NCBI RefSeq assembly: GCF_016744625.1
Contig: NZ_JADGDZ010000011.1
Location: forward strand, 1-64,000
Reading direction: 5' to 3'
Source: Winogradskyella sp.
Lineage (GTDB): Bacteria; Bacteroidota; Bacteroidia; Flavobacteriales; Flavobacteriaceae
DNA: 64,000 bases
The position numbers were made by a program, and so were the translations under genes. How positions within the stretch are numbered: the stretch's first letter is position 1; each line of letters begins with the position of its first letter. Below are positions 1 through 64,000 of this stretch, piece after piece. The notes beneath the pieces are model-generated. The model did no database searches and had not been told where the DNA came from. It worked only from the letters and a program-made list of their open reading frames with translations.

Positions 1-981
1 TTTGCTAGTAGTGTTTCTGATTGGTCAATACCAAATATGGCATCAACAGATTTTTTTAATTCATGCAGTGATAAAGTGGGAATTAAAAATTATAATGGAT
101 ATCAAAAACCTAAATCTGGTAATGCTTATGCAGGCATGTATTTTTATACAGATAAAAACTACAGAGAATATGTTCAAGGTCATTTATCAGAAACTTTAAT
201 AAAGGGCAAGAAGTACATCGTTCAGTTTTATTTGAGTCTAGCGGATAAATCCTCTTATGCCTTAAAAGATATTCAAGTTTTAATTACTGAAGAACGTTTA
301 AAGCCGTGTTATAAATCTAATAATTGTGAGAAAGCGATAAAACCTTCTAAAACAACTAAAGAGAGGTTTGAAATGTATTCAAATTCTAATGAAATTTATT
401 TTTCTAATAAGGAATCTTGGATGGAGTATTCTTTTGAATTTATAGCTGAAGGCTACGAAAATTATTTTTCAATTGGAAATTTTTATAGAAACCCAAAAAC
501 TAAAAAGGAAAAAACAATTTCTGATAGTCCATATTTCTTTTCATACTATTACATAGATGATGTTTCAATAGAGCCTTTAGAAAAAGAAGACGTTGAAACT
601 ATAGAAGAACTGGTTGAAAAATCAGAGATAAAAATTAATAAAGTATACACCTTTAAAAATGTATTATTCGATTTTGATAAGTCTGAATTATTAGATGTTT
701 CAATAGAAGAATTAAATCAACTTTATAATCATCTTACTGAGAGTCTAAAGTTAAATATTGAAATCTATGGACATACAGACAATGTAGGATTAGACAAACG
801 AAATAAAGAATTATCCAAACAACGCGCTAAAGCCGTTGCAGATTATTTAATTTCGCAAGGTCTAGATGCGTCAAGAATTCAATTTATTGGGTTTGGGAGC
901 TCTAAGCCTCTTTCAGGTAATGATACTGAAGAAGGACGACAATTAAACAGACGTGTAGAGTTTAAATTAACAGACAGCTAA
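1..981 (+). CDS. OmpA-family outer membrane/peptidoglycan-linking protein, 5' end outside window
   Basis: The reading frame is open from the first base of the window, so the true start lies upstream and about 326 residues are visible. The N-terminal part (residues 1-200) reads as a jelly-roll-like extracellular module of the kind found in Bacteroidota OmpA proteins; I cannot name the fold. The C-terminal OmpA domain is clear: VLFDFDKSELLD near residue 221, the peptidoglycan-contact region GHTDNVGLDKRNKELS near 257, and the closing GRQLNRRVEF near 314. The family anchors the outer membrane to peptidoglycan non-covalently. The following MFS gene starts 2 bases after the stop, so the two are probably co-transcribed. 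The OmpA assignment is firm; the role of the N-terminal module is unknown. Confidence 0.88.
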   Translation, partial: FASSVSDWSIPNMASTDFFNSCSDKVGIKNYNGYQKPKSGNAYAGMYFYTDKNYREYVQGHLSETLIKGKKYIVQFYLSLADKSSYALKDIQVLITEERLKPCYKSNNCEKAIKPSKTTKERFEMYSNSNEIYFSNKESWMEYSFEFIAEGYENYFSIGNFYRNPKTKKEKTISDSPYFFSYYYIDDVSIEPLEKEDVETIEELVEKSEIKINKVYTFKNVLFDFDKSELLDVSIEELNQLYNHLTESLKLNIEIYGHTDNVGLDKRNKELSKQRAKAVADYLISQGLDASRIQFIGFGSSKPLSGNDTEEGRQLNRRVEFKLTDS

Positions 982-983
982 TT

Positions 984-2258
984 TTGGTAAAAAACGATCC
1001 ATACGCAGCACTCCGAATTAGAGAATTCAATATTTTTTTATTGTTGCGTTTTGCTTTAGTTTTAGGATGGTCCATGCAATTTGTGGTTATAGAATGGCAA
1101 GTCTATGCTTTAACTAAAGATCCGCTGTCACTAGGAATTATTGGCCTTTGTGAATTTTTACCTGCTTTTTTGCTTGCACCTTTTGCAGGACATATTGTAG
1201 ATAAAAAGGAGAAACGAAATCTGTTTACAATTTGTATTGCCTTATTCTCATTAATAAGCTTTGGATTATTCTGGTTAACGTCAGATACAATAGAATCCTC
1301 ATGGGAAACAAATACAATTTTATACGGAATTTATAGTTTGGTGTTTTTTGGTGGAGTTTTGAGAGCTTTTTTTGGACCAACTATTTTTTCACTTATAGCT
1401 TTACTTGTACCTAAAAAAATATATCCTAATGCAGCAACATGGAGTAGTAGTACTTGGAAAGGAGCCAATGTTTTTGGAGCGCTGTGCGGTGGTTTTCTAA
1501 TCGCATGGATAGGTGTGCATTATACACTTGGCATCATATTTTTATTGGTAATGTTAGCATTAGTGTTAGTTTTTCAAATTGCTAAAAAGCCAATTTTAAA
1601 TAAAAGAACTAATGAAACCGTAAAAGAAAGCCTTAAAGCTGGGCTAAGTTTTGTGTTTAATGATAAAGTTATTTTAGGTGCGCTAACCTTAGATATGATT
1701 GCTGTTTTATTTGGTGGTGCAGTTGCCATTTTTGCTGTATTTGCTAAAGATATTTTAGATGCTGGCCCTAAAGGGTTTGGCATTTTAAATGCAGCACTCT
1801 CTTCAGGAAGTATAATCACTATGTTGGCTACAACATATATTCCAATAACTAAAAATACAGGAAAGAAATTACTCATTTCAGTTTTTGGCTTTGGTTTTTG
1901 TATGATTATTTTTGGAGCTTCTAAATTATTGTGGCTAAGTGTTATCGCATTATTCTTTTCGGGTGTTTTTGATGGCATTTCAATGGTGGTACGTCAAACC
2001 ATACTTCAATTAAAAACACCAGACCATATGAGAGGTCGTGTAGGTGCGGTTAACTCTATGTTTGTTGGGTCTTCTAACGAATTAGGTGCCGTAGAGAGTG
2101 GTGTGGCAGCTCGTCTTTTTGGCGCACCTTTAGCGGTTATGCTTGGCGGCACTACAACATTAATTATTGTGGCTATTATTGGCGTTAAAAATAAACCACT
2201 TCGAGAACTCGATTTACAACAAGATATTGAAGAACACGAAAAAGATGAAGAGGTTTAG
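984..2258 (+). CDS. MFS transporter
   Basis: A 424-residue polytopic membrane protein with about 11-12 hydrophobic segments. A motif-A-like loop GHIVDKKEKRN sits between TM2 and TM3 (about residues 69-79), which is typical of the major facilitator superfamily; the general look is that of the EntS/enterobactin-exporter-like branch. The substrate cannot be told. The start is a TTG only 2 bases after the stop of the OmpA gene. It is accepted because the residues that follow (NDPYAALRIREFN, leading into TM1) look like the family N-terminus and the next in-frame ATG would delete TM1. The stop overlaps the stop of the convergent sulfatase gene by 4 bases. Confidence 0.85.
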   Translation: MVKNDPYAALRIREFNIFLLLRFALVLGWSMQFVVIEWQVYALTKDPLSLGIIGLCEFLPAFLLAPFAGHIVDKKEKRNLFTICIALFSLISFGLFWLTSDTIESSWETNTILYGIYSLVFFGGVLRAFFGPTIFSLIALLVPKKIYPNAATWSSSTWKGANVFGALCGGFLIAWIGVHYTLGIIFLLVMLALVLVFQIAKKPILNKRTNETVKESLKAGLSFVFNDKVILGALTLDMIAVLFGGAVAIFAVFAKDILDAGPKGFGILNAALSSGSIITMLATTYIPITKNTGKKLLISVFGFGFCMIIFGASKLLWLSVIALFFSGVFDGISMVVRQTILQLKTPDHMRGRVGAVNSMFVGSSNELGAVESGVAARLFGAPLAVMLGGTTTLIIVAIIGVKNKPLRELDLQQDIEEHEKDEEV

Positions 2259-3568
2259 TTTCTAATACTATTCAGTTCAGCTATGAGTTCGTCTTTCATT
2301 GCGATATCGGCTGCACTTAACGGCAATTGATTTGCGTTCAATAGGTTTGTGGTTTCAAGTGGATCAACACTTAAATTAAATAAACGTTCATTACCATTAT
2401 CGAAATACATGTATTTGTGAGTCGCATTTCTAATGGTGTAATCCTGTGCTCCAACAGCACCTCTTTCAGCATAAACATAATTTCTTGTGTTAGCATTAGA
2501 GCTTGTAAGTAAGTCTTTAAAACTTTTACTATCATTTATTGTTGAAGTTGAATTTCCTACTAATTCAGAAATGGTAGCAAATAAATCCGTCGTATTAATT
2601 AGAGCATCTTCAATGGCATTAATTCTAGATACATTTTTGCCTGAAATAACCATTGGTACATTTACACCTCCTTGAAACAATGAACCTTTAACTCGTGTAC
2701 TCAAATATTCTTGAGCCACTTGATTTGGAGTGCCATTGTCTCCAATAAAAATAATAATGGTGTTATTTCGTTCAGCGTCAGACATAGAACTAATTAATCT
2801 CCCCATTTCAGTATCCATAGCCTCGAGCATTGCTAAATAATAAGGTAATGGATTTGCATCTATACTCGCTTGGCCTGAAGGTAAGTTACCTTGAAAATGT
2901 AAGTCGTTTGGCGGTAAGTGAAAAGGTGTATGTGCAGCATTATAAGCTACCCACAAAAACCAAGGTTGCGTTTGTTCATCAATCCAATCAATGGCTAAAT
3001 TAGTATATTTTGTTGTCGCATATTCTGTAGATGTATTTGTTTGTGCATTTTCAGTTAAATTCCAATTGGTATAAGATGGTATTCCACCACCTAAATTACC
3101 TGCGTAATAATCAACACCCATATTTGTAGGATGATTAGCATCATTGTTCGCCAAGTGCCACTTGCCTATAACAGCATGGTTATAACCAGAATTTGTATTA
3201 TCTAAATGCGTTTGTAATGATACTTCTGAAGTTGACATGACATCACCTACCTGTGTAACATTCGTCCTAAACCCGTATTTACCAGTAATTATTGTACCTC
3301 GAGTTGGAGTGCATGTTGGATTAGACCACAAATTATTGAACTTAATACCTGAAGTCATCATGCTTTGTAATGTTGGCATATTGGGTTTTAAATTGCCAAT
3401 GCTATAGCCTGGTGCTGCATCTAATCCCATATCGTCAGCGATTACAAGTAATATGTTTGGTTTGTTACTTTCAGGATTATCTTGAGGGTCGTTAGGATCA
3501 TCAGTATTATTACAAGAAAAAAACAATGCAAAAGCTATTAACGCGAAGCTAAATGGGTGGAATTTCAT
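2255..3568 (-). CDS. Lipoprotein arylsulfatase-type sulfatase
   Basis: A 437-residue sulfatase read from the ATG at 3566-3568. An earlier in-frame ATG at 3604 would add 12 residues in front of a complete lipoprotein signal (hydrophobic run, lipid Cys19, then Asn-Asn-Thr-Asp-Asp), so I reject it. Visible active-site elements are the metal-binding IADD (D45, D46), the formylglycine motif C86-T-P-T-R90 (C-x-P-x-R; the usual Ser before Arg is Thr), GKWH at 135-138, H213, GDN at 276-278 and K294. The enzyme should hydrolyse sulfate esters at the outer membrane after Cys86 is matured to formylglycine by a separate enzyme not seen here. No polysaccharide-utilisation genes are adjacent. It converges on the MFS gene, with stops overlapping by 4 bases. 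Confidence 0.88.
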   Translation of the reverse strand: MKFHPFSFALIAFALFFSCNNTDDPNDPQDNPESNKPNILLVIADDMGLDAAPGYSIGNLKPNMPTLQSMMTSGIKFNNLWSNPTCTPTRGTIITGKYGFRTNVTQVGDVMSTSEVSLQTHLDNTNSGYNHAVIGKWHLANNDANHPTNMGVDYYAGNLGGGIPSYTNWNLTENAQTNTSTEYATTKYTNLAIDWIDEQTQPWFLWVAYNAAHTPFHLPPNDLHFQGNLPSGQASIDANPLPYYLAMLEAMDTEMGRLISSMSDAERNNTIIIFIGDNGTPNQVAQEYLSTRVKGSLFQGGVNVPMVISGKNVSRINAIEDALINTTDLFATISELVGNSTSTINDSKSFKDLLTSSNANTRNYVYAERGAVGAQDYTIRNATHKYMYFDNGNERLFNLSVDPLETTNLLNANQLPLSAADIAMKDELIAELNSIRN

Positions 3569-3628
3569 AAAGTTGATTTTATGTAAGACTAAGAATATAT
3601 GCAATGGTTTAATATTAAACCAAAGCGT

Positions 3629-4408
3629 TTAGTCCTTTTGAAATTTTTTCAACTCAAAACTTTCTCCATCATAAACACCGTAGGTATAATACTGAATCCA
3701 ATCACCTAAATTGATGTATTTTGAAGATTCATTAAGTTGAATTTCTAAAGGTAAATGCCTGTGACCAAACACAAAATAATCACGATGTTTCTCTTCTAAT
3801 TTACGCTTGCTATAAACGGCCAACCACTCGTTATCTTCTCCTAAAAACTTAGCGTCGTCGTCACCAGAAATCAATTTGTTTTTAACGGACAAGTATTGTG
3901 CAATCTTTACACCAATATCTGGATGTACCCATTTAAAAAGCCACTTAAAAAAAGGATTGGTAAATACTTTTTTCATGCGCTTGTAGCCTTTGTCTCCTGG
4001 ACCTAAACCATCACCATGACCAATAAATATAGTCGTAGAGTTGAATGTAAATTCTTTAGGTTTATGATATACAGCAATACCGAGTTCTTCTTCAAAATAC
4101 CCATTCATCCATAAATCGTGATTACCAACAAAATAATGAATAGGAATACCAGAATCACTTATTTCAGCCAACTTACCTAGTGTTCTAGTAAATCCTTTTG
4201 GAACCACAGTTTTATATTCAAACCAAAAATCGAACAAATCGCCAATTAGAAAAATTGCTGCAGCATCTTGTTTTATGTCATCTAACCAAGCCACAAATTT
4301 CTTTTCGCGAGGTAAAGAATCTTCACGAGTAGGTGCACCTAAGTGATTGTCCGATGCGAAGTAGATTTTTTTTCCTTCAGAAATTGTTATGTGATTAGTT
4401 TTAGTCAT
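3629..4408 (-). CDS. lpxH: UDP-2,3-diacylglucosamine diphosphatase (LpxH-type metallophosphoesterase)
   Basis: A 259-residue calcineurin-like phosphoesterase. The full metal-ligand set is visible: SDNHLG (D20, H22), GDLFDFW (D57), GNHD (N96, H97, D98), GHGDG (H131) and GHRH (H216, H218). Length and motifs match the LpxH branch, which cleaves UDP-2,3-diacylglucosamine to lipid X at the inner membrane in lipid A synthesis. The start overlaps the end of queD by 8 bases, so the two are translationally coupled in one minus-strand operon. Substrate assignment is by family resemblance; a general UDP-sugar or nucleotide phosphoesterase is less likely. Confidence 0.85.
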   Translation of the reverse strand: MTKTNHITISEGKKIYFASDNHLGAPTREDSLPREKKFVAWLDDIKQDAAAIFLIGDLFDFWFEYKTVVPKGFTRTLGKLAEISDSGIPIHYFVGNHDLWMNGYFEEELGIAVYHKPKEFTFNSTTIFIGHGDGLGPGDKGYKRMKKVFTNPFFKWLFKWVHPDIGVKIAQYLSVKNKLISGDDDAKFLGEDNEWLAVYSKRKLEEKHRDYFVFGHRHLPLEIQLNESSKYINLGDWIQYYTYGVYDGESFELKKFQKD

Positions 4409-4853
4409 TATCTGAAGCGAACCACTCAGCGAAGCTTGTTGCCGTTTCTTGAAGTTTTAAGGAATGCAATTTTATGTTTTCTGGTAGGCGTCGTTTTATT
4501 TTTTCAGCAAAGTCGATGACCATCATTTCGCTTGTGGGTTGATAATTCACCAACAATACATTATGGCCTCTATCCTCCAATTCTTTAGCCAATTCTACAT
4601 GAGGTGTGTTTTTATTAAATACAGTCGCATGGTCGAATACATTGACAATATCTTCTTTTACGATTTTTTTTAAATCGCTAAAATCAATCACCATCCCAAA
4701 TTTTACGTTAGTATTATCAGAAATTGGTGTGCCAATGACAGTAACATCTAAACGATAACTATGTCCATGTACATTTTTACATTTGCCATCGTAGCCATAT
4801 AGCGCATGACCAGTTTCAAAAGAAAATTGTTTTGTAATACGTATGTTGCTCAT
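4401..4853 (-). CDS. queD: 6-carboxy-5,6,7,8-tetrahydropterin synthase (QueD)
   Basis: A 150-residue member of the 6-pyruvoyl-tetrahydropterin synthase family. Zinc ligands H16, H29 and H31 and the catalytic Cys25 are present in the order FETGHALYG...CKNVHGHSY, with a late Glu near residue 133. In bacteria this family usually makes 6-carboxytetrahydropterin from 7,8-dihydroneopterin triphosphate for queuosine/7-deazaguanine synthesis. Its ATG shares one base with the stop of the 32-codon gene upstream (TAATG) and its end overlaps lpxH by 8 bases, so this is a tight operon. No other queuosine genes are in the window. Confidence 0.9.
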   Translation of the reverse strand: MSNIRITKQFSFETGHALYGYDGKCKNVHGHSYRLDVTVIGTPISDNTNVKFGMVIDFSDLKKIVKEDIVNVFDHATVFNKNTPHVELAKELEDRGHNVLLVNYQPTSEMMVIDFAEKIKRRLPENIKLHSLKLQETATSFAEWFASDND

Positions 4854-4951
4854 TAACGTCTTTTATTTCGGTTATAAAAGTACACAACGACCAGCACGAT
4901 ACCAAGGATGAGGAACAATCTATTACCACCTAAAAAATTAAGAAAATCCAT
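4853..4951 (-). CDS. Micro membrane protein, 32 residues
   Basis: A very short frame found by reading the gap upstream of queD. It encodes 32 residues: a short N-terminus (MDFLNFLGGNR), one hydrophobic helix (LFLILGIVLVVVYFY) and a positive tail (NRNKRR). The layout is that of a single-span inner membrane micropeptide with its C-terminus in the cytoplasm. The stop codon TAA shares its last base with the queD ATG, and the start lies 1 base after the stop of the next upstream frame, so spacing supports translation. Function unknown. Chance cannot be excluded at this length, but the membrane-protein composition and stop/start coupling on both sides make it credible. Confidence 0.6.
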   Translation of the reverse strand: MDFLNFLGGNRLFLILGIVLVVVYFYNRNKRR

Positions 4952-4952
4952 T

Positions 4953-5129
4953 CTATTTGTCTTTAAATCTATTCTTATTATATCTGTAAATAGCATAGGC
5001 TATAATCACTAAGATAACAAAAGGTAAAATAGTACCAATAAAAACACCAATACTATAACTATTGTCTGGTGCTTCCTTTAGCTTTTCGTCAATATTGACT
5101 TCTTGTAACAGTGTTATGATTAGATTCAT
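4953..5129 (-). CDS. Small single-span membrane protein, 58 residues
   Basis: A 58-residue frame upstream of the 32-residue gene: a soluble N-terminal part rich in Glu/Asp/Lys (LLQEVNIDEKLKEAPDNS), one strong transmembrane segment (about residues 26-47) and a basic tail (RYNKNRFKDK). It ends 1 base before the ATG of the next micro gene. It is the first gene of an apparent four-gene unit (58 aa, 32 aa, queD, lpxH). I do not recognise the family. The pair may be small subunits of a membrane complex, but nothing in the sequence says which. Confidence 0.6.
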   Translation of the reverse strand: MNLIITLLQEVNIDEKLKEAPDNSYSIGVFIGTILPFVILVIIAYAIYRYNKNRFKDK

Positions 5130-5190
5130 TTACAGATTGTAATCAGTTTTGAGTTAGCTTTATAATTAAATATCGATTTATTGATCAAAT

Positions 5191-6525
5191 TTAAGGGTTT
5201 TGAGTAAGCGGTTTAAATGTTTTTCTAAATTTTATGATTAATGGCAAGCCACGAGCAATTATCCAAAGCGTAAAAGCTATAAAAACACCATAAAGTTTAT
5301 AGTCTAAAGCATCAGTCCAAAAAACAACAGGAATAAATACTAAAAGTGTAGAAAACAATAACACATTCCTTAGATACTTCATTCTCCCCAGACCTTTAAA
5401 GACACCATCAAATATAAACGCCAAGGCACATAAAGGCTGCATGACTAACACAATCCAGAAGACCTTATAGAATTCTTTTAAAACGGCTTCATCATTACTA
5501 AATAGGTTACCTAATGGGTAATAAAATATAGCGCCAATTACACCTATGACTAGACCTGCGATAATGCCATACTTAATAAGTCTATCACTCAAAGCAATAA
5601 GATTTCTATAATCTTTTGCGCCTAAAAGTTTACCAGACAAAATATTACCAGCACTTGCATAACCGTCAATTAAAAAAGCGCCCAAAAACCAAAGATTAAT
5701 TGCTATGGTATATGCTGCGATATAGCTTGTTCCATATTTAGTAGCAAAGCTTGTTCCGAAATATAAAGCTACATTTAAAGCTATGGTTCTAATGAATAAA
5801 TTGAGGATCATTAATGCAAAGCGCTTTATTTCTGGATTAAAAGGAAATCTAACTAATAACGGAATATCTGTTTTCTTCAATAAGTAATAAGCCGAAAGAC
5901 CAGCCATTATAACTTGAGCAATAACACTAGCATAAGCAGCTCCATTAATATGCATTGCGGGAATTAAACCTTCCACACCATAAACAAAAATAATATCTAG
6001 AATAATATTAGCTACGGCTCCAGCAATGGCAATTAACATTGGGTAGTACGTGTTTTGGAGTCCTCTAAACGTGCCGAAAACAGCAATTGTAAATAATGTG
6101 AAAGGAAAACCAAACACTCTGATTTGATAGTAATCTACACTATAATTTAGAATGGTATCTGAGGCATTATAAAACCTAAAAATTTGCGAAGCAAATGGAT
6201 AGGTTACTGCAATAATTAAGATACTTAAAGATGTAATTAAAAAGATGGTCTGTGCAGGTAGATTTTTGATGGCGTTGAGGTTATCTGCACCTACATATTG
6301 AGACACAATAGATGAAATAGAACTGCGTGTTTGCCCTAAAACCCAAATAAGCATAGAAAGGAACGTGCCAACAATACCTACAGCAGCCAAAGACTCTGTA
6401 GCATTAAAATTCATATTACCAATGATTGCAGAATCCGTTAAGGACAAAATAGGCTCGGACACACCAGAAATTAATGCTGGTATAGCGAGTTTATTAATTT
6501 GTTTTAATGTGATTGACGTGCTCAA
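5191..6525 (-). CDS. MATE-family efflux transporter (DinF-like)
   Basis: A 444-residue integral membrane protein with about 12 hydrophobic segments in two similar halves. The N-terminal GVSEPILSLTDSAIIG (residues 20-35) is the typical opening of MATE/DinF proteins, which export drugs or cationic metabolites using Na+ or H+ gradients. The substrate cannot be told. It starts 4 bases inside the end of the GNAT gene (ATGA-type overlap), so the acetyltransferase and the transporter form one minus-strand operon. Confidence 0.88.
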   Translation of the reverse strand: MSTSITLKQINKLAIPALISGVSEPILSLTDSAIIGNMNFNATESLAAVGIVGTFLSMLIWVLGQTRSSISSIVSQYVGADNLNAIKNLPAQTIFLITSLSILIIAVTYPFASQIFRFYNASDTILNYSVDYYQIRVFGFPFTLFTIAVFGTFRGLQNTYYPMLIAIAGAVANIILDIIFVYGVEGLIPAMHINGAAYASVIAQVIMAGLSAYYLLKKTDIPLLVRFPFNPEIKRFALMILNLFIRTIALNVALYFGTSFATKYGTSYIAAYTIAINLWFLGAFLIDGYASAGNILSGKLLGAKDYRNLIALSDRLIKYGIIAGLVIGVIGAIFYYPLGNLFSNDEAVLKEFYKVFWIVLVMQPLCALAFIFDGVFKGLGRMKYLRNVLLFSTLLVFIPVVFWTDALDYKLYGVFIAFTLWIIARGLPLIIKFRKTFKPLTQNP

Positions 6526-7022
6526 AGGACTAATTCATAACAATGAAAAGGGTATTCGCTTTGTTTTGGAAAATAAATATCACCTAATCTTTTATAGCCG
6601 CGAAGTTCGTAAAATTTTTGATTTCTTTTGTTCTGTGAGAAGGTGTCTAAACGAATAGAGCTATAGTTGTTTTCAATAGCAAACTGCTCAGCAAAGTTCA
6701 TTAATCGTTGGGCATAGCCCTTTCCTTGTAGTTCTGGGTGAATTGCTAAACGATGAATATAAATATTGTTGCCGTTTTTAGTGAGCCATTTAATAGGCAT
6801 ATATTCTTCATCCATAAATGTAGAAATAACGATAGTGCCTTTTACTTGTCCATCAATTTCTAAGGCATAAAGTTCTTCGCGTTCTATATCATTTTCAAAT
6901 GCAGAAGGATTTGGGTAGTGTTCATTCCATTGATAAATACCATTGGCAATCATGACTTTAGCACAATCTTTTGCCATTGTTATTATAGGTTCAATATCTA
7001 CTATTTGAGCTTTACGAATCAT
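6522..7022 (-). CDS. GNAT-family N-acetyltransferase
   Basis: A 166-residue acetyltransferase. The acetyl-CoA pyrophosphate loop is visible as HPELQGKGYAQRLM (QGKGYA at about 99-104, the Q/R-x-x-G-x-G/A pattern), preceded by the beta-strand IYIHRLAIHP. A C-terminal segment, RLDTFSQNKRNQKFYELRGYKRLG, matches the usual GNAT end. The acceptor substrate is unknown. First gene of the GNAT-MATE unit, and divergent from the Usp gene across a 35-base gap. Confidence 0.85.
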   Translation of the reverse strand: MIRKAQIVDIEPIITMAKDCAKVMIANGIYQWNEHYPNPSAFENDIEREELYALEIDGQVKGTIVISTFMDEEYMPIKWLTKNGNNIYIHRLAIHPELQGKGYAQRLMNFAEQFAIENNYSSIRLDTFSQNKRNQKFYELRGYKRLGDIYFPKQSEYPFHCYELVL

Positions 7023-7032
7023 TTATAATGTG

Positions 7033-7040
7033 TACTTTTG
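7033..7040 (+). promoter_or_regulatory. -7 box (TAnnTTTG) of the Usp gene
   Basis: The box TACTTTTG matches the Bacteroidota -7 consensus and ends 17 bases before the ATG at 7058. It lies downstream of the other possible ATG (7028), which would then be upstream of its own promoter. It therefore decides the start of the Usp gene. No well-spaced TTTG is seen upstream. Confidence 0.5.
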
Positions 7041-7057
7041 TTTCAAATTTTAATGCA

Positions 7058-7855
7058 ATGAAAACGATACTAGTTCCTGTTGGGTCCTCAAAAAACGCGC
7101 AATCGCATTTACAATATGCTGTAGATTTTGCAAAAGCATTTGGCGCTAAATTATATGTGGTTCAAATATATAATGTTTATACCAAAGCAGGAACCATGAT
7201 AAGCGTAGATCATATTATAGAGAGAGAATCTAAGGACTTTTTAGATAGTCATATAGCTTCAATAGACACAAAAGACGTTGAGGTTTATACTAGAACTTTT
7301 AAAGGAAAACTAGTAGATACTTTAGAAAAAGTTTGTGATGCTTTAGATGTAGATTTAATCATTTTAGAACCTCGTACTAATTCTATTAAGGATGAAGTAT
7401 ATTTAGGTAAAACTTCAGGAAAAATTGTAAAACGAACTCAGATCCCAGCTTTAATTGTACCCGAGGGCTATGTATACAGACCAATTGTTAAGATTTTATT
7501 GGCATTAAAATCTGCAATTGTAAGGAAAGAAGACGCTCTATACCCTTTGTCGGTAGTTAAGAACCAATATAAAGCCATTGTAAATATGCTTTTAGTTAAA
7601 ACAGCACATCATAATGAAAAAGATTTTGAGCTTAATGATGAGTTAAAGACAATGGTAACAAATACTACGATTGCCGAGAGACCGACAACATTCCAAGCTG
7701 TATTAGAGCATTATAAATCTAATTACCCAGATTTGTTATGTGTTGTAAGGCGTAAGCGTGGATTTTTCTCTAAACTTTGGGAGGATAATGTCATTTTAAA
7801 GAAAGACTTTCACAGCAATAAACTACCTGTTTTAGTATTGAGCGGTCTTAAGTAA
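7058..7855 (+). CDS. Two-domain universal stress protein (UspA family)
   Basis: 265 residues, starting MKTILVPVGSS. Start 7058 is preferred over 7028 because a -7 box lies between them and because the UspA fold begins at this methionine. The first half is a standard UspA domain (ILVPVGSSKNAQSHLQYAVDFAKAF at the start; LVDTLEKVCDALDVDLIILEPR and IVKRTQIPALIVPEG towards the end). The second half (from about 145) is a degenerate second copy. The canonical G-x2-G-x9-G(S/T) ATP loop is not clear, so nucleotide binding is doubtful. Single gene, divergent from GNAT-MATE. Confidence 0.8.
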   Translation: MKTILVPVGSSKNAQSHLQYAVDFAKAFGAKLYVVQIYNVYTKAGTMISVDHIIERESKDFLDSHIASIDTKDVEVYTRTFKGKLVDTLEKVCDALDVDLIILEPRTNSIKDEVYLGKTSGKIVKRTQIPALIVPEGYVYRPIVKILLALKSAIVRKEDALYPLSVVKNQYKAIVNMLLVKTAHHNEKDFELNDELKTMVTNTTIAERPTTFQAVLEHYKSNYPDLLCVVRRKRGFFSKLWEDNVILKKDFHSNKLPVLVLSGLK

Positions 7856-7938
7856 GCTTAAAAATAAAATTAGTTCAGTTGGCTTGAGTTTTACGCTGAT
7901 AGCGTAGAAGTCATAGATTCGAATCCGTTATGCTTACT
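7851..7938 (+). pseudogene. Decayed tRNA-Ile(GAU)-like sequence
   Basis: From 7871 the order and lengths of tRNA parts are kept: TA (positions 8-9), D-stem GTTC/GAGT around AGTTGGCTT, anticodon stem TTACG/CGTAG (7891-7895/7903-7907) with a 7-base loop CTGATAG carrying anticodon GAT, a 5-base variable loop, T-loop TTCGAAT (7918-7924) and a 7-base acceptor strand (7930-7936). The T-stem (ATAGA/CCGTT) is mostly unpaired, and the directly adjacent acceptor strand ATAAAAT does not pair. A perfect 7-bp stem AGTAAGC/GCTTACT (7851-7857/7932-7938) does enclose it, with about 13 extra A/T-rich bases before the D-arm. The 5' arm overlaps the Usp stop codon. I read it as a tRNA relic, not a working tRNA. 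Confidence 0.55.
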
Positions 7939-7941
7939 TTT

Positions 7942-8784
7942 TTATTTTGAAATAAAACCTTTAATAAAATTACTAGCTTTTTCTAACTCAGGAGATAAAT
8001 TATCGGAATTCCATGGGTGTCTAGAATTAAACACATGGTCTGCACCTTCAATGATTTTAAGTTGACTATTTAGATTCCATTCATGTAATTCATTGGCTTC
8101 ATTTATTGAAACTGACGTGTCGTTATCACCATGAATAATAAGCATAGGAATCTGTAGTCGTTTTGTAGAAGATTTAATATGGAGTCGTTCTTCATTAGCT
8201 TTAAAATCTTCATAGAACTGATAGAAATGTGGCATTTGTTGTTTTGTTCTACCGTTTAAAACATATTTTACGCCTTCTTCTTTCCATTCTTTTAAATCGC
8301 CAACGGTTGCTGTTCGTCTTCCAAAATCGCTAACGCTTGCTAAAGTGATGAGTTTTTTAACTCTATTGTCTTCTGAAGCTTTTAATATTGCTATGCCTCC
8401 TCCACGACTATGGCCAATTAAACAGATTTGATTTGTGTTTACATGTGAATTGTTCTCAAAATGTTTTTCAATCCAGTTTATAACATCATGTAAATCATCT
8501 AACTCTTTTGTGTAGTTGTTATTCCCAAAAGTTTCTAAATCTGGAAAATCAATAGGGTTTTTCATTGTGCCTCCATTATGAGAAAAATTGAATTTAATAA
8601 AGCAAATAGTTCCTTTGGCTATTGATTCTGCCATAATATTCCAAGCTCCCCAATCTTTAAAACCTTTGTAACCATGACAGAAAATAACAATAGGCTGATT
8701 GGTCTTTTCTTTAGAATAAAATGTATCTATTAGAATTGATTTTTTATCTGTTCTATTTAATATGATGTTATTTTCTATTGTCAT
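7942..8784 (-). CDS. Alpha/beta hydrolase
   Basis: A 280-residue alpha/beta hydrolase with no signal peptide, so cytoplasmic. Nucleophile elbow GHSRGGG with Ser126, acid in IHGDNDTSV (D220 or D222), and His250 in EGADHVF give a full catalytic triad. The oxyanion region is FCHGYKGFKDWGAW (about 35-48). It resembles the dienelactone hydrolase / acyl-peptidase-like small hydrolases of Bacteroidota; the substrate is unknown. Its ATG overlaps the stop of the AddB-like gene by 4 bases, so it is the second gene of that unit. Confidence 0.85.
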   Translation of the reverse strand: MTIENNIILNRTDKKSILIDTFYSKEKTNQPIVIFCHGYKGFKDWGAWNIMAESIAKGTICFIKFNFSHNGGTMKNPIDFPDLETFGNNNYTKELDDLHDVINWIEKHFENNSHVNTNQICLIGHSRGGGIAILKASEDNRVKKLITLASVSDFGRRTATVGDLKEWKEEGVKYVLNGRTKQQMPHFYQFYEDFKANEERLHIKSSTKRLQIPMLIIHGDNDTSVSINEANELHEWNLNSQLKIIEGADHVFNSRHPWNSDNLSPELEKASNFIKGFISK

Positions 8785-11543
8785 TGGTCGAGTTCTTTTT
8801 CAATGAAATCATAATTCGGATTACAAATTTCTAATATTAGCTTTTTTAATTCAATCTCGAAATTGTTAAGTGTTTCTTGGGTAATCAGTTGATCTTTAGT
8901 TCTGCTATGTGTTGATGCTTTTTTTCCGAATTTTAAAAATCCTGAATTGAGGTTTTTAAAGGAAATTATACCAGCTTCAATGGGTAGTGCTATGAGGTTT
9001 TTTTTGTTCATCATATAAGCATAGCATAATACCTGAAATGATTTACTGTATTTGTCATAATCTGTAGTTAAATCTTCCCAATCTACAATTTCAACCTTAT
9101 TTTGTTCAACCTTACCAGATTTATAATCCACAACTCGTGTTACACCATTAAACTCATCAATTCTATCCACTTTTCCACCAAGTCTAATTGTAAAATCTAA
9201 ATCCTCAATCGTAATCTCTATTTTTTCATCCGCTTCAATGGCTAGAATTTTTATTTGATTACCAGCCTTTATATTTTCAATTTCAGAATTGATAAAATTT
9301 AAAATATAACGTTGTGCAATTTCAAAAATGATTAGGTTTTTACCTTTTGTAAAATCTCCATCTTTATAAAGGTCTTTGAAATGCTTTGTAACTGTTTTAC
9401 TAATTAGAGTTTTAAATGTTTTGAGGTGATCTAGAGTTAAAAAATCACCTTCTAAAGGTTTGTAAAAATCCTCAAGTGTATTATGAATAACAGAACCTAA
9501 AGTGTTTGCGGCTATGTTTTCCTCAACATCTTCAAACTGCTTAATCCCAAGGATTTTTTCATAATAAAAATCCATAGGGTTTCTTATATAATTGGTTAAT
9601 GATGATGGAGAAAACCCTTTAAGTGATAATGCTTTTAGTTTTTCAATAACCAAAGACGTTTTAGAAATTTGCTTTAATTGCTTTTCGATTATAGGCACTT
9701 CTGGTGAGACAATTGTGTGCTTGACCTTGTGGATTCCTTCAATTTCTAATTGTGTAATAAATCTACTTTTTTCACCGCCTTTTACTGCATCTATCTCAGT
9801 ATTATATAGAATATATACGTTTTTTGCTCGTTGTAGAAGCCTGTAAAAGTGATAGGTGTAAACAGCATCTTTTTCTTTATAGGTTGGTAAATTGTTTTCG
9901 ACTTTTACATCGAAAGGAATAAAGGAGTTGTTAGTCTTTCCTGAAGGAAGAATACCCTCATTAACCGAACTTATAATTACAGTTTCAAAATCTAATACAC
10001 GAGACTCTAACATTCCCATAATCTGCAAACCCTCTAGAGGTTCACCTTTAAAGTCTAAGGTTTCTAAACTTAATAACTCTTTATATATAGAATGTAATGT
10101 GGTTATTGAATCAATGTGTTGGTAACTACTGTTTAGTTCCGAAAGTTGGTTAAATAAGGTGTTGAAACGATATAAATATTCTAATTCTAGGCGATTGCTT
10201 TGTTTATTATTTTCAAAATTTGTCTTCATTTTAAAGATAAGATTAGAGCAATTAATTAGGGCTGTTTCGGATTTATTTTCCCAGGGTTTAAATAATAAAT
10301 CAATAAGTTCTGTATGCGAAGTTGTATGCTTTCTGAGTTCTTCAGCTGTAATATAGACCAGGTTGTTTTTTTGAATGTATTCTACTAAAGTACTAGATGT
10401 ATTACTCGATTTGATTTCAAATAAAGGATATAGAGAAGGGTGAGTTAGGACACTTATAATATCCTTATAGTAAAAGCATGTCGTGTTGTTTTTGTGTATT
10501 AAAAACAGGTGTTCAAAAAATGAAGCTAATGGCACGTAACTCAGAGATAAACCCATGGTAACATTGAGTTTAGTAATGGCTCTTGGTATAGAATTAAGAA
10601 CAGGCATTAATAGATTTTCTTCTCCTAAAACTACAGCAACACTTGATAAATTCTTATTGTTTTGATTGATGTCTTCAAGTAATTGACCAATATATTTGGC
10701 TTGCCCTATGAGTTTAGGAATTCCAGTAATTTGGATGCTCTTTTGCTCAGTGTAATAAGAAGTCACCCAATTAAAAGGTTGCTTTTTAAAGTAATTCCAA
10801 TTTTTTTTATGTGCTCTTGTAAATAGGCCAGCATCATGGATAGTATCTTCGATAAATGTCTCATCAATATCCCAATATATGTTTGCTATATCATTTTGGA
10901 GTAAACCTTGTATAATATGTGATTCGGATTCATTAAGAGCATTGAAACCAAGAAAAACATGTTTCTTATCACTGTTGTTTTCTATATAAATCTCGAGGTT
11001 TTCTGATGCTTCTCTGTAGATTAAACCTTGATAGCCTTGTTTTGATTGAAGTAGATTCTCAGTGAACACTAAGTAGTATTCTTTAAGTCGTTTCCAAAAT
11101 TTGAGGTGGTTCTTTATTAGATCAGTCTGCTCAGCTTCAAGAGACCAATGATTCAGCTCTTTTATAGCGTTTAAGTAATCAAATATCTGTTCTTGTGGTA
11201 TAAGATAACGATCTATCTCATTAAAGTCTTGTAATAAGATTTGTGCCCATCTAGAAAAAGAGTCAAAAGATTCCTGGTCAGAGGATTTAGTAAGGTTCTT
11301 ATATGTTTCATATAGTCTAAAAAGAAGCTCTGTATTTGGCACACTCTGTATCCCAGATAACTCTTCAACAAACTCTTCAATACTAAAAATTTGAGGTGAG
11401 AATATAGGCTGTTCTAATAAAGTAGCAAGTTGATGCTTAAGAAATACACCAGCACGCTTACTTGGAAGTATAAATAAGAGATCTTCAAGGTTTAAACCTT
11501 TTTTTTTGAGGTCGATTAATACAGTTTTTATAAAACTTACCAT
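8781..11543 (-). CDS. AddB-like PD-(D/E)XK exonuclease subunit
   Basis: 920 residues. The N-terminal half looks like an inactivated helicase: the expected Walker A is replaced by FILPSKRAGVFLKHQLATLL (about 24-43). The C-terminal domain is a RecB-type nuclease with FSPSSLTNYIRNPMDFYYEKIL, GSVIHNTLEDFY (His near 685), GGKVDRID and VVDYKSGK (near 804). This is the AddB arrangement of double-strand-break resection complexes; the four iron-sulfur cysteines of Bacillus AddB are not evident. The likely partner is the AddA-like gene at 14373-17504, separated here by ompA and kbl. The downstream hydrolase overlaps by 4 bases. Confidence 0.82.
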   Translation of the reverse strand: MVSFIKTVLIDLKKKGLNLEDLLFILPSKRAGVFLKHQLATLLEQPIFSPQIFSIEEFVEELSGIQSVPNTELLFRLYETYKNLTKSSDQESFDSFSRWAQILLQDFNEIDRYLIPQEQIFDYLNAIKELNHWSLEAEQTDLIKNHLKFWKRLKEYYLVFTENLLQSKQGYQGLIYREASENLEIYIENNSDKKHVFLGFNALNESESHIIQGLLQNDIANIYWDIDETFIEDTIHDAGLFTRAHKKNWNYFKKQPFNWVTSYYTEQKSIQITGIPKLIGQAKYIGQLLEDINQNNKNLSSVAVVLGEENLLMPVLNSIPRAITKLNVTMGLSLSYVPLASFFEHLFLIHKNNTTCFYYKDIISVLTHPSLYPLFEIKSSNTSSTLVEYIQKNNLVYITAEELRKHTTSHTELIDLLFKPWENKSETALINCSNLIFKMKTNFENNKQSNRLELEYLYRFNTLFNQLSELNSSYQHIDSITTLHSIYKELLSLETLDFKGEPLEGLQIMGMLESRVLDFETVIISSVNEGILPSGKTNNSFIPFDVKVENNLPTYKEKDAVYTYHFYRLLQRAKNVYILYNTEIDAVKGGEKSRFITQLEIEGIHKVKHTIVSPEVPIIEKQLKQISKTSLVIEKLKALSLKGFSPSSLTNYIRNPMDFYYEKILGIKQFEDVEENIAANTLGSVIHNTLEDFYKPLEGDFLTLDHLKTFKTLISKTVTKHFKDLYKDGDFTKGKNLIIFEIAQRYILNFINSEIENIKAGNQIKILAIEADEKIEITIEDLDFTIRLGGKVDRIDEFNGVTRVVDYKSGKVEQNKVEIVDWEDLTTDYDKYSKSFQVLCYAYMMNKKNLIALPIEAGIISFKNLNSGFLKFGKKASTHSRTKDQLITQETLNNFEIELKKLILEICNPNYDFIEKELDQ

Positions 11544-11550
11544 TTTATAA

Positions 11551-11587
11551 AAATAAAAAACGCTCCGAATTTCGGAGCGTTTTTTTA
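11551..11587 (-). terminator. Intrinsic terminator of the OmpA/TSP3 gene
   Basis: A GC-rich hairpin CGCTCCGAA / TTCGGAGCG (11561-11569 / 11571-11579), with T-runs on both strands. Read on the minus strand it follows the ompA stop by about 30 bases and ends in TTTTTTATTTTT. It separates highly expressed ompA from the AddB-like gene. Confidence 0.85.
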
Positions 11588-11608
11588 ATATATTTTAAAA
11601 CTGTGTTA

Positions 11609-13009
11609 TTAGTTTTTCAACTTTACTTCAACACGTCTGTTTTCTTTTCTACCAGCTCTAGTTTTGTTGTTAGCAATAGGATTAGCTTCACCATAACCAG
11701 CAGCAGTTAATCTATCAGCGCTAATTCCGTTAGCGATTAAGTAATCTCTAACTGCATTAGCTCTTCTATCAGATAAAGCTTGGTTAGTAGATTTAGAACC
11801 TACACTATCAGTATGACCTTCAATTGCGAAATCTGCTTTTGGGTATTCTTTAAAGATTGCAACCATAGCTTGTAATACTTGATCAGTTTCTTTCTTGAAA
11901 GAAGCTTTACCAGTATCAAATAAGATAGATCTTGCGTAAGTATTTAAAGTATTTACAACAGCCTCTGTTGGCTTAACTTCTGGACATCCATTGTTTGCAG
12001 CTGTACCAACTTCAGTTGGACATTTATCATCTTTATCTAAGATGCCATCACCATCAGTATCTGGCCAAGGACAACCGTTATTAGCAGCAGGACCAGCTTC
12101 GTTAGGACAGTTATCAGAACCGTCAGCAACACCGTCACCATCAGCATCTGGACAACCCATTAATGCTTTTAAACCAGCAACAGTTGTACACTTATCATCT
12201 TTATCCATTACACCATCACCATCACCATCAGGACAACCATTAAATTCAGCTAAACCTGCAGTATTAGGACAATCGTCTTTAGAATCTTGGATACCATCAT
12301 TATCAGAATCTGGGCAACCATTAAAAATTTCTAAGCCAGCTTCTTCTGGACAAGCATCATCTTTATCGTAGATACCATCACCATCAGTATCAGTACCACC
12401 AAATTTAAAAGTAACACCAACTGAATGTTGGAAATGCTTAGGTAAATAATCTTCAAATGAATGCTTGTATGTAGAATTAACGTTAATTCCAACTTTTTCA
12501 GACACCCAGTAATTTAATCCTAAAGTTCCGTTTAAAGTACCTGCACCGATTTGATCCACCCATGTGTAACCACCACCAACACCTAAGTAAGGGTCAATAG
12601 TTTTTGATTTTACTATATCCATAAAGCTATATGAAACTCTACCATCAATACCAAAGTACGATAAGTCATCAACTTCTGCTGTACCTGTTTGTATACCAGT
12701 AACTGGGTCAACATTTGTTCCAACTTTGCTAATTCTGTTTATAGATCCAGTAGCAGTAAAAGTAAAACCATCACTCAAATATCTTGAAACAGAAACTGTA
12801 GACAGAGATGGTAGGATATTCCAGTGATCTTCTGCGTTAAAGTATTCGTCAAAATAATCTCCTCGAGGTGCATCTTCTCCTACAGGGTAAAAGTCAACAG
12901 CATTCACGCCAAAAGCAACAGCCCATGGATTGTTTTGGTCTTGAGCATTTGAAGTGCTAAAACTTACAAGAAGCACTGCTACAAAAAATAATCTGCTAAG
13001 ATTTTTCAT
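11609..13009 (-). CDS. OmpA/OprF-type outer membrane protein with thrombospondin type 3 repeats
   Basis: 466 residues: signal peptide (cut after SNAQ, about residue 22), an eight-strand beta-barrel-like domain to about 200, about five calcium-binding thrombospondin type 3 repeats (DTDGDGIYDKDDACPEEAG and relatives, about 205-340, each ending in NGCP), then an OmpA peptidoglycan-binding domain (ILFDTGKASFKKETD, IEGHTDSVGSK, GRKENRRVEVKL) to the end. This is the standard major OmpA protein of Flavobacteriaceae, tying the outer membrane to peptidoglycan. Both ends of transcription are visible: a good promoter at 13051-13081 and a strong terminator after the stop. Confidence 0.93.
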   Translation of the reverse strand: MKNLSRLFFVAVLLVSFSTSNAQDQNNPWAVAFGVNAVDFYPVGEDAPRGDYFDEYFNAEDHWNILPSLSTVSVSRYLSDGFTFTATGSINRISKVGTNVDPVTGIQTGTAEVDDLSYFGIDGRVSYSFMDIVKSKTIDPYLGVGGGYTWVDQIGAGTLNGTLGLNYWVSEKVGINVNSTYKHSFEDYLPKHFQHSVGVTFKFGGTDTDGDGIYDKDDACPEEAGLEIFNGCPDSDNDGIQDSKDDCPNTAGLAEFNGCPDGDGDGVMDKDDKCTTVAGLKALMGCPDADGDGVADGSDNCPNEAGPAANNGCPWPDTDGDGILDKDDKCPTEVGTAANNGCPEVKPTEAVVNTLNTYARSILFDTGKASFKKETDQVLQAMVAIFKEYPKADFAIEGHTDSVGSKSTNQALSDRRANAVRDYLIANGISADRLTAAGYGEANPIANNKTRAGRKENRRVEVKLKN

Positions 13010-13050
13010 ATTCTAATTAATTTTAATTTTTTTAAGTGTTAATTTGTTGG

Positions 13051-13081
13051 CAAAAGTAAGTTGTTAAATGTTATTAACAAA
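13051..13081 (-). promoter_or_regulatory. Promoter of the OmpA/TSP3 gene
   Basis: On the minus strand, TTTG (13078-13081) and TACTTTTG (13051-13058) are separated by 19 bases, matching the Bacteroidota TTTG-N19-TAnnTTTG consensus. The transcript would have a 5' leader of roughly 35-40 bases. A second TATATTTG lies just upstream (13084-13091). Confidence 0.75.
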
Positions 13082-13137
13082 GACAAATATATAAAAATAT
13101 TGATATATCGCCCTAAAATAGCGAGTTTGTAATCATT

Positions 13138-14331
13138 TTAAATAATTTCAAGTCTTTTGCCAACTTTAACAAAAGCAGATATTGCCTTATATAATTGGTC
13201 TTTATCGTGTGCGGCTGATAGCTGTACTCTAATTCTAGCTTTATCTTTTGGCACTACTGGATAAAAGAAACCAATGACATAAACACCCTCTTCTAATAGC
13301 ATATTTGCCATAGTTTGAGATAGCTTAGCATCGTAGAGCATAACTGGTACAATAGCCGAATCCCCATCAACAATATCAAAGCCAGCTTCTTTCATACCTT
13401 TTTTAAAATACGTTGTATTCCAATCGACTTTATCTCTTAAGGATGTATCGTTTTTGAGCATATCAAAAACTTTAATAGAAGCTCCAACGATCGCTGGTGC
13501 TAAAGAATTTGAAAATAAGTAAGGCCTAGAGCGTTGGCGTAAAATTTCTATGATTTCTTTCTTGGCTGTAGTATAACCTCCCATAGCGCCTCCCATAGCT
13601 TTACCTAATGTGCCTGTAATAATATCTATTCTTCCTAAAACACCTTTTTCTTCGAGTGTACCAATACCAGTTTCTCCTATAAATCCAGTAGCATGGCATT
13701 CGTCTATCATAACCATGGCATCGTATTTATCTGCTAAATCACAGATTTTATCTAATGGAGCAACTAAACCATCCATTGAAAACACACCATCAGTCACAAT
13801 AATTTTAAATCGCGCACCATTTTCATTAGCAGCAATTAGCTGTTTTTCTAAGTCTGTCATATCATTGTTTTGGTAGCGATATCTGGCAGCTTTACATAGT
13901 CGCACACCATCTATAATAGAAGCATGATTTAAAGAATCTGATATAATTGCGTCATCTTTAGTTAATAAGGGTTCAAAGACACCTCCATTAGCATCAAATG
14001 CTGCTGCATATAATATGGTGTCTTCAGTTCCATAGAAATCCGCTATCTTTTGCTCGAGTTCTTTATGTATATCTTGCGTGCCACAGATAAATCTTACTGA
14101 GGACATTCCAAAACCATGTGTGTCCATTGTATCTTTAGCAGCTTGTATAACATCTGGATGAGATGATAAGCCTAAATAATTGTTAGCACAAAAGTTCAAA
14201 ACTCTTTGCCCAGTGTTAAGTGTTATTTCTGCACCTTGAGGTGAAGTGATAATGCGCTCTTCTTTAAAAAGACCAGCATCTTTAATAGATTCAATTTCGT
14301 TTTGTAAGTGCGACTTTATATCTCCGTACAT
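13138..14331 (-). CDS. kbl: Glycine C-acetyltransferase (2-amino-3-ketobutyrate CoA ligase)
   Basis: A 397-residue alpha-oxoamine synthase of the PLP fold-type I class. PLP-site residues are readable: His136 (SLNHASIIDG), Asp210 and His213 (MIDECHATG) and the Schiff-base Lys244 in TGTLGKAMGG. Length and the RSRPYLFSNSLAP segment fit Kbl, which converts 2-amino-3-ketobutyrate plus CoA to glycine and acetyl-CoA in threonine breakdown. No threonine dehydrogenase is adjacent. The close relatives BioF and serine palmitoyltransferase are possible but fit less well. Confidence 0.9.
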   Translation of the reverse strand: MYGDIKSHLQNEIESIKDAGLFKEERIITSPQGAEITLNTGQRVLNFCANNYLGLSSHPDVIQAAKDTMDTHGFGMSSVRFICGTQDIHKELEQKIADFYGTEDTILYAAAFDANGGVFEPLLTKDDAIISDSLNHASIIDGVRLCKAARYRYQNNDMTDLEKQLIAANENGARFKIIVTDGVFSMDGLVAPLDKICDLADKYDAMVMIDECHATGFIGETGIGTLEEKGVLGRIDIITGTLGKAMGGAMGGYTTAKKEIIEILRQRSRPYLFSNSLAPAIVGASIKVFDMLKNDTSLRDKVDWNTTYFKKGMKEAGFDIVDGDSAIVPVMLYDAKLSQTMANMLLEEGVYVIGFFYPVVPKDKARIRVQLSAAHDKDQLYKAISAFVKVGKRLEII

Positions 14332-14372
14332 AGATTATGATGTTAATTTTCAACAAAGATACTATCAATACA

Positions 14373-17300
14373 TCAGACTTCAATGACATCAATAGTGTCA
14401 TTTATATAAACAAGTATTTTGTGAGTAACTTTTAACTTCATTCGATTTAAAACAGACTCATAATCATTAAGTTGCGAATTGTGATACGTTTTTTTGTCTC
14501 CTGTTTTATAATCTATAATAGTGACTTCGTTTTTAAAGTTTATATTTAAACGATCTGGCCTTAAAAGCTGACCGGATTTTGTGATAATATCTCGCTCATT
14601 ATAAATTTTGAAATCATCTTGAAAATAGAGTTTCAGTTTTGAGTGTTCAATTACACTTAAAACTAACGATTTTAAAGCTTCATAATTTTCTTTTGTAATG
14701 TCACCCGAAACCAGCAAATCACTAAAAGAAAAGTCAATATCTTGTTTAGTTTTAATCTTAGACAACACTAAGTGAACTAAATTACCGCGCTCAATGGCTT
14801 GCTCTTGTGTTGTATCCCATAACAATCCCGCTTTTGTGATGATGCTTAAGTTGTGATCTTCCTTTGGCGTAGAAATAAATTTGAGAGGATTAGGAGTTTC
14901 CTCTTTTTTGTCAGCTTTTTTATTTTGAGTTAGCTCACCAAAATTATAACTCAATTGATTATCGGACCATTTACTGATATTCTGCAAATAAGAAATAAGC
15001 ATACCAGCATAAGTATTTTTATTGACAATGCCTTTAGAGCTAAGGTCTTTCTTGGAAATAACAAATAATTGGTCAACAGCTCTAGTTAATGCCACATATA
15101 ATAGATTAATATTATCGAGTTCTAATTGTGATTGATGTGTATTATAAATTGAGTTTCCTATATCACCAAAGTATTCGACATCTTTATTATAATTAAGAAG
15201 TAAGGTTTCAAAACTTGAATACTCACTGTCATTAACAGGAAACCAAACTTTTGGCTCTAATTCTCTATAAATATTTAGATCTGCAAACGGAAATATAACT
15301 ATTGGAAATTCTAAGCCTTTAGATTTATGAATAGTCATAATTTTAACGGCATTCATGTTTTCAGGTGTGACAACGCTTAAGTTATCTTGTTTCTTTTCAA
15401 AATAACTGATAAAAGTTGTTAGATCTGAATTTTGTTTTTGAGTGAATTCTAATACAATATCTAAATAAAATTGAAGGTAGGCATCTGAGTTTTCATTAAG
15501 CTTAAATACTCTAACGATATGCTCAACAAGTTCATAAAGTGGTAGTTGTAGAAGTTCGTTTTTATTAATGTAAATTTCTAATTCCTTTAAACTATCAAAC
15601 ATATCATCAAGACTAGCCTTAAGATATGTTACAAAAAATAGATGCTTATCATCAATATGATGTTGTTTTGCTAAATAAGATAACATGTCAACCTTAAGAC
15701 TATCATTATTAGGTTGCAATAGCAACTTTAAAAATGTATTAATTAAACTAACTTTATTCGAGTTCTTTAAAAGAAGGGTTTCTGAAGATGTGATTTTAAT
15801 CCCATTTTTGCTAAGGCAATTTGCAATGGTAACACCATCTTTTCGTTTTCGTACTAAAATACAGATATCGTTTAAAGAAAAACCATTAGCTTGAGATTGA
15901 TTTATAGTTTCTAAAACCTGTGAAGCGTATAATTCATTAGCATCATCCTCTTTTTTAATATCCAAAAAATTGAGATTTACATAACCATCTTCTTCATTAA
16001 AGGCATTCTGCTTTGCATTTTTAAATAAGTCTGCATAATCACTATTGCTAAAATTGTTGTCTCCTAAATATTCGAAAAAAGAATTATTAAAATTGACAAT
16101 TTCTTTAGCACTTCTGTAATTGGTGTCTAATGTTAAAATCTCTGCTTCAACCTGAAATGGATTTTCTACTTTATTATAAAGGTTAATAAACTGTTCCGCT
16201 TCACCACCACGCCATCTATATATTGCTTGTTTAGCGTCACCAACCAACATCGCAGAACCGTTGGAGGCAGAAAGTGCGTTTTCTAATAAAGGAATTAAGT
16301 TCTCCCATTGCATCTTAGAAGTATCTTGAAACTCATCAATGAAGTAATGCTTAAACTTTTCACCTAAACGTTCATAAATAAAAGGAGTAGGTTGGTCTTT
16401 AATGTCTTTACTTATAATTTTATTGAATTCTGAAATAAGCATTTTATTCTGCTCATCTTTTAAAGTGTAGAGTTCCTTTTGTATGGCATTTAAAACTGAA
16501 AGCGGTGTGATGTTTTTGTAAACCCCTTTTTTTAGTTTCAATTCAAAAATGAAAGTTTTTGTTTTAATAAAAGCTTCAGATAAATTAGATTGAATACTTT
16601 CAATGGTTGAAGCAATGGTTTCACTAACACGTTTTGGATATAAGTTGTTGCCTTCAACCAAGTCATTTTGCCAAGCAGCATCAAATTTTATATCGATTTT
16701 TTTAATCTTTAAATTTTCAAAATGTTTTGGAAGCGAACTTCTATTAAAATCATCATATTGTAATCCGCTTTCCTCTATTAAAGTTAGAATTGTTTCAGCT
16801 GTTATTACAATCTCATTTTCGAGTTGTAAAATTTGCTTTGCTAAATGCTCTTTTAATGTTTTAAAATCATTAAACGTTTTATCTTGTAAGGTTGTGATTG
16901 CAATGAAATCATTTTCATTCACTAATAGTTTCGAAATTTTATTAAAGTCATAACTTATATCCCAACTTTTATCGTCATCCGCTTTTTCTATAGCAAAGTC
17001 TATTAATACGTTAGTGAGTGCTTTATCATTTCCTGCTTTGGCAATGAGACTATCTACAGCTTCATTTAGAAGGCGTTCTTGGTCTAATTCTACTTCAAAA
17101 TTTACAGGTAAGTTTAAGTCGTGTGCAAAAGTTCTAATAACGCGATGTGTAAATCCGTCTATAGTAGAAATATCAAAGGCTCCATAATTATGAATAATGT
17201 GTTTTAAAACCTGTTTAGACTTATTATGAAGATCGTTTGGTAAGATTGATAGCTCTTCACAAATAGCTATGAACATAGGATGTGGATTCGTCTTCGCTTC

Positions 17301-17504
17301 TTCAGAAGAAAAAACTTTAAGCATATCGATAATACGCTCCTTCATTTCGCCAACCGCTTTATTAGTGAAAGTGATGGCCAAAATAGATTTAAACTGATCA
17401 TAGCTTTTAGATTGTATCAAGATTTTTAGATACGATTTTGCTAACGTAAATGTTTTTCCGCTACCAGCAGATGCATTGTAGATTTTAAAAGCTGAATTTT
17501 GCAA
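14373..17504 (-). CDS. AddA-like UvrD/RecB-family helicase-nuclease
   Basis: 1043 residues. Superfamily 1A helicase motifs appear in order: Walker A NASAGSGKTFTLAKS (10-24), TFTNKAVGEMKERI, HYFIDEFQDTS (near 391), GDAKQAIYRWRGGE, LDTNYRS, IMTIHKSKGLEFPIV and LLYVALTRAVDQLFV. A RecB-type nuclease domain closes the protein (RPDRLNINF, IIDYKTGDKKTYHNSQLNDY, DYKTG near 998). This fits AddA, the helicase subunit of the AddAB end-resection complex, with the AddB-like protein at 8781-11543 as the likely partner. It stands alone between kbl and sod. Confidence 0.88.
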   Translation of the reverse strand: MQNSAFKIYNASAGSGKTFTLAKSYLKILIQSKSYDQFKSILAITFTNKAVGEMKERIIDMLKVFSSEEAKTNPHPMFIAICEELSILPNDLHNKSKQVLKHIIHNYGAFDISTIDGFTHRVIRTFAHDLNLPVNFEVELDQERLLNEAVDSLIAKAGNDKALTNVLIDFAIEKADDDKSWDISYDFNKISKLLVNENDFIAITTLQDKTFNDFKTLKEHLAKQILQLENEIVITAETILTLIEESGLQYDDFNRSSLPKHFENLKIKKIDIKFDAAWQNDLVEGNNLYPKRVSETIASTIESIQSNLSEAFIKTKTFIFELKLKKGVYKNITPLSVLNAIQKELYTLKDEQNKMLISEFNKIISKDIKDQPTPFIYERLGEKFKHYFIDEFQDTSKMQWENLIPLLENALSASNGSAMLVGDAKQAIYRWRGGEAEQFINLYNKVENPFQVEAEILTLDTNYRSAKEIVNFNNSFFEYLGDNNFSNSDYADLFKNAKQNAFNEEDGYVNLNFLDIKKEDDANELYASQVLETINQSQANGFSLNDICILVRKRKDGVTIANCLSKNGIKITSSETLLLKNSNKVSLINTFLKLLLQPNNDSLKVDMLSYLAKQHHIDDKHLFFVTYLKASLDDMFDSLKELEIYINKNELLQLPLYELVEHIVRVFKLNENSDAYLQFYLDIVLEFTQKQNSDLTTFISYFEKKQDNLSVVTPENMNAVKIMTIHKSKGLEFPIVIFPFADLNIYRELEPKVWFPVNDSEYSSFETLLLNYNKDVEYFGDIGNSIYNTHQSQLELDNINLLYVALTRAVDQLFVISKKDLSSKGIVNKNTYAGMLISYLQNISKWSDNQLSYNFGELTQNKKADKKEETPNPLKFISTPKEDHNLSIITKAGLLWDTTQEQAIERGNLVHLVLSKIKTKQDIDFSFSDLLVSGDITKENYEALKSLVLSVIEHSKLKLYFQDDFKIYNERDIITKSGQLLRPDRLNINFKNEVTIIDYKTGDKKTYHNSQLNDYESVLNRMKLKVTHKILVYINDTIDVIEV

Positions 17505-17614
17505 AAGAAAAATTTTATACCAAAATAGGGAATCTTAATAATTAATTTAGACTTTCTTGTTTTCAATATTGTAAATTTGTTAAAATCGAAACATTAACAT
17601 AAAAACTTTAGACT

Positions 17615-18223
17615 ATGGCTTTTGAATTACCAAAATTAAAATACGCTTATGATGCTTTAGAACCAAATATAGATACTCGCACAATGGAGATTCATCATTC
17701 TAAACACCATAATGGATATACAACAAAACTTAATGCAGCAATAGAAGGCACAGATTTAGAAGGTAAGTCTATTGAAGATATCCTTACAAATTTAGATATG
17801 AGTAATGGTGGAGTAAGAAATAATGGAGGAGGGTTTTACAATCACTCTTTATTTTGGGAGGTAATGAATCCTGAAGACAGAGGTTACCTATCTGGAGACT
17901 TAAAAGATGCTATTGAAGTAGAATTCGGTTCTAAAGATGCATTTATTGAAGCATTTAGTAAAGCAGCAGCAACACAATTTGGTTCTGGTTGGGCATGGTT
18001 ATGTGTGCATAAAGGAGGAAAAGTTGAAGTTTGCTCTACACCAAACCAAGACAATCCATTAATGCCAGGAGTTACTTGTGGAGGAACACCTATATTAGGA
18101 TTAGATGTTTGGGAACATGCTTACTATTTAAATTACCAAAACAGAAGACCAGATTATATTAGCGCATTTTTTAATGTAATTAACTGGAATGAAGTTGAAC
18201 GTCGTTATGCTGAAGCAAAATAG
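17615..18223 (+). CDS. sodA: Superoxide dismutase, Fe/Mn family
   Basis: 202 residues, normal family length, no signal peptide, so cytoplasmic. Metal ligands are H27 (MEIHHSKHH), H77 (FYNHSLFW), D164 and H168 ([10 protein letters not shown]). NHSLFW and Gln145 in [10 protein letters not shown] are Mn-type positions, so a manganese or cambialistic enzyme is more likely than a strict iron enzyme. A TAAATTTG box at 17572-17579 lies 35 bases before the ATG, and a clear terminator follows the stop. Monocistronic. Confidence 0.93.
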
Positions 18224-18246
18224 ATATTCACAAAACACACTATAAA

Positions 18247-18280
18247 GAAAAATCCAAGTCTTTAATGACTTGGATTTTTT
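18247..18280 (+). terminator. Intrinsic terminator of the superoxide dismutase gene
   Basis: Stem AAATCCAAGTC / GACTTGGATTT around a TTTAAT loop, followed by TTTTTT. It begins about 25 bases after the stop. Confidence 0.85.
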
Positions 18281-18334
18281 ATGTTTAACATTCTGATTTT
18301 ATTAATAAAAACTCTCAATTATTTGAGAATTGAA

Positions 18335-18446
18335 AATGAAAAAGCATGAACAGATGTTCATGCTTTTTGCCCCAAATCTACCATAAACTTAACCTACTTA
18401 TGTTATGGTGAGTCAAATATAGGTGTACATTATTTTAACCATTCAA
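18335..18446 (-). ncRNA. Predicted small RNA unit 1 (promoter, 45-base conserved block, terminator)
   Basis: Read on the minus strand: TTG (18444-18446), 22 bases, -7 box TATATTTG (18414-18421), then a conserved 45-base block (18411-18367) and a 14-bp terminator hairpin (18355-18368 / 18339-18352) whose T-run merges with TTTTTCATTTTC. The predicted transcript is about 75 bases. Within the block, CCATAA can pair with TTATGG. The block is 44/45 identical to the one at 18601-18645, while the terminator stem sequences differ, which suggests the block is selected as an RNA. It has no useful open frame. It could instead belong to the purF 3' untranslated region. The family is unknown to me. Confidence 0.55.
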
Positions 18447-18569
18447 TTTTTTGGACAAACGACCTATAAATTAGTCTAAGCGTGGAAAGTGTTATGTTTC
18501 TGACGTAATAAGTTTAAATGTAAGGTTCGAATTGAAGTTATGACTTAAAGTGTTACTTTAATAAAGGGT

Positions 18570-18676
18570 ATAAAAAAAGGTGAACATTGTTCACCTTTTT
18601 TTGCCCCAAATCTACCATGAACTTAACCTACTTATGTTATGGTGATACCAATGTAGATGTAATTTGTTAAAGCAAA
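18570..18676 (-). ncRNA. Predicted small RNA unit 2 (tandem copy)
   Basis: Same layout as unit 1 on the minus strand: TTTG (18673-18676), 17 bases, -7-like box TACATTGG (18648-18655), conserved block (18645-18601) and a terminator hairpin AGGTGAACA / TGTTCACCT (arms at 18578-18586 and 18588-18596) with A/T runs outside it. The -7 box lies exactly 3 bases from the block in both units. The single difference in the block (A/G) weakens one pair of the CCATAA/TTATGG stem. The unit starts about 80 bases past the purF stop, so it may also act as the purF terminator. Confidence 0.5.
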
Positions 18677-18754
18677 TGCATATATTGGATGAAATGCAAT
18701 ATTCTTCGATAAAATACATATTTTATCGGATTAAATGCTATTTTGTAATGTTGT

Positions 18755-20653
18755 TTAGTAGGCGCGCTTCTTATTTCCTTCGTAAAAATTAATGAAAGCT
18801 CTGTTGACAACTCTATTACCTCCAGCTGTTGGGTAGTTACCAGTAAAGTACCAATCACCTAAATTTTTAGGACATGCTTTGTGTAAATTCTCAACCGGTT
18901 GAAATATTATTTTCACTTCTGCATTAACATCTTCATCACTTAATAATTCTGAAATCTTATCCGAAATCTGTTCATCTGTAAAGTTCTCATAGATGTCTTT
19001 TACATAGTTAACAACCTTTTTATCCTTAAGGTTAATCTGAGTTAAACATTTATTATAGACATCTTCAACTATATGATATAAATTATTATCTTTTAATAAA
19101 GCTAATGCAGCTCTAAAAGCCACCAAACTTTCTAAGTTCGCCATATCAATACCATAACAATCGGGATAACGAATCTGTGGAGCAGAAGACACCACAACTA
19201 TTTTCTTTGGATCTAATCTGTCCATCATTTTAATGATACTCTTCTTAAGCGTTGTGCCTCTTACAATACTATCATCAATAATAACTAAGTTGTCCGTTGG
19301 TTTAATAACACCATAAGTGACATCGTAAACATGAGCTACTAAATCATCTCTACTACTGTCTTCTGTGATAAAGGTCCTTAGCTTTACATCTTTAATAGCT
19401 ATTTTTTCAATACGTGGACGTTCAGATAAAATTTCTGTCACTTTTGCTGCAGAAAGTTTGCCATTACCATCTAAAATTGATTTTGTTTTCTTTTTATTGA
19501 GGTGTTCTTCAACAGTATCAATCATACCAAAAAATGAAGTTTCAGCTGTATTGGGTATAAATGAAAATACGGTATTTTCTGTGTCATTATCAATAGCTTC
19601 AAGTACTCTAGGCATTAATAAACGACCTAATTCTTTTCGTTCTTCATAGATTTCGGCATCACTACCACGAGAAAAGTAAATACGCTCAAAAGAACACGCC
19701 TTTCTTTCTAAAGGTTGAAGTATTTTCTTGATTTTTGTTTCACCAGATTTTTTTGTGATAATAGCATGACCAGGATCTAGTTCCTTAACAGCATCAAAAG
19801 GCACGTTAAAAACTGTTTGTATTACTGGACGCTCGGAAGCAACAACAACAACTTCATCATCTTTATAGTAATATGTAGGCCTAATACCTGCAGGATCTCT
19901 TAAAACAAAAGAATCTCCATGTCCTAATAAGCCAGCCATTGCATAACCACCATCCCAGTTTTTGGCAGCTCTCTTTAAAATCTTAGCAACGTTTAAACGG
20001 TCAGCGATAAGAGGAGAGCATTCACTCTTATTATAACCTTCTTTTTTAAGATCTTTATATATTTTAGCAACAGCATCATCTAAAAAATGACCAATCTTTT
20101 CCATTACAGTAATGGTATCTGCTTTTTCTTTTGGATGTTGGCCAATTTCAATAAGGTTATCGAAGAGTTCATTAACATTAGTCATGTTAAAGTTACCTGC
20201 AACAATAAGATTTCTATGTTGCCAGTTATTCTGTCTTAAAAAAGGGTGAACACTTTCTACACTATTTTTTCCAAATGTACCATAACGTACATGACCTAAA
20301 AACAACTCACCTATATAAGGAATGTTTTTTTTCTGTAGGTCAACGTCTTCTTGATATTGAGGATTTTTAGTTAGCTCGTCATTAATACGTTCATTAATTT
20401 GAGCAAAAATATCCTGAATAGGTTGTTGAGCAATAGAACGCACACGGCTTATATAACGTTCTCCAGGTTGGGTATTTAATTTAATACTTGCAAAACCAGC
20501 TCCGTCTTGTCCACGGTTGTGCTGTTTTTCCATCATTAAATACATTTTGTTGACACCATAAAATGCACTGCCGTATTTTTCTTTGTAGTACTCTAATGGT
20601 TTTAAAAGTCTAATAAGTGCAATACCGCACTCATGTTTTAAAGCATCACTCAT
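18755..20653 (-). CDS. purF: Amidophosphoribosyltransferase, long Bacteroidota form
   Basis: 632 residues, well above the usual 470-510 of PurF. The N-terminal glutamine amidotransferase domain has a Cys nucleophile at residue 9 (KHECGIALI, implying removal of a short leader), NRGQDGAG and GHVRYGTFG. The phosphoribosyltransferase domain has the PRPP loop VIIDDSIVRGTT near 458. The enzyme makes phosphoribosylamine from PRPP and glutamine, the first step of purine synthesis. Extra length lies in insertions and a C-terminal tail (about 560-632). It is preceded on the same strand by a PfkB kinase whose own terminator lies between them. It could be a divergent paralogue of a standard PurF encoded elsewhere. 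Confidence 0.85.
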   Translation of the reverse strand: MSDALKHECGIALIRLLKPLEYYKEKYGSAFYGVNKMYLMMEKQHNRGQDGAGFASIKLNTQPGERYISRVRSIAQQPIQDIFAQINERINDELTKNPQYQEDVDLQKKNIPYIGELFLGHVRYGTFGKNSVESVHPFLRQNNWQHRNLIVAGNFNMTNVNELFDNLIEIGQHPKEKADTITVMEKIGHFLDDAVAKIYKDLKKEGYNKSECSPLIADRLNVAKILKRAAKNWDGGYAMAGLLGHGDSFVLRDPAGIRPTYYYKDDEVVVVASERPVIQTVFNVPFDAVKELDPGHAIITKKSGETKIKKILQPLERKACSFERIYFSRGSDAEIYEERKELGRLLMPRVLEAIDNDTENTVFSFIPNTAETSFFGMIDTVEEHLNKKKTKSILDGNGKLSAAKVTEILSERPRIEKIAIKDVKLRTFITEDSSRDDLVAHVYDVTYGVIKPTDNLVIIDDSIVRGTTLKKSIIKMMDRLDPKKIVVVSSAPQIRYPDCYGIDMANLESLVAFRAALALLKDNNLYHIVEDVYNKCLTQINLKDKKVVNYVKDIYENFTDEQISDKISELLSDEDVNAEVKIIFQPVENLHKACPKNLGDWYFTGNYPTAGGNRVVNRAFINFYEGNKKRAY

Positions 20654-20681
20654 GTTGTGTTATCAGCTATTAATTGTGTAA

Positions 20682-20709
20682 TAAAAAACGCGCTCAATTT
20701 TGAGCGCGT
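20682..20709 (-). terminator. Intrinsic terminator of the PfkB kinase gene
   Basis: A 10-bp stem ACGCGCTCAA / TTGAGCGCGT (20688-20697 / 20700-20709) with a minus-strand T-run, 4 bases after the PfkB stop. It lies just upstream of purF, so purF needs its own promoter or read-through. Confidence 0.85.
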
Positions 20710-20713
20710 CGGT

Positions 20714-21640
20714 TTAAGTTAATTCTATGTCAAATTGCGTTAGACTCTTAAATTGGTCTAGGCGTTTATAAATTTCTTTATCTGTTAGGCTTTGCATGCG
20801 TTCTGTGCCAAATTTTTCCACGCAGAAGGACGCAAGTGTTGAACCATAAATAACAGCTTTTTTCATATTCTCAAAAGAGAAATCACCTGTCTTTGCTAAA
20901 TAACCTGCAAAGCCACCAGCGAAAGTGTCTCCTGCACCAGTTGGATCAAATACTTCTTCTAATGGTAAAGCAGGAGCGTAGAATACATTATCATCATGAA
21001 ACAATAAAGCTCCATGTTCTCCTTTTTTAATTACTACGTATTTAGGTCCCATTTCATGAATCTTCCTTGCAGCAACTACTAATGAATATTCACTAGTTAA
21101 TTGTCTAGCCTCTTCATCATTAATGGTAATAACGTCTACGTTTTTAATTACAGAAAGTAAATCGTCTAGAGCGATATCCATCCAAAAATTCATAGTGTCT
21201 AAAATGGCTAATTTAGGTTTTTTAGTCATTTGGTTTAACACACCTTGTTGTACTAGTGGATGCAAATTACCTAGCATTACAACTTCTGCATCTTTATAGC
21301 TTTCTGGAACAATTGGATTAAAATACTCTAATACATTTAGCTCTGTAACTAAAGTATCACGAGAATTCATGTCGTTATGATATTTTCCACTCCAAAAGAA
21401 GGTTTTACCATCCTCTACAATTTCTATACCTTCAATATTAATGTTTTTATTTTTTAAAAGATCTAAATATTCTTGCGGAAAGTCACCACCAACAACAGAA
21501 ACTGCAGCAGCGTCTACATTAAAGTTTGAAGCTGACAAACCTATATATGTTGCTGCTCCACCAAGAATTTTGTCGGTTTTACCAAAAGGGGTTTCAATAG
21601 CATCAAAAGCTACAGTTCCGACAATTACTAATTTACTCAT
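20714..21640 (-). CDS. PfkB-family sugar/nucleoside kinase
   Basis: 308 residues of the ribokinase/PfkB fold. The C-terminal signature DPTGAGDTFAGGFAGYL (about 231-247) carries the anion-hole GAGD with catalytic Asp; the N-terminal GGAATYIGLSASNF is the sugar-binding GG region. In Bacteroidota this gene type sits beside the long purF, which would fit an adenosine- or nucleoside-kinase role; that is inference from context. A TACTTTTG box at 21663-21670 (minus strand) lies 23 bases before the start. Confidence 0.85.
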   Translation of the reverse strand: MSKLVIVGTVAFDAIETPFGKTDKILGGAATYIGLSASNFNVDAAAVSVVGGDFPQEYLDLLKNKNINIEGIEIVEDGKTFFWSGKYHNDMNSRDTLVTELNVLEYFNPIVPESYKDAEVVMLGNLHPLVQQGVLNQMTKKPKLAILDTMNFWMDIALDDLLSVIKNVDVITINDEEARQLTSEYSLVVAARKIHEMGPKYVVIKKGEHGALLFHDDNVFYAPALPLEEVFDPTGAGDTFAGGFAGYLAKTGDFSFENMKKAVIYGSTLASFCVEKFGTERMQSLTDKEIYKRLDQFKSLTQFDIELT

Positions 21641-21850
21641 TACCTAAGTTTGAATTAAGGTGCAAAAGTACATGAATTTTTTGATTTGAAATTTTCAAAA
21701 AACCAAATTAAATTTTTTATTTACTAACATAGTGGCTCCAGAAGTAAAACAAAATTTCATACCTTTTCTGAAGCGAAACTTGTTCTTATTGAAGAAATTT
21801 ATATAAAATGTATTCCTTATGAAATAGGCTTATTATCCTTTGAGTAGATA
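21641..21850. other. 210-base gap between rnhA and the PfkB gene
   Basis: It holds the -7 box TACTTTTG (21663-21670, minus strand) for the PfkB gene. The rest is A/T-rich with no frame or hairpin I would support. Confidence 0.4.
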
Positions 21851-22492
21851 TTATTTTCTGCCAAAATCTGCTGGAATTTCTCCCCAAGCTTTTGTTTCCC
21901 ATTTTACAATAGTTGTAGAATATTCATTTGTTTTTAACCATTGTACAGCACGATCTACCAAATCATACACTGGTTTATTTTTCTTGTTACGCTCTAACTT
22001 AGAATTACAAATCTTTTTTCTAACCCAACTCATTGCGGTTCTAGAGTCTGTGTACATTATACGTTCACTTTTATGTTGTTTTAAAAACGCTAAGCCATGT
22101 ACTAAAGCTAAAAATTCACCAATATTGTTGGTGCCTTGTTCAAAAGGTCCTTGGATAAATAATTGCTTTTTTGTTTTTGTGTCAACTCCTCTATATTCCA
22201 TTATACCAGGATTTCCACTTGAAGCAGCATCAACAGAAATGGAGTTGTAATTTGGTTGACCTATTTTTTTGAGTTGAGCTGTCGAAAGTTCACTTTTAAA
22301 GGATTTAGATTTACCAATGTAGTCTTTGTAATTACCTTTTAATGCTTTTTTAGCAGCCTCAAATGTTAAAAATGATTTGTATTGCGCTCCTTGAAAATCT
22401 TTTATTTGCGCCTTGCAATCGTCCCATTTTTCAAAAACACCAGTTTTGTGACCTTTCCAAACGGTGTAATATTTTTTTCTCTTTTTACTCAT
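21851..22492 (-). CDS. rnhA: Ribonuclease HI with N-terminal hybrid-binding domain
   Basis: 213 residues. The N-terminal 50 residues (KYYTVWKGHKTGVFEKWDDCKAQIKDFQGAQYKSF) form a viroplasmin/RNA-DNA hybrid-binding domain. The catalytic domain starts at ISVDAASSGNPG; acidic residues are seen in VDAASSGNPG (D), NNIGEFLAL (E), YTDSRTA (D) and the closing GEIPADFGRK (D). It degrades the RNA strand of RNA-DNA hybrids in the cytoplasm. It overlaps the end of purN by 8 bases and is therefore co-transcribed with it. Confidence 0.88.
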   Translation of the reverse strand: MSKKRKKYYTVWKGHKTGVFEKWDDCKAQIKDFQGAQYKSFLTFEAAKKALKGNYKDYIGKSKSFKSELSTAQLKKIGQPNYNSISVDAASSGNPGIMEYRGVDTKTKKQLFIQGPFEQGTNNIGEFLALVHGLAFLKQHKSERIMYTDSRTAMSWVRKKICNSKLERNKKNKPVYDLVDRAVQWLKTNEYSTTIVKWETKAWGEIPADFGRK

Positions 22493-23051
22493 TTATTAAT
22501 TGATCAACAATCTTTGGGAAATGCTCCATCTCTAACAAATGAATTTTCTCAGCGATATCCTCAGCGGAATTCGTAGGTAAAACATTACATTTTGCTTGAA
22601 AAATTATTGCACCTTCGTCATAATTTTCATTCACATAATGAATAGTGATACCAGTTTCAGTTTCTTTATTCTCTACTACAGCTCTATGAACATTCATGCC
22701 ATACATCCCTTTTCCACCATAGTTTGGTAATAATGCAGGATGAATATTAACTACTTTATTAGGAAAATGTTTTAAGATGAATTCTGGAAACTTCCAAAGA
22801 AAACCAGCCAATACAATAATATCTGGCTGTGTCGCTTTCAATATATTAAGGACATCTTTAGATTTAGAAAATGCCATTCTATTGAATGATAAGGCGCTAA
22901 CATTCAATTTTTTACAACGATCCAAAACTTTGGCATGAGGATTGTTAGTTAGTACCTGAATAACAGACGCATTTTCTCTGTTGTGAAAAAACTTAATTAG
23001 ATTTTCAGCATTACTTCCAGATCCGGACGCAAAAATTACAATACGTTTCAT
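22485..23051 (-). CDS. purN: Phosphoribosylglycinamide formyltransferase
   Basis: 188 residues, close to the family length. It has the phosphate loop ASGSGSNAENLIKFF at the start, the folate/catalytic NIHPALLPNYGGKGMYG segment with Asn and His, and ETGITIHYVNENYDEG with the catalytic Asp. It transfers formyl from 10-formyltetrahydrofolate to GAR in purine synthesis. Divergent from acpP, which is the standard neighbour in this family of bacteria. Confidence 0.92.
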   Translation of the reverse strand: MKRIVIFASGSGSNAENLIKFFHNRENASVIQVLTNNPHAKVLDRCKKLNVSALSFNRMAFSKSKDVLNILKATQPDIIVLAGFLWKFPEFILKHFPNKVVNIHPALLPNYGGKGMYGMNVHRAVVENKETETGITIHYVNENYDEGAIIFQAKCNVLPTNSAEDIAEKIHLLEMEHFPKIVDQLINE

Positions 23052-23232
23052 TTACAGACAATCAATGTTATATTATTTAAACAAAAAAAAGAATAATAAT
23101 TAACAATTAGGGCAAAACGGAAATACTTCTATCGATTTTATTAAATTAAAAGCACATTTTATCGGTAAAGGTGATTATTAAAATAAAGTTTTTTATTTTT
23201 GCCATCTAATTAAAACTTAAAATTAAAAGATT

Positions 23233-23466
23233 ATGTCAGACATTGCATCAAGAGTAAAAGCGATTATCGTAGATAAATTAGGCGTTGATGAAAACGAAGT
23301 TGTAACTGAAGCTAGCTTCACTAACGATTTAGGAGCGGATTCATTAGATACTGTTGAATTAATAATGGAATTCGAAAAAGAATTTGATATTCAAATACCA
23401 GACGATCAAGCTGAGAACATTGCAACAGTTGGTCAAGCTATTTCTTATATAGAAGAAGCAAAATAA
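23233..23466 (+). CDS. acpP: Acyl carrier protein
   Basis: 77 residues, acidic, with the phosphopantetheine-attachment serine Ser37 in [16 protein letters not shown]. It carries acyl chains in type II fatty acid synthesis. First gene of an acpP-fabF-rnc unit (13-base gap to fabF). A TATTTTTG -7 box lies at 23194-23201, about 31 bases before the ATG. No clear -33 TTTG is visible. Confidence 0.97.
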
Positions 23467-23479
23467 GAACTCTATTTTT

Positions 23480-24730
23480 ATGGAATTAAAGCGAGTCGTA
23501 GTTACCGGTTTAGGTGCACTTACACCAATAGGCAATACCAAAGATGAATATTGGGATGCACTAATTAGTGGAAAAAGTGGTGCAGCACCTGTGACGCATT
23601 TTGATGCTGAAAAGTTCAAAACGCAATTCGCTTGTGAAGTAAAAAACTTTGAAGTTACTGACTTTATTGATAGAAAGTTAGCACGTCAGATGGACAAGTT
23701 TTCGCAGTATGCAATGGTGGCTTCGGATGAAGCAATTGCTGACTCAAAACTAGATCTAGATGCAATAAACAAATTAAGAGTCGGAGTTATTTGGGGAGCT
23801 GGTATTGGAGGTTTAGAAACATTTCAAGAAGAAGTGTTAAACTTTGCCAAAGGTGACGGAACTCCTAGATTTAACCCGCGTTTCATTCCAAAAATGATTG
23901 CTGATATAGCACCAGGAAACATATCTATAAAATATGGTTTCATGGGACCCAACTACACAACAGTTTCTGCTTGTGCATCCTCTGCAAATTCAATGATTGA
24001 TGCCTTAAACACAATTCGTTTAGGACATTGTGATGTGATAATTACTGGAGGAAGTGAAGCTGCAGTTACTATTGCTGGTATGGGAGGTTTTAATGCTATG
24101 CATGCGATGAGTACTCGTAACGATGATCCAAAAACAGCATCGAGACCTTTTGATGCAAACCGAGATGGTTTTGTATTAGGTGAAGGAGCAGGATCTATTG
24201 TTTTAGAAGAGTATGAACACGCTAAAGCAAGAGGAGCTAAAATCTACGCGGAAGTTGTAGGTGGAGGTTTATCTTCTGATGCGTATCATATGACAGCGCC
24301 ACATCCTGAAGGAATTGGTGTTATCGCGGTAATGAGAAATTGTTTAGAAAACGCTGGTTTAAAGCCGGAAGATGTAGATCATATTAATACACACGGAACA
24401 TCAACACCATTAGGTGATGTTGCCGAATTAAAAGCTATATCTGAAGTCTTTGGAAGTCATGCTAAAAACATAAATATTAATTCTACAAAATCTATGACAG
24501 GTCACTTGTTGGGTGCTGCTGGAGCCGTTGAAGCAATTGCTTCTATTATGGCGATGGAGCATGGTATTGTACCACCAACAATTAACCACGAAACGGTTGA
24601 CGAAAACATAGATCCAGAGTTAAATTTAACACTCAATAAACCTCAGAAACGAGATATTAAAGTAGCAATGAGTAATACCTTTGGATTTGGCGGTCATAAC
24701 GCTTGTGTATTATTCAAAAAATTAGATTAA
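23480..24730 (+). CDS. fabF: 3-oxoacyl-[acyl-carrier-protein] synthase II
   Basis: 416 residues. The catalytic triad of the KASII fold is visible: Cys165 (TVSACASSAN), His305 (NTHGTSTPLGD) and His342 (MTGHLLGAAGA). It condenses malonyl-ACP with acyl-ACP in fatty acid elongation. Lies between acpP and rnc with 13- and 7-base gaps. Confidence 0.97.
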   Translation: MELKRVVVTGLGALTPIGNTKDEYWDALISGKSGAAPVTHFDAEKFKTQFACEVKNFEVTDFIDRKLARQMDKFSQYAMVASDEAIADSKLDLDAINKLRVGVIWGAGIGGLETFQEEVLNFAKGDGTPRFNPRFIPKMIADIAPGNISIKYGFMGPNYTTVSACASSANSMIDALNTIRLGHCDVIITGGSEAAVTIAGMGGFNAMHAMSTRNDDPKTASRPFDANRDGFVLGEGAGSIVLEEYEHAKARGAKIYAEVVGGGLSSDAYHMTAPHPEGIGVIAVMRNCLENAGLKPEDVDHINTHGTSTPLGDVAELKAISEVFGSHAKNININSTKSMTGHLLGAAGAVEAIASIMAMEHGIVPPTINHETVDENIDPELNLTLNKPQKRDIKVAMSNTFGFGGHNACVLFKKLD

Positions 24731-24737
24731 ATCCCGA

Positions 24738-25478
24738 ATGAGCTTCATTCGTAACATACTAAATTCCCGTTCTGAAGAAGACGGGAATTTTTTTTTACAA
24801 CTTAAAGACATCTTAGGCTTTAAGCCAAAATCAAAATCACTTTATGTAAAAGCATTTACTCATCGCTCCATGAATATTAAGGACAAGAAAGGTAATGCGA
24901 TGAATTACGAACGCTTAGAATTTGTTGGAGATGCTATGCTCAGTTCTGTTATTGCCGCTTATTTGTTTGAACAAGTACCACATGGTGATGAAGGATATCT
25001 AACCAAAATGCGTTCTAAAGTAGTTAGTAGAGAACACCTTAATGAACTTGGTAAGGATTTGGGACTTATTGAATTAGTACAAAGTAGAATCCCAAAATCT
25101 AACTTCGGTAACAACATTCATGGTAACCTTTTTGAAGCTTTAGTTGGAGCTATTTATCTCGATAGAGGTTATAAGTTTTGCGAACAGTTTATTTATAAAC
25201 GTGTTATTAACCCATACGTAGATATCGAAACTTTAGAAGGTAAGGTCATTAGTTATAAAAGCTTACTCATAGAATGGTGTCAGAAAGAGAAAAACACTTT
25301 CGATTATAATGTATATGAAGATACAGGTAATGATGAATTAAAACACTTCTCGGTAAAGCTTAGTATTAATGATAAAGTAGTGTCTAAAGCAAGAGCTACT
25401 TCTAAGAAAAAGGCAGAAGAAAAAGCATCTAAACGCGCTTTTTTTGCTTTTCAAAAACAAATTACCAAGCTTATTTAG
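24738..25478 (+). CDS. rnc: Ribonuclease III
   Basis: 246 residues. RNase III signature NYERLEFVGDAML (57-69) with E61 and D65, a second acidic pair near LFEALVGAIYLDRG, and a C-terminal double-stranded-RNA-binding domain (about 170-242). The 5' end of the coding sequence contains a strong intrinsic terminator (24761-24797; see that entry). Cytoplasmic, rRNA and mRNA processing. The 7-base gap to fabF implies co-transcription. Confidence 0.95.
   Translation: MSFIRNILNSRSEEDGNFFLQLKDILGFKPKSKSLYVKAFTHRSMNIKDKKGNAMNYERLEFVGDAMLSSVIAAYLFEQVPHGDEGYLTKMRSKVVSREHLNELGKDLGLIELVQSRIPKSNFGNNIHGNLFEALVGAIYLDRGYKFCEQFIYKRVINPYVDIETLEGKVISYKSLLIEWCQKEKNTFDYNVYEDTGNDELKHFSVKLSINDKVVSKARATSKKKAEEKASKRAFFAFQKQITKLI
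24761..24797 (+). terminator. Terminator-like hairpin inside the rnc coding start
   Basis: A perfect 10-bp stem AAATTCCCGT / ACGGGAATTT (24761-24770 / 24781-24790) with a 10-base loop, followed at once by TTTTTT. It covers rnc codons 8-20 (encoding LNSRSEEDGNFFL). By form it is an intrinsic terminator. It would end acpP-fabF transcripts and make rnc expression depend on translation or cleavage across it. Confidence 0.7.
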
Positions 25479-25600
25479 TTAAGTTTCTTCAATTCTATTC
25501 TACTATAACGTTTTCGTAAGATTTATGGGTTAAGATTAACCAAAAGTTGATAAATTAAACTTATTATTATTCTATATTTACCAATCAAAGTTATGACTGT

Positions 25601-26080
25601 ATGGCTTTACATAAACTTCTGGTAGATGATTTCTATGATGACACCTACAAACTCATTGCTATTCATTGTAGGCTAGAAGATTATCGTTTGGCTTATTTAC
25701 TCAATCAGAATTTAGACTTAAACTTAGAACGCAAGTCAGATGATTTAGACTTTAAATATCTAGAATCATCGTACAGTATTTTTGAATGGAATAATGAAGC
25801 GCAATATGTAACTTGGAATTTAGTTTCAAACGTGTGTAAAAAGGAAGAAGATAGTTTGTACAGTTCAGGTACGTTATTTGAAGCCAATGATAAAGTACTG
25901 AAAACGTTTAATTTAATTTCTGAGCTTAGCAAAGTGGATTACTTTATTAAGATTTCTGACGAAATACAGAATGTAAATGAAAAAATAATATTAAGTAGAT
26001 TACAAGCCATTCCACAAATCATAACAAGTTATACGGTAAATCCGTTAAAAATAAAGTCGAAAGATCATTTAATTTTTTGA
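25601..26080 (+). CDS. IPExxxVDY-family protein
   Basis: 159 residues, no signal peptide or membrane segment. The family is recognised by position next to pyruvate kinase in Bacteroidota and by the C-terminal motif, which here reads IPQIITSYTV, a departure from the name-giving IPExxxVDY. The protein has a helical N-terminus (LVDDFYDDTYKLIAIHC) and an aromatic-rich centre. Function unknown. The stop lies 4 bases before the pyk ATG, so the two are co-expressed. Confidence 0.8.
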   Translation: MALHKLLVDDFYDDTYKLIAIHCRLEDYRLAYLLNQNLDLNLERKSDDLDFKYLESSYSIFEWNNEAQYVTWNLVSNVCKKEEDSLYSSGTLFEANDKVLKTFNLISELSKVDYFIKISDEIQNVNEKIILSRLQAIPQIITSYTVNPLKIKSKDHLIF

Positions 26081-26084
26081 ATTG

Positions 26085-27524
26085 ATGTCAAATAAGAAAA
26101 CAAAAATAGTAGCCACATTAGGACCAGCAACGAGCAACAAGGAAGTTTTAAAAGCCATGTTAGATGAAGGTGCAAATGTATTTAGAATCAACTTTTCGCA
26201 TGCTGATTATAAAGACGTTGAAGAACGTATAAAAATGATTAGAGAACTCAACGATGAGTTTGGTTATAACGCTTCTATTTTAGGAGATTTACAAGGTCCT
26301 AAACTGCGTGTTGGGATGATGAAAGGTGAAGTCATTGTTAACGAGGGTGACGAAATTATTTTTGCTACTGGAGAACGTTTTGAAGGCACAAAAGAGCGCG
26401 TCTATATGACGTATGATAAGTTTCCACAAGATGCACAACCAGGTGAGCGTATCTTATTAGATGATGGGAAATTAATTTTCGAAGTCGTTTCTACAGATAA
26501 GAAAACTGAAGTAAAAGCGAAAGTGATACAAGGTGGACCATTAAAATCTAAGAAAGGGGTTAACCTACCAAACACAAACATTTCTCAACCAGCATTAACT
26601 GAAAAAGATATAGAAGATGCGATTTTTGCTATTGGACAGAAAGTAGATTGGATGGCATTGTCTTTTGTAAGACATGCAGAAGACTTAATGCAACTAGAGA
26701 AATTAATCAATGATCATAGCGACCATAAAATTCCAATTATTGCTAAGATAGAAAAACCTGAAGCTGTTGAGAATATAGACAAAATTGTTGCGTATTGTGA
26801 TGGTTTAATGGTGGCTCGTGGTGATTTAGGAGTAGAAATTCCTGCCGAGGAAGTGCCTTTGATTCAAAAGCAGTTGGTGCTTAGAGCTAAGCGTGCTAGA
26901 ATTCCTGTAATTATTGCAACGCAGATGATGGAAACTATGATTACAAGTTTAACTCCAACAAGAGCAGAAGTAAATGACGTAGCAAACTCTGTTATGGATG
27001 GTGCTGATGCTGTAATGTTGTCTGGCGAAACTTCTGTTGGTCAGTATCCTGTACAAGTAATTCGTCAAATGGCTAACATTATACGCAGTGTAGAGGATTC
27101 TCCATTAATTGAAGTGCCACAATCTCCACCACATATTCGTACTAAAAGATATATTACAAAAGCAATTTGTTATCATGCAGCTAATATGGCAAATGAAATT
27201 AATGCCACAGCGATTTCTACATTAACTAATAGTGGTTATACAGCATTTCAGATTTCTGCATGGAGACCATCTGCTCATATATTAGTATTTACGTCTAACA
27301 AACGTATATTAACACAACTAAGTTTACTTTGGGGAGTTAAAGCGTTTTACTACGATAGATTTGTTAGTACCGACGAAACTATAGAAGATGTAAACGCAAT
27401 CGCTTGCAAAAAAGGCTATTTAGACGTTGGAGACATGCTTATTAGTTTGGCCGCAATGCCAATACAAGCTAAAGGTATGGTGAATACGTTGCGAGTTACT
27501 GAGATTGAGAGTTGTAGTTTCTAG
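26085..27524 (+). CDS. pyk: Pyruvate kinase
   Basis: 479 residues from the ATG at 26085; a TTG directly before it (26082) would add one residue and is ignored. Family motifs appear in order: KIVATLGPATSNKEVL and RINFSHADY at the N-terminus, GDLQGPKLRVG, the active-site KIEKPEAVENID (catalytic Lys), MVARGDLGVEIP, TQMMETMI, and SGETSVGQYPVQ. It converts phosphoenolpyruvate plus ADP to pyruvate plus ATP. Second gene after the IPExxxVDY gene. Confidence 0.96.
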   Translation: MSNKKTKIVATLGPATSNKEVLKAMLDEGANVFRINFSHADYKDVEERIKMIRELNDEFGYNASILGDLQGPKLRVGMMKGEVIVNEGDEIIFATGERFEGTKERVYMTYDKFPQDAQPGERILLDDGKLIFEVVSTDKKTEVKAKVIQGGPLKSKKGVNLPNTNISQPALTEKDIEDAIFAIGQKVDWMALSFVRHAEDLMQLEKLINDHSDHKIPIIAKIEKPEAVENIDKIVAYCDGLMVARGDLGVEIPAEEVPLIQKQLVLRAKRARIPVIIATQMMETMITSLTPTRAEVNDVANSVMDGADAVMLSGETSVGQYPVQVIRQMANIIRSVEDSPLIEVPQSPPHIRTKRYITKAICYHAANMANEINATAISTLTNSGYTAFQISAWRPSAHILVFTSNKRILTQLSLLWGVKAFYYDRFVSTDETIEDVNAIACKKGYLDVGDMLISLAAMPIQAKGMVNTLRVTEIESCSF

Positions 27525-27533
27525 GAGTATTTT

Positions 27534-28514
27534 TTAAAATTCAAGAAAATCTATCTGATAAATCCGACTAGATCCATTATCATACTTATTAATTTCAGTG
27601 AATAATTCATCAGCAGAACTAAAACCATTTTCTTTTTGTTCTACATTACTTCTTCGACTTGTAAAATAAAGCGTCCCATTATTTACAAAAGGACAAAACT
27701 CCATGTGTTTAGAATTGATGTTCTTACCTAGGTTTTCAGCTTTAGTCCATTCACCATTTACATTTTTACTTATATACATATCACCAGAACCAAGCCCATC
27801 TGCTCGTCTCCAACCACCAAAAATTATATACGATTCGTCTGGCGCAATAAAGGCATTATATTCTGGACCTTTGCTATTAATACCTTCTCCTAAAATTATT
27901 GGCTTAGAGTAAGTGTTGTTTTCCCATTTACTAACAAAGATATCGTCAGCAGATTCTAGTTCTTTTTTAATAGTGGTAAAATAGAGATTGTTATTGCTAG
28001 CAACTGCTGGATAAAATTCATCACCATCAGTATTAATTGGCGCTCCAATGTTTTTAGGTTGCGACCACATTGAAGTTTTAGTTTCTCGCTCTACATACCA
28101 AATATCCATATCTTTAATGTTAGTATTATCTTTAGAAACTGGTCTGTTGGAAGCAAAATATAGTTTTAAATTATCAGGTGAAAGAAAAGGTTCTAAGTCT
28201 GTGTATTGTCCTGAGAAATTACTTATTTGTGGTTCTTGCCATTCACCATTTTTGTTTTCAATTTTCATAATTACAGAAAGTTCTCTAGCAGGACTTTGTA
28301 AAGAAAAATAAGCTTCATTCTCTTCTGAGTTCATTGTAAAATCCCTAACGTTTATAAACTGTGAGAAGATGTGCTCTGCAAAAGGTTGGACACTTTCTTT
28401 TGGTGCTTCGATTTTTTCAGTTTTTGCTGCATCTGTATTAATTGCTTCTTTTTCTTTGCAAGAGGTCATCACAAATATTAAAAGAATGACGAGTACAAAA
28501 TTTAAGGATTTCAT
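27534..28514 (-). CDS. PD40 beta-propeller lipoprotein
   Basis: 326 residues. Lipoprotein signal with lipid Cys19 (MTSCKEKEA) followed by Lys-Glu, as in Bacteroidota surface-export signals. The body holds several WD40-like (PD40/TolB-type) repeats: LEPFLSPDNLKLYFASNR, GDEFYPAVASNNNLYFTT, EYNAFIAPDESYIIFGG, HMEFCPFVNNGTLYFTSRR. No enzyme residues recognised. Probably an outer-membrane-attached protein. Converges on pyk. Confidence 0.78.
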   Translation of the reverse strand: MKSLNFVLVILLIFVMTSCKEKEAINTDAAKTEKIEAPKESVQPFAEHIFSQFINVRDFTMNSEENEAYFSLQSPARELSVIMKIENKNGEWQEPQISNFSGQYTDLEPFLSPDNLKLYFASNRPVSKDNTNIKDMDIWYVERETKTSMWSQPKNIGAPINTDGDEFYPAVASNNNLYFTTIKKELESADDIFVSKWENNTYSKPIILGEGINSKGPEYNAFIAPDESYIIFGGWRRADGLGSGDMYISKNVNGEWTKAENLGKNINSKHMEFCPFVNNGTLYFTSRRSNVEQKENGFSSADELFTEINKYDNGSSRIYQIDFLEF

Positions 28515-28560
28515 TTTTGGTTGTTTTTGTTAGCCTTATAAACTTAAGGCAATCAAATGA

Positions 28561-29670
28561 CTAAAATTCAAATTTTAACTGTACGCTAACAGATTTTTTC
28601 TTGGCTTCGGAAGCTTTAGATCTATTTGGTTGAGTATTTAAGTTAGACATAGAAATTCCTAATAACCGCACAGAATTATTCAATTTATCTTGATACAATA
28701 AATCTTTAGAAGTTTCAAGAATAATGGCTTTTTCACTTACAAAATAAGGCAATGTTTTGCTCCGCGTTTGTAACGTGAAGTCACTATACTTAATTTTTAA
28801 AGTAACCGTTTTTCCCGCTACTTTACTTTTATCTAATCGCTTCGATACTTCTTCAGCAATGTGTTCTAGTTTTTCGAGCATAAAAACTTCAGAGGATAGG
28901 TTTTTACTAAACGTACGCTCTGCGGCCAATGACTTTCGAATACGATTTGGTTTCACTTCACTATTATGGATACCACGTACTACATGATAATAATAACGAC
29001 CCGATTTCCCGAAGTTTTCATCTAAATATTCGAGACTTTTTGCTTTTAAATCTTTTCCTGTAAAAATTCCTTTTTGATACATTTTTTCTGCCGTTACCTT
29101 GCCAACACCATAAAACTTTCTTATATCTAAATCTTCTAAAAACTGAAGCACATCTTCTGGGTTTACCGTTTTCTGTCCATTGGGTTTATTATAATCACTA
29201 GCAACTTTAGCAATAAACTTATTTATAGAGATGCCTGCGGAAGCTGTTAAGCCAACTTCATTAAAAATCCGTGTTCTTATCTCTTCGGCTAATAAAGTTG
29301 CGCTAGGAAGTCCTTTTTTGTTCTCTGTGACATCTAAATAGGCTTCGTCTAATGATAATGGTTCCACTAAATCTGTATAATCGTAGAATATAGACTTTAC
29401 TTGCTTGGAAATTTCAGAATAACGAGCAAAATCTGTTTTAACAAATATTAGTTCTGGGCAAAGTTTTATGGCCAGACGACCAGACATGGCGCTTTTTACG
29501 CCAAATTTACGTGCTTCGTAGCTTGCTGCACTAATAACACCTCTTGCACCTCCACCACCAACAGCAATTGGTTTTCCTTTTAGATCGGGATTATCCATTT
29601 GCGCTACAGATGCATAAAATGCATCCATATCTACATGAATTATCTTTCTTATTGGTAAGGCTTCTGACAC
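28561..29670 (-). CDS. dinB: DNA polymerase IV (Y-family)
   Basis: 369 residues. Catalytic carboxylates in HVDMDAFYASV (D14, D16) and SLDEAYLDVT (D108, E109); little-finger domain to the end. The last residues (KSVSVQLKFEF) resemble a beta-clamp-binding tail. It copies damaged DNA in translesion synthesis. Monocistronic, divergent from the DUF2238 gene. Confidence 0.93.
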   Translation of the reverse strand: MSEALPIRKIIHVDMDAFYASVAQMDNPDLKGKPIAVGGGGARGVISAASYEARKFGVKSAMSGRLAIKLCPELIFVKTDFARYSEISKQVKSIFYDYTDLVEPLSLDEAYLDVTENKKGLPSATLLAEEIRTRIFNEVGLTASAGISINKFIAKVASDYNKPNGQKTVNPEDVLQFLEDLDIRKFYGVGKVTAEKMYQKGIFTGKDLKAKSLEYLDENFGKSGRYYYHVVRGIHNSEVKPNRIRKSLAAERTFSKNLSSEVFMLEKLEHIAEEVSKRLDKSKVAGKTVTLKIKYSDFTLQTRSKTLPYFVSEKAIILETSKDLLYQDKLNNSVRLLGISMSNLNTQPNRSKASEAKKKSVSVQLKFEF

Positions 29671-29685
29671 ACCACAAATTTATAA

Positions 29686-29693
29686 TATCTTTG
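29686..29693 (+). promoter_or_regulatory. -7 box of the DUF2238 membrane protein gene
   Basis: TATCTTTG matches TAnnTTTG and lies 21 bases before the ATG at 29715. It supports that start over the upstream in-frame ATG codons, which fall inside dinB on the other strand. Confidence 0.45.
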
Positions 29694-29714
29694 GTTGCAA
29701 CGATTAACCAAACT

Positions 29715-30317
29715 ATGAAACTTATTTATTCGCTTCTTGTTTTAATAATACTGCTTCTTATTTGGTCTGCTGTTAACCCTTTTGAATATTTCACATGGAT
29801 TTTAGAAGTTTCTCCGGCAGTTATAGGAATTATAGTTCTTGTGCTTACTTTTAAACGTTTTCGGTTTACAAATTTGGTATATGTTCTAATCTTTTTTCAT
29901 TGCGCTATTCTAATAATTGGAGGCCATTACACGTACGCAGAAGTTCCATTATTTGATTGGATACAAGAAGTCTTCAACCAAACTCGAAATAATTACGATA
30001 AAGTTGGGCATTTTGCACAAGGATTTGTGCCTGCTATGATTGCAAGAGAATTAGTAATTAGAAAACAGGTGGTTAATTCTAATAGCTGGCTTAATTTTAT
30101 AATAGTTTGCATGGCTATGGCAATTAGTGTTACTTATGAATTTATTGAATGGGCAGTTTCTTTAGGAACAGGCGAGGGAGGAGATTCTTTTTTAGGAACA
30201 CAAGGTTACATTTGGGATACGCAATCTGATATGTTATTTGCAACTATTGGTGCAATTATCGCTTTGATATTATTTGGAAAATACCACACAAGACAAATAA
30301 AAGAATTGAATATTTAA
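29715..30317 (+). CDS. DUF2238 (YjdF-like) membrane protein
   Basis: 200 residues with about five or six transmembrane segments. Start 29715 is chosen because the frame upstream lies antisense to dinB and reads unlike protein, and a -7 box sits between. Family signatures are GGHYTYAEVP, NNYDKVGHFAQGFVPAMIARELV and a later YEFIEWAV...GEGGDSFLGTQGYIWDTQSDM. Conserved His, Asp and Glu in the membrane suggest metal or proton handling, but the function is unknown. Confidence 0.85.
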   Translation: MKLIYSLLVLIILLLIWSAVNPFEYFTWILEVSPAVIGIIVLVLTFKRFRFTNLVYVLIFFHCAILIIGGHYTYAEVPLFDWIQEVFNQTRNNYDKVGHFAQGFVPAMIARELVIRKQVVNSNSWLNFIIVCMAMAISVTYEFIEWAVSLGTGEGGDSFLGTQGYIWDTQSDMLFATIGAIIALILFGKYHTRQIKELNI

Positions 30318-30355
30318 CTTTATAAATGTGATTCCTGTTTTCATGGGAACTATAG

Positions 30356-30823
30356 ATGATAGAAATAGAACGTAAATTTTTAGTCACCTCAGATGCTTTT
30401 AAAAATGAAGCATTTAATAGCTATACCATAAAACAAGGTTTTTTAAATAGTCATAAAGAGCGAACGGTTAGAGTACGTTTAAAAAAAGACAAAGGCTACT
30501 TAACTGTAAAAGGTAAATCATCTGAAGATGGTTTATCTCGATTTGAATGGGAAAAAGAAATTTCAAAAACTGAAGCAGAAGCACTTTTAAAACTTTGCGA
30601 AAAAGGTGTTATTGATAAAGTTCGTTACGAAGTAAAATTGGGAAATCACACTTTTGAAGTTGATGAGTTTTTTGGAGAAAATGAAGGCTTAATAATGGCT
30701 GAAGTGGAATTAAATTCTGAAAAAGAAACTTACGAAAAACCAAATTGGCTAGGAAAAGAGGTGACAGGAGATATAAAATATTACAATTCTCTATTGAGTA
30801 AATCACCATTTAAAAGTTGGTAA
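30356..30823 (+). CDS. CYTH-domain (triphosphate tunnel metalloenzyme) protein
   Basis: 155 residues. It starts with the ExExK signature (E3-I-E5-R-K7). Tunnel Arg/Lys pairs are visible in RTVRVRLKKDKGYLTVKGK and RFEWEKEIS, with late EVDEF and AEVELNSE acidic strands. Single-domain bacterial members hydrolyse inorganic triphosphate or nucleoside triphosphates. It lies 38 bases after the DUF2238 gene and probably shares its transcript. Confidence 0.88.
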   Translation: MIEIERKFLVTSDAFKNEAFNSYTIKQGFLNSHKERTVRVRLKKDKGYLTVKGKSSEDGLSRFEWEKEISKTEAEALLKLCEKGVIDKVRYEVKLGNHTFEVDEFFGENEGLIMAEVELNSEKETYEKPNWLGKEVTGDIKYYNSLLSKSPFKSW

Positions 30824-30862
30824 ATTAATGCTTAATTTCTGCGTCTTTAAAAGTTAATTAAG

Positions 30863-30878
30863 CTATTGAATTCAATAG
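30863..30878. repeat. Perfect 16-base palindrome after the CYTH gene
   Basis: CTATTGAA followed by its reverse complement TTCAATAG, flanked further out by CTTTAA and TTAAAG and then by CGTTTTTT. It could be a weak terminator for the CYTH gene or an operator. Nothing else coding is seen between 30824 and 30973. Confidence 0.4.
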
Positions 30879-30973
30879 ATTAAAGCGTTTTTTAAATTTA
30901 TGTATTTTGCGCATTTACTTGGACCTTTTAAAATTTAGATTCTTTATAAATAGACCTTTAAATTCAAATTTTA

Positions 30974-31006
30974 TTTGGAAATAATAAAAGTCTAAGTTTA
31001 TATTTG
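30974..31006 (+). promoter_or_regulatory. Promoter of the pcfJ-like leader
   Basis: TTTG (30974-30977), 21 bases, TATATTTG (30999-31006): an excellent match to the Bacteroidota promoter. Transcription should start near 31012. It is the only clear promoter between the CYTH and PcfJ-like genes, so the transcript must pass two terminators to reach pcfJ. Confidence 0.75.
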
Positions 31007-31035
31007 CAACCAATTAAAACAAACAATTAGAACTA

Positions 31036-31128
31036 ATGCAAGTAAAAAATTCGACATATCATCTATTTATTATTGGACGTGAGCCAATATTAGATTCGGG
31101 TTTTGCAACGTGTATATCCAAGATATAA
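31036..31128 (+). CDS. Leader open frame 1 (30 codons)
   Basis: A 93-base frame starting about 24 bases after the predicted transcription start. It encodes a 30-residue peptide beginning MQVKNSTYHLFIIGR and ending FATCISKI. Codons 20-24 overlap a segment (31093-31105) able to pair with the 5' arm of the terminator that follows. No repeated control codon stands out. Its value is probably in being translated, not in the peptide. The equal length of leader frame 2 supports reality. Confidence 0.5.
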   Translation: MQVKNSTYHLFIIGREPILDSGFATCISKI

Positions 31129-31183
31129 GAGTTACCAAAAAAATATATTCAAAACCCGAGTTGTAAAAATCTCGGGTTTTTTT
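31093..31183 (+). promoter_or_regulatory. Attenuator 1: antiterminator/terminator pair
   Basis: Terminator: 10-bp stem AAAACCCGAG / CTCGGGTTTT (31151-31160 / 31171-31180), loop TTGTAAAAAT, T-run to 31183. Alternative: 31093-31105 inside leader frame 1 pairs with 31150-31162 over 13 positions (nine-base Watson-Crick core CGGGTTTTG / CAAAACCCG plus A-T and G-U pairs), which uses up the 5' arm of the terminator. The two structures exclude each other, as in amino-acid or antibiotic-type attenuators. Confidence 0.65.
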
Positions 31184-31201
31184 ATTGCTAAAATTTAAAA
31201 A

Positions 31202-31294
31202 ATGAGAACAGAAATAAACCATAATGCAGTAGTCGCAAATCAACTTTTAGTAAAGTTAATCTGCAGACATACATTTGAACCGAAAATCCTTTAG
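31202..31294 (+). CDS. Leader open frame 2 (30 codons)
   Basis: A second 93-base frame, starting 18 bases after the T-run of terminator 1, encoding 30 residues from MRTEINHNAVVANQLL to TFEPKIL. No promoter is seen between terminator 1 and this ATG, so it is reached only by read-through. Codons 26-28 contain GAACCGA (31277-31283), complementary to the terminator 2 arm. There is no sequence similarity to frame 1 beyond length and position. Confidence 0.45.
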   Translation: MRTEINHNAVVANQLLVKLICRHTFEPKIL

Positions 31295-31360
31295 TAAAAC
31301 AAAGCGATTATGATGCTAATAAAGCTCGGTTCTGTAAAAAGAATCGAGCTTTTTATTTTT
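31277..31360 (+). promoter_or_regulatory. Attenuator 2: antiterminator/terminator pair
   Basis: Terminator: 12-bp stem AAAGCTCGGTTC / GAATCGAGCTTT (31321-31332 / 31341-31352, one G-U), loop TGTAAAAA, then TTTTTATTTTTT. Alternative: GAACCGA in leader frame 2 (31277-31283) pairs with TCGGTTC (31326-31332). The loop repeats the TGTAAAAA of attenuator 1. The switch is weaker than module 1 (7 bp). Confidence 0.58.
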
Positions 31361-31369
31361 TAAAAAATT

Positions 31370-31447
31370 AAAGCCAAAAACAAATAAATGACAATTATTA
31401 AACCACGTTTACATATCGTAATTACAAGTTTAAGTGGCTTTACATAG
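31370..31447 (+). other. Third leader element: 19-codon frame within a short stem
   Basis: A 60-base frame (31388-31447; peptide MTIIKPRLHIVITSLSGFT) lies between AAAGCCA (31370-31376) and TGGCTTT (31435-31441), which can pair across it. No terminator follows; the PcfJ-like ATG is 25 bases downstream. It may be a translational-coupling version of the two modules before it, or coincidence. Confidence 0.35.
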
Positions 31448-31472
31448 CTAATAAGATGTAAATAAAATTAAA

Positions 31473-32948
31473 ATGAAGCCTATATGCAAAAATCAAAATA
31501 TAAATAAAAAACCTAGTGCTTATATAGCCTTGGTTAATAAAATCTATAGCGAGTCTAATAAGCCACAGCGCTATAAAGGAACTATGGAATCTATGTTGAG
31601 AGAGTTCTTCTCTAAGACAAGTAAATATAGATATACATGGAAAAGAGACACCTTCAAAGCCTTGCTTGTCCATTTGTATAACCAAAAGTGTTATGCTCTT
31701 TTACGCAGTTATGCTGAGGTAGAAGTATTACATAATATTAGTGCTTTTGGTAATAGAATATATAATGACATTGAGGGTTGGGAAGCTAGTAACGTAACAA
31801 AAGAGGAACAAATAAGTAGTTTGATAAAGTATTGTTTTGCTAAATACGAGACTCCTAAATTTCTAGAATACTGTTTTTATGGTAGCCAAAAATTGTACAT
31901 GCTTTGGTATATACAATTAGGTAAAGGTGTTAGTGTTAAAGACTTGTCTCAAATGCCAATAAAGCTCACTAGTAAAATGGCGCACGAGTTTAGAAATGCT
32001 CCAGATTATTATAGTGTTTTTAAGGCTTTGCGTTATGCTCAAGCCATAGGTTGTGGAGCAACAAAAGAAGCTGCCAAGCTTATAGCGTTTTCTAGTTTGT
32101 CTAGAACTCGAGATAATGAAGAAGTCTTTTGGACTACAGTGGTTCAGTTTTTTTCTCAAATTGAACGTTTGGAAACTAACGAATTGGACCAAATTGTAGA
32201 TTACTTGGCTTATAAGTATCGTGAGAACAATTCATTTTCTATGAAGGGTAGAACATTCAATGCCTTACTCAATCAAACGAATGATTGGCATCGTACAATG
32301 TATATTAATCGTGAAATTGAAAATGTTTTATCCTGGAAATCATCTGGTATAAAACCATTGTATAAAGCTGAAATTATTGGAGGACAAACCATAGTTTTTA
32401 AAACTATAGAACTTTGTAACTCAATAGAGCTTTATGACGAAGGTAAAGCAATGCAACACTGTGTTGCCGAATATGATGAAGATTGTGAAATAGGGGATAG
32501 TCGTATTTTCTCTTTGCAAAGTCAAGCAGAGAATGAAGCACCAACGCGATTGGCAACAATCGAAATTGCGTTGCCTTCATTTGAAATTGTACAAGCAAAA
32601 GCAAAATACAATCAAGAGCCTAATAAAAAGACAATGATGTTAATAGAGGATTGGATTAAGAGTTCTAATATAAAGAAAGTAAAAAAGGTAATACCTAACT
32701 ACGAACCTATTGCTCATGCAAGAGCAGTAGAGCGTACTGAAATGAATAATTTTGATTTTGGTGCTACTTTGATATTTAGAATAATCCTTCTTATTCTTTA
32801 TTTATTTTTAATGTTTGGTAGATTGTTGACTTCACAACCAACAATTAAACCAGATATAGAAAACTATCCCTTTTCTATAGATATGAAACATCAGTTAGAT
32901 TCAATATTTAAAGAAAAGTATGGTGTTAAACCGTTTAAGGTTGAATAA
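31473..32948 (+). CDS. PcfJ-like protein with C-terminal membrane anchor
   Basis: 491 residues. The first 270 are helical and repeat-like, with no recognised domain. Residues 300-400 match the PcfJ-like family: IELYDEGKAMQHCVAEYDEDCE with Met327, Gln328, His329 and Cys330, then SRIFSLQSQ and TRLATIEIALPSFEIVQAKAKYNQEP. A hydrophobic helix (about 429-452, TLIFRIILLILYLFLMFG) and a roughly 40-residue tail follow, so the protein is probably held in the inner membrane. PcfJ is named after a gene of conjugative plasmid pCF10; its biochemical role is unknown. No conjugation genes are nearby. Expression appears to be under the tandem attenuator leader upstream; a terminator follows. Confidence 0.72.
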   Translation: MKPICKNQNINKKPSAYIALVNKIYSESNKPQRYKGTMESMLREFFSKTSKYRYTWKRDTFKALLVHLYNQKCYALLRSYAEVEVLHNISAFGNRIYNDIEGWEASNVTKEEQISSLIKYCFAKYETPKFLEYCFYGSQKLYMLWYIQLGKGVSVKDLSQMPIKLTSKMAHEFRNAPDYYSVFKALRYAQAIGCGATKEAAKLIAFSSLSRTRDNEEVFWTTVVQFFSQIERLETNELDQIVDYLAYKYRENNSFSMKGRTFNALLNQTNDWHRTMYINREIENVLSWKSSGIKPLYKAEIIGGQTIVFKTIELCNSIELYDEGKAMQHCVAEYDEDCEIGDSRIFSLQSQAENEAPTRLATIEIALPSFEIVQAKAKYNQEPNKKTMMLIEDWIKSSNIKKVKKVIPNYEPIAHARAVERTEMNNFDFGATLIFRIILLILYLFLMFGRLLTSQPTIKPDIENYPFSIDMKHQLDSIFKEKYGVKPFKVE

Positions 32949-32978
32949 AAAAACGCTCAGAATTTTCAGAGCGTTTTT
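32947..32978 (+). terminator. Terminator of the PcfJ-like gene
   Basis: Stem AAACGCTC / GAGCGTTT around AGAATTTTCA, directly after the stop, with T's on the plus strand. It may also serve the convergent gene at 33038. Confidence 0.75.
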
Positions 32979-33037
32979 ATTTCGACAAACTAAATACTAT
33001 ATCTGAAGAATATTTTTAGAAAGCCTCTTTATATTTT

Positions 33038-34039
33038 TTAATCATTTGTTGATCCAATAATTCCCAAACCAGCACCACTAATACTTTGAGCATACCAAGT
33101 GTTGGTTTCTTTGTTCCAAGAGTAAGCACTGTTTTGGGAGACAACACCAATATTACCATTAGATTCTATAATAGAAATAGCAGTTCCGCTTACACTTTGA
33201 GCGTACCAAGTATTGGTTTCTTTATTCCAAGCATAAGCAGAGTTTTGAGAAATAGCACCAACATTACCATCAGAAGTGACAATAATCTTAATACCTGTTC
33301 CACTCATGCTTCGTGCGTACCAAGTATTGGTTTCTTTATTCCAAGCATAAGCAGAGTTTTGAGACATAGCGCCAATATTACCATTGCCTGCTTTTAAATC
33401 GATATAAGAACCACTCATGCTACGAGCATACCAAGTATTGTTTTCATCATTCCAAGCGTAAGCAGAATTTTGAGAAGCGGCACCAATGTTTCCTTTAGAT
33501 TCAATAATAGATTGACCAGCACCACTAAAGGATCTCGAATACCAAGTGTTGGTTTCTGCATCCCATGCATAGGCACTATTTTGTGAGTAAGCTCCAATAT
33601 TTCCACTTTGAGGAGTGTTAGGAGAATTATTATTAGAGTCACCAGAATTTTTAGCATATAAAGCATAAGGCACACTTAACAATTGACTAGTACCAGCGAT
33701 CGTATAATTAGTTCCGCCAGCTGGATCAGTTTCAGATTTTATATAATAAGTACCATTTCCCCAATCAATAGACGAGAAATCATCTGTTGTTGTACCAGAA
33801 CCTATAGATAAGGTAACTAATCCGTTTTCGTTGGTTGTAACAGTGTGAGTTTCTGTATAAACAGCAGTTCCAGTATCTGAGTTTTGTAATATACTTATTC
33901 TAATGCCTACAGAAGTAGTTTGTATAAGATCACCATCTGCATTTCTTACTAAAGCTTGATAGCTCATTAGCTCTGGTGCTTGGGCAAAAGAGATAAAAGA
34001 AAATGAAAATATAAACAGTAGTGCGTATAGATTTTTCAT
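33038..34039 (-). CDS. Secreted protein with five 37-residue tandem repeats
   Basis: 333 residues with a signal peptide (cut near FAQ, residue 19). Residues 20-130 are the common Bacteroidota module beginning PELMSYQALVRNADG and ending LLSVPYALYAK. From about 146 come five near-identical repeats of 37-38 residues, each of the form GNIGAxSQNSAYAW, then NKETNTWYAxSxSG, then a variable tail rich in Ile. The repeats read as beta-solenoid or propeller-like; function unknown. It follows a T9SS type A cargo gene by 3 bases and probably is co-transcribed with it. Confidence 0.75.
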   Translation of the reverse strand: MKNLYALLFIFSFSFISFAQAPELMSYQALVRNADGDLIQTTSVGIRISILQNSDTGTAVYTETHTVTTNENGLVTLSIGSGTTTDDFSSIDWGNGTYYIKSETDPAGGTNYTIAGTSQLLSVPYALYAKNSGDSNNNSPNTPQSGNIGAYSQNSAYAWDAETNTWYSRSFSGAGQSIIESKGNIGAASQNSAYAWNDENNTWYARSMSGSYIDLKAGNGNIGAMSQNSAYAWNKETNTWYARSMSGTGIKIIVTSDGNVGAISQNSAYAWNKETNTWYAQSVSGTAISIIESNGNIGVVSQNSAYSWNKETNTWYAQSISGAGLGIIGSTND

Positions 34040-34042
34040 GAT

Positions 34043-34507
34043 TTATTTTTTTGAAATTTTATAAGATTGAATAATAGTGTTGTCTTTGATTATATTTAAA
34101 ATATATATTGATGTTTCTAAAGAGGTCAGTTCAATTTTAGATTGAAGTGTGTTTAATTCACCTAAAGTTATTGTTCTACCTGATAAATCAATAAGTTGAT
34201 ATTTTAGATTTTCAATAGTGTTCAGGTGTATGTTTAAATAGTTTTCCGTTGGATTCGGAAAGACTTTAGAAATAGAGTTACTGAAATCATCGATATTTAA
34301 AACCTGAGAGACCTCATAAGGTATTTGAGCACCTGCAGAAGAACTTCCACCAAGACCATTAGCTTCTTTATAATGTATAAGACCAACAGAATAGGTTACT
34401 TTCCCTGAAGAAGACATGCTTTCTGACCCAGAAGACAGAATACTTTCTTGTGCAGACAAACCAAATGTGAAGCAGAATACTATAAAAACTAAAATTATTT
34501 TTTTCAT
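34043..34507 (-). CDS. Small T9SS cargo protein with type A sorting domain
   Basis: 154 residues: signal peptide (to LSAQ, residue 20), a Ser/Gly-rich stretch of about 60 residues, then a T9SS type A C-terminal domain: VFPNPTENYLNI, YQLIDLSGRTI, IYILNI and the closing QSYKISKK. It should be exported across the outer membrane by the type IX system. Almost all of it is targeting sequence, so it may be a carrier or partner of the repeat protein downstream. Confidence 0.8.
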   Translation of the reverse strand: MKKIILVFIVFCFTFGLSAQESILSSGSESMSSSGKVTYSVGLIHYKEANGLGGSSSAGAQIPYEVSQVLNIDDFSNSISKVFPNPTENYLNIHLNTIENLKYQLIDLSGRTITLGELNTLQSKIELTSLETSIYILNIIKDNTIIQSYKISKK

Positions 34508-34550
34508 CGATTTTTGAATTTAATAGAACCTCTAATGTAAGTTAAATCCT

Positions 34551-34586
34551 AAAAAAAGCCTATCATTTTAACAAAGGATAGGCTTT
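34551..34586 (-). terminator. Terminator of the PorP/SprF-OmpA operon
   Basis: A 10-bp stem AAAGCCTATC / GATAGGCTTT with a 12-base loop and a minus-strand T-run, about 22 bases past the stop of the PD40-OmpA gene. It ends the 42757-34609 operon. Confidence 0.85.
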
Positions 34587-34608
34587 ACTACGACTATTAT
34601 TTTATAAT

Positions 34609-36522
34609 CTATTTTGTGTCCGGACCACCACTTACAATAATAAACTCTGAACGTCTGTTTAATTGACGTTCTTCATCTGTACACTTTGTACCACAATCTA
34701 TTTTTGGTTCAGTTTCACCTTTACCCATTCCTGAGATACGAGCTTCGTCAATACCTTTAGAGATAACATACTGAACTGTAGTTTTTGCTCTACGATCAGA
34801 AAGTCTCATGTTATATGGGCTAGAACCTATATAATCCGTATGTGATGTAGCATTAATTACAAGGTCTGGAAATTTGTTCATTATCTGTATAAGTTTGTCT
34901 AATTCAAAAGCAGCTTGAGCAGTAACATTAGATTTATCATATTCAAAATAGATAGGTGCTAATTCAATTTTATCAGCAACTATTAATTTTTCAATTGGAT
35001 CTAATGAAATTTGAACATTATTTTCTTCTTCGCTAGAACCTTTAACAGCTATTTTTTTACTATCGAATCCATCCATTAGGACTTCTAATTCTGAATCTTC
35101 TTCACATTCAACAATAAATTCAGCAACACCATCTGCATTAGTAGTTTTAGTAACAACTTTATTCCCTTCAGTATCATATAAAGAAACAGAAGCTCCACTT
35201 AATGGCTCACGAGTTTTATCATCTAAAACAGTAGCTGCAATTAACACATCACAAAGCGGTTGTAACTTTTTAAAGGCATAAACATCATCACTACCTTTAC
35301 CACCATCTCTGTTAGATGATACAAAACCTTCTTCAGAATCTTCATCAATAGTAAATGCAAAATCATCACCGTTACTGTTAATAGGAATACCAACATTTCT
35401 AATTGGTGCTATTTTACCATCAATTTCTTTAGTGTAAAACACATCCATTCCACCAAGGCCTAAATGGCCATTAGAAGAAAAATAAAGTGTATTTGTATTA
35501 CTAATATAAGGGAACATTTCTTGTCCTTCAGTATTTACTTTTTGACCCATATTTTGTGGTTCACCTAGTGTTCCATCAGAGTTTATTGCAGCTTTATATA
35601 TATCAAAATCACCAAAACCACCTGGCATATTAGAAGCGAAGTATAATGTATTACCATCAGAACTTACAGATGGGTTCTTTACTGAATAATTTTCACTGTT
35701 AATAGCTAAGTTTTCTACAGTATCCCAATCACCACCTAGTTTGGTCGCCTTAAAAAGATATAATTGGCTAAATCGCGTTTTATTTAAAGAGTCTTTCTGA
35801 AAAACTTTTTCAAAATAACTCTCTCTAGAAAAATACATGGTTTTTCCATCTGGAGTAAATGACACTAATCCTTCATGAAATTTAGTATTAATCTTATCGT
35901 TTGCCATAGTGGCTGCTTGATATGTACCGTCTGAGTTTTTAGACATTGTATAGATGTCTAAGAACGGCTGATCATTCCAACCATAAGTTTTACGATTATC
36001 ATTACGACCAGATGTAATATATAATTTTCCATCGTGAACTGTACCGCCAAAATCCGATTGCTCAGAGTTGAATTCTGCGTTCTGAACATTGAATTTCTTT
36101 CCTTGTTCTAATATTTTAGGAAGGTAATTAGGGTTGTTTTTATATGCTGAAGCTCTATGATCCGATGGACGCATAGATGCAAAACGATCCATTTGTTGGT
36201 TCGATAATTCATATTTACCGTTTGCTTTAAGCATTTGAGAGTACTTATAAACCATTTCTGGGTTATCTGAAGACTCAAGAGCTTTTGCATACCAACGTTC
36301 GGCTTCTACAGTATTAAAAATATTGTAATAGCTTTCTGCTAGTTGACTGTAAACGTAAGTGTCACCTTTTCCGTTTTCTATAAGTTTATTATAGCTTTCA
36401 GCAGCTTTAACAAATTCATATCTTGAAAATTGTTTATCCGCTTTTTTAGTAGCTGTGTTCTGAGCAGTTAAGCATAAGCTACTCATCAACGTAATAAATA
36501 ATAATGTTTTTAAGTTTTTCAT
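34609..36522 (-). CDS. OmpA-family protein with TPR, PD40 and carboxypeptidase-regulatory-like domains
   Basis: 637 residues. Signal peptide (to LTAQ), TPR-like helices (about 25-110), a PD40 beta-propeller (about 150-410; for example SFTPDGKTMYFSRES, SVSSDGNTLYFASNMPGGFGDFDIY, NTNTLYFSSNGHLGLGGMDVFY), a CarboxypepD_reg-like beta-sandwich (about 425-510) and an OmpA domain (IYFEYDKSNVTAQAAFELDKL to the end). In Bacteroidota this architecture goes with PorP/SprF-type proteins and T9SS cargo, where it may anchor the complex to peptidoglycan. Third gene of the operon. Confidence 0.87.
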   Translation of the reverse strand: MKNLKTLLFITLMSSLCLTAQNTATKKADKQFSRYEFVKAAESYNKLIENGKGDTYVYSQLAESYYNIFNTVEAERWYAKALESSDNPEMVYKYSQMLKANGKYELSNQQMDRFASMRPSDHRASAYKNNPNYLPKILEQGKKFNVQNAEFNSEQSDFGGTVHDGKLYITSGRNDNRKTYGWNDQPFLDIYTMSKNSDGTYQAATMANDKINTKFHEGLVSFTPDGKTMYFSRESYFEKVFQKDSLNKTRFSQLYLFKATKLGGDWDTVENLAINSENYSVKNPSVSSDGNTLYFASNMPGGFGDFDIYKAAINSDGTLGEPQNMGQKVNTEGQEMFPYISNTNTLYFSSNGHLGLGGMDVFYTKEIDGKIAPIRNVGIPINSNGDDFAFTIDEDSEEGFVSSNRDGGKGSDDVYAFKKLQPLCDVLIAATVLDDKTREPLSGASVSLYDTEGNKVVTKTTNADGVAEFIVECEEDSELEVLMDGFDSKKIAVKGSSEEENNVQISLDPIEKLIVADKIELAPIYFEYDKSNVTAQAAFELDKLIQIMNKFPDLVINATSHTDYIGSSPYNMRLSDRRAKTTVQYVISKGIDEARISGMGKGETEPKIDCGTKCTDEERQLNRRSEFIIVSGGPDTK

Positions 36523-36542
36523 AATGGGTTTAGCTTAGCTGA

Positions 36543-37451
36543 TTAAAAGTATCTTGGTGAACGAGAAACACGTTTTGGAAAATTAAGGTCAAATAATAAC
36601 ATGACCTCATGTGATGCAGGCGCATATGCCTTTATATCTGATGATACAGCGTCATAAGCATATCCAATTCTTACCGCTGGCGATAGATTGAAATTGATTA
36701 ACCCAGAAAATGAATCATCTAACCTATATGAAGCGCCTATTTCAAATTTCTTGAAAAATCGAGCATTTACGTTAACATCGAAAGACGTTGGTGCATCAAA
36801 TGCAGATTTAACCATAAATGAAGGCTTCAATTCTGTGTTTGGTGATAGATCAAAAACATAACCACCTGTAAAGAAGTAATGTTGCGTTTCTGACCCTATT
36901 TTAAAACCATTAGCATCTAAATGTACTGATGATAAAAGGTTTGGGACAGATAAGGCGACATAATACTTATTGGTGTAATAAAAGAAGCCAGCACCTATAT
37001 TTGGTGTTGTCTCATTTATATTATTTTGAAAGAAAGGATCATCTTCATCAATAATATCTATATCTGTTAAACCAATATCGTGAAAAGTTGCACCGGCTTT
37101 AACTCCAAATGCCAAACGATGTTCACCACCTAATCTCAAAGTGTAAGAAATATCGGCATAGAGATTAGTTTCCCTAACAGGACCAATTTGATCTGCAATA
37201 ACCGACATACCTAAGCCAAGATTATTACCAATAGGCGAATGTCCAAAAAACGTTCCTGTTATTGGTCCGCCATCAATATTAGTCCACTGATTTCTGTACA
37301 ATAATCCAAAAGAAAGATTTTCTCTTGAACCTGCATAGGCAGGATTAATGATATTCATATTATACATGTACTGTGTGTACTGAGGGTCTTGTTGTGCATG
37401 CGTTTGGAATGCCAAAAGTAATAAAACCGCTATAATAGAGAGTTTTTTCAT
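36543..37451 (-). CDS. PorP/SprF-family type IX secretion membrane protein
   Basis: 302 residues: signal peptide (to HAQ), then the family N-terminus DPQYTQYMYNMNIINPAYAGSRE, followed by a beta-barrel-like body with alternating hydrophobic strands (TGTFFGHSPIGNNLGLGM, IGAGFFYYTNKYYVALSVPNLL). PorP/SprF proteins help deliver or hold type B T9SS cargo at the cell surface. It lies between the giant cargo gene and the OmpA gene, with 26- and 20-base gaps. Confidence 0.93.
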   Translation of the reverse strand: MKKLSIIAVLLLLAFQTHAQQDPQYTQYMYNMNIINPAYAGSRENLSFGLLYRNQWTNIDGGPITGTFFGHSPIGNNLGLGMSVIADQIGPVRETNLYADISYTLRLGGEHRLAFGVKAGATFHDIGLTDIDIIDEDDPFFQNNINETTPNIGAGFFYYTNKYYVALSVPNLLSSVHLDANGFKIGSETQHYFFTGGYVFDLSPNTELKPSFMVKSAFDAPTSFDVNVNARFFKKFEIGASYRLDDSFSGLINFNLSPAVRIGYAYDAVSSDIKAYAPASHEVMLLFDLNFPKRVSRSPRYF

Positions 37452-37477
37452 TATAATAAGTTGATTCAGTTAGTTGA

Positions 37478-40400
37478 TTATTTGTTAATGTATATCCAAG
37501 CGCTACGTGTCTTCGTACCACCTTCATATTCCATAGTATAGAAATAGGTTCCTACAGGAAGCTCTTTACCATCGTTGGTTTGTCCCTCCCATTCATTAGT
37601 GTAATTTGTTTTTGAATACACAAGAGTTCCATTTCTATTAAATATTTCGAGTTTAGTAACACCGTAACTACTTAAGTCGAAAGTTTGGTTATACATATCA
37701 CCATTTGGCGATATACCTTGCGGAATTACGCAAGTAGGTAATTCAATTACAGTTGTATTAATAGGTGCATTACACGTAATAGTAGAATCGTTAAATTCTA
37801 TAAGTGCACTATATTCACCAGCCTCAAGTACAGAAGACAATAATAAACCAGATTCACCTGGAATAAGAACATTATCTAAGAACCACTGGATGCTTACTTG
37901 GTCTACTGTAAAGTTTGAAGGAATTATTCCTATTTCTACAGGGACTGTTGCATTAGGGCATACTTCATAATCATATTGAGGATCAAAAGTAGCTAGTGGC
38001 AAAATGTTAACCTCTAAGTTAAAAGATGTTGTTTCGTAACAACCAGTAACAGTATCTTCTACCCTTATAAAGATAGCTTCACCACTACTTGAATATGTAG
38101 TTGTTAAAGCACCTGCGTCATTATTAGCATCATCTTGCGAAGTATGATAAGTTATTTCTATATCTGCTACTGTTGAAACTTCATCATTAATTGATGCTAA
38201 ATCAAATTCTGTTGTACCATCAACATTACCATCTGTATCATCACAAACAATAAAGTTTGCGGGTTGGTTGGCTAAAGGTCGAGGGTTTACAACAAGTTCT
38301 ACATCAACTAATTGACGACAGCCTAAGTAGTTATCATTAGCAGCGTCTGTATCTTCAACTCGCATTATTAGTGTTTCACCTGCAGAGTTATAGAGTGATG
38401 CTACAGCATTCTGAGCTTGATTTGCGTCAGTAATGTTTGTGTAGTATGTGATAGTGAAATCAGTACCTAAACCTAATGAGGTTGACAAAGCATCTAAATC
38501 AAAGTCTTCAACACCATCACTTCCAGGACCGTCACATAATGTAATATTTTGAGGGTCGATAGAATCTGTGTCGTCATAGAAATTGATTTCTACCAATGCA
38601 GAAAAATACAGTTCAGTCTGGTCACAAATTCCACCTAGTACTTGCGCTTGGTACGTGCCAGATTCTGTTACAGTTAAAGTTGGCATGTCATAATCTGGGA
38701 TTGCAAAACCATCCATATACCAAACAACTTCATCAACATCGTAGAATGTACTTGCTTCTAAAAGCACGCTATCAAAACCACAATAATTAAAAATTTCATC
38801 TGGTGTTGCTAGGTCTTCTACATCATCATCAACTACTCCTCCTTCAAGTTCTAGGACCACGTCACAAACTACGCTACAATTAGTTCCGTCTGGCGGGCCA
38901 GAGTCTTGTGTAAATGTGTAAGTTCCAGCTACTTGTGAGAAATTGGTTATTAGGATAATATATGTTGAATTTGCAGGAACGCCAGTAAGTGTAATTGTTT
39001 CTGAAAATGTAGGCGAAAAACTACAGTCTACAATATTTTCAGTAAGCAATTGTGCACAAGAAGATTCTTGATCTACAAATGGACCCCAAACCATAAAATC
39101 TATATCTAACGGAGCTCCACCAGCATCTGTTTGCTCTAAAGTAAATACATAATCACCTGCATCATCAAATACAATCGTATTCCACTGTGGATCTGGTTGA
39201 GATCCTAGACAGTCGTAATCTAAAAACGGAGGTGCTACATCCTCACTAACAATACTAGTGTATTGTATGTCTGGATCGGCACAAATAGGTAAAGCGTCAT
39301 AACAAAATGTTGGATTGAATGTACTTATACAAAGATCAAAAGTACTGGTCTCAGCATTTACACCAGCAGAAAAGACTCTAACATAATAGGTGTTACCCAC
39401 AATTAAAGCAGGTGTAAGACTAGCATCGTCATCAGAGCAATATACTTCAGTAAGACTACCACAAGTACCTTCATAAAGCGCGTGATCTAAATTAAAGGTT
39501 CCACCAGCTATGTTTTGTATAGCAATAATTTGTTGTTCTCCAATAGCCGTAAATTCAAACCAGACATCATCGTCAGGTGATCCGCCACAGCTACCAGTCG
39601 GTACACTAGAACTAGTTGCTGCTAATATTGTTCCAGGATTTACAGTATCACATTCCTGATCAGGATTTACAAAAGCTACAATTGCATCAATACACTCGTC
39701 GTTTGCTGGAGGACAAGCTAAAACTTCAAAGGTATCACTACTAATAACACAATTATTGTCTTGTTCATTTGTAACAAATACTTTTACAGTAGTAGGAAAT
39801 GGAAATGGGCCTACTTGATACGTTCCTGTTGCCATGGCTTGTACAGTGTTAGTATCTACATTATTAGAAAGTTCTAAAGAATTAGCATCACCTAAACTGA
39901 TTACATTAACGTCGATAAAAAATTGATCGCTACCACAATCTGGAACAACTGTAAAGTCTGCTTCAGGTATTGTACATGTTAATGCTTGAATATTAACGGT
40001 AAAATCTAATGTTACTCCAAATGTTCCATTATAACAAGGATCTGGTACAACTTGATTAAAGTCAGCACCACTAATTCTCATTCTGTGTTCACCAATAGGT
40101 GCAGTTATAGGTAGTGTAAATGCTCCTGCTAATAAATGAGGGTTATTACCTCCTGGGGAATTTCCTTGGTAAATTACTTCGGTATCATCAAAGATTAAAT
40201 CATCGTTAAAATCTATCCATATATTAGTATCATATGTAAATTGATGCCCGTAAAGGACTTCGAAGTCTGTTTGAATTTCCTGAAACACATTAACTATAGT
40301 ACTAGTATGATTCTCATAAGTAACATCTCCTAGAGTTGGAAAATCAGTAATACCAATAGTTGTATTTAAAACGCCATTACCATCAATTGTTGGCATTGAT

Positions 40401-42757
40401 TCGCAATAGCCAGTAAAAAAGCTACCAGGACCAGCAAAAGAACTTAAGTTAGTTGGGTCGCAAATAGCCTGAACATAAAATTCATAATCAGTATCTGGAT
40501 TTAAACCTGTTAACACGAAAGGGTTTGTTGTTACATCTGCTTCAACAGTACCTGTACCTAAAGCAAAACCGGTTGGACCGTATTCTATATTCCATGAAGT
40601 TGCAGTTCCAGCTTCTGTCCAACTTACTTCAGTAGAAGTTAAAGATAAATTCGTAGCCGCTAAATCTGCTGGCTCTGCACAAGTTGGGATACCTCTAACA
40701 CGGAAATTATCTACAAAAACTTCATTATCAGCTGCATCATCAACAGCACCTTCCGAACCTAAAATTCCAAATTGAACTGTCATCCCTCCATAAGCAGTTA
40801 AATCTACAACAGGATGCTCTCCTGCTGCGTCTACTACTGATGTACTATCATAAGTTAATAGAGGAGTCCATGTTGCACCATTATCTGTAGTGATTAATAA
40901 TTGAACGATATCATCTGACCCTAAAGTACCAGCAGTTGTGCTGCTACCAAATTGCATAATACCAAAATCAAACTCAACTTGAAAAGGACCACCTGTTAAA
41001 TCGAATTGTGGGGAAAGAAGCCAATCACTTTTTGCAGCTAGCCATAGATTAATACTATAAGCACCATCTCCAGCTCCAATATTTAAAAATTCATCTGCAT
41101 TCCAAGAACCTGCTCCCAAATCGCCTGGGCCAGTTGTAGCATCTCCACTATCAGCTTCATTCCAACAATTAGGAATTATCGTTGTAAAATTTTCTATATA
41201 ATCTGGGACGAATACATCACATAGCGTTGTAAATGTAAATGGACCTGAAAAATCACTTGTATCTCCGCCACCACAATCTGCCTGAACATAAAAGTCGTAG
41301 CTAGTACTAGCCATAAGACCAGTCACTGTATATGGATTAGAAACACCAGTTGTAGTTGGTGTGCCAGTTGGTACATCACCATTTGGTACAACTTCTACAT
41401 TCCATGTTGTAGCTGTTCCATTTTCTGTCCACCCTAAATCAGCTCCATCTAATGTTACAACTGTTGCCGTTAAATCTATTGGAAATGTACATGATGGTCC
41501 TTCTTCTATACACACATCAGCTGTTCCGTTTTGAACATCACTCCATATTACGGCTACATAAGTGTTACCTGGAGTAAGACCTCCAATTATATCAGAACTT
41601 TCACCAGCATCAAAAGTATTATTTTCACAAGTTCCTATTGTTGCACCACCACAAGCATCTAAAACCTCTAAACCAATACCATTAGCTGCACCACCAAAAT
41701 TAAAAGTTACAGAACCTACTGCAGGAGCTGTAAAACTTACCCAATAACCAAAATCACCAAACCCATCACAAGAAGCAGTCTCGCCATTCGCTTGAAGATC
41801 TTCCGCTATACTAAAATCAAATGTTGTAGGTGTTGCCGTATCACAATCAGCTTCAACAGTCATAGCAAAAGCAGCAGCACAAGTGCCACCTGGTGTTGCA
41901 GTAACAAAATTAAAAGGACCAATAAGGTTTGATGTACCCGAACCACCACAATCTGATAGAACATAGAAATCATATGATGTACCAGCTGTTAAACCTGTTA
42001 AGCTATAAGTTGTAGTTGTAAGACCAGAAATTGTAGTTCCAGTACCAAGAGTAAAACCAGCAGTTCCCCATTCAATATCCCAAAGTGTAGCAGAACCTGT
42101 TTCTGTCCATTGTAAATCAGCACTAATCTCCATAACATTTGCAACAGTCAGCATATCTGGATCTGGACACGTAGGAGGAGTTTGTGATGTTATTGTTGGT
42201 GCATCAAAACAGAAACCCCATTCGTAAGCCGCACCACCTGCACCACCATCATCTAAAAATGATATTCTATATTGAAAACCAGATAATTGTGTAGCGGTAA
42301 AACCAGCAATATTTAATTGATTACTTGTAAAAGCATCCCTTCCTCCATTACAAAAATTGTCAAAAGGTTGATCGGCAGAAGCGACAAATTGCTGCCAAGT
42401 AACCCAAGTACTAGAATCTGCATCCCAATATTCTAAATTTAGAGTATCATCTAAATCATTATAGGTGTAATCTACATCTAAAAATAGCCATGTTTCTCCA
42501 GCTGTAAATGCAGCAGAAAGATCAATTATAGGAGATTCTGCAGCGATATCATCATCACTTCCAGCACCAGCATCATCATCATCGAAAGCAAAATTAGTTG
42601 TTAATGTTGGGTCTGCTTCAAAAGCACCAGGATCAACGTTGTATGTTCCTGTAACTGTCCAATTGGTATTAGGCCATGCAGCAGGCTGATTTAAGACTTG
42701 AGCACTTAAAGAAAACGAAAAGCACAAAAGCAATAAAAATAGAGTAACTTTTTTCAT
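37478..42757 (-). CDS. Giant T9SS type B cargo protein with fibronectin III and GEVED-like domains
   Basis: 1759 residues with a signal peptide (to LSAQ, residue 20). Visible modules: an N-terminal jelly-roll-like region, three fibronectin type III repeats that each open with CxxPxxL and contain ATxWxxE...YDFYVxAxC (about 190-290, 420-510 and 690-780), pre-peptidase-like acidic sandwiches, a MAM/jelly-roll segment (about 515-690), and a GEVED-like module (IWIDFNDDLIFDDTEV). Ig-like repeats follow in the last third, and the gliding-motility-associated type B sorting domain closes the protein (IPQGISPNGDMYNQTFDLSSYG to WIYINK). It is probably a surface adhesin or shell protein delivered by T9SS with the PorP/SprF partner encoded next. 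Acidic and Cys-rich; no catalytic motif recognised. Confidence 0.88.
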   Translation of the reverse strand: MKKVTLFLLLLCFSFSLSAQVLNQPAAWPNTNWTVTGTYNVDPGAFEADPTLTTNFAFDDDDAGAGSDDDIAAESPIIDLSAAFTAGETWLFLDVDYTYNDLDDTLNLEYWDADSSTWVTWQQFVASADQPFDNFCNGGRDAFTSNQLNIAGFTATQLSGFQYRISFLDDGGAGGAAYEWGFCFDAPTITSQTPPTCPDPDMLTVANVMEISADLQWTETGSATLWDIEWGTAGFTLGTGTTISGLTTTTYSLTGLTAGTSYDFYVLSDCGGSGTSNLIGPFNFVTATPGGTCAAAFAMTVEADCDTATPTTFDFSIAEDLQANGETASCDGFGDFGYWVSFTAPAVGSVTFNFGGAANGIGLEVLDACGGATIGTCENNTFDAGESSDIIGGLTPGNTYVAVIWSDVQNGTADVCIEEGPSCTFPIDLTATVVTLDGADLGWTENGTATTWNVEVVPNGDVPTGTPTTTGVSNPYTVTGLMASTSYDFYVQADCGGGDTSDFSGPFTFTTLCDVFVPDYIENFTTIIPNCWNEADSGDATTGPGDLGAGSWNADEFLNIGAGDGAYSINLWLAAKSDWLLSPQFDLTGGPFQVEFDFGIMQFGSSTTAGTLGSDDIVQLLITTDNGATWTPLLTYDSTSVVDAAGEHPVVDLTAYGGMTVQFGILGSEGAVDDAADNEVFVDNFRVRGIPTCAEPADLAATNLSLTSTEVSWTEAGTATSWNIEYGPTGFALGTGTVEADVTTNPFVLTGLNPDTDYEFYVQAICDPTNLSSFAGPGSFFTGYCESMPTIDGNGVLNTTIGITDFPTLGDVTYENHTSTIVNVFQEIQTDFEVLYGHQFTYDTNIWIDFNDDLIFDDTEVIYQGNSPGGNNPHLLAGAFTLPITAPIGEHRMRISGADFNQVVPDPCYNGTFGVTLDFTVNIQALTCTIPEADFTVVPDCGSDQFFIDVNVISLGDANSLELSNNVDTNTVQAMATGTYQVGPFPFPTTVKVFVTNEQDNNCVISSDTFEVLACPPANDECIDAIVAFVNPDQECDTVNPGTILAATSSSVPTGSCGGSPDDDVWFEFTAIGEQQIIAIQNIAGGTFNLDHALYEGTCGSLTEVYCSDDDASLTPALIVGNTYYVRVFSAGVNAETSTFDLCISTFNPTFCYDALPICADPDIQYTSIVSEDVAPPFLDYDCLGSQPDPQWNTIVFDDAGDYVFTLEQTDAGGAPLDIDFMVWGPFVDQESSCAQLLTENIVDCSFSPTFSETITLTGVPANSTYIILITNFSQVAGTYTFTQDSGPPDGTNCSVVCDVVLELEGGVVDDDVEDLATPDEIFNYCGFDSVLLEASTFYDVDEVVWYMDGFAIPDYDMPTLTVTESGTYQAQVLGGICDQTELYFSALVEINFYDDTDSIDPQNITLCDGPGSDGVEDFDLDALSTSLGLGTDFTITYYTNITDANQAQNAVASLYNSAGETLIMRVEDTDAANDNYLGCRQLVDVELVVNPRPLANQPANFIVCDDTDGNVDGTTEFDLASINDEVSTVADIEITYHTSQDDANNDAGALTTTYSSSGEAIFIRVEDTVTGCYETTSFNLEVNILPLATFDPQYDYEVCPNATVPVEIGIIPSNFTVDQVSIQWFLDNVLIPGESGLLLSSVLEAGEYSALIEFNDSTITCNAPINTTVIELPTCVIPQGISPNGDMYNQTFDLSSYGVTKLEIFNRNGTLVYSKTNYTNEWEGQTNDGKELPVGTYFYTMEYEGGTKTRSAWIYINK

Positions 42758-42977
42758 TATTAATCGGTTTGTTAGAAATTATTTAGTCCCTTATAATACA
42801 CTGATTATAAGAGAATTGATTTATTAATTGTAATATGAGGCTTGGTTGGGCATTAGTTACGTTGGTTAGTCGTTTTTTTTACGCCCATTCGAATATATAA
42901 AAAATGCCTATTAACAAGATGTTAACAATGCTATAATAGATTAACTACCGTAATAATCGATAAAAGGTTTTTAATTT
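42758..42977. other. 220-base gap without recognised feature
   Basis: Upstream of the giant T9SS cargo gene and downstream of the endonuclease gene, both on the minus strand. A promoter for the T9SS operon must be here, but I see no clear TAnnTTTG. Confidence 0.4.
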
Positions 42978-43940
42978 TCACACCTTATTGGAAGGTTTAA
43001 ATTGAATGTAAACAGGAAAATGGTCACTGTAGCCTCCTTTATATTTTTTACCAACATAGGTTCTAAAAGGTTGTCCTTTATATTTACCATGATATTGGGT
43101 TAAAAATTTAGTATTAAAGACATCAGCATTATGAAAAGCTAAGGCAGAATTTTTAGCATCGAAAAAGTTAGTAGAAAATAGAATTTGATCAAATAAGTTC
43201 CACTGAAAATCATAGTTTTGACTTCCCTTATCGCGAGACCAAACAGTTTTAAAAGGATTATAAAGCTCGCTTTCTTTTTCCATCAAAGTGATGCTAGTAT
43301 TGTTAGGATTGTCATTAAAGTCACCCATAACCACAATTTTAGTATTAGGGTTTTCCTTTTTCAAGGTTTTAATTATAGAATTCACCTTGTTTGATGCAGT
43401 CAAACGTTTAAACTCAGTTTCCTTTTCTCCCTCCCTTCGAGACGACCAATGATTTACAATAATATTCAAAGATTCATTATGCAGAGTTCCTTGTACCAAA
43501 AGAATGTCTCTGGTATAATCTTGTTTTCCAGATTCATCTTGCATATATACAGAGAAAGCTTCAGAATTTTCAATTTTAAAAATATCGCTTTTATAAAGGA
43601 GTGCAACATCAATTCCTCTTTCATCTGAAGAATCATAATGTATATAACTATACTCCTCTTTAATTAGGTTTTTACTTCTTACCAAATCCGATAATACCTT
43701 TTTGTTTTCAACTTCAGCTAAACCTATTAGTACAGGAGCAATTTCAGTGTATTCTTCTCCAATTTTAGAAATTACAGACCCTAATTTTCTTAATTTATTT
43801 TGATAACGTTTTGATGTCCATCTTTTGGCTGATGTTGGTAGAAAATCGTCGTCATTGGTCTGAGGGTCATTTTCTATATCGAATAAATTTTCGATGTTAT
43901 AAAATGCAATTGTATAAGGAGTGTAGTTATTATTAGTCAT
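42978..43940 (-). CDS. Endonuclease/exonuclease/phosphatase-family protein
   Basis: 320 residues without a signal peptide. Catalytic-fold motifs: FYNIENLFD (N/E), GLAEVEN (metal Glu), HWSSRREGE (His), VVMGDFNDNP (D-x-N) and GGYSDHFPV (SDH). This is the DNase I/AP-endonuclease-like superfamily; substrates range from DNA to phospholipids and cannot be told here. Many Bacteroidota relatives are secreted, while this one appears cytoplasmic. Divergent from hflX. Confidence 0.87.
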   Translation of the reverse strand: MTNNNYTPYTIAFYNIENLFDIENDPQTNDDDFLPTSAKRWTSKRYQNKLRKLGSVISKIGEEYTEIAPVLIGLAEVENKKVLSDLVRSKNLIKEEYSYIHYDSSDERGIDVALLYKSDIFKIENSEAFSVYMQDESGKQDYTRDILLVQGTLHNESLNIIVNHWSSRREGEKETEFKRLTASNKVNSIIKTLKKENPNTKIVVMGDFNDNPNNTSITLMEKESELYNPFKTVWSRDKGSQNYDFQWNLFDQILFSTNFFDAKNSALAFHNADVFNTKFLTQYHGKYKGQPFRTYVGKKYKGGYSDHFPVYIQFKPSNKV

Positions 43941-43989
43941 GGCAATAAATATATGATTTTAAAACCTTATTCTAAATAATGCATTTGTT

Positions 43990-43997
43990 TAACTTTG
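43990..43997 (+). promoter_or_regulatory. -7 box of hflX
   Basis: TAACTTTG (TAnnTTTG) lies 15 bases before the ATG at 44013. It overlaps the in-frame ATG at 43995, which therefore cannot be the start. No -33 element is obvious. Confidence 0.45.
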
Positions 43998-44012
43998 TAC
44001 TTTAATTACTTT

Positions 44013-45224
44013 ATGATAGAAAAAAAAGATATAGCATTAGAGAAAGTTGTTTTAATAGGTGTTATTACACAAAGCCAAGACGAAGAAACATCTAAGGAAT
44101 ACTTAGATGAATTGGAGTTTTTGACCTTTACTGCAGGTGGTGAAGTTATAAAACGCTATACTCAGAAAATGGCAATGCCAAATCCCAAAACTTTTATAGG
44201 TACAGGAAAGATGGATGATGTAATGCATTATGTTAAAGACAATGACATTGGTACTGTAATTTTTGATGATGAATTAACTCCTGCACAAGAACGTAATATT
44301 AGTAAAATACTTAATTGTAAGATATTAGATAGAACCAATCTAATCTTAGATATTTTTGCGCAACGTGCGCAAACCAGTTATGCAAGGACTCAGGTAGAAT
44401 TAGCACAATGTGAATATTTGTTGCCACGACTAAAAGGAATGTGGACACACCTCGAAAGACAAAAAGGTGGTATTGGTATGCGTGGACCTGGAGAAACAGA
44501 AATAGAAACTGATAGACGAATTGTCCGCGATAAAATTTCATTATTAAAAACTAAGATTAAAACCATTGATAAACAAATGGCTGTGCAACGTGGTAATCGT
44601 GGTAAAATGGTACGTGTTGCATTAGTAGGTTATACCAATGTTGGGAAATCGACTTTAATGAATGTGATTAGCAAGAGCAAAGTTTTTGCAGAGAATAAAC
44701 TTTTCGCCACATTAGATACTACAGTTAGAAAAGTAGTTATTGGGAATTTGCCATTTTTAGTGAGTGATACTGTAGGGTTTATTAGAAAATTGCCTACACA
44801 ATTGGTTGAATCTTTTAAAAGTACGCTTGATGAAGTTAGAGAAGCGGATCTTTTACTTCATGTGGTTGATATATCTCATTCTAATTTTGAAGAACATATA
44901 GATTCTGTAAATCAGATTTTAGATGAAATAGAAAGTAGGGATAAGCCAACCATTATGGTGTTTAATAAAATTGATGCTTATGAAGCAGAACCGTTTGACG
45001 AAGAAGATCTAATAGTTGAAAAAACTGAAGCTAACTACAGTATTGAAGAATGGAAAAAAACATGGATGGCTAGAGTAGGTAATAATGCGTTGTTTATATC
45101 TGCATTAAACAAAGAAAACCTAGATGAATTTAGAAAACGAGTTTATAAGGAGGTAAGAGAAATACACGTGACACGTTTTCCATATAACCACTTTCTCTAT
45201 CCAGACGTTGAGGATATTGAATAA
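44013..45224 (+). CDS. hflX: Ribosome-associated GTPase HflX
   Basis: 403 residues from the ATG at 44013. The N-terminal HflX domain includes FIGTGKMDDV and DRTNLILDIFAQRAQTSYARTQVELAQ. The glycine-rich linker RQKGGIGMRGPGETEIETDRR precedes the G domain: G1 GYTNVGKST (near 206), G3 DTVGFI, G4 FNKID, G5 ISAL. HflX splits stalled or heat-damaged ribosomes. Start 43995 is rejected because it overlaps the -7 box. A strong bidirectional terminator follows. Confidence 0.94.
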   Translation: MIEKKDIALEKVVLIGVITQSQDEETSKEYLDELEFLTFTAGGEVIKRYTQKMAMPNPKTFIGTGKMDDVMHYVKDNDIGTVIFDDELTPAQERNISKILNCKILDRTNLILDIFAQRAQTSYARTQVELAQCEYLLPRLKGMWTHLERQKGGIGMRGPGETEIETDRRIVRDKISLLKTKIKTIDKQMAVQRGNRGKMVRVALVGYTNVGKSTLMNVISKSKVFAENKLFATLDTTVRKVVIGNLPFLVSDTVGFIRKLPTQLVESFKSTLDEVREADLLLHVVDISHSNFEEHIDSVNQILDEIESRDKPTIMVFNKIDAYEAEPFDEEDLIVEKTEANYSIEEWKKTWMARVGNNALFISALNKENLDEFRKRVYKEVREIHVTRFPYNHFLYPDVEDIE

Positions 45225-45259
45225 AAAAAGAGGTCTAAATTTTAGACCTCTTTTTTTTT
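45221..45259. terminator. Bidirectional terminator between hflX and the DUF3078 gene
   Basis: A long stem AAAAGAGGTCTAAA / TTTAGACCTCTTTT with A/T runs on both sides (T-run on either strand), placed between two convergent stops. Confidence 0.88.
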
Positions 45260-45275
45260 AAAATACTTTTTTTTA

Positions 45276-46184
45276 TTAGAAAGCGTAGCTTAAACCAATA
45301 GTATAATACGACTGCACTTTATTATCAGCATCTTTTAAGTCTACACCCTGAAAATTAGCAGCTTCTTGTTGGTTGCTTCTTAAAGCAAAATCGAAACCAA
45401 CACCAATCATTTTCCATAATTTATAGCTAAAAGAGTTTGTCCATGTCCAGTTAGATAAGTCACTAGACTTATAGCTTTGAAATGTAGAGAAGTTAGTCTT
45501 AAAATTAATCGCACCTATAGACCTAGTATAATCAGCAACAATTTTTGCACCAGTAGAAGATTCGAAAGCAGCATCATTTTTAGCAAATACAAAGTTGTAG
45601 TTTAATGGATGAATAACAACAATCATATTTTCGATTGGAGTCCAAGTAGCACCAACACCAACATCTAAAAACCCTGGATTATTAAAGTTATCCAATAAAG
45701 TAGTTCTGTATTCCATTAAACCAGAAACTGCCCACTTCTCACTTAGTTTACGTCCATAAAGAGAAGAAATGTTAAAAACATCTGTTACTGGGTTAAATTC
45801 ATCGCTATCTAAATCGGTGTCTTTATTATCTAATTTCACCCAGTTCAAATTAGCTGTAAGTGCGTTTCTCCAGAAATATTTGTCCTCAAGTTTGTTTGCA
45901 AATGCATTAACAGTTAAACCAATGTTTCCTGAAACATTATTTGGTGCACCTTGAGCAAACCAATTGTTAAAGTTAGATAAACTTCCTCCAATAGTACCAA
46001 AAGCTCCAGTTCTCCAACCAGGTAAAGCATCTATCTGTGCTTGTAAAGCATTAGCCTCTCCTTGAAACTTATCTGCTTCAGCTTGTTTTTCAGCCTTTTG
46101 GGTTTCTAATTCTTCTTTAGTTTGAGAAAAACCAAACGTAATGGCAAATATTAAGAATGCCGATAAAAGTAATTTTTTGTTCAT
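45276..46184 (-). CDS. DUF3078 outer-membrane-type protein
   Basis: 302 residues: signal peptide (to FSQ, residue 21), a coiled-coil-like Gln/Ala/Glu-rich stretch (TKEELETQKAEKQAEADKFQGEANALQAQID, about 22-52, in short pieces), then a DUF3078 beta-barrel-like body (GGSLSNFNNWFAQGAPNN, ANLNWVKLDNKD, closing SYYTIGLSYAF with terminal Phe as in outer membrane barrels). Function unknown. A -7 box TATATTTG (46226-46233, minus strand) lies 41 bases upstream. Confidence 0.82.
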   Translation of the reverse strand: MNKKLLLSAFLIFAITFGFSQTKEELETQKAEKQAEADKFQGEANALQAQIDALPGWRTGAFGTIGGSLSNFNNWFAQGAPNNVSGNIGLTVNAFANKLEDKYFWRNALTANLNWVKLDNKDTDLDSDEFNPVTDVFNISSLYGRKLSEKWAVSGLMEYRTTLLDNFNNPGFLDVGVGATWTPIENMIVVIHPLNYNFVFAKNDAAFESSTGAKIVADYTRSIGAINFKTNFSTFQSYKSSDLSNWTWTNSFSYKLWKMIGVGFDFALRSNQQEAANFQGVDLKDADNKVQSYYTIGLSYAF

Positions 46185-46323
46185 AATGAATTAAAATTTA
46201 ATAAATAATAGTTGTTATTAAGTTGCAAATATAAGTGTTTATTGATTTCTGTTAAAAAAATAAAACGAAGAAATCGTTGCCTTTAAGACCTTAAAATTCA
46301 AGAAAAGTCACATTTTTAAAACA

Positions 46324-46830
46324 CTATTTTCTTTTAAAAAGTGGAACGGAAGAACAGGCTTCACCAAACATAATAGATTTTGCAATTGGTTTTAATCGTT
46401 GTGAAAGCAACACCAAAGCATTTGCAGGAACAGGTTTGTGAGAGCAACCTTTAATAATTACTGGTAAATCCGTATAAGTTGAAAGATCTAATTCTGAAAT
46501 AATTGATGTGTAAATAATAGATTCAAGATGTTTAAGAGAACCAATAACGGTTAGTTTAGAATACTCTTGAAGCTGAATAGAAATTAACATATATGCCCAA
46601 TCTGGCACAATGGCATCAGTAGAACAGTGCAGCGCGACATAACAATCTTGGTATTGCGACCAATCTTGTTTGGCAACATAAACTCTAAAGTCTTTTTCTC
46701 TTAGCACTAAACCTTCAAGCAACCAATCTTTAATATTAAACTGAACACGCTTACCTTCAGGATAATAATCTTCTAGATCAATAACTCTTAGTTTGCTGTT
46801 GGCAACTCTATTTATAATTTCGTCTGCCAT
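46324..46830 (-). CDS. DUF2480-family protein
   Basis: 168 residues, cytoplasmic. The opening DEIINRVANSKLRVIDLEDYYPEGKRVQFNIKDWL and the central KDFRVYVAKQDWSQYQDCYVALHCSTDAIVPDWAYMLI identify a family encoded at the end of suf gene sets in Bacteroidota. Function unknown; the position one base after sufT suggests a role in iron-sulfur assembly. Last gene of the minus-strand suf run. Confidence 0.82.
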   Translation of the reverse strand: MADEIINRVANSKLRVIDLEDYYPEGKRVQFNIKDWLLEGLVLREKDFRVYVAKQDWSQYQDCYVALHCSTDAIVPDWAYMLISIQLQEYSKLTVIGSLKHLESIIYTSIISELDLSTYTDLPVIIKGCSHKPVPANALVLLSQRLKPIAKSIMFGEACSSVPLFKRK

Positions 46831-46831
46831 G

Positions 46832-47161
46832 TTAAAGCATACCCAATTCTAGTTTCGCTTCTTCGCTCATTAAGTCTTGTGTCCAAGGCGGATCGAAAGT
46901 AATTTCCACTTCTGCATCTTTAACCTCATTAATAGATTTCACTTTTTCTTCGACTTCTAGAGGTAAAGTCTCTGCAACAGGACAATTAGGTGTTGTTAAG
47001 GTCATTAAAATTTTTACATCTAAATCTTCATTAACAAATACATCATAAATTAGACCTAGCTCGTAAATATCTACTGGAATTTCTGGATCGAAAATAGTTT
47101 TTAAAACCCTTACTATTTTATCTCCTAATACGTTTGTGTCAATCGTTGTATCACTCATCAT
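46832..47161 (-). CDS. sufT: SufT-like MIP18/DUF59 iron-sulfur assembly protein
   Basis: 109 residues (108 if the second of two adjacent Met codons starts). DUF59 motifs: TIFDPEIPVDIYELGLIYDV and LTTPNCPVAETLP with the conserved Cys, then EITFDPPWTQDLMSEEAKLELG. It assists maturation of Fe-S proteins. It ends one base before the DUF2480 gene. Confidence 0.9.
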   Translation of the reverse strand: MMSDTTIDTNVLGDKIVRVLKTIFDPEIPVDIYELGLIYDVFVNEDLDVKILMTLTTPNCPVAETLPLEVEEKVKSINEVKDAEVEITFDPPWTQDLMSEEAKLELGML

Positions 47162-47182
47162 AAATCTTATTTATTGTTATAT

Positions 47183-47214
47183 TCACATTGCACTTCGACT
47201 ACGCTCAGTGTGAT
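47183..47214. repeat. REP-like imperfect palindrome between sufE and sufT
   Basis: TCACATTGCACTTCGACTAC followed by GCTCAGTGTGA: an imperfect inverted repeat much richer in GC than its surroundings. The core CTTCGACTACGCTCAG resembles the short interspersed palindromes found repeatedly between genes in many bacteria. Only one copy is in this window. Confidence 0.5.
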
Positions 47215-47222
47215 AGTTGTTT

Positions 47223-47651
47223 TTAATTCAATTGTGTTTGGTATGCAATAGCATATAATTTTATTTGTTTTATCATACTTACCAAACCGTTGGCTCTGGT
47301 AGGAGATAAGTGTTCTTTTAAACCAATTTTATCAATAAAATCAGTATTGGCTTCAATGATATCTTTAGGGTGTTGATTAGAAAATGTTCTTATTAGTATA
47401 GCAATAATTCCTTTGGTAATAATAGCATCACTATCTGCTGTAAAGTTCACTTTATCATCTTGCATATTTGCATGTACCCAAACTTTACTTTGACAACCTT
47501 TAATAACATTATCTTCAGTTTTGTATTGGTCTTCAATTAAAGGCAAATCTTTTCCTAAATCTATCATGTATTGGTAGCGTTCTTCCCAATCTTCGAACAT
47601 AGAAAACTCATCAATAATTTCATTTTGTACTTCTTCTATTGTCATAGTCAA
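47223..47651 (-). CDS. sufE: SufE sulfur-acceptor protein
   Basis: 142 residues (140 from the second Met). The persulfide-accepting Cys53 is in VIKGCQSKVWVHA, and RANGLVSMIKQIKLYA closes the fold. It takes sulfur from SufS and passes it to SufBCD. Confidence 0.93.
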   Translation of the reverse strand: MTMTIEEVQNEIIDEFSMFEDWEERYQYMIDLGKDLPLIEDQYKTEDNVIKGCQSKVWVHANMQDDKVNFTADSDAIITKGIIAILIRTFSNQHPKDIIEANTDFIDKIGLKEHLSPTRANGLVSMIKQIKLYAIAYQTQLN

Positions 47652-47678
47652 AATCTTTGCAACAAAATTACAAAATCA

Positions 47679-48206
47679 CTATTGCTTAATAGCATTTTCT
47701 TTAATGGATAACACTTTATTAACTAGATCTTCTATGTCTTTAGGAGGATGACCTTCATCGAAAGAAGGTGTTGTAAAATAAAGATCTCCTCTTATTATCG
47801 ACAATGTGGTATGAGCTGCTCCATCATATAAGCGTTTATCCGTTGGTGCTTTCAATTTTTGAAATGCTTCTATGTCTATTGCTTTAAGAAGCTTACTAAT
47901 TTCGTTCCAGTCTTCTTTTCCACATTTATAAGTGTCCATTTCTTTAAGATTTCTATCAGAAGACACCAAAACTTCAGATTCTGAAACTTGAATATATTCA
48001 AAGGATCCTCTAGATAAAGCTTTGTATATAACTGTTGGTTTATTATAATTGTCTTTAACAACATCACTTTTTGTAAAAGGCATTTCTTTGGCAGGTTTTG
48101 ATGCGACAACAGGTTCTTGTTCTTTAGAATTTGAAACAGTTTCTTTTGTTGAATTACATGATCCAGTAATCATTACAAGGGCAAAAAGGCTAAATAAAAT
48201 TTTCAT
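47679..48206 (-). CDS. Lipoprotein of unknown function in the suf cluster
   Basis: 175 residues with a lipoprotein signal (lipid Cys17 in MITGSCNSTKET). The mature part has IQVSESEVLVSSDRNLKEMDTYKCGKEDWNEISKLL and PTDKRLYDGAAHTTLSII, with no domain I recognise. It lies between sufS and sufE on the same strand, so it is probably co-transcribed, but a periplasm-side lipoprotein has no obvious job in cytoplasmic Fe-S assembly. Confidence 0.7.
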   Translation of the reverse strand: MKILFSLFALVMITGSCNSTKETVSNSKEQEPVVASKPAKEMPFTKSDVVKDNYNKPTVIYKALSRGSFEYIQVSESEVLVSSDRNLKEMDTYKCGKEDWNEISKLLKAIDIEAFQKLKAPTDKRLYDGAAHTTLSIIRGDLYFTTPSFDEGHPPKDIEDLVNKVLSIKENAIKQ

Positions 48207-48341
48207 GTTTTTATCTGTATTGTCTTTTAATGGTCACATGCTGTTCACTATTAATCATTTCCTTGGGAGATTAAATTTTGAACATGCTCGTTTCATATTT
48301 AAAGTGTTTAAAACTGTAAGTTACACTTTTGATGCCAAACT

Positions 48342-49556
48342 TTAAGACAGCATCATTACTGCTTTTTTTAGGGCAGTAATAAAAGTATCTATTTCTTCTT
48401 TGGTATTGTAGAACATAAAAGATGCTCTTATGGTACCAGGAATTTTAAAATAATCCATAATAGGCTGTGCACAATGATGACCTGTACGAACCGCAATTCC
48501 CATTTTATCTAAAATAGTTCCTATATCATAAGGGTGAATGTTTCCTACATTAAAAGAAATAACAGACGTTTTCTCTTTTGCAGTACCATAAATTTTTAGG
48601 CCTTCAATTTGTTGAAGTTGCTCAGTTGCATATTTTAAAAGTTCGTTTTCGTAAGCAGAAATATTAGCAAACCCAATACGATTCATGTAGTCTAAAGCTG
48701 CACCAAAAGCAATACCGCCACAAATGTTTGGAGTACCAGCTTCAAATTTATGCGGTAAATCTGCATAGGTTGTTTTTTCGAATGATACTTCAGCAATCAT
48801 TTCTCCTCCACCTTGATAAGGCGGTAATTTTTTTAACCACTCTTCTTTTCCGTAAAGCATGCCAACTCCAGTTGGTCCACAAATTTTATGTGCTGAACAG
48901 ACATAAAAATCTACATCTAATGCTTGAACATCTGGTTTTATATGCGGACAAGATTGAGCACCATCGACCAAAACAACTGCTCCAAATTTATGAGCTTCAG
49001 TAATGATGTATTTTATTGGATTTATTGTTCCAAGTGCATTAGAAATATGGTTAACGAAAACCAGTTTTGTGTTGTCGTTTAAAATTGAATCAAATTCTGA
49101 AAGCACCAACTCTCCGTTTTGATTCATAGGAATCACTTTCAATATTGCTCCTGTACGTTCACATAACATTTGCCATGGTACAATATTACTGTGATGCTCT
49201 AAAGCCGAAACGATGATTTCATCTCCTTTTTGTAATAGTGAAGAAAAGCCATTAGCAATTAAATTAATGCCATGTGTTGTCCCAGAAGTATAAATAATTT
49301 CATGAGAATGCTTAGCATTAAAATGGTTCTGAATTTTTAGGCGGGCTTGCTCATAAGCATCAGTTGCTTCTTGGCTCAGACTATGAACTCCTCTATGGAT
49401 ATTAGCGTTGTAATTACTATAATAATCTACTATTACATCAATGACTTGCTGAGGTGTTTGCGATGTTGCCGCATTATCAAAATATATTAAAGGTTTCCCA
49501 TTAACTTGACGATGAAGTATTGGAAAATCTTTTCTTATGTTATTTACGTCTAGCAT
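48342..49556 (-). CDS. sufS: Cysteine desulfurase SufS
   Basis: 404 residues, group II desulfurase. PLP Lys224 in CSAHKICGPTG, active-site Cys362 in RTGHHCAQP, and the N-terminal YFDNAATSQTP are all present. It removes sulfur from cysteine for Fe-S assembly, handing it to SufE. It has its own -7 box TATTTTTG (49575-49582, minus strand), which fits its separation from sufD by the padR module. Confidence 0.95.
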   Translation of the reverse strand: MLDVNNIRKDFPILHRQVNGKPLIYFDNAATSQTPQQVIDVIVDYYSNYNANIHRGVHSLSQEATDAYEQARLKIQNHFNAKHSHEIIYTSGTTHGINLIANGFSSLLQKGDEIIVSALEHHSNIVPWQMLCERTGAILKVIPMNQNGELVLSEFDSILNDNTKLVFVNHISNALGTINPIKYIITEAHKFGAVVLVDGAQSCPHIKPDVQALDVDFYVCSAHKICGPTGVGMLYGKEEWLKKLPPYQGGGEMIAEVSFEKTTYADLPHKFEAGTPNICGGIAFGAALDYMNRIGFANISAYENELLKYATEQLQQIEGLKIYGTAKEKTSVISFNVGNIHPYDIGTILDKMGIAVRTGHHCAQPIMDYFKIPGTIRASFMFYNTKEEIDTFITALKKAVMMLS

Positions 49557-49678
49557 ATGTTAATATCTGAATGCAAAAATACGAAGCATTAGCGGTAAAC
49601 TAAAACATATAACAAGGCTTTAAGAATAAGAAATTAAAATAATTTTCACATTTTATATAAATACATTTAAATAAAATG

Positions 49679-49686
49679 TATATTTG
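49679..49686 (+). promoter_or_regulatory. -7 box of the padR operon, giving a near-leaderless mRNA
   Basis: TATATTTG ends 4 bases before the ATG at 49691. The first transcribed base should fall at or next to that ATG. It also rules out the in-frame ATG at 49676, which is upstream of the box. Confidence 0.55.
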
Positions 49687-49690
49687 TATT

Positions 49691-50023
49691 ATGTATAGTA
49701 AAGAATTAACTAAAGGAACGTTGCAACCTATCATTTTAACACTTATAAATGATAAGGGTAGAATGTATGGTTACGAGATTACACAAGAAGTAAGAAAGAT
49801 GACTTCAGGAAAAATTGATATTTCGGAAGGTGCATTATATCCCATTTTGCATAAGCTTGAAGCAAAAAAGGTTTTAGAAACTGAAAAAGTTTTTATTGGT
49901 AAACGCGTTAGAAAGTATTATAAAGTGACTGAAGAAGGGAAGAAAATGGTTGAAACTGTTACAGAAGAAATTAATGATTTTATTGAAACATTAAGTTTAA
50001 TTTTTAACCCTAAACCAATATAA
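49691..50023 (+). CDS. PadR-family transcriptional regulator
   Basis: 110 residues, a winged-helix PadR protein: MYSKELTKGTLQPIILTLIN, MYGYEITQEVRK, ISEGALYPILHKLEAKKVL and VRKYYKVTEEGKKMVE. Start 49691, not 49676, is supported by the promoter box and by the family N-terminus. The next gene begins 2 bases after the stop. PadR repressors commonly control the membrane-protein genes they sit with; here they probably control this four-gene unit. Confidence 0.9.
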   Translation: MYSKELTKGTLQPIILTLINDKGRMYGYEITQEVRKMTSGKIDISEGALYPILHKLEAKKVLETEKVFIGKRVRKYYKVTEEGKKMVETVTEEINDFIETLSLIFNPKPI

Positions 50024-50025
50024 AT

Positions 50026-50454
50026 ATGGAATTACTAGAAAAACATATTACTTTTATTGAAAACAGTTTAACATTATACGGTGTTGAAAACAAAGATTTA
50101 AGAGAAGATTTGGTGGACCATATCTGTACTTATATTGAAAATGAAGAATTGAATGATTTTAATTTATTATACCAGCAAGCATTGCAGAAATTTGGTGGCT
50201 ATGCAAGTTTTCAAAATCTTCAGCTCGAAACCAATTTTCAAAAACATGCAAGACAAATAATTACAATCAATAAGTTGAAATTCTCGGCTGGCTTTGTTGT
50301 GATTCTGTTGTTGGTCATGAGTTTGGTGTTTCAAATGATGCAATGGCCTTATGCCAATGCTTGGTTGCTTGGAGCTCTATTAGTTTCGGTTTTGGTCATT
50401 CTTCCGATTCATTTTTATGCTCGATATAAAAAATCTATCCACAAATATTCTTAA
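50026..50454 (+). CDS. PadR-associated membrane protein (HAAS/DUF1700-like)
   Basis: 142 residues. The N-terminal helical part (LREDLVDHICTYIENEE) resembles the HAAS signalling domain that accompanies PadR regulators; two transmembrane helices follow (about 87-106 and 112-131). Probably senses or transmits an envelope signal to PadR; this is inferred from neighbours. Confidence 0.72.
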   Translation: MELLEKHITFIENSLTLYGVENKDLREDLVDHICTYIENEELNDFNLLYQQALQKFGGYASFQNLQLETNFQKHARQIITINKLKFSAGFVVILLLVMSLVFQMMQWPYANAWLLGALLVSVLVILPIHFYARYKKSIHKYS

Positions 50455-50465
50455 TTAAACTTATC

Positions 50466-50639
50466 ATGAAAAAATCATTTTACATCCTCGGATTTATTAC
50501 TTTTTTTATTCTCGGAATTGGTGCCATGTTCGAGTTTCTAACTTGGCCATACAGAGGAGTTATAGTTTTTATTGGTTTTCTGTCTCTTAACTTTGGACTT
50601 ATTCCAACGTATTTCTATCAAAAATATAAGCAATGCTGA
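50466..50639 (+). CDS. Small two-span membrane protein, 57 residues
   Basis: A 57-residue frame between the HAAS-like gene and the serine hydrolase: MKKSFYILGFITFFILGIG (TM1), a short loop EFLTWPYRG, and IVFIGFLSLNFGLIPTYF (TM2). It overlaps the start of the hydrolase gene by 7 bases (ATGCTGA). The MMQWPY and FLTWPY loops of this protein and its neighbour are alike, suggesting related membrane modules. Function unknown. Confidence 0.7.
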   Translation: MKKSFYILGFITFFILGIGAMFEFLTWPYRGVIVFIGFLSLNFGLIPTYFYQKYKQC

Positions 50640-52288
50640 TCTTAAAGCGTTACAATTTATTGGTATGGATGTTTGTTTTCTTCAGTGTAAATTCACAAAT
50701 AGATCTTTCCCAAAAGATTGATAAATTTTTAGAGGTTTATAATTCTAATGATGCTCCAGGATTGAGTATTAAAGTGATTAATCAAGGCAAACCCATTTAT
50801 TCTAAAGGTTTTGGTCTGTCAAATTTAAACTACCACATCAAAAATTCAGATTCTACGGTTTTTAGTTTGGCATCCATTGCGAAACAATTTACAGCATCTG
50901 CTATTTGGTCGTTAATTAATGACCAAAAAATCAATTTAGAAGATGATATTAGAATCTATTTACCTGAATTTCCAGAGTATGACCAAATTATTCAGATTAA
51001 ACATTTATTAAATCACACAAGTGGAATTCGAAATTATCATACTCTAATGCATTTAGCTGGTTTTGACTATGACGCTTCTTATTACAACAATAACACAGTG
51101 TTGGATTTGGCTTGTAAACAAAAAGGCTTAAATAATTTACCTGGAGAAATAGTAAGCTATTCTAATACTAATTATAATCTACTGGCAATTATTATTGAAC
51201 GTATTTCAGGACAAAACTTAAACGACTATTTGAAGCTCAAAATATTAATTCCTTTAAAAATGAATTCCACTTTTGTTAGAGTTGAACATGGAAAGCCAAC
51301 TATAAATAAAGCTATTGGTTACCAAAAGCAACAGGATGGTTATAAGTTTTCCACAAGTAATCAATTGAGTTATGGTGCAGGAAGCATGGGTTCTTCTATT
51401 AATGATATGACAATTTGGATGCAAATGTTGAATGAGCAGATTTTAGATTTTAAACCGTTGGCTCAATTCTTAAAAACGACTGAGGTATTAACCTCTGGCG
51501 AAAAAGCAAAGTATGCTCGTGGACTAATGATAGACGATTATAAAGGTTATGAAACTTTAAATCATAGTGGATTTGGTTTTGGTGGACGTTCACAATTAAT
51601 TACAATTGCAGAAAAGCAATTAGGAATAATAGTTTTAACAAATTCACAAGCAATTAATGCGCCAAGAATTGCCTATCAAATTCTAGATATTCTTTTAGTT
51701 GGTGAAGAAAATATTCAGGATAAAAACGAAGATAAAGTTTTATTTAAAAAACAAGATTTTCACGAATTTATTGGTGAATACAAAGAAACCAATAGTGATA
51801 TGACCATGAAAATATTTGTAGAAAATGACTCTTTAAAATCTATAGGTTCTATGGGAAGAACATCTGCTGCTCTAGTGCAATATGAAAACAATAAGTTTCA
51901 TAGAATACAAAGTCAGAATGTTAAATACGATTTTACTCCTTCAACAACTCACGATATGGTTATTTCATTTGGTGGAACACCATTTTATTTTAAACATGCT
52001 AAATTTATAAATGCAGATTCAGTTGATGTTACGGGTTTTGCAGGGAATTTTTATTCTGAAGAATTAGATGTTACTTATCGTTTTTTTGAAGAAGACAATA
52101 CGCTTAAATTATCTTATAAAGGAAAAGATGGAGTCAATTTAAAGCCTGTACAGTTAAACCAATTTGGAAATAATGACAGAACACTTTATCATTTTACTAA
52201 AGATAAAAAAAATACTATTACAGGAATGCTTTTGTCTTGTGACGGTACAGTTAAAGATATTATTTTTAAAAAAGAAAAGGATCGCTAA
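50633..52288 (+). CDS. Secreted serine hydrolase (class C beta-lactamase/DD-peptidase family)
   Basis: 551 residues with an N-terminal hydrophobic signal (to about residue 21). Active-site motifs: SxxK at S81-I-A-K84, YSN at 176-178, and HSGFGFGG near 313 in place of KTG. The C-terminal 190 residues form a lipocalin-like extra domain. Probably periplasmic peptidase or esterase activity; true beta-lactamase activity cannot be claimed. Last gene of the padR unit; the upstream small gene overlaps by 7 bases. Confidence 0.87.
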   Translation: MLILKRYNLLVWMFVFFSVNSQIDLSQKIDKFLEVYNSNDAPGLSIKVINQGKPIYSKGFGLSNLNYHIKNSDSTVFSLASIAKQFTASAIWSLINDQKINLEDDIRIYLPEFPEYDQIIQIKHLLNHTSGIRNYHTLMHLAGFDYDASYYNNNTVLDLACKQKGLNNLPGEIVSYSNTNYNLLAIIIERISGQNLNDYLKLKILIPLKMNSTFVRVEHGKPTINKAIGYQKQQDGYKFSTSNQLSYGAGSMGSSINDMTIWMQMLNEQILDFKPLAQFLKTTEVLTSGEKAKYARGLMIDDYKGYETLNHSGFGFGGRSQLITIAEKQLGIIVLTNSQAINAPRIAYQILDILLVGEENIQDKNEDKVLFKKQDFHEFIGEYKETNSDMTMKIFVENDSLKSIGSMGRTSAALVQYENNKFHRIQSQNVKYDFTPSTTHDMVISFGGTPFYFKHAKFINADSVDVTGFAGNFYSEELDVTYRFFEEDNTLKLSYKGKDGVNLKPVQLNQFGNNDRTLYHFTKDKKNTITGMLLSCDGTVKDIIFKKEKDR

Positions 52289-52324
52289 ATAGCAATCCTT
52301 TCTAATTTATATTATTGGTAATAA

Positions 52325-53638
52325 CTATAGGTCAAACCCAATATTCACACCCAATTTGTTGGCAATAATCTTAGTGATTCTGTTTTTAATTTCAGGAATT
52401 TTAACTGAATCTAAAACGTTATTACTAAAAGCAAACATTAATAAGGCTCTAGCTTCCTTTTCAGGAATTCCACGAGAACGCAAATAAAACATAGCGCTTT
52501 CATCTAATTGTCCAATAGTACAACCATGAGAGCATTTTACATCATCTGCAAAAATCTCAAGCTGAGGTTTAGTATTGATACTTGCTTTGTCGCTAATTAG
52601 AATGTTGTTGTTAGCTTGAAACGCATTAGTTTTTTGAGCTTCTTTTTCAACAACAACTTTACCATTAAAAACACCAGTTGAACTATCATCAAAAATGCCT
52701 TTGTAGTCTTGATGACTCTCGCAATTAGGCTCTATGTGATGCACTAATGTATTATGATCTACGTGTTGTTTGTTTCCAATGATAGTAATCCCTTTCATTG
52801 TAGAATCAATACGCTCACCATTTTGATAAAAGTTGAGGTTGTTTCTAATCAATTTTCCACCAAAAGAGAACGTATGCACTTTTGCATGACTTTCTTGTTT
52901 TTGATTTACAAAGGTATTGTCAATTAATGATGCATTTTCATTATCGTTTTGAATCTTATAATAATCTACAATAGCACGCTTGTTTGCGAAAATCTCTGTA
53001 ACACTATTGGTAAGTACTGGATTATCAGTTAAACTCTGATGACGTTCTATAATTTGTACATGAGAATTCTCATCTACAACAACAAGATTACGTGGCTGTA
53101 ACATTAAAGCAGCTTCATTTCCTGTAGAGAAATGTATAATTTGAATAGGCTTTGCAACCAGTTTATTCTTTGGAATGTGTATGTAAGCTCCTTCAGCAGA
53201 GAATGCCGTGTTTAATGACGACAACCCATTTTTTGGTGCAATTTTATTGAAATAGTTTTCAATAATTAATCTGTATTTAGGCTTATTTAAAGCAGCAGAC
53301 ATTAAACAAACATCTAGCCCATCATGAGTGGTTTGAGATAAATGCGAAGAATATTTTCCATCGATAAAAATGATTTTATAAGAATCAATTTCATGAATAA
53401 AATACTTCTTTACATCCTTAAACTCTAAAGCATTTTCGTGCTTAGGAAAAACACTGTAATCATGTTTTAAAACTGAATTTAACGATGTGTATTTCCAATC
53501 TTCTTCACGTTTTGTAGGAAACCCTTCAGTTTCAAAAGTCTTGATAGCTTCAGTTCTAATATCATGTATTGGCGAATCTACATCTAACGTATTTTCGAAA
53601 GCCATAAATGAGGACACTAATTTTTCTTTTAAACTCAT
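52325..53638 (-). CDS. sufD: Fe-S cluster assembly scaffold subunit SufD
   Basis: 437 residues. SufB/SufD-type beta-helix core with IHIPKNKLVAKPIQI, VDHNTLVHHIEPNCESHQDYKGIFDDSST and the C-terminal DDVKCSHGCTIGQLDESAMFYLRSRGIPEKEARALL. The conserved His and Cys of KCSHG are present. Partner of SufB and SufC. Lies 62 bases after sufC. Confidence 0.94.
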   Translation of the reverse strand: MSLKEKLVSSFMAFENTLDVDSPIHDIRTEAIKTFETEGFPTKREEDWKYTSLNSVLKHDYSVFPKHENALEFKDVKKYFIHEIDSYKIIFIDGKYSSHLSQTTHDGLDVCLMSAALNKPKYRLIIENYFNKIAPKNGLSSLNTAFSAEGAYIHIPKNKLVAKPIQIIHFSTGNEAALMLQPRNLVVVDENSHVQIIERHQSLTDNPVLTNSVTEIFANKRAIVDYYKIQNDNENASLIDNTFVNQKQESHAKVHTFSFGGKLIRNNLNFYQNGERIDSTMKGITIIGNKQHVDHNTLVHHIEPNCESHQDYKGIFDDSSTGVFNGKVVVEKEAQKTNAFQANNNILISDKASINTKPQLEIFADDVKCSHGCTIGQLDESAMFYLRSRGIPEKEARALLMFAFSNNVLDSVKIPEIKNRITKIIANKLGVNIGFDL

Positions 53639-53700
53639 ATGTCTGTCATTCCTGCTAAGGCAAGAATCTTTTTAATATTATAATCTACAAATGAAAGCAC

Positions 53701-54453
53701 TTATGCTCCTACTTCTTCTTTAATCCAATCGTAACCTTTAGCTTCTAACTCGTGCGCTAATTCTTTAGTTCCTGATTTTACAATTTTGCCATTATGCAAA
53801 ACATGTACATAATCTGGCACGATATAATCTAACAAGCGTTGGTAATGTGTAATAACAATTACAGCATTGTCTTTAGATTTTAATTTATTAACACCATTTG
53901 CTACAATACGAAGTGCATCAATATCTAATCCTGAATCTGTTTCATCTAAAATGGCCAATTTAGGCTCTAACATTGCCATTTGGAAAATCTCATTTCGTTT
54001 CTTTTCTCCACCAGAAAACCCTTCGTTTAATGAACGTGATAAGAATTTCCGGTCAATCTCCAGCATTTCAGACTTCTCACGAATCAATTTCAGCATATCT
54101 TTTGCTGGCATATCTTCCAAACCTTTAGCTTTGCGAGTTTCATTGATTGCAGTTTTCATAAAGTTAGTCACACTAACTCCAGGAATTTCAACAGGATACT
54201 GAAATGATAAAAATACACCTTTGTGTGCGCGTTCTTCTGCTGCTAATTCTTCAATGTCTTCACCTTCTAACAAAATGTTACCTTCAGTAACTTCGTACTC
54301 TTCTTTACCAGCAATTACAGAAGCCAATGTGCTTTTACCTGAACCATTTGGTCCCATAATGGCATGTACTTCTCCAGCTTTCACCTCTAGGTTAATCCCT
54401 TTTAAAATACCTTTATCTTCTACACTTGCGTGCAAGTTATTTATCTTTAACAT
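53701..54453 (-). CDS. sufC: Fe-S cluster assembly ATPase SufC
   Basis: 250 residues, ABC-type ATPase: Walker A GPNGSGKST (34-42), signature FSGGEKKRNEIFQM, Walker B LAILDETDSGLD and H-loop VITHYQRLL. Drives the SufBCD scaffold. Starts 4 bases after the upstream lipoprotein gene. Confidence 0.96.
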   Translation of the reverse strand: MLKINNLHASVEDKGILKGINLEVKAGEVHAIMGPNGSGKSTLASVIAGKEEYEVTEGNILLEGEDIEELAAEERAHKGVFLSFQYPVEIPGVSVTNFMKTAINETRKAKGLEDMPAKDMLKLIREKSEMLEIDRKFLSRSLNEGFSGGEKKRNEIFQMAMLEPKLAILDETDSGLDIDALRIVANGVNKLKSKDNAVIVITHYQRLLDYIVPDYVHVLHNGKIVKSGTKELAHELEAKGYDWIKEEVGA

Positions 54454-54457
54454 AGTC

Positions 54458-54865
54458 TTAATTTCCTAGTTTTATAACGTCTTCTTTATTTGGGTCAGGT
54501 GCTTCCACCTTTAATATTTCTTTTATTTCTACTCTATTTGGCCAACCTTCTTCGTCTTCAGCTTTTTTAAATTTTCTAACTCTTACAGTTACAGGAACCA
54601 TGTCAGTTGCTTCTTTTTTAAAGGCTTTAACTTGCGTTTCTAGCTGATGCATATTTTCATCAATAACCACACCATAAATTTCATTTGCAGTTTGAAAAAC
54701 GGCTGCATCTGCATAATATACAAACTCGCCTTTCATGGTTACAAAACCGTCATTTGCATCATATGATTTTTCACGATTTTCTTCTAAATTCACTTCTGTT
54801 TTTGCCTCATTTTTACATGCGACAAAAGTCAATACTAAGATGATAATAAGGCTAATTTTTTTCAT
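54458..54865 (-). CDS. Lipoprotein of unknown function between sufB and sufC
   Basis: 135 residues: lipoprotein signal with lipid Cys17 (FVACKNEAKTE), then GFVTMKGEFVYYADAAVFQTANEIYGVVID and VPVTVRVRKFKKAEDEEGWPNRVEI. A small beta-barrel-like fold is suggested. It is spaced 11 bases from sufB and 4 from sufC, so it is an integral member of the operon, although it should be exported. Function unknown. Confidence 0.75.
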   Translation of the reverse strand: MKKISLIIILVLTFVACKNEAKTEVNLEENREKSYDANDGFVTMKGEFVYYADAAVFQTANEIYGVVIDENMHQLETQVKAFKKEATDMVPVTVRVRKFKKAEDEEGWPNRVEIKEILKVEAPDPNKEDVIKLGN

Positions 54866-54876
54866 TGTTTATGTAT

Positions 54877-56325
54877 TTACCCGACTGAACCTTCAAGGCT
54901 AATTTCTAATAATTTTTGAGCTTCAACAGCAAATTCCATTGGTAATTTATTTAGTACTTCTTTACTAAAGCCATTTACAATTAATGCTATTGCCTTTTCT
55001 GTATCAATACCTCTTTGATTACAATAGAAAATCTGGTCTTCACCAATTTTACTTGTTGTTGCTTCGTGTTCTATTTGTGCTGTTTTGTTCTTTGCTTCAA
55101 TGTATGGAAATGTGTGTGCGCCACATTCATTTCCCATTAATAGACTGTCACATTGTGAAAAGTTACGAGCATTATCTGCGCGAGAACTAATCTGTACTAA
55201 ACCACGATAAGAGTTTTGAGATTTACCGGCAGAAATTCCTTTAGAAATAATAGTTGACTTTGTATTCTTGCCTAAGTGAATCATTTTGGTGCCAGTATCG
55301 GCTTGCTGATAATTGTTGGTTACAGCAATAGAGTAAAATTCACCTACAGAATTGTCTCCTTTTAAAATACAAGAAGGATATTTCCATGTTACCGCAGATC
55401 CTGTTTCAACCTGTGTCCAAGAGATTTTTGCATTTTTCTCGCAAAGTCCTCTTTTAGTTACAAAGTTGTAAACACCACCTTTACCTTCAGCATTTCCTGG
55501 ATACCAGTTTTGTACTGTTGAATATTTTATTTCGGCATCATCCATAGCAATTAACTCAACAACTGCTGCATGCAATTGATTTTCGTCTCTACTTGGCGCT
55601 GTACAACCTTCTAAATAACTTACGTAACTGCCTTCATCTGCAATAAGAAGTGTGCGTTCAAATTGTCCTGTTCCACCTTGATTAATTCTGAAGTAGGTTG
55701 ATAATTCCATTGGACAACGTACTCCTTTTGGAATGTAACAGAAAGATCCATCACTAAATACAGCCGAATTTAAAGCCGCATAAAAATTGTCTTTTGTTGG
55801 TACGATCGTACCAATATATTTTCTTACAAGTTCTGGATGCTCTTTAATAGCTTCCGAGATACTCATAAAAATAATACCCTTTTCGGATAATGTCTTCTTA
55901 AACGTTGTTGCAACAGAAACTGAATCTACTACAATATCCATAGCAACATTATTCATTTTCTTTTGCTCATCTACTGAAATACCTAACTTTTTGTACATAG
56001 CTAAAAGATCAGGATCTACATCGTCTAATGTTTTATTAGGATCAACAGCTACAGGAGCAGAGTAATAGGCAATAGATTGAAAATCTGGTTTTTTATAATT
56101 AACATTTGCCCATTCTGGCTCAGTCATATCTTTCCAGACCTTAAAGGCATCTAGTCTCCATTCTGTCATCCATTCTGGCTCTTCTTTTTTCTTAGAAATA
56201 GCGCGAACGATATCTTCATTTAATCCAATAGGAAATGTTTCAGATTCTATATCTGTAAAAAAACCATATTCGTATTCTTTGGTTTTTAATTCTTCCCTAA
56301 GGTCATCCTCTGTGTACTTACTCAT
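54877..56325 (-). CDS. sufB: Fe-S cluster assembly scaffold subunit SufB
   Basis: 482 residues: [42 protein letters not shown]-type core ([16 protein letters not shown] with the conserved Cys), [21 protein letters not shown], and [18 protein letters not shown]. Forms SufB-SufC2-SufD. The start at 56325 is 14 bases from the left inverted-repeat arm of the inserted IVP-like element. Confidence 0.96.
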
Positions 56326-56339
56326 ATTCCGAGTTTAAA

Positions 56340-56356
56340 ATTTAAAATTCAAAGTT
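56340..56356. repeat. Left inverted-repeat arm of the IVP-like element
   Basis: ATTTAAAATTCAAAGTT. It pairs with the right arm (56756-56779) as 11 + 6 bp, with a 7-base bulge in the right arm. Confidence 0.55.
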
Positions 56357-56359
56357 GAG

Positions 56360-56755
56360 CTAATCCGTTTTGTACTTGCTTCCCTTTAAATCACTTTTTT
56401 TGAGATAATTTATAAAACCACCAATCATTCTGCTCAAAACTATCGCTTATTCTTTAAGCTTATTGAATTCCTCATTATTAATATAATTTCTATCTAAAAC
56501 TCGATACAATTGTGACCTTGTCTCTCCGCATGATGCTTTAGCAATAGATAAAAATTGAATAAATTCTCTATTTCCATTTCTTTCAAATCCTTCAGCTATG
56601 TTATCCATAACTGAACCTGAAGAACCATCTATTTGTCCATATAATTTATAACCTGTTCTTAACTTGGTATTATTAGCAATCTTATTAATGTCATTACAAA
56701 GAATTCTAGATAGTTTCCAAATTTCTAAATCTTCAAATTGTTTTACTGTCGCCAT
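56360..56755 (-). pseudogene. Four-helix-bundle (23S rRNA intervening-sequence-type) protein, broken by an in-frame stop
   Basis: From 56755 the frame encodes 102 residues typical of the S23/IVP four-helix-bundle family (FEDLEIWKLSRILCNDI, YGQIDGSSGSVMDNIAEGFERNGNREFIQFLSIAKAS, LYRVLDRNYINNEEFNKLKE) and then meets TAA at 56447-56449. The same frame continues without any shift into the missing fourth helix (AIVLSRMIGGFINYL, KKSDLKGSKYKTD) and stops at 56360-56362. One base change therefore truncated the gene. It sits between sufA and sufB, where it does not belong functionally, and is flanked by complementary ends. It could still make a 102-residue product. Confidence 0.82.
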
Positions 56756-56779
56756 AACTTTGAATTAAGAATTTTAAAT
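56756..56779. repeat. Right inverted-repeat arm of the IVP-like element
   Basis: AACTTTGAATTAAGAATTTT plus AAAT; the outer GAATTTTAAAT and inner AACTTT complement the left arm at 56340-56356. Confidence 0.55.
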
Positions 56780-56790
56780 CTTGAACTTCA

Positions 56791-57120
56791 TCATAGTGAA
56801 AAACTCTCACCACAGCCACAAGTGCGGTTGGCATTTGGATTATTAAAAACGAAACCCGTTCCGTTTAATCCACCAGAATATTCTAATGTAGTGCCAATGA
56901 GGTATAGGAAACTTTTTTTGTCAACGATAATTTTTACATCATTGTCTTCAAAAACCTTGTCTTCATCGTCCTTAGTGTTATCAAATTTTAAATCATAAGA
57001 TAGACCAGAGCAGCCACCACTTTTTACTCCCACTCTAACATAATCAGATGTTGGGTTAAAGCCATCACCAGTCATTAATTCAACGACTTTCTTTTTAGCT
57101 GTATCAGAAACTTTTATCAT
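56791..57120 (-). CDS. sufA: HesB/IscA-type iron-sulfur carrier (SufA)
   Basis: 109 residues from the ATG at 57118-57120. An earlier in-frame ATG at 57162 adds 14 unrelated residues and is rejected. The three ligand cysteines are C37 (VKSGGCSGLSY), C101 and C103 (RTCGCGESFSL). A-type carrier that receives clusters from SufBCD. First gene of the suf operon; a weak -7-like TATCTTCG lies at 57152-57159 on the minus strand. Confidence 0.93.
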   Translation of the reverse strand: MIKVSDTAKKKVVELMTGDGFNPTSDYVRVGVKSGGCSGLSYDLKFDNTKDDEDKVFEDNDVKIIVDKKSFLYLIGTTLEYSGGLNGTGFVFNNPNANRTCGCGESFSL

Positions 57121-57268
57121 ATTCTTATATAGATTTACTCTAAATAGAGTGCGAAGATACAATATATGTCTCTTTTTTCCATAGAACCTAACATTATATT
57201 AAGATATGATTTAATAGAGTTTAGCTATTAAAATATAGTTTTATAGATAAGTAAACAAAAACATATGG

Positions 57269-57508
57269 TTATGAGCTAAATGACGGCTTAGAAAGGCTAA
57301 TGTTTAAATGAAATAATTGCCTTAAAGTTGATTGAATTTGCTTGTTTGAAATACTAGATTCCTCAAAATCTCCCTTAGTATCTGTATGCACAATAGTATT
57401 GCAATGTGAACAAGTAAGTTCTGTAGTATGGTCAGCGTTGGTTTTTGACTTCATATAATTATGGCCAAAAATAGAGCACGGCAGTGCATTGTGAGTTGTA
57501 GGTTTCAT
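57269..57508 (-). CDS. Zinc-motif miniprotein, paralogue 1
   Basis: 79 residues. Cys11 and His16 in PCSIFGHNYMKSK, then CxxC in ELTCSHCNTIV, make a possible Cys-His-Cys-Cys zinc site. The same layout occurs in the two genes at 63388 and 63702. The middle (TKGDFEESSISNKQIQSTLRQLF) and the tail are more diverged. It resembles DUF1660-like small proteins; function unknown. Confidence 0.68.
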   Translation of the reverse strand: MKPTTHNALPCSIFGHNYMKSKTNADHTTELTCSHCNTIVHTDTKGDFEESSISNKQIQSTLRQLFHLNISLSKPSFSS

Positions 57509-57619
57509 TTAATAAGTAGGTTTGGGACTTACAATCTACTCAAAATTGAAATAAAATAAGTTGAAATACGTTATTTTTCGATGAAATACGCATATAAACA
57601 GGATTAATACTACGAATAT

Positions 57620-58678
57620 TTAGTCTTGAAACTCCGGATTATTAATAAATGAAGGGTCAGAAAGCGATAATAAAAAGGCTTTTAAATCTGCTTTATCCTG
57701 ATCTGATAATTGCACACCCCCTTGATCTATTTGTTTCATCAAAGGGTCAATAGTTGAAGAGTTTTGAAGTCCTTCGCTGTAGTGATTTATAACTTCGTCT
57801 AATGTCTCAAACCTTCCATCGTGCATATAAGGTGCTGTAAAAGCTAAGTTACGAAGCGAAGGAGATTTAAATTTTCCATTATCATTTGGATCACCAGTTA
57901 CTGTTCCCAATCCTAAATCTGAAAATGTAGCATCCAAACCATTATTATGAAAATCATTATCTGTCCATAACGGATTATTAGGATTGCCATGACAATGAAA
58001 ACAGTCTCCTTTATCTTCTCTTAAGAAAATATCTAAACCATTTAATTCTTGAGGAGTCAGTGATGTTTGTCCTAATGAATAGTTATCAAATTTAGAGTTT
58101 GCTGAAATTAAAGTACGTTCAAATTGTGCAATCGCTTTGGTTGTTAGCTCTTTCGTAATTGTATTTGTTTTAAATGCTAATCGGAATAATTCAGGATATT
58201 CAGGGTGATTCTGTAATCTTTCAATAACATTGGTCCAATTACTATGTAATTCAATAGGGTTTTCAACAGGTTCTAATGCCTGTCGCTCTAGACTTAATGC
58301 TAGTCCATCCCAATTAAAACGTTCATTATAATTCCAAGCTAAGTTGAATAAAGGCATAGAATTTCGAGTGCCAAAAACACCATCAATTCCATCACTTGTT
58401 GGCGTATTATCTGTAAATGCATTTTGAGGAGAATGGCAACTCGCACAAGCTTGTGTGCCATTAGCAGAAAGAATATTATCGAAGAATAATTTCTTACCAA
58501 GAGCGATACCTTCTGTGGTTTGTGGGTTGTTTGTAGGAATTACAGGTGTAATTATATTATCAGAAAAAAGCTGAGGAATGTTTAATGATTTTGGTGTAGG
58601 TTGATAGCCCATATCTTCATTTGAGCAACTCAAACAAAGAAGCGTTAATACACTTATATAGATAATTTTTTTTAACAC
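57620..58678 (-). CDS. Di-heme cytochrome c peroxidase family lipoprotein (MbnH-like)
   Basis: 352 residues with lipid Cys18 (CLSCSNED). Two haem-binding motifs: C78-A-S-C81-H82 and C226-F-H-C229-H230. Also present are the family segment ALGKKLFFDNILSANGTQ and a late APYMHDGRFETLDEV. It belongs to the bacterial CcpA/MauG superfamily. Its partner is the MbnP-like gene directly upstream, and in known pairs the di-haem MbnH oxidises a tryptophan of MbnP. Peroxidase function is the alternative. Last gene of a four-gene lipoprotein operon. Confidence 0.85.
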   Translation of the reverse strand: MLKKIIYISVLTLLCLSCSNEDMGYQPTPKSLNIPQLFSDNIITPVIPTNNPQTTEGIALGKKLFFDNILSANGTQACASCHSPQNAFTDNTPTSDGIDGVFGTRNSMPLFNLAWNYNERFNWDGLALSLERQALEPVENPIELHSNWTNVIERLQNHPEYPELFRLAFKTNTITKELTTKAIAQFERTLISANSKFDNYSLGQTSLTPQELNGLDIFLREDKGDCFHCHGNPNNPLWTDNDFHNNGLDATFSDLGLGTVTGDPNDNGKFKSPSLRNLAFTAPYMHDGRFETLDEVINHYSEGLQNSSTIDPLMKQIDQGGVQLSDQDKADLKAFLLSLSDPSFINNPEFQD

Positions 58679-58690
58679 TCAACATTGATT

Positions 58691-59458
58691 TTATTGTATT
58701 ACATCACCAAGACTAAATACATTTTGACCATTTTCGTACATCATAATTTGCGCTAAAGAATTAGGCATCAACATTTGATTTAAAACATTTAAATCCCATA
58801 AATTTGGATTCTTAAACCATTCAGCGATATTCATTTCAATTTCAATATTTATATCATTTGTAATTTCAATAATTCCTAAATTTACAGTGAAGAATGTGTC
58901 TTGTGGAAATGTAGGATTCATTCCAGGATTATCAGTAGCTCTGATGGCATGATAGTTAAAACCTTGTTCAGTCGCACTCGAGTTAATGAATTTACCATCG
59001 AACTGCATATAGTGGTATCCACCACCCAACATATCTGGGACATTGAAAGATTCAGAATTTAAATCGAGATAATTTTCTGAGTTATCTTCATTATCTAATC
59101 CAAAAGTGAATGAAACGGTATAGCTACCAGCAGGAATTGTCGTTTCGGGTGTGAAACTTAAATTATTTGCATTGGTTACATCGACCAAATTATAAACATC
59201 TAATTCGGTCATTTCATTATTGTTAGACGTAAATTTAATATCCGAAATCACATAGCGTAATCTTTCAATACTTAATAACTCTCCATTAGCATTGGTATAT
59301 TGAATTGCATTGAAATTAGTATTAGAAACTATAGCTCCATCCCAATTATGCGTAAAAGTAAAAGTTGTAGAAATCTCGGGATTTAAGTTGTCATCATTGT
59401 CTTCACTGCAAGTCATTAAACTTACTGCTAAGATTAAGAATGGGAATAAATTCTTCAT
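58691..59458 (-). CDS. MbnP-family copper-associated lipoprotein
   Basis: 255 residues from the second Met (59458); the Met three codons earlier adds nothing to the signal. Lipid Cys17 (LMTCSEDNDD). Family motifs: TFTHNWDGA, the INGE-like GELLSIERLRYVISDI, PAGSYTVSFTFGLDNEDN, YHYMQFDGKF and FNYHAIRATDNPG. Candidate modified Trp residues include the one in HNWDG. The stop is 12 bases before the MbnH-like gene, supporting a working pair in copper handling. Confidence 0.85.
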   Translation of the reverse strand: MKNLFPFLILAVSLMTCSEDNDDNLNPEISTTFTFTHNWDGAIVSNTNFNAIQYTNANGELLSIERLRYVISDIKFTSNNNEMTELDVYNLVDVTNANNLSFTPETTIPAGSYTVSFTFGLDNEDNSENYLDLNSESFNVPDMLGGGYHYMQFDGKFINSSATEQGFNYHAIRATDNPGMNPTFPQDTFFTVNLGIIEITNDINIEIEMNIAEWFKNPNLWDLNVLNQMLMPNSLAQIMMYENGQNVFSLGDVIQ

Positions 59459-59463
59459 TGCTT

Positions 59464-60798
59464 TCAATCAATTTTTATTAGTAATAGATCTGTAAAACCT
59501 TTATTTTCTATTATGTCTCCATCGCTACTCGTACTATCTCCAACGAGTACAATTGAGGAGTCATTAAGTTCAGCAATACTATATGCGAAATCTATATTAG
59601 AACCACCAACAGTGGTTTCCCATTGCAAATTTCCTTCAGCATCAATCTTTAGAGCCCAAGCGTCATTCTGTCCTTTGTTTTCATTGACATCAACATCATC
59701 ACTTCGTGAACTTCCTGCTAAAAGAAAACCGTTATCTTGAGATTTAACCATAGCTCGCGCTACGTCAAAATTAGTACCTCCAATGGTTTTTTCCCAAAGC
59801 AGGTCACCATTTGGAGAAATTTTAATTAGCCATAAATCTGCAGCACCAATGTTGTTAGATATATCATTATCATTACTTCGGGTATCACCAGCGATGATGT
59901 AATTGCCATCATTAGATTTAACAATAGCTCGAGCTTCATCAATTTGGTCTCCTCCAAAAGACTTTTCCCAAACTAAACTGCCAGTAGCAGAAATTCTAAT
60001 GACCCAAAAATCATAGGTTCCGATATTACTAGAAATATCAGTGTCATTACTATCCGAACCACCAACAATTATAAACCCATTATCTTCAACTTGAATAACA
60101 TTTTCTGGTGTATCCGTAAAGTTGCCACCAAAATATTTACTCCATTCAATATCTCCAGAAGCATTTAATTTTAAAGCCCAATAATCTCCACCTGCATGTC
60201 TATTATTGTTTCTAGAAGTATTTCCTTCTCCTCCAGAAGCTGTGACGTCTAATATTCCTGAAATTAAATACCCTTGGTCATTAGTTTGAATCACCGAAAT
60301 ACCAGAATCGGTACCTTGATATCCGAACGATTTTTGCCAAGATATATTTCCATTAGCATCAAGTTTAGCTAACCAATAATCTTGTAATCCAGCATTATTT
60401 GTCACATCACCATCATTGCTAAAACTAAAACCTAAAATAGCATAACCTCCATCAGAAGTTTGAATAATATCATTTCCTCTTTCATCAGCAGAACCACCAT
60501 AAGTTTTTTGCCATTGCAGTTCATTTTCAGAATTAAATTTTAACAACCAATAGTCAAAACTATCATCTTGTTTATCTGTAATATCTCCATCATTGCTTTG
60601 TGTATAACCCAATACAGTATAGCCACCATCTAATGTAGCTACAACAGATTGACCACTATCGTTTTTTGTTCCGCCATAAGTTTGAACTAGATTAACGTTA
60701 CCTTCACGAGGAATTGAAGCGTTATCATCCTTATTACAACTTAGAAAAACTAGTAGGAATAAATTAGTTGCTAAATATGAAAATCTTTTAAAAAGCAT
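59464..60798 (-). CDS. Seven-bladed beta-propeller lipoprotein
   Basis: 444 residues with lipid Cys21 (LVFLSCNKDDN). The rest is seven repeats of about 55-60 residues of the form QKTYGGSxxDxxxxIIxTxDGGYxIxGxSxSNDGD, then DYWLxKLDxxGNxxW, ending with a half repeat that would close a propeller. The stop overlaps the upstream end of the MbnP-like gene region and lies 2 bases from the choice-of-anchor gene on the other side, so all four genes are one transcript. No catalytic residues recognised. Confidence 0.78.
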   Translation of the reverse strand: MLFKRFSYLATNLFLLVFLSCNKDDNASIPREGNVNLVQTYGGTKNDSGQSVVATLDGGYTVLGYTQSNDGDITDKQDDSFDYWLLKFNSENELQWQKTYGGSADERGNDIIQTSDGGYAILGFSFSNDGDVTNNAGLQDYWLAKLDANGNISWQKSFGYQGTDSGISVIQTNDQGYLISGILDVTASGGEGNTSRNNNRHAGGDYWALKLNASGDIEWSKYFGGNFTDTPENVIQVEDNGFIIVGGSDSNDTDISSNIGTYDFWVIRISATGSLVWEKSFGGDQIDEARAIVKSNDGNYIIAGDTRSNDNDISNNIGAADLWLIKISPNGDLLWEKTIGGTNFDVARAMVKSQDNGFLLAGSSRSDDVDVNENKGQNDAWALKIDAEGNLQWETTVGGSNIDFAYSIAELNDSSIVLVGDSTSSDGDIIENKGFTDLLLIKID

Positions 60799-60799
60799 T

Positions 60800-62242
60800 T
60801 TAGTTTGAAGGTTTAACTATAAGCATACCTCCTTCAATGTCACTAACAATAATATTTCCACTTGCAAAAAATGGGTAAATATTCCATGCTCCATGAAAAC
60901 TGGTGCTATTATCTGGTATATATGTATCAAACGAACCAGATTCAACCATGGTTCCAGATGCGATATTAGTAATATCAACAGCTCTTAGTCCAGCGGTATA
61001 ATTGGCGACATAAAATGTGTTTCCAATAATATAACCATTGTGGTCAATCGCTCCAGTTGGTCCTAAATACTCCATGTGAAAGATAGGATTGTCTAAATCT
61101 GTAAAATCAAAAACAAGTGTTCTAGAGTTGACTCCAAAATTAATTTCATCAACTTCATCACCCAATAAAAAGTATTCCATGTCTTCAGTAAACCATCCTT
61201 GGTGTGTGTAACCAATATTACTGTAATTTATAGTTGAGATTTGGGTTGGTAAGGCTTTATCTGTAACATCAACAATAACGACTTCATTTTCGTTACTTCC
61301 TATTAATATTTCTTTACCTGTATGATCTGTATCAGGACCATTGTAAGTAACGACTTGCGCATCATGTGAATAGGCATCATCTGAATAACCTCCAGCTGCT
61401 ACTGGATTTGTAGGATTTTGAATATTTATGAAGTGAGGACCACCACTAAAAGTATCTGTCCCAACTGCATAGGCAAACCCACTATCTTCATTGATTACAA
61501 TATTATGTGCTTTTCCGAACCCAATATAAGTTGCATCTGCCGTAAATGTTTCAGGTGGATTGGTAACATTTCTCAACCTGGTTAAATCGAAAACCTGCAT
61601 TCCATGTCCTGGTGCTTCACTTACAATAAAAGCGTGATTGTTATAAGTTTTTATATCTCTCCATAAACTGTTTTCTGTTGCTGTTGGTAATCGACCCAAA
61701 AATATAGGATTCGAAGGGGCAGATACATCAACAAAAGCAGCACTTGTTGTGGTGCCAATTAAAGCGTATTCTTTTCCGGTTTCGGGATCTGTCCAGCCCC
61801 AAGAATCATTGCCTTCTGCTCCAGGACCTCCTAATTCTTCAACAGAAATTTCACTCATTAAATCAAAACCATCACAAGGATATCCGTTAGACAAACCATT
61901 TACACATGGAAATTGCGGTTGTATCGTATTATCGTCACAGACATCTCCTAATCCATCATTATCTCCATCTTCTTGATCTGGATTTGCGGTTAAAGGACAG
62001 TTGTCGTTTTCGTCTAGAATTCCATCATTATCATCGTCATCATCACAGACGTCTCCAAATCCATCATTATCTGTATCTAATTGATCTGTATTTATGACTC
62101 CTGCACAATTATCAAGCGCATTAATAATAGTATCGCCATCTATATCTGTATTAGGTCTCTCCACAGGCTCGTCGTCACAACTAAAGACGATAAAAATAGA
62201 CAGGCAAATGAAAAGCATTCTGTTTAGGGCATTGAACTTCAT
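60800..62242 (-). CDS. Choice-of-anchor B/LVIVD-repeat lipoprotein with thrombospondin type 3 repeats
   Basis: 480 residues with lipid Cys22 (FIVFSCDDEP). Two or three TSP3 calcium repeats come first (DTDNDGFGDVCDDDDDNDG, DGDNDGLGDVCDD; about 33-100). Then come repeats of the LVIVD/choice-of-anchor B type (SWGWTDPETGKEYALIGTTTSAAFVDVSAPSNP, YSHDAQVVTYNGPD, DHNGYIIGNTFYVANYTAGLRAVDI). Surface-exposed, calcium-stabilised propeller; function unknown. First gene of the MbnP/MbnH operon. Confidence 0.85.
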   Translation of the reverse strand: MKFNALNRMLFICLSIFIVFSCDDEPVERPNTDIDGDTIINALDNCAGVINTDQLDTDNDGFGDVCDDDDDNDGILDENDNCPLTANPDQEDGDNDGLGDVCDDNTIQPQFPCVNGLSNGYPCDGFDLMSEISVEELGGPGAEGNDSWGWTDPETGKEYALIGTTTSAAFVDVSAPSNPIFLGRLPTATENSLWRDIKTYNNHAFIVSEAPGHGMQVFDLTRLRNVTNPPETFTADATYIGFGKAHNIVINEDSGFAYAVGTDTFSGGPHFINIQNPTNPVAAGGYSDDAYSHDAQVVTYNGPDTDHTGKEILIGSNENEVVIVDVTDKALPTQISTINYSNIGYTHQGWFTEDMEYFLLGDEVDEINFGVNSRTLVFDFTDLDNPIFHMEYLGPTGAIDHNGYIIGNTFYVANYTAGLRAVDITNIASGTMVESGSFDTYIPDNSTSFHGAWNIYPFFASGNIIVSDIEGGMLIVKPSN

Positions 62243-62317
62243 AAGCTTTTTTTTAGCAATTTACAGTAAATTTTATTTCTGTGATAAAATCCTGTTATAA
62301 TTAACGTAGATATTACC

Positions 62318-62347
62318 TTTGTATTTGATAAAAGCACAATATTTTTG
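62318..62347 (+). promoter_or_regulatory. Promoter of thiL, giving a near-leaderless mRNA
   Basis: TTTG (62318-62321), 18 bases, TATTTTTG (62340-62347), and the ATG at 62352 only 4 bases later. Spacing matches the Bacteroidota consensus, and transcription should begin at or beside the start codon. Confidence 0.65.
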
Positions 62348-62351
62348 CAGC

Positions 62352-63398
62352 ATGATAGAAGATAAAAATCCACAACGAACTCCATTGAGCGAATTAGGTG
62401 AGTTTAAATTAATTGAACATTTAACTCAGCATTTTAAAATCACCCATAAATCTACTATTAAAAGTATTGGAGATGATGCTGCAATATTAAATCATGGTAA
62501 GAAGCAGGTTGCTGTTTCTACGGACTTATTAGTTGAAGGGGTTCATTTTGATTTGAGTTATGTACCACTAAAGCACTTAGGTTATAAAGCTATAGTTGTT
62601 AACCTGTCTGATGTATATGCTATGAATGCGATGGCAACTCAGGTCACTGTTTCGATAGCTGTATCTAATCGTTTTCCCTTGGAAGCTTTAGAAGAGTTAT
62701 ATGCAGGCATTGAAACTGCAGCAAAATTATATAACGTAGATGTTGTAGGAGGAGATACTACCTCATCGACCTCTGGATTAATTATTTCTGTTACTGCAAT
62801 AGGTGAAGTGGAAAAAGGTGATGAAGTCTTACGATCTGGAGCAAAACCAAATGACTTATTAATTGTTACTGGTGATATTGGTGGTGCTTATATGGGATTA
62901 CAAGTCTTGGAACGTGAGAAAGAGGTCTTTAAAGTGAATCCTAATAATCAGCCCGACTTATCTATGTACACGTACATTGTAGAACGTCAGTTGAAGCCTG
63001 AAGCGCGTAAAGATATTATTGAATTATTAAAGGAGCTCAATGTAAAACCAACAAGTATGATTGATATCAGTGATGGTTTATCTTCTGAAGTTATTCATCT
63101 ATGCAAGCAAAGTAAAGTTGGAGTTGATGTCTATGAAGATAAGATTCCATTAGATCCTCAGGTTATTTCGACCTGTGAGGAATTTAATATAGATAGTACT
63201 ACAATTGCCTTAAGCGGAGGTGAGGATTACGAATTATTAATGACAATTTCTCAAGAAGACTTTCCTAAAATTAAAGGAAACCCAAATCTTACAGTTATTG
63301 GTTATATGACAGATGAGGATAGAGGTATGCACCTAGTAACAAGAGGAGAAACAAAAATTCCGATAATTGCGAAAGGTTGGAATGCACTTAAGAATTAA
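62352..63398 (+). CDS. thiL: Thiamine-phosphate kinase
   Basis: 348 residues from the ATG at 62352; the in-frame start at 62319 lies within the promoter and is rejected. PurM-like fold: SIGDDAAIL (metal Asp), VSTDLLVEGVHFD, GYKAIVVNLSDVYAMNA, GGDTTSS, DISDGLSSEVIHL and LSGGEDYELL. It makes thiamine diphosphate from thiamine monophosphate. Monocistronic; no other thiamine genes nearby. Confidence 0.94.
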   Translation: MIEDKNPQRTPLSELGEFKLIEHLTQHFKITHKSTIKSIGDDAAILNHGKKQVAVSTDLLVEGVHFDLSYVPLKHLGYKAIVVNLSDVYAMNAMATQVTVSIAVSNRFPLEALEELYAGIETAAKLYNVDVVGGDTTSSTSGLIISVTAIGEVEKGDEVLRSGAKPNDLLIVTGDIGGAYMGLQVLEREKEVFKVNPNNQPDLSMYTYIVERQLKPEARKDIIELLKELNVKPTSMIDISDGLSSEVIHLCKQSKVGVDVYEDKIPLDPQVISTCEEFNIDSTTIALSGGEDYELLMTISQEDFPKIKGNPNLTVIGYMTDEDRGMHLVTRGETKIPIIAKGWNALKN

Positions 63399-63618
63399 TT
63401 AAAAAAAGCTTTTGGCTTTTTTCTAATCGCTTTGTGTGTACTCTATTTAATACAGAATTAATTTCTTTAAATTTTGGTGTTAAAGGGATAAATTTTCCAT
63501 TGCCATCAATTGTCATTTCAGATTTACAATTTTTGCATTTGTACTCTTTAACGTGGTAAGTCACATTTTTGGAGACCTTATAGTCGTGACCAAATAGTGA
63601 GCAGTAAACGTTTTTCAT
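63388..63618 (-). CDS. Zinc-motif miniprotein, paralogue 2
   Basis: 76 residues: YCSLFGHDYKVSK, then HVKEYKCKNCKSEMTIDGNGKF, then LTPKFKEINSVLNRVHTKRL. Cys and His in CSLFGH plus CxxC could bind one zinc. It is close to paralogue 3 in all three segments. The stop overlaps the end of thiL by 11 bases (convergent). Confidence 0.72.
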   Translation of the reverse strand: MKNVYCSLFGHDYKVSKNVTYHVKEYKCKNCKSEMTIDGNGKFIPLTPKFKEINSVLNRVHTKRLEKSQKLFLINS

Positions 63619-63701
63619 TTGTAATCAATTATCTTATAGGGATTAAAGCTTATAAGGGACTTTAAATATAAGAAATAGAGTTATTCACAGGTTATTAACA
63701 A

Positions 63702-63944
63702 TTAATAAATCGATGAACTGAGTGATTTTTGCTTCAAACGCATCGTTCTGTTATTGTAAATGCGCTCCAATGCTTGATTTATCTCTTGAAATTTTGGAGT
63801 TAATTCTGTGAGCTTACCGTTGCTGTTTGTAGTAAGTTGTTTTTTACAGCACTTGCAAGTGTATTCGTTAACATGATTTGTAACTCTTTTTGATACCTGA
63901 TAATTATGGCCAAAAAAATCACAATAGAGTTTAGTAGGTGTCAT
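63702..63944 (-). CDS. Zinc-motif miniprotein, paralogue 3
   Basis: 80 residues: YCDFFGHNYQVSK, HVNEYTCKCCKKQLTTNSNGKL, and LTPKFQEINQALERIYNNR. The arrangement is the same as at 63388, and the two are tandem duplicates 83 bases apart. No known function; DUF1660-like appearance. Confidence 0.72.
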   Translation of the reverse strand: MTPTKLYCDFFGHNYQVSKRVTNHVNEYTCKCCKKQLTTNSNGKLTELTPKFQEINQALERIYNNRTMRLKQKSLSSSIY

Positions 63945-64000
63945 GGTAGATTAGTTTTTTATTGTCTTTTTTAATTGGGTTGGTAAACATAAAAAAAAAA
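63945..64000. other. Window edge, no feature
   Basis: A/T-rich tail after the last miniprotein start. Nothing recognisable. Confidence 0.6.

Follow-up and report, generated by a model that had tools for sequence, protein, structure and literature searches.

The FopS small RNAs (sRNAs) of Bacteroides thetaiotaomicron (Rfam RF04319, PMC11697453) comprise 14 members of 65-75 nt with sigABfr-type promoters, a single seed in the 5' end (R1'), and RbpB binding; they pair at the start codons of surface-protein mRNAs, including those of susC operons, and translational repression has been shown (PMC11697453). GibS, from the same organism, is encoded by a single gene with a promoter of a different class and applies two seed regions, R1 and R2, to translation initiation regions (PMC11697453). 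In Flavobacteriaceae, regulatory RNA has been little studied. Rfp18 of Flavobacterium psychrophilum is reported to be conserved in other species, to have secreted-protein targets, to pair through a third stem-loop, and to exert a positive effect on two mRNAs (PMC9723704). The Flavo-1 motif (Rfam RF01705) is another widespread RNA of the family. The ribosomes of these bacteria are described as working without the use of Shine-Dalgarno pairing (PMC9976891), and the locus analyzed here bears on how translation can be controlled in that setting.

We analyzed a 64,000-nt stretch of a Winogradskyella sp. genome (GCF_016744625.1, contig NZ_JADGDZ010000011.1, positions 1 to 64,000; hereafter, the window) that carries two tandem units on the minus strand. 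With a probability of about 0.8 by our estimate, these represent a multicopy, trans-acting, base-pairing sRNA of Flavobacteriaceae that uses its loop and tail to bind mRNA leaders, masking the start codon and repressing translation. The RNA family is new, although its kind is known, and its layout with two guides is unusual. We found no published description of this RNA in a search that was limited to openly licensed papers and was not exhaustive.

Two tandem units between purF and a sodA-type gene

The two units and their neighbors are as follows (the sodA-type gene was named from its own sequence, with no family search).

17615..18223, plus strand: sodA-type superoxide dismutase gene, conserved convergent neighbor (ORF and synteny)
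18339..18412, minus strand: sRNA unit 2, sodA-proximal, predicted RNA of ~74 nt (covariance-model match and fold)
18339..18368, minus strand: intrinsic terminator of unit 2, perfect 14-bp inverted repeat
18369..18409, minus strand: conserved 41-nt core of unit 2 (exact match)
18369..18380, minus strand: guide 2 of unit 2, the 3' tail, identical in sequence to that of unit 1
18388..18402, minus strand: guide 1 of unit 2, the apical loop, identical in sequence to that of unit 1
18414..18421, minus strand: promoter -7 box of unit 2, TATATTTG (TAnnTTTG conservation)
18572..18646, minus strand: sRNA unit 1, purF-proximal, predicted RNA of ~75 nt (covariance-model match and fold)
18572..18602, minus strand: intrinsic terminator of unit 1, perfect 15-bp inverted repeat
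18603..18643, minus strand: conserved 41-nt core of unit 1 (exact match)
18603..18614, minus strand: guide 2 of unit 1, the 3' tail TAGATTTGGGGC, with its complement CCAAATCTA in 5' leaders
18622..18636, minus strand: guide 1 of unit 1, the apical loop CATAAGTAGGTTAAG, which contains CAT (start-codon complement), with its complement TTAACCTA(CTTATG) at target-leader start codons
18648..18655, minus strand: promoter -7 box of unit 1, TACATTGG, with TTG at 18675-18673 and a 17-nt spacer (TAnnTTTG conservation)
18755..20653, minus strand: purF, conserved upstream neighbor (ORF and synteny)

The initial annotation described a 45-base block shared by the two units at 44 of 45 positions. Two minus-strand copies are indeed present, but the shared stretch is slightly longer, 48 nt at 98% identity (18364-18411 compared with unit 1). 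Its 41-nt core, ACCATAACATAAGTAGGTTAAGTTYATGGTAGATTTGGGGC, never turned up when the window was shuffled 100 times, with 0 expected by chance. The other parts of that description hold: a TAnnTTTG-like box precedes each block at equal spacing (TACATTGG and TATATTTG), an intrinsic terminator follows each block, with stems (GGTGAACA/TGTTCACC and GCATGAACA/TGTTCATGC) that are perfectly paired and differ in sequence, and the DNA between the units is unrelated. An independent promoter combined with an intrinsic terminator is a general criterion for an sRNA gene, and both units meet it on sequence evidence.

Each block consists of a hairpin and two unpaired guides, namely, the apical loop CAUAAGUAGGUUAAG, which holds an AUG complement, and the 3' tail UAGAUUUGGGG. 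The complements of the guides are TTAACCTACTTATG (loop; in the form CTTAACCTACTTATG, it includes ATG) and CCAAATCTA (tail). The stem, originally given as CCATAA/TTATGG, is present and is corrected here to CCAUAAC/GUUYAUGG with a bulged Y. In the predicted folds, the tail is unpaired and the apical loop is mostly unpaired save for a weak 3-bp helix. The full units fold with z-scores of -4.2 and -3.9, and the blocks alone with z-scores of about -1, so that the terminators account for most of the signal. The stretch AAGUAGGUUAAG can serve as the probe target for the predicted ~75-nt RNAs.

Two inverted repeats flank the units. The imperfect one between purF and unit 1 (18692-18743) is perhaps the purF terminator; the strong one directly after sodA (18248-18279, AAAAATCCAAGTCTTT/AATGACTTGGATTTTT) is likely a terminator. 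The PfkB-type and PurF proteins encoded in the window are 95.8% and 89.9% identical, respectively, to their counterparts on a W. pacifica contig (L072).

Conservation of the element in Flavobacteriaceae

The element was matched in 36 of 36 genomes of the same genus, nearly all of which keep the tandem pair. In contigs representing one genome per species, an exact 26-mer was found in at least 117, mostly from Flavobacteriaceae as judged by titles; the genera among the matches listed include Flavobacterium, Winogradskyella, Aquimarina, Salegentibacter, Lacinutrix, and others. Among these listed matches, purF and/or sodA adjoin the element in 108 of 117 contigs, and in most Flavobacteriaceae examined, it lies between the two genes. 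In the contig stretches L039, L044, L071, L077, L086, L103, L124, L142, and L145, the sRNA was found without a purF or sodA match. Copy number varies from 1 to 6, in tandem, and almost every genome has a single such locus. Part of the family commonly carries a variant that has an additional A (GGTAAGATTTGGGG). Contig L078 has two standard copies and, next to them (minus strand, near 4892), a diverged additional one (ATCATGACATAAGTAGGTTAAGTTTATGTTTAGATTTGGGAAC), which carries a terminator of its own.

The family search by covariance model that the initial annotation proposed was run with a model, R1, built from 38 copies. In an order-wide sample, R1 scored 69-95 bits in 50 of 62 Flavobacteriaceae genomes and no more than 28.7 bits in other families; in a phylum sample, there was no match outside Flavobacteriaceae at an E-value of 1e-4. 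The two copies in the window scored 93.8 bits (unit 1, 18573-18646) and 85.3 bits (unit 2, 18339-18412), values that are not independent because both copies are in the training set. In the suggested Rfam comparison, no family of Rfam 15 reached its gathering score for the units. The matches at E-values up to 10 (e.g., RmaA and MicC) were rejected as low scoring and resting on the A/T-rich terminator. The FopS model (RF04319) scored 22.1 bits on the window against a gathering score of 56 (E-value 0.51; 18569-18627, mostly terminator), and the Flavo-1 model (RF01705) yielded no match even at an E-value of 10. For GibS, sequence relationship was checked by the Rfam scan only.

In 172 upstream regions that are mutually less than 70% identical, the TAnnTTTG box (at least 5 of 6 positions) is present in 168, mostly 3-6 nt before ACCAT. 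An A-tract and a terminator follow the copies, and the terminator stems change from copy to copy. Conservation of box spacing, block, and terminator within diverged surrounding DNA is as expected of independent sRNA genes; this recurrence throughout the family supports the original proposal of paired non-coding RNA genes, which included neither the family-wide distribution nor the second guide and the targets. The hairpin stem holds in 97% of cells. With an invariant right arm, it shows changes on one side only and therefore has no covariation support. Part of the invariance within the 26-nt pattern follows from the exact-match scan itself; the flanking bases, the mismatched tandem copies, and the same-genus comparison provide less biased support.

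The tandem arrangement by itself might also point to a repeat of mobile or coding origin, or to a DNA element with a regulatory role; such a repeat, if found elsewhere in the genome, would have refuted the sRNA proposal. However, the element nearly always occupies one locus per genome, between the same genes, and the 3.72-Mb genome contains only two strong copies, which rules out a dispersed mobile repeat. No conserved reading frame was found in the block among the copies compared, since the frame enters terminators of differing sequence. This explanation can be virtually dismissed.

Complementary sites in mRNA leaders

The pairing potential of the guides was assessed on leaders chosen without regard to the site. 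Starting from one scan match, orthologs of a CAP-domain lipoprotein (Pfam PF00188) were gathered by protein homology alone (46 leaders). CAAATC occurs within 45 nt of the start in 32 of the 46 leaders vs 3 of 473 background genes (Fisher p 1e-36), and both parts of the site in 21 of 46 vs 0 of 473 (Fisher p 5e-25). The median summed duplex energy is -24.5 kcal/mol for the CAP leaders and -12.9 kcal/mol for the background (Mann-Whitney p 3e-26); the reversed sRNA does not produce the effect to the same degree (median -14.9 on the CAP leaders). A typical leader (L386) reads TTAATTTTACAGAACCAAATCTAAATTTACCTACTTATGAAG. In genomes with the variant sRNA (tail AAGATTTGGGG), the ATG is instead preceded by GCCCCAAATTTGATG in 8 of 20 CAP leaders, three of which have AACCTACT in codons 2-4. 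Given that the leaders come from related genera, these tests measure association and not independent events.

Seven candidates were identified in the genome itself, all as predicted targets.

C96: CAP lipoprotein, leader CCCAAACCTAAATAACCTACTTATG
C121:30971: lipoprotein-like gene
C78: secreted protein
C153: esterase
C79: LamG protein
C20: gldK-gldL intergenic region
C121:4661: mRNA of a 41-aa ORF that has three tail sites and is retained in some members of the genus

All seven form strong duplexes with both guides, with summed energies better than those of all 500 shuffles. Homologs of the lipoprotein-like gene (L239, L354, and L359) and of the C78 protein (L318) have a similar site in other genera, and several other orthologs of the two have none. 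At the 41-aa ORF (MKTQPNLPEPTLNENVLF...), three tail complements lie around the start (L004/L157; C121 near 4644, reverse), an arrangement kept in about ten same-genus genomes; the mRNA is possibly a multi-site target or a natural sponge. A good gldL leader site is present in this genome and in one other genus, and is weaker or lost elsewhere; gldL was therefore rejected as a family-wide target, in a survey whose motif failed to read 24 of 30 loci.

Two-part sites were also sought in 199 genomes of the family. The pattern CCAAATC-N{0,8}-TTAACCTA was compared with a single altered, composition-matched pattern in which each half was reversed. The total number of sites is not above the control (53 vs 49), and only their position is enriched: 19 of the 52 sites read lie within 12 nt of an ATG vs 1 of 30 in the control (Fisher p 4e-4). 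A first random null (13% near an ATG) was discarded, as it counts internal Met codons and start-centered loci. Five further sites (L229, L240, L285, L288, and L290) are located 5-7 nt before a related short ORF (MKNVKRIVLLIALIFFASKVLS...) in five genera, of about 40 codons in four of them.

A second pattern, CCCAAATC-N{11,40}-TTAACCTA, with the sRNA genes themselves left out, yielded sites at an ATG in 22 of 27 cases read, 17 of which precede one large surface protein in different genera (weak matches to the SprB repeat and Y_Y_Y were detected in one member). In all 17 leaders, CCCAAATC lies within a hairpin of at least 6 bp, vs 39% of shuffled flanks; it occupies the loop, and the stem sequence varies between genera. 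These hairpins were assessed by per-sequence folds against shuffles; RNAalifold gave no consensus for the leaders, with MAFFT leaving the arms unaligned. Two-part sites from related genera are only partly independent, and some orthologs of the L175 family lack the site. Several matches were rejected because they are coding motifs or antisense, among them L241 and L282, whose sites are inside a histidine-kinase-type coding sequence. In three genera (L236, L297, and L303), a gene for a LytTR-type response regulator has CCAAATCTTAACCTA 111 nt ahead of it, away from the start-codon position where sites usually lie.

Complementarity to targets that exceeds chance and is conserved between species is another general criterion for an sRNA, and it is met here. 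The tail singled out in the initial annotation as available for target pairing does have its complement in mRNA leaders at start codons, but the apical loop matters equally. The sense of these motifs also bears on the possibility that the units act as decoys in the manner of CsrB or 6S, multicopy and conserved so as to titrate an RNA-binding protein. The extreme conservation of the block, the tandem copies, and the long A-tract would all fit such a function; however, a decoy would carry the same-sense motif, whereas the guides are complements of the leader motifs, not copies, and these motifs sit at start codons. We consider a decoy role highly improbable, although protein binding besides pairing is not excluded.

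A two-guide model and its relation to known sRNAs

Conservation, architecture, and complementarity at start codons were computed directly, and the mechanism suggested by them is a model. Each ~75-nt RNA would keep its short hairpin, CCAUAAC/GUUYAUGG, closed, exposing the loop CAUAAGUAGGUUAAG and the tail UAGAUUUGGGG. The target mRNAs are predicted to have very short leaders, with CCAAATCTA probably near the 5' end and TTAACCTACTT(ATG) at the start codon. Both guides could pair simultaneously, with the sRNA stem bridged; with both paired, the duplex would thus cover the start codon and block ribosome binding. Putative targets are mostly secreted or surface proteins, namely, CAP-domain lipoproteins, large adhesin-like proteins, a subtilase, an esterase, a LamG protein, and possibly GldL, and the mRNA of the 41-aa ORF, with its several sites, may act as a sponge. 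On the broader proposition, we are evenly divided: a family-wide post-transcriptional regulon in which two guides across an intact hairpin, one with the anti-start codon, coordinate many secreted and surface proteins, and leaders have co-evolved, being short and largely made up of the site or displaying it on hairpins with changing stems, with the 41-aa ORF mRNA as a possible natural sponge.

Transcription, pairing in cells, the 5' ends of the targets, and repression are inferred only, and none of the computations establishes the sign of regulation. In the CAP leaders, CCAAATC often has a TAnnTTTG-like box a few bases ahead of it, so the tail site may start at the 5' end of the mRNA, an inference made without mapped 5' ends. 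The same pairing could activate or stabilize the mRNAs, for example, by shielding the 5' end from decay. This alternative draws on the tail site lying where the 5' end of the short leaders is presumed to be and on F. psychrophilum, where deletion of rfp18 lowered two metalloprotease mRNAs, so that positive sRNA effects are known in Flavobacteriaceae (PMC9723704). Nevertheless, a loop guide placed over the start codon or immediately ahead of it should block initiation, as in the case of FopS (PMC11697453), and we regard activation as unlikely and repression as the preferred reading.

It is possible, albeit unlikely, that the sRNA is Rfp18 itself or another reported Rfp RNA of F. psychrophilum, in which case the RNA would be known, and the family and regulon would not; this is compatible with the pairing model. 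Rfp18 is reported to be structured, conserved across Flavobacterium species, and predicted to target secreted metalloproteases and adhesins, a class similar to that found here. However, its pairing is attributed to a third stem-loop, whereas each unit described here is one hairpin and a terminator; the positive effect on two mRNAs is a further difference. Identity with Rfp18 would require that it contain the stretch GGTTAAGTTYATGGTAGATTTGGGGC.

By analogy, FopS is the closest described system in function. Both are short multicopy sRNAs of Bacteroidota, and the tandem copies with their TAnnTTTG box match the FopS trait of sigABfr-type promoters. Both are directed to start codons of surface-protein mRNAs, on computational evidence only in the present case. 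They differ in layout, the FopS trait of a 5' seed not being met, because here the apical loop and 3' tail serve as guides (layout was compared, the R1' sequence was not); in organization, with a single locus of 1-6 tandem copies and two guides rather than 14 members with one seed; and in targets, CAP lipoproteins and adhesin-like proteins replacing susC operons. Two guides are shared with GibS, which differs in gene number and promoter class, and occurrence throughout Flavobacteriaceae with Flavo-1. The precise two-part target code should make regulon members readable from sequence in many genera, and the parallel with FopS suggests that start-codon control of surface proteins by multicopy sRNAs either arose repeatedly or is old in the phylum.

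Follow-up and report, generated by a model that had tools for sequence, protein, structure and literature searches.

The PcfJ-like gene of the window (by which we mean the whole analysed stretch of 64,000 nucleotides, from a marine flavobacterium) is preceded by two leader modules which we take, with good though not complete confidence, to be tandem ribosome-mediated transcription attenuators reporting a general failure of translation and switching on the repair of RNA and ribosomes. The frames, the alternative helices, their conservation and their gene context are borne out by comparison of related sequences; neither termination nor induction has been shown, and there are no expression data. 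The same leader design, which stands upstream of operons for RNA ligase and ribosome rescue in dozens of kindred species, probably activates repair genes when protein synthesis fails. For few bacteria is it known what induces their RNA-repair operons, and such leaders would give a simple and testable answer for dozens of Flavobacteriaceae, namely that the cell senses the failure of its own translation.

The leader of the PcfJ gene

All the features described here lie on the forward strand. The sequence from 30974 to 31006 reads as a Bacteroidota-type promoter, TTTG-N21-TATATTTG (TTTG at 30974-30977, a gap of 21 nt, then TATATTTG at 30999-31006), and transcription is expected to start just downstream. 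It is followed by leader frame 1, of 30 codons (MQVKNSTYHLFIIGREPILDSGFATCISKI, 31036-31128), the stop of which lies 22 nt 5' of intrinsic terminator 1, a 10-bp hairpin followed by a T run (31151-31180, -13.3 kcal/mol with its tail). Frame 1 contains an ACATAT motif 18 nt inside it (31054-31059), a predicted hairpin P1 (31068-31092) and, adjoining P1, the 5' arm of an antiterminator (31093-31105). This arm can form 13 consecutive pairs with the 3' arm at 31150-31162, which overlaps the 5' arm of terminator 1. P1 itself does not overlap the antiterminator arm.

Module 2 is built in the same order: leader frame 2, again of 30 codons (MRTEINHNAVVANQLLVKLICRHTFEPKIL, 31202-31294), has its stop 26 nt 5' of terminator 2 (31321-31352, fold energy -18.2, with a T-rich tail to about 31360), and its antiterminator 5' arm GAACCGA (31277-31283) can form 7 bp with 31326-31332, inside this terminator. 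The original prediction had described the promoter and the whole of module 1 (length of the frame, distance of the stop, 10-bp terminator, pairing of 13 positions) just as the sequence has them; for module 2 the frame and the 7-bp pairing stand, while the terminator, given there as 12 bp, has 13 pairs including one G-U. It had also claimed that no second promoter exists and that PcfJ stands alone. No full promoter match was found between the two modules, and PcfJ is indeed a lone gene, the next one being on the opposite strand; RtcB is absent from the genome of the window, and so is PrfH, the only release-factor-like proteins of this genome being two full-length ones and one of the size of ArfB.

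Folding predictions were made for the leader RNA in the absence of a ribosome. The module 1 RNA, up to the antiterminator, folds as P1 followed by the 13-bp antiterminator (-24.5 kcal/mol), and once module 1 is finished its minimum-energy fold still consists of P1 and the 13-bp helix. For module 2 the complete RNA favours the terminator, except when the antiterminator has formed first.

Downstream of the two modules there is a third short frame, MTIIKPRLHIVITSLSGFT (31388-31447), whose stop lies within a hairpin TTTACAT...ATGTAAA (31439-31462) directly 5' of the PcfJ start; relatives have the equivalent CTTTAC..GTAAAG. Frames ending in ...GFT like this one are also found in loci L017, L004, L015, L018, L019, L020 and L024, and a reading of the sequences of L016, L022, L023 and L026 shows none there. 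The third frame and its hairpin (31388-31462) may form an additional layer of control, at the level of translation. The PcfJ-like gene itself (31473-32948, 491 aa) matches Pfam PF14284 with an E-value of 6e-13 and 49.2 bits against a cut-off of 25. It is followed by a terminator-like hairpin at 32951-32979, inferred from the sequence alone, which suggests a transcript of a single gene.

Two classes of leaders and their alternative helices

Relatives of PcfJ were gathered by a search of whole genomes and from named genomes; in the latter, the window PcfJ used alone as query gave no match, and a query made from an alignment was needed. Their leaders fall into two classes. Class A, the type of the window, comprises 22 leaders from Flavobacterium, Kordia, Leptobacterium and other Flavobacteriaceae, with two terminator modules 5' of PcfJ. 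The succession of modules behind a single promoter, which had been proposed for the window, recurs in this class. Class B comprises 39 leaders from Winogradskyella, Lacinutrix, Tenacibaculum, Polaribacter, Aureisphaera and Sediminicola. Its sequence is unrelated to that of class A (GCTTCGnGAC against GTCCGAAGC), and its anatomy is the same: a frame, here of 24-28 codons, a P1 hairpin at the same place in mid-frame, an antiterminator arm, a stop and a terminator.

When both classes are pooled, 29 of the 33 leaders have TAnnTTTG upstream of frame 1, and none has a full promoter match between module 1 and PcfJ. Class B often has a promoter-like box between its two modules, so that strict control in series is not general. 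A further upstream module with its own frame of about 20 codons exists in 22 of 38 class B loci. Some relatives are partial: L027 has one module, the module 2 helix is poor in L031 and L038, and in L047 the leader was not found. The non-flavobacterial PcfJ loci have no clear leader of the window type.

We compared the covariation of each helix with that of shuffled alignments. For class A, 85% of the cells of the module 1 antiterminator are paired, with 17 two-sided changes and a covariation of 0.259 (0.158 when shuffled); for the module 1 terminator the values are 96% and 0.293 (0.135). In module 2 the antiterminator is short, with 84% of its cells paired and a covariation of 0.152 (0.102), and the terminator reaches 0.253 (0.171). 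The case of the module 2 antiterminator is weaker than that of module 1, a version slid by -1 having a similar covariation score. For class B, the antiterminator was left out of the model used for the alignment; it is nevertheless 95.7% paired, shows two-sided changes in 14 cells and reaches 0.144 against 0.074. P1 of class B covaries at 7 of its 7 pairs (0.469 against 0.186); it was part of the alignment model, and its score is therefore biased in its favour. The aligned sequences are kin, so that the shuffle counts are not probabilities and overstate the significance. With this reservation, the alignments indicate that the terminator and the antiterminator, which exclude each other, are both under selection.

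Could these features be ordinary terminators which happen to lie near chance short frames, PcfJ being silent or weakly read through? AT-rich DNA is rich in short frames, and module 2 alone is within the range of chance: its competing helix was equalled in 8.5% of the shuffles of the frame (p 0.085), whereas that of module 1 was equalled in none of 200. Hence module 2 rests on the comparison. In 35 related sequences including the window (about 0.4 Mb, both strands), the PcfJ leaders contain 68 terminator-like hairpins, and 50 of these are accompanied by a short self-standing frame and a strong competing helix; of the 92 hairpins of this kind outside the leaders, 4 are (Fisher p 2e-21). Moreover, leave-one-out profiles, built without the window, detect module 1 in it with an E-value of 6.6e-17 and module 2 with 2.9e-11. 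Taken with the covariation, and with the fact that all of the 30 best matches of the class B model discussed below have a repair gene context, this leaves chance as the least credible of the explanations that we weighed, to the point of being nearly negligible. The observation made in the window is correct and not due to chance.

Inferred translation of the frames and the ACATAY motif

The frame used here is open in every one of the 55 aligned modules; the two alternative frames are open in only 0-8 modules of a given set. In class A, frame 1 is open in 22 of 22 leaders (the alternative frames in 1 and 4 of the 22) and frame 2 likewise in 22 of 22; it must be noted that the frames of the class A alignments were partly selected for being open. 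The class B set was mostly found by an RNA model which includes no test of the frame, although 11 training rows do have the frame; an ATG frame of 24-28 codons begins at the first model position in 38 of its 39 rows. The leader stop lies mostly 14-33 nt 5' of the terminator. Nearly every leader has its antiterminator arm close to nt 54-72 of the first frame (it is shifted in L025 and L184). The peptides are barely conserved (pN/pS 0.75-0.99, no clear third-position excess), and in class A the arm is read in two phases, by 15 and 7 of the 22 leaders. As the frames are kept open while their peptides are hardly conserved, it seems, as far as aligned sequences can tell, that the leaders read translation itself and not one codon or one peptide.

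A short leader frame thus precedes an intrinsic terminator, and an antiterminator which overlaps the frame excludes this terminator, as is required of an attenuator. We infer the following course of events. RNA polymerase would start at the one promoter and transcribe leader frame 1. Under normal translation, a ribosome would have reached some point from about codon 15 to the stop by the time the terminator is made, where it would cover the antiterminator arm or separate it from its partner; the terminator would then form and transcription would end. A terminating ribosome would occupy the space that separates the arm from its partner and leave the terminator free, a geometry which is inferred and for which the size of the ribosome footprint was taken from general knowledge. 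If initiation fails, or if the ribosome stalls early (because of damaged ribosomes, cut tRNA or rRNA, or drugs), P1 and the antiterminator would form first and the polymerase would read through. Since P1 does not overlap the antiterminator, an untranslated leader should be ON, unlike that of trp. Module 2 would repeat the test, so that both frames would have to go untranslated for PcfJ to be expressed, and two modules in series would lower the leakage. This AND logic is an inference without measurements behind it, and the translation of the frames is likewise inferred.

The motif ACATAY recurs near nt 15-21 of the frames: in 18 of 22 class A first frames, always in phase 0 (1.5 expected), and in 14 of 22 second frames, in phases 1 and 2 (2.5 expected). 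As it keeps its distance from the start while its phase differs in the second frames, we regard it as an RNA-level element. In the window ACATAY is present at 31054, 31267 and 31411, and it is also seen in the A2, A3 and A5 leaders, about 15-21 nt past the start and independently of phase.

This motif bears on an attenuator specific to one amino acid or tRNA, in which a given codon, the best candidate being the Tyr codon 8 of frame 1, would stall the ribosome when its tRNA is cut or uncharged. Codon 8 does specify Tyr in 21 of the 22 first frames of class A, and genes of tRNA-Tyr(gta) and tRNA-Pro(tgg) lie inside several class B-led operons. However, the codon tables of the leader frames contain no run of codons for a regulatory amino acid such as trp and his leaders have, Tyr is found at codons 6-9 in no more than 14 of the 38 frames of class B and in just 1 of the 22 second frames, and the other phases of ACATAY in the second frames place the conservation at the RNA level. 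We consider such codon-specific stalling improbable, even if it is the most serious of the rival readings.

Alternatively, ACAUAY could be the target of an endoribonuclease whose cut splits the start codon from the arm, so that translation downstream stops while transcription continues. The conservation of the motif just 3' of the end of the initiating ribosome, in both modules and in several phases, would fit such a tripwire, and RtcB seals RNA ends made by nucleases of this kind. But no nuclease was identified, 21 of the 39 leaders of class B lack the motif, and a cut is unnecessary for antitermination if translation stops anyway, so that we give this idea very little credit. The sensing of translation itself remains the reading that we prefer.

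Repair operons and known attenuators

Gene identities were established with Pfam and NCBIfam (RtcB PF01139; PrfH TIGR03072, above the cut-off; RlaP PF10127). RtcB follows PcfJ at 29 of 36 flavobacterial loci; of these 36 loci, 30 have a TPR protein and 17 have PrfH. The window, with PcfJ only, does not meet the definition of an RtcB/PrfH repair operon, which its relatives do meet: it is an exception among them in having a lone PcfJ. Its solitary gene has kept the leader all the same, as have those of L025, L029, L031 and L038.

The class B RNA model alone was searched against 397 Flavobacteriaceae genomes and the 30 best matches were examined. All 30 precede RtcB, PrfH, their partner genes or PcfJ; among these 30 only 3 precede PcfJ, all in or near the training set, and the other targets are RtcB, alone or together with two small charged proteins, the TPR protein (plus a second RtcB type) and PrfH. 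Hence it is to operons of RNA repair and ribosome rescue that such leaders belong, rather than to PcfJ in particular. The class A model R2 gave strong matches only at PcfJ loci, the remainder being terminator noise. Going beyond the original prediction, the gene neighbourhoods indicate that PcfJ belongs to RtcB/PrfH repair operons and that a related leader would control such operons without PcfJ; the function of PcfJ itself is inferred. As the same kind of control stands before RtcB, PrfH and their partners in the relatives, we propose that a loss of translation is what gives the signal, and that the cell responds by repairing RNA and rescuing ribosomes.

A riboswitch bound by a metabolite or a protein (for instance, repression by PcfJ or another repair protein), with incidental frames, would also account for the strong covariation of P1, and ACATAY is phase-independent as expected of a binding site. 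This would leave unexplained that the leader stands before RtcB, TPR and PrfH genes without PcfJ, and that nearly every leader of both classes has retained a frame whose stop lies between the arm and the terminator, despite changes of phase and peptide. Nor does any Rfam family match the leader at its curated gathering score; the only matches at this level, Flavo-1 and tRNAs, lie elsewhere in the loci. We judge a riboswitch to be unlikely, a little more so than the Tyr codon. At relaxed thresholds Rfam returned matches to the PyrG leader, the L10 leader and others, which are far under their cut-offs and reflect the terminators.

That the leader works by translation-coupled attenuation, as had been claimed, is supported by the conserved frames, by the position of their stops and by a covarying terminator with an exclusive antiterminator in many genera; that a general defect of translation is sensed, by the weak conservation of the peptide and by the arm being read in two phases. 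The alignment of leaders from related genomes, proposed there as a check, did bring out covarying stems and frames with competing pairings. The claim that no such regulation had been described is only partly right. The closest precedent, by analogy, is the PA5471.1 leader of the PA5471 (armZ, RtcB-like)-PA5470 (prfH) operon of Pseudomonas aeruginosa, for which a transcription attenuation relieved by impaired ribosomes has been proposed (PMC12057347, PMC3516279). There too, an RtcB-like/prfH pair is preceded by a short leader frame and by predicted terminators, an arrangement which the window, with PcfJ only, does not have and its relatives do. It differs in having one frame of 13 codons about 250 bp upstream, in a proteobacterium, and in its link to efflux control, whereas the flavobacterial leaders have frames of 24-31 codons, one to two modules, a covarying P1, and PcfJ and other partners. 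Tandem attenuators are also known from mgtCBR of Salmonella, where one leader is reported to contain two short frames controlling the structures that decide on transcription (PMC3641672); its genes, signals and gene context are unrelated to ours. In the open-access literature we found no description of a Bacteroidota leader of this kind for RtcB, PrfH or PcfJ.

Other systems share parts of the design. In the ribosome-protection genes vmlR, hflXr, bmrCD and msrD, which are under uORF control, impaired translation of a leader frame blocks intrinsic termination (PMC9226507, PMC6310831, PMC4191407, PMC10314930). vmlR, however, relies on a frame of 3 codons together with an anti-antiterminator, and certain drugs induce its response; P1 of the window does not overlap the antiterminator, so that a complete lack of translation should turn its leader ON. 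The trp and his leaders have a leader frame, a terminator and a mutually exclusive antiterminator as well; the window differs from them in having no regulatory codon run and in that its untranslated leader is predicted ON and not OFF. As to the genes, the RtcB2-PrfH operon of E. coli ATCC25922, which protects from colicin E3, a nuclease cutting 16S rRNA (PMC9223846), resembles the relatives of the window in its RtcB and PrfH content; that paper does not mention a leader or attenuation, and the window has PcfJ only. Accessory TPR and nucleotidyltransferase genes have been described as well (PMC6514570).

Together with PA5471.1, our leaders suggest that distant bacteria have independently placed RtcB/PrfH genes under translation-sensing attenuators. 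A bolder proposal, which we regard as speculative and would not expect to hold, is that at least two unrelated classes of leader RNA, plus a third type of module upstream of class B, have converged on a peptide-independent sensor asking whether translation is alive, for genes of RNA repair, ribosome rescue and tRNA replacement, with the phase-independent ACAUAY as an extra trigger, for example a site of cutting or binding tied to damage. The leader models can in any case be used as a finder of new repair partners: PcfJ, the TPR protein, the charged proteins and tRNA genes turned up in this way.

Genes of tRNA-Tyr(gta) and tRNA-Pro(tgg) and one of tRNA-Ser(gct) are situated within, or at the far end of, operons that have a class B leader (L190 2490-2563, L191 2577-2661, L192 221-294, L193 2488-2651, L197 588-673, L198 590-663, L041 9472-9659), which looks as though the cell produced spare tRNAs along with its repair enzymes. 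Flavo-1 RNA (RF01705) is found directly 3' of RtcB in the repair operons of L036 (7100-7184) and L044 (8713-8783).

The predicted structure of PcfJ (mean pLDDT 86) gave no Foldseek match at an E-value of 0.001. Its predicted C-terminal domain (residues 290-412, approximately) can be aligned, though only weakly, with GNAT acetyltransferases, RimL among them (6% identity and an rmsd of 3.6 over 106 residues; best Z 7.3), a likeness which may reflect only a common arrangement. Beyond Flavobacteriaceae, relatives of PcfJ adjoin RtcB or PrfH in L052, L053, L054, L055 and L075 (Chitinophagales, Runella, a Bacteroidetes MAG, a gammaproteobacterial MAG and Micavibrio), where no clear leader of the window type is seen. 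Large viral contigs of 88-494 kb (L092-L098) encode relatives of the window PcfJ, and a tandem pair of PcfJ genes precedes RtcB in L044 (4474-7295) and L047 (2902-5667).
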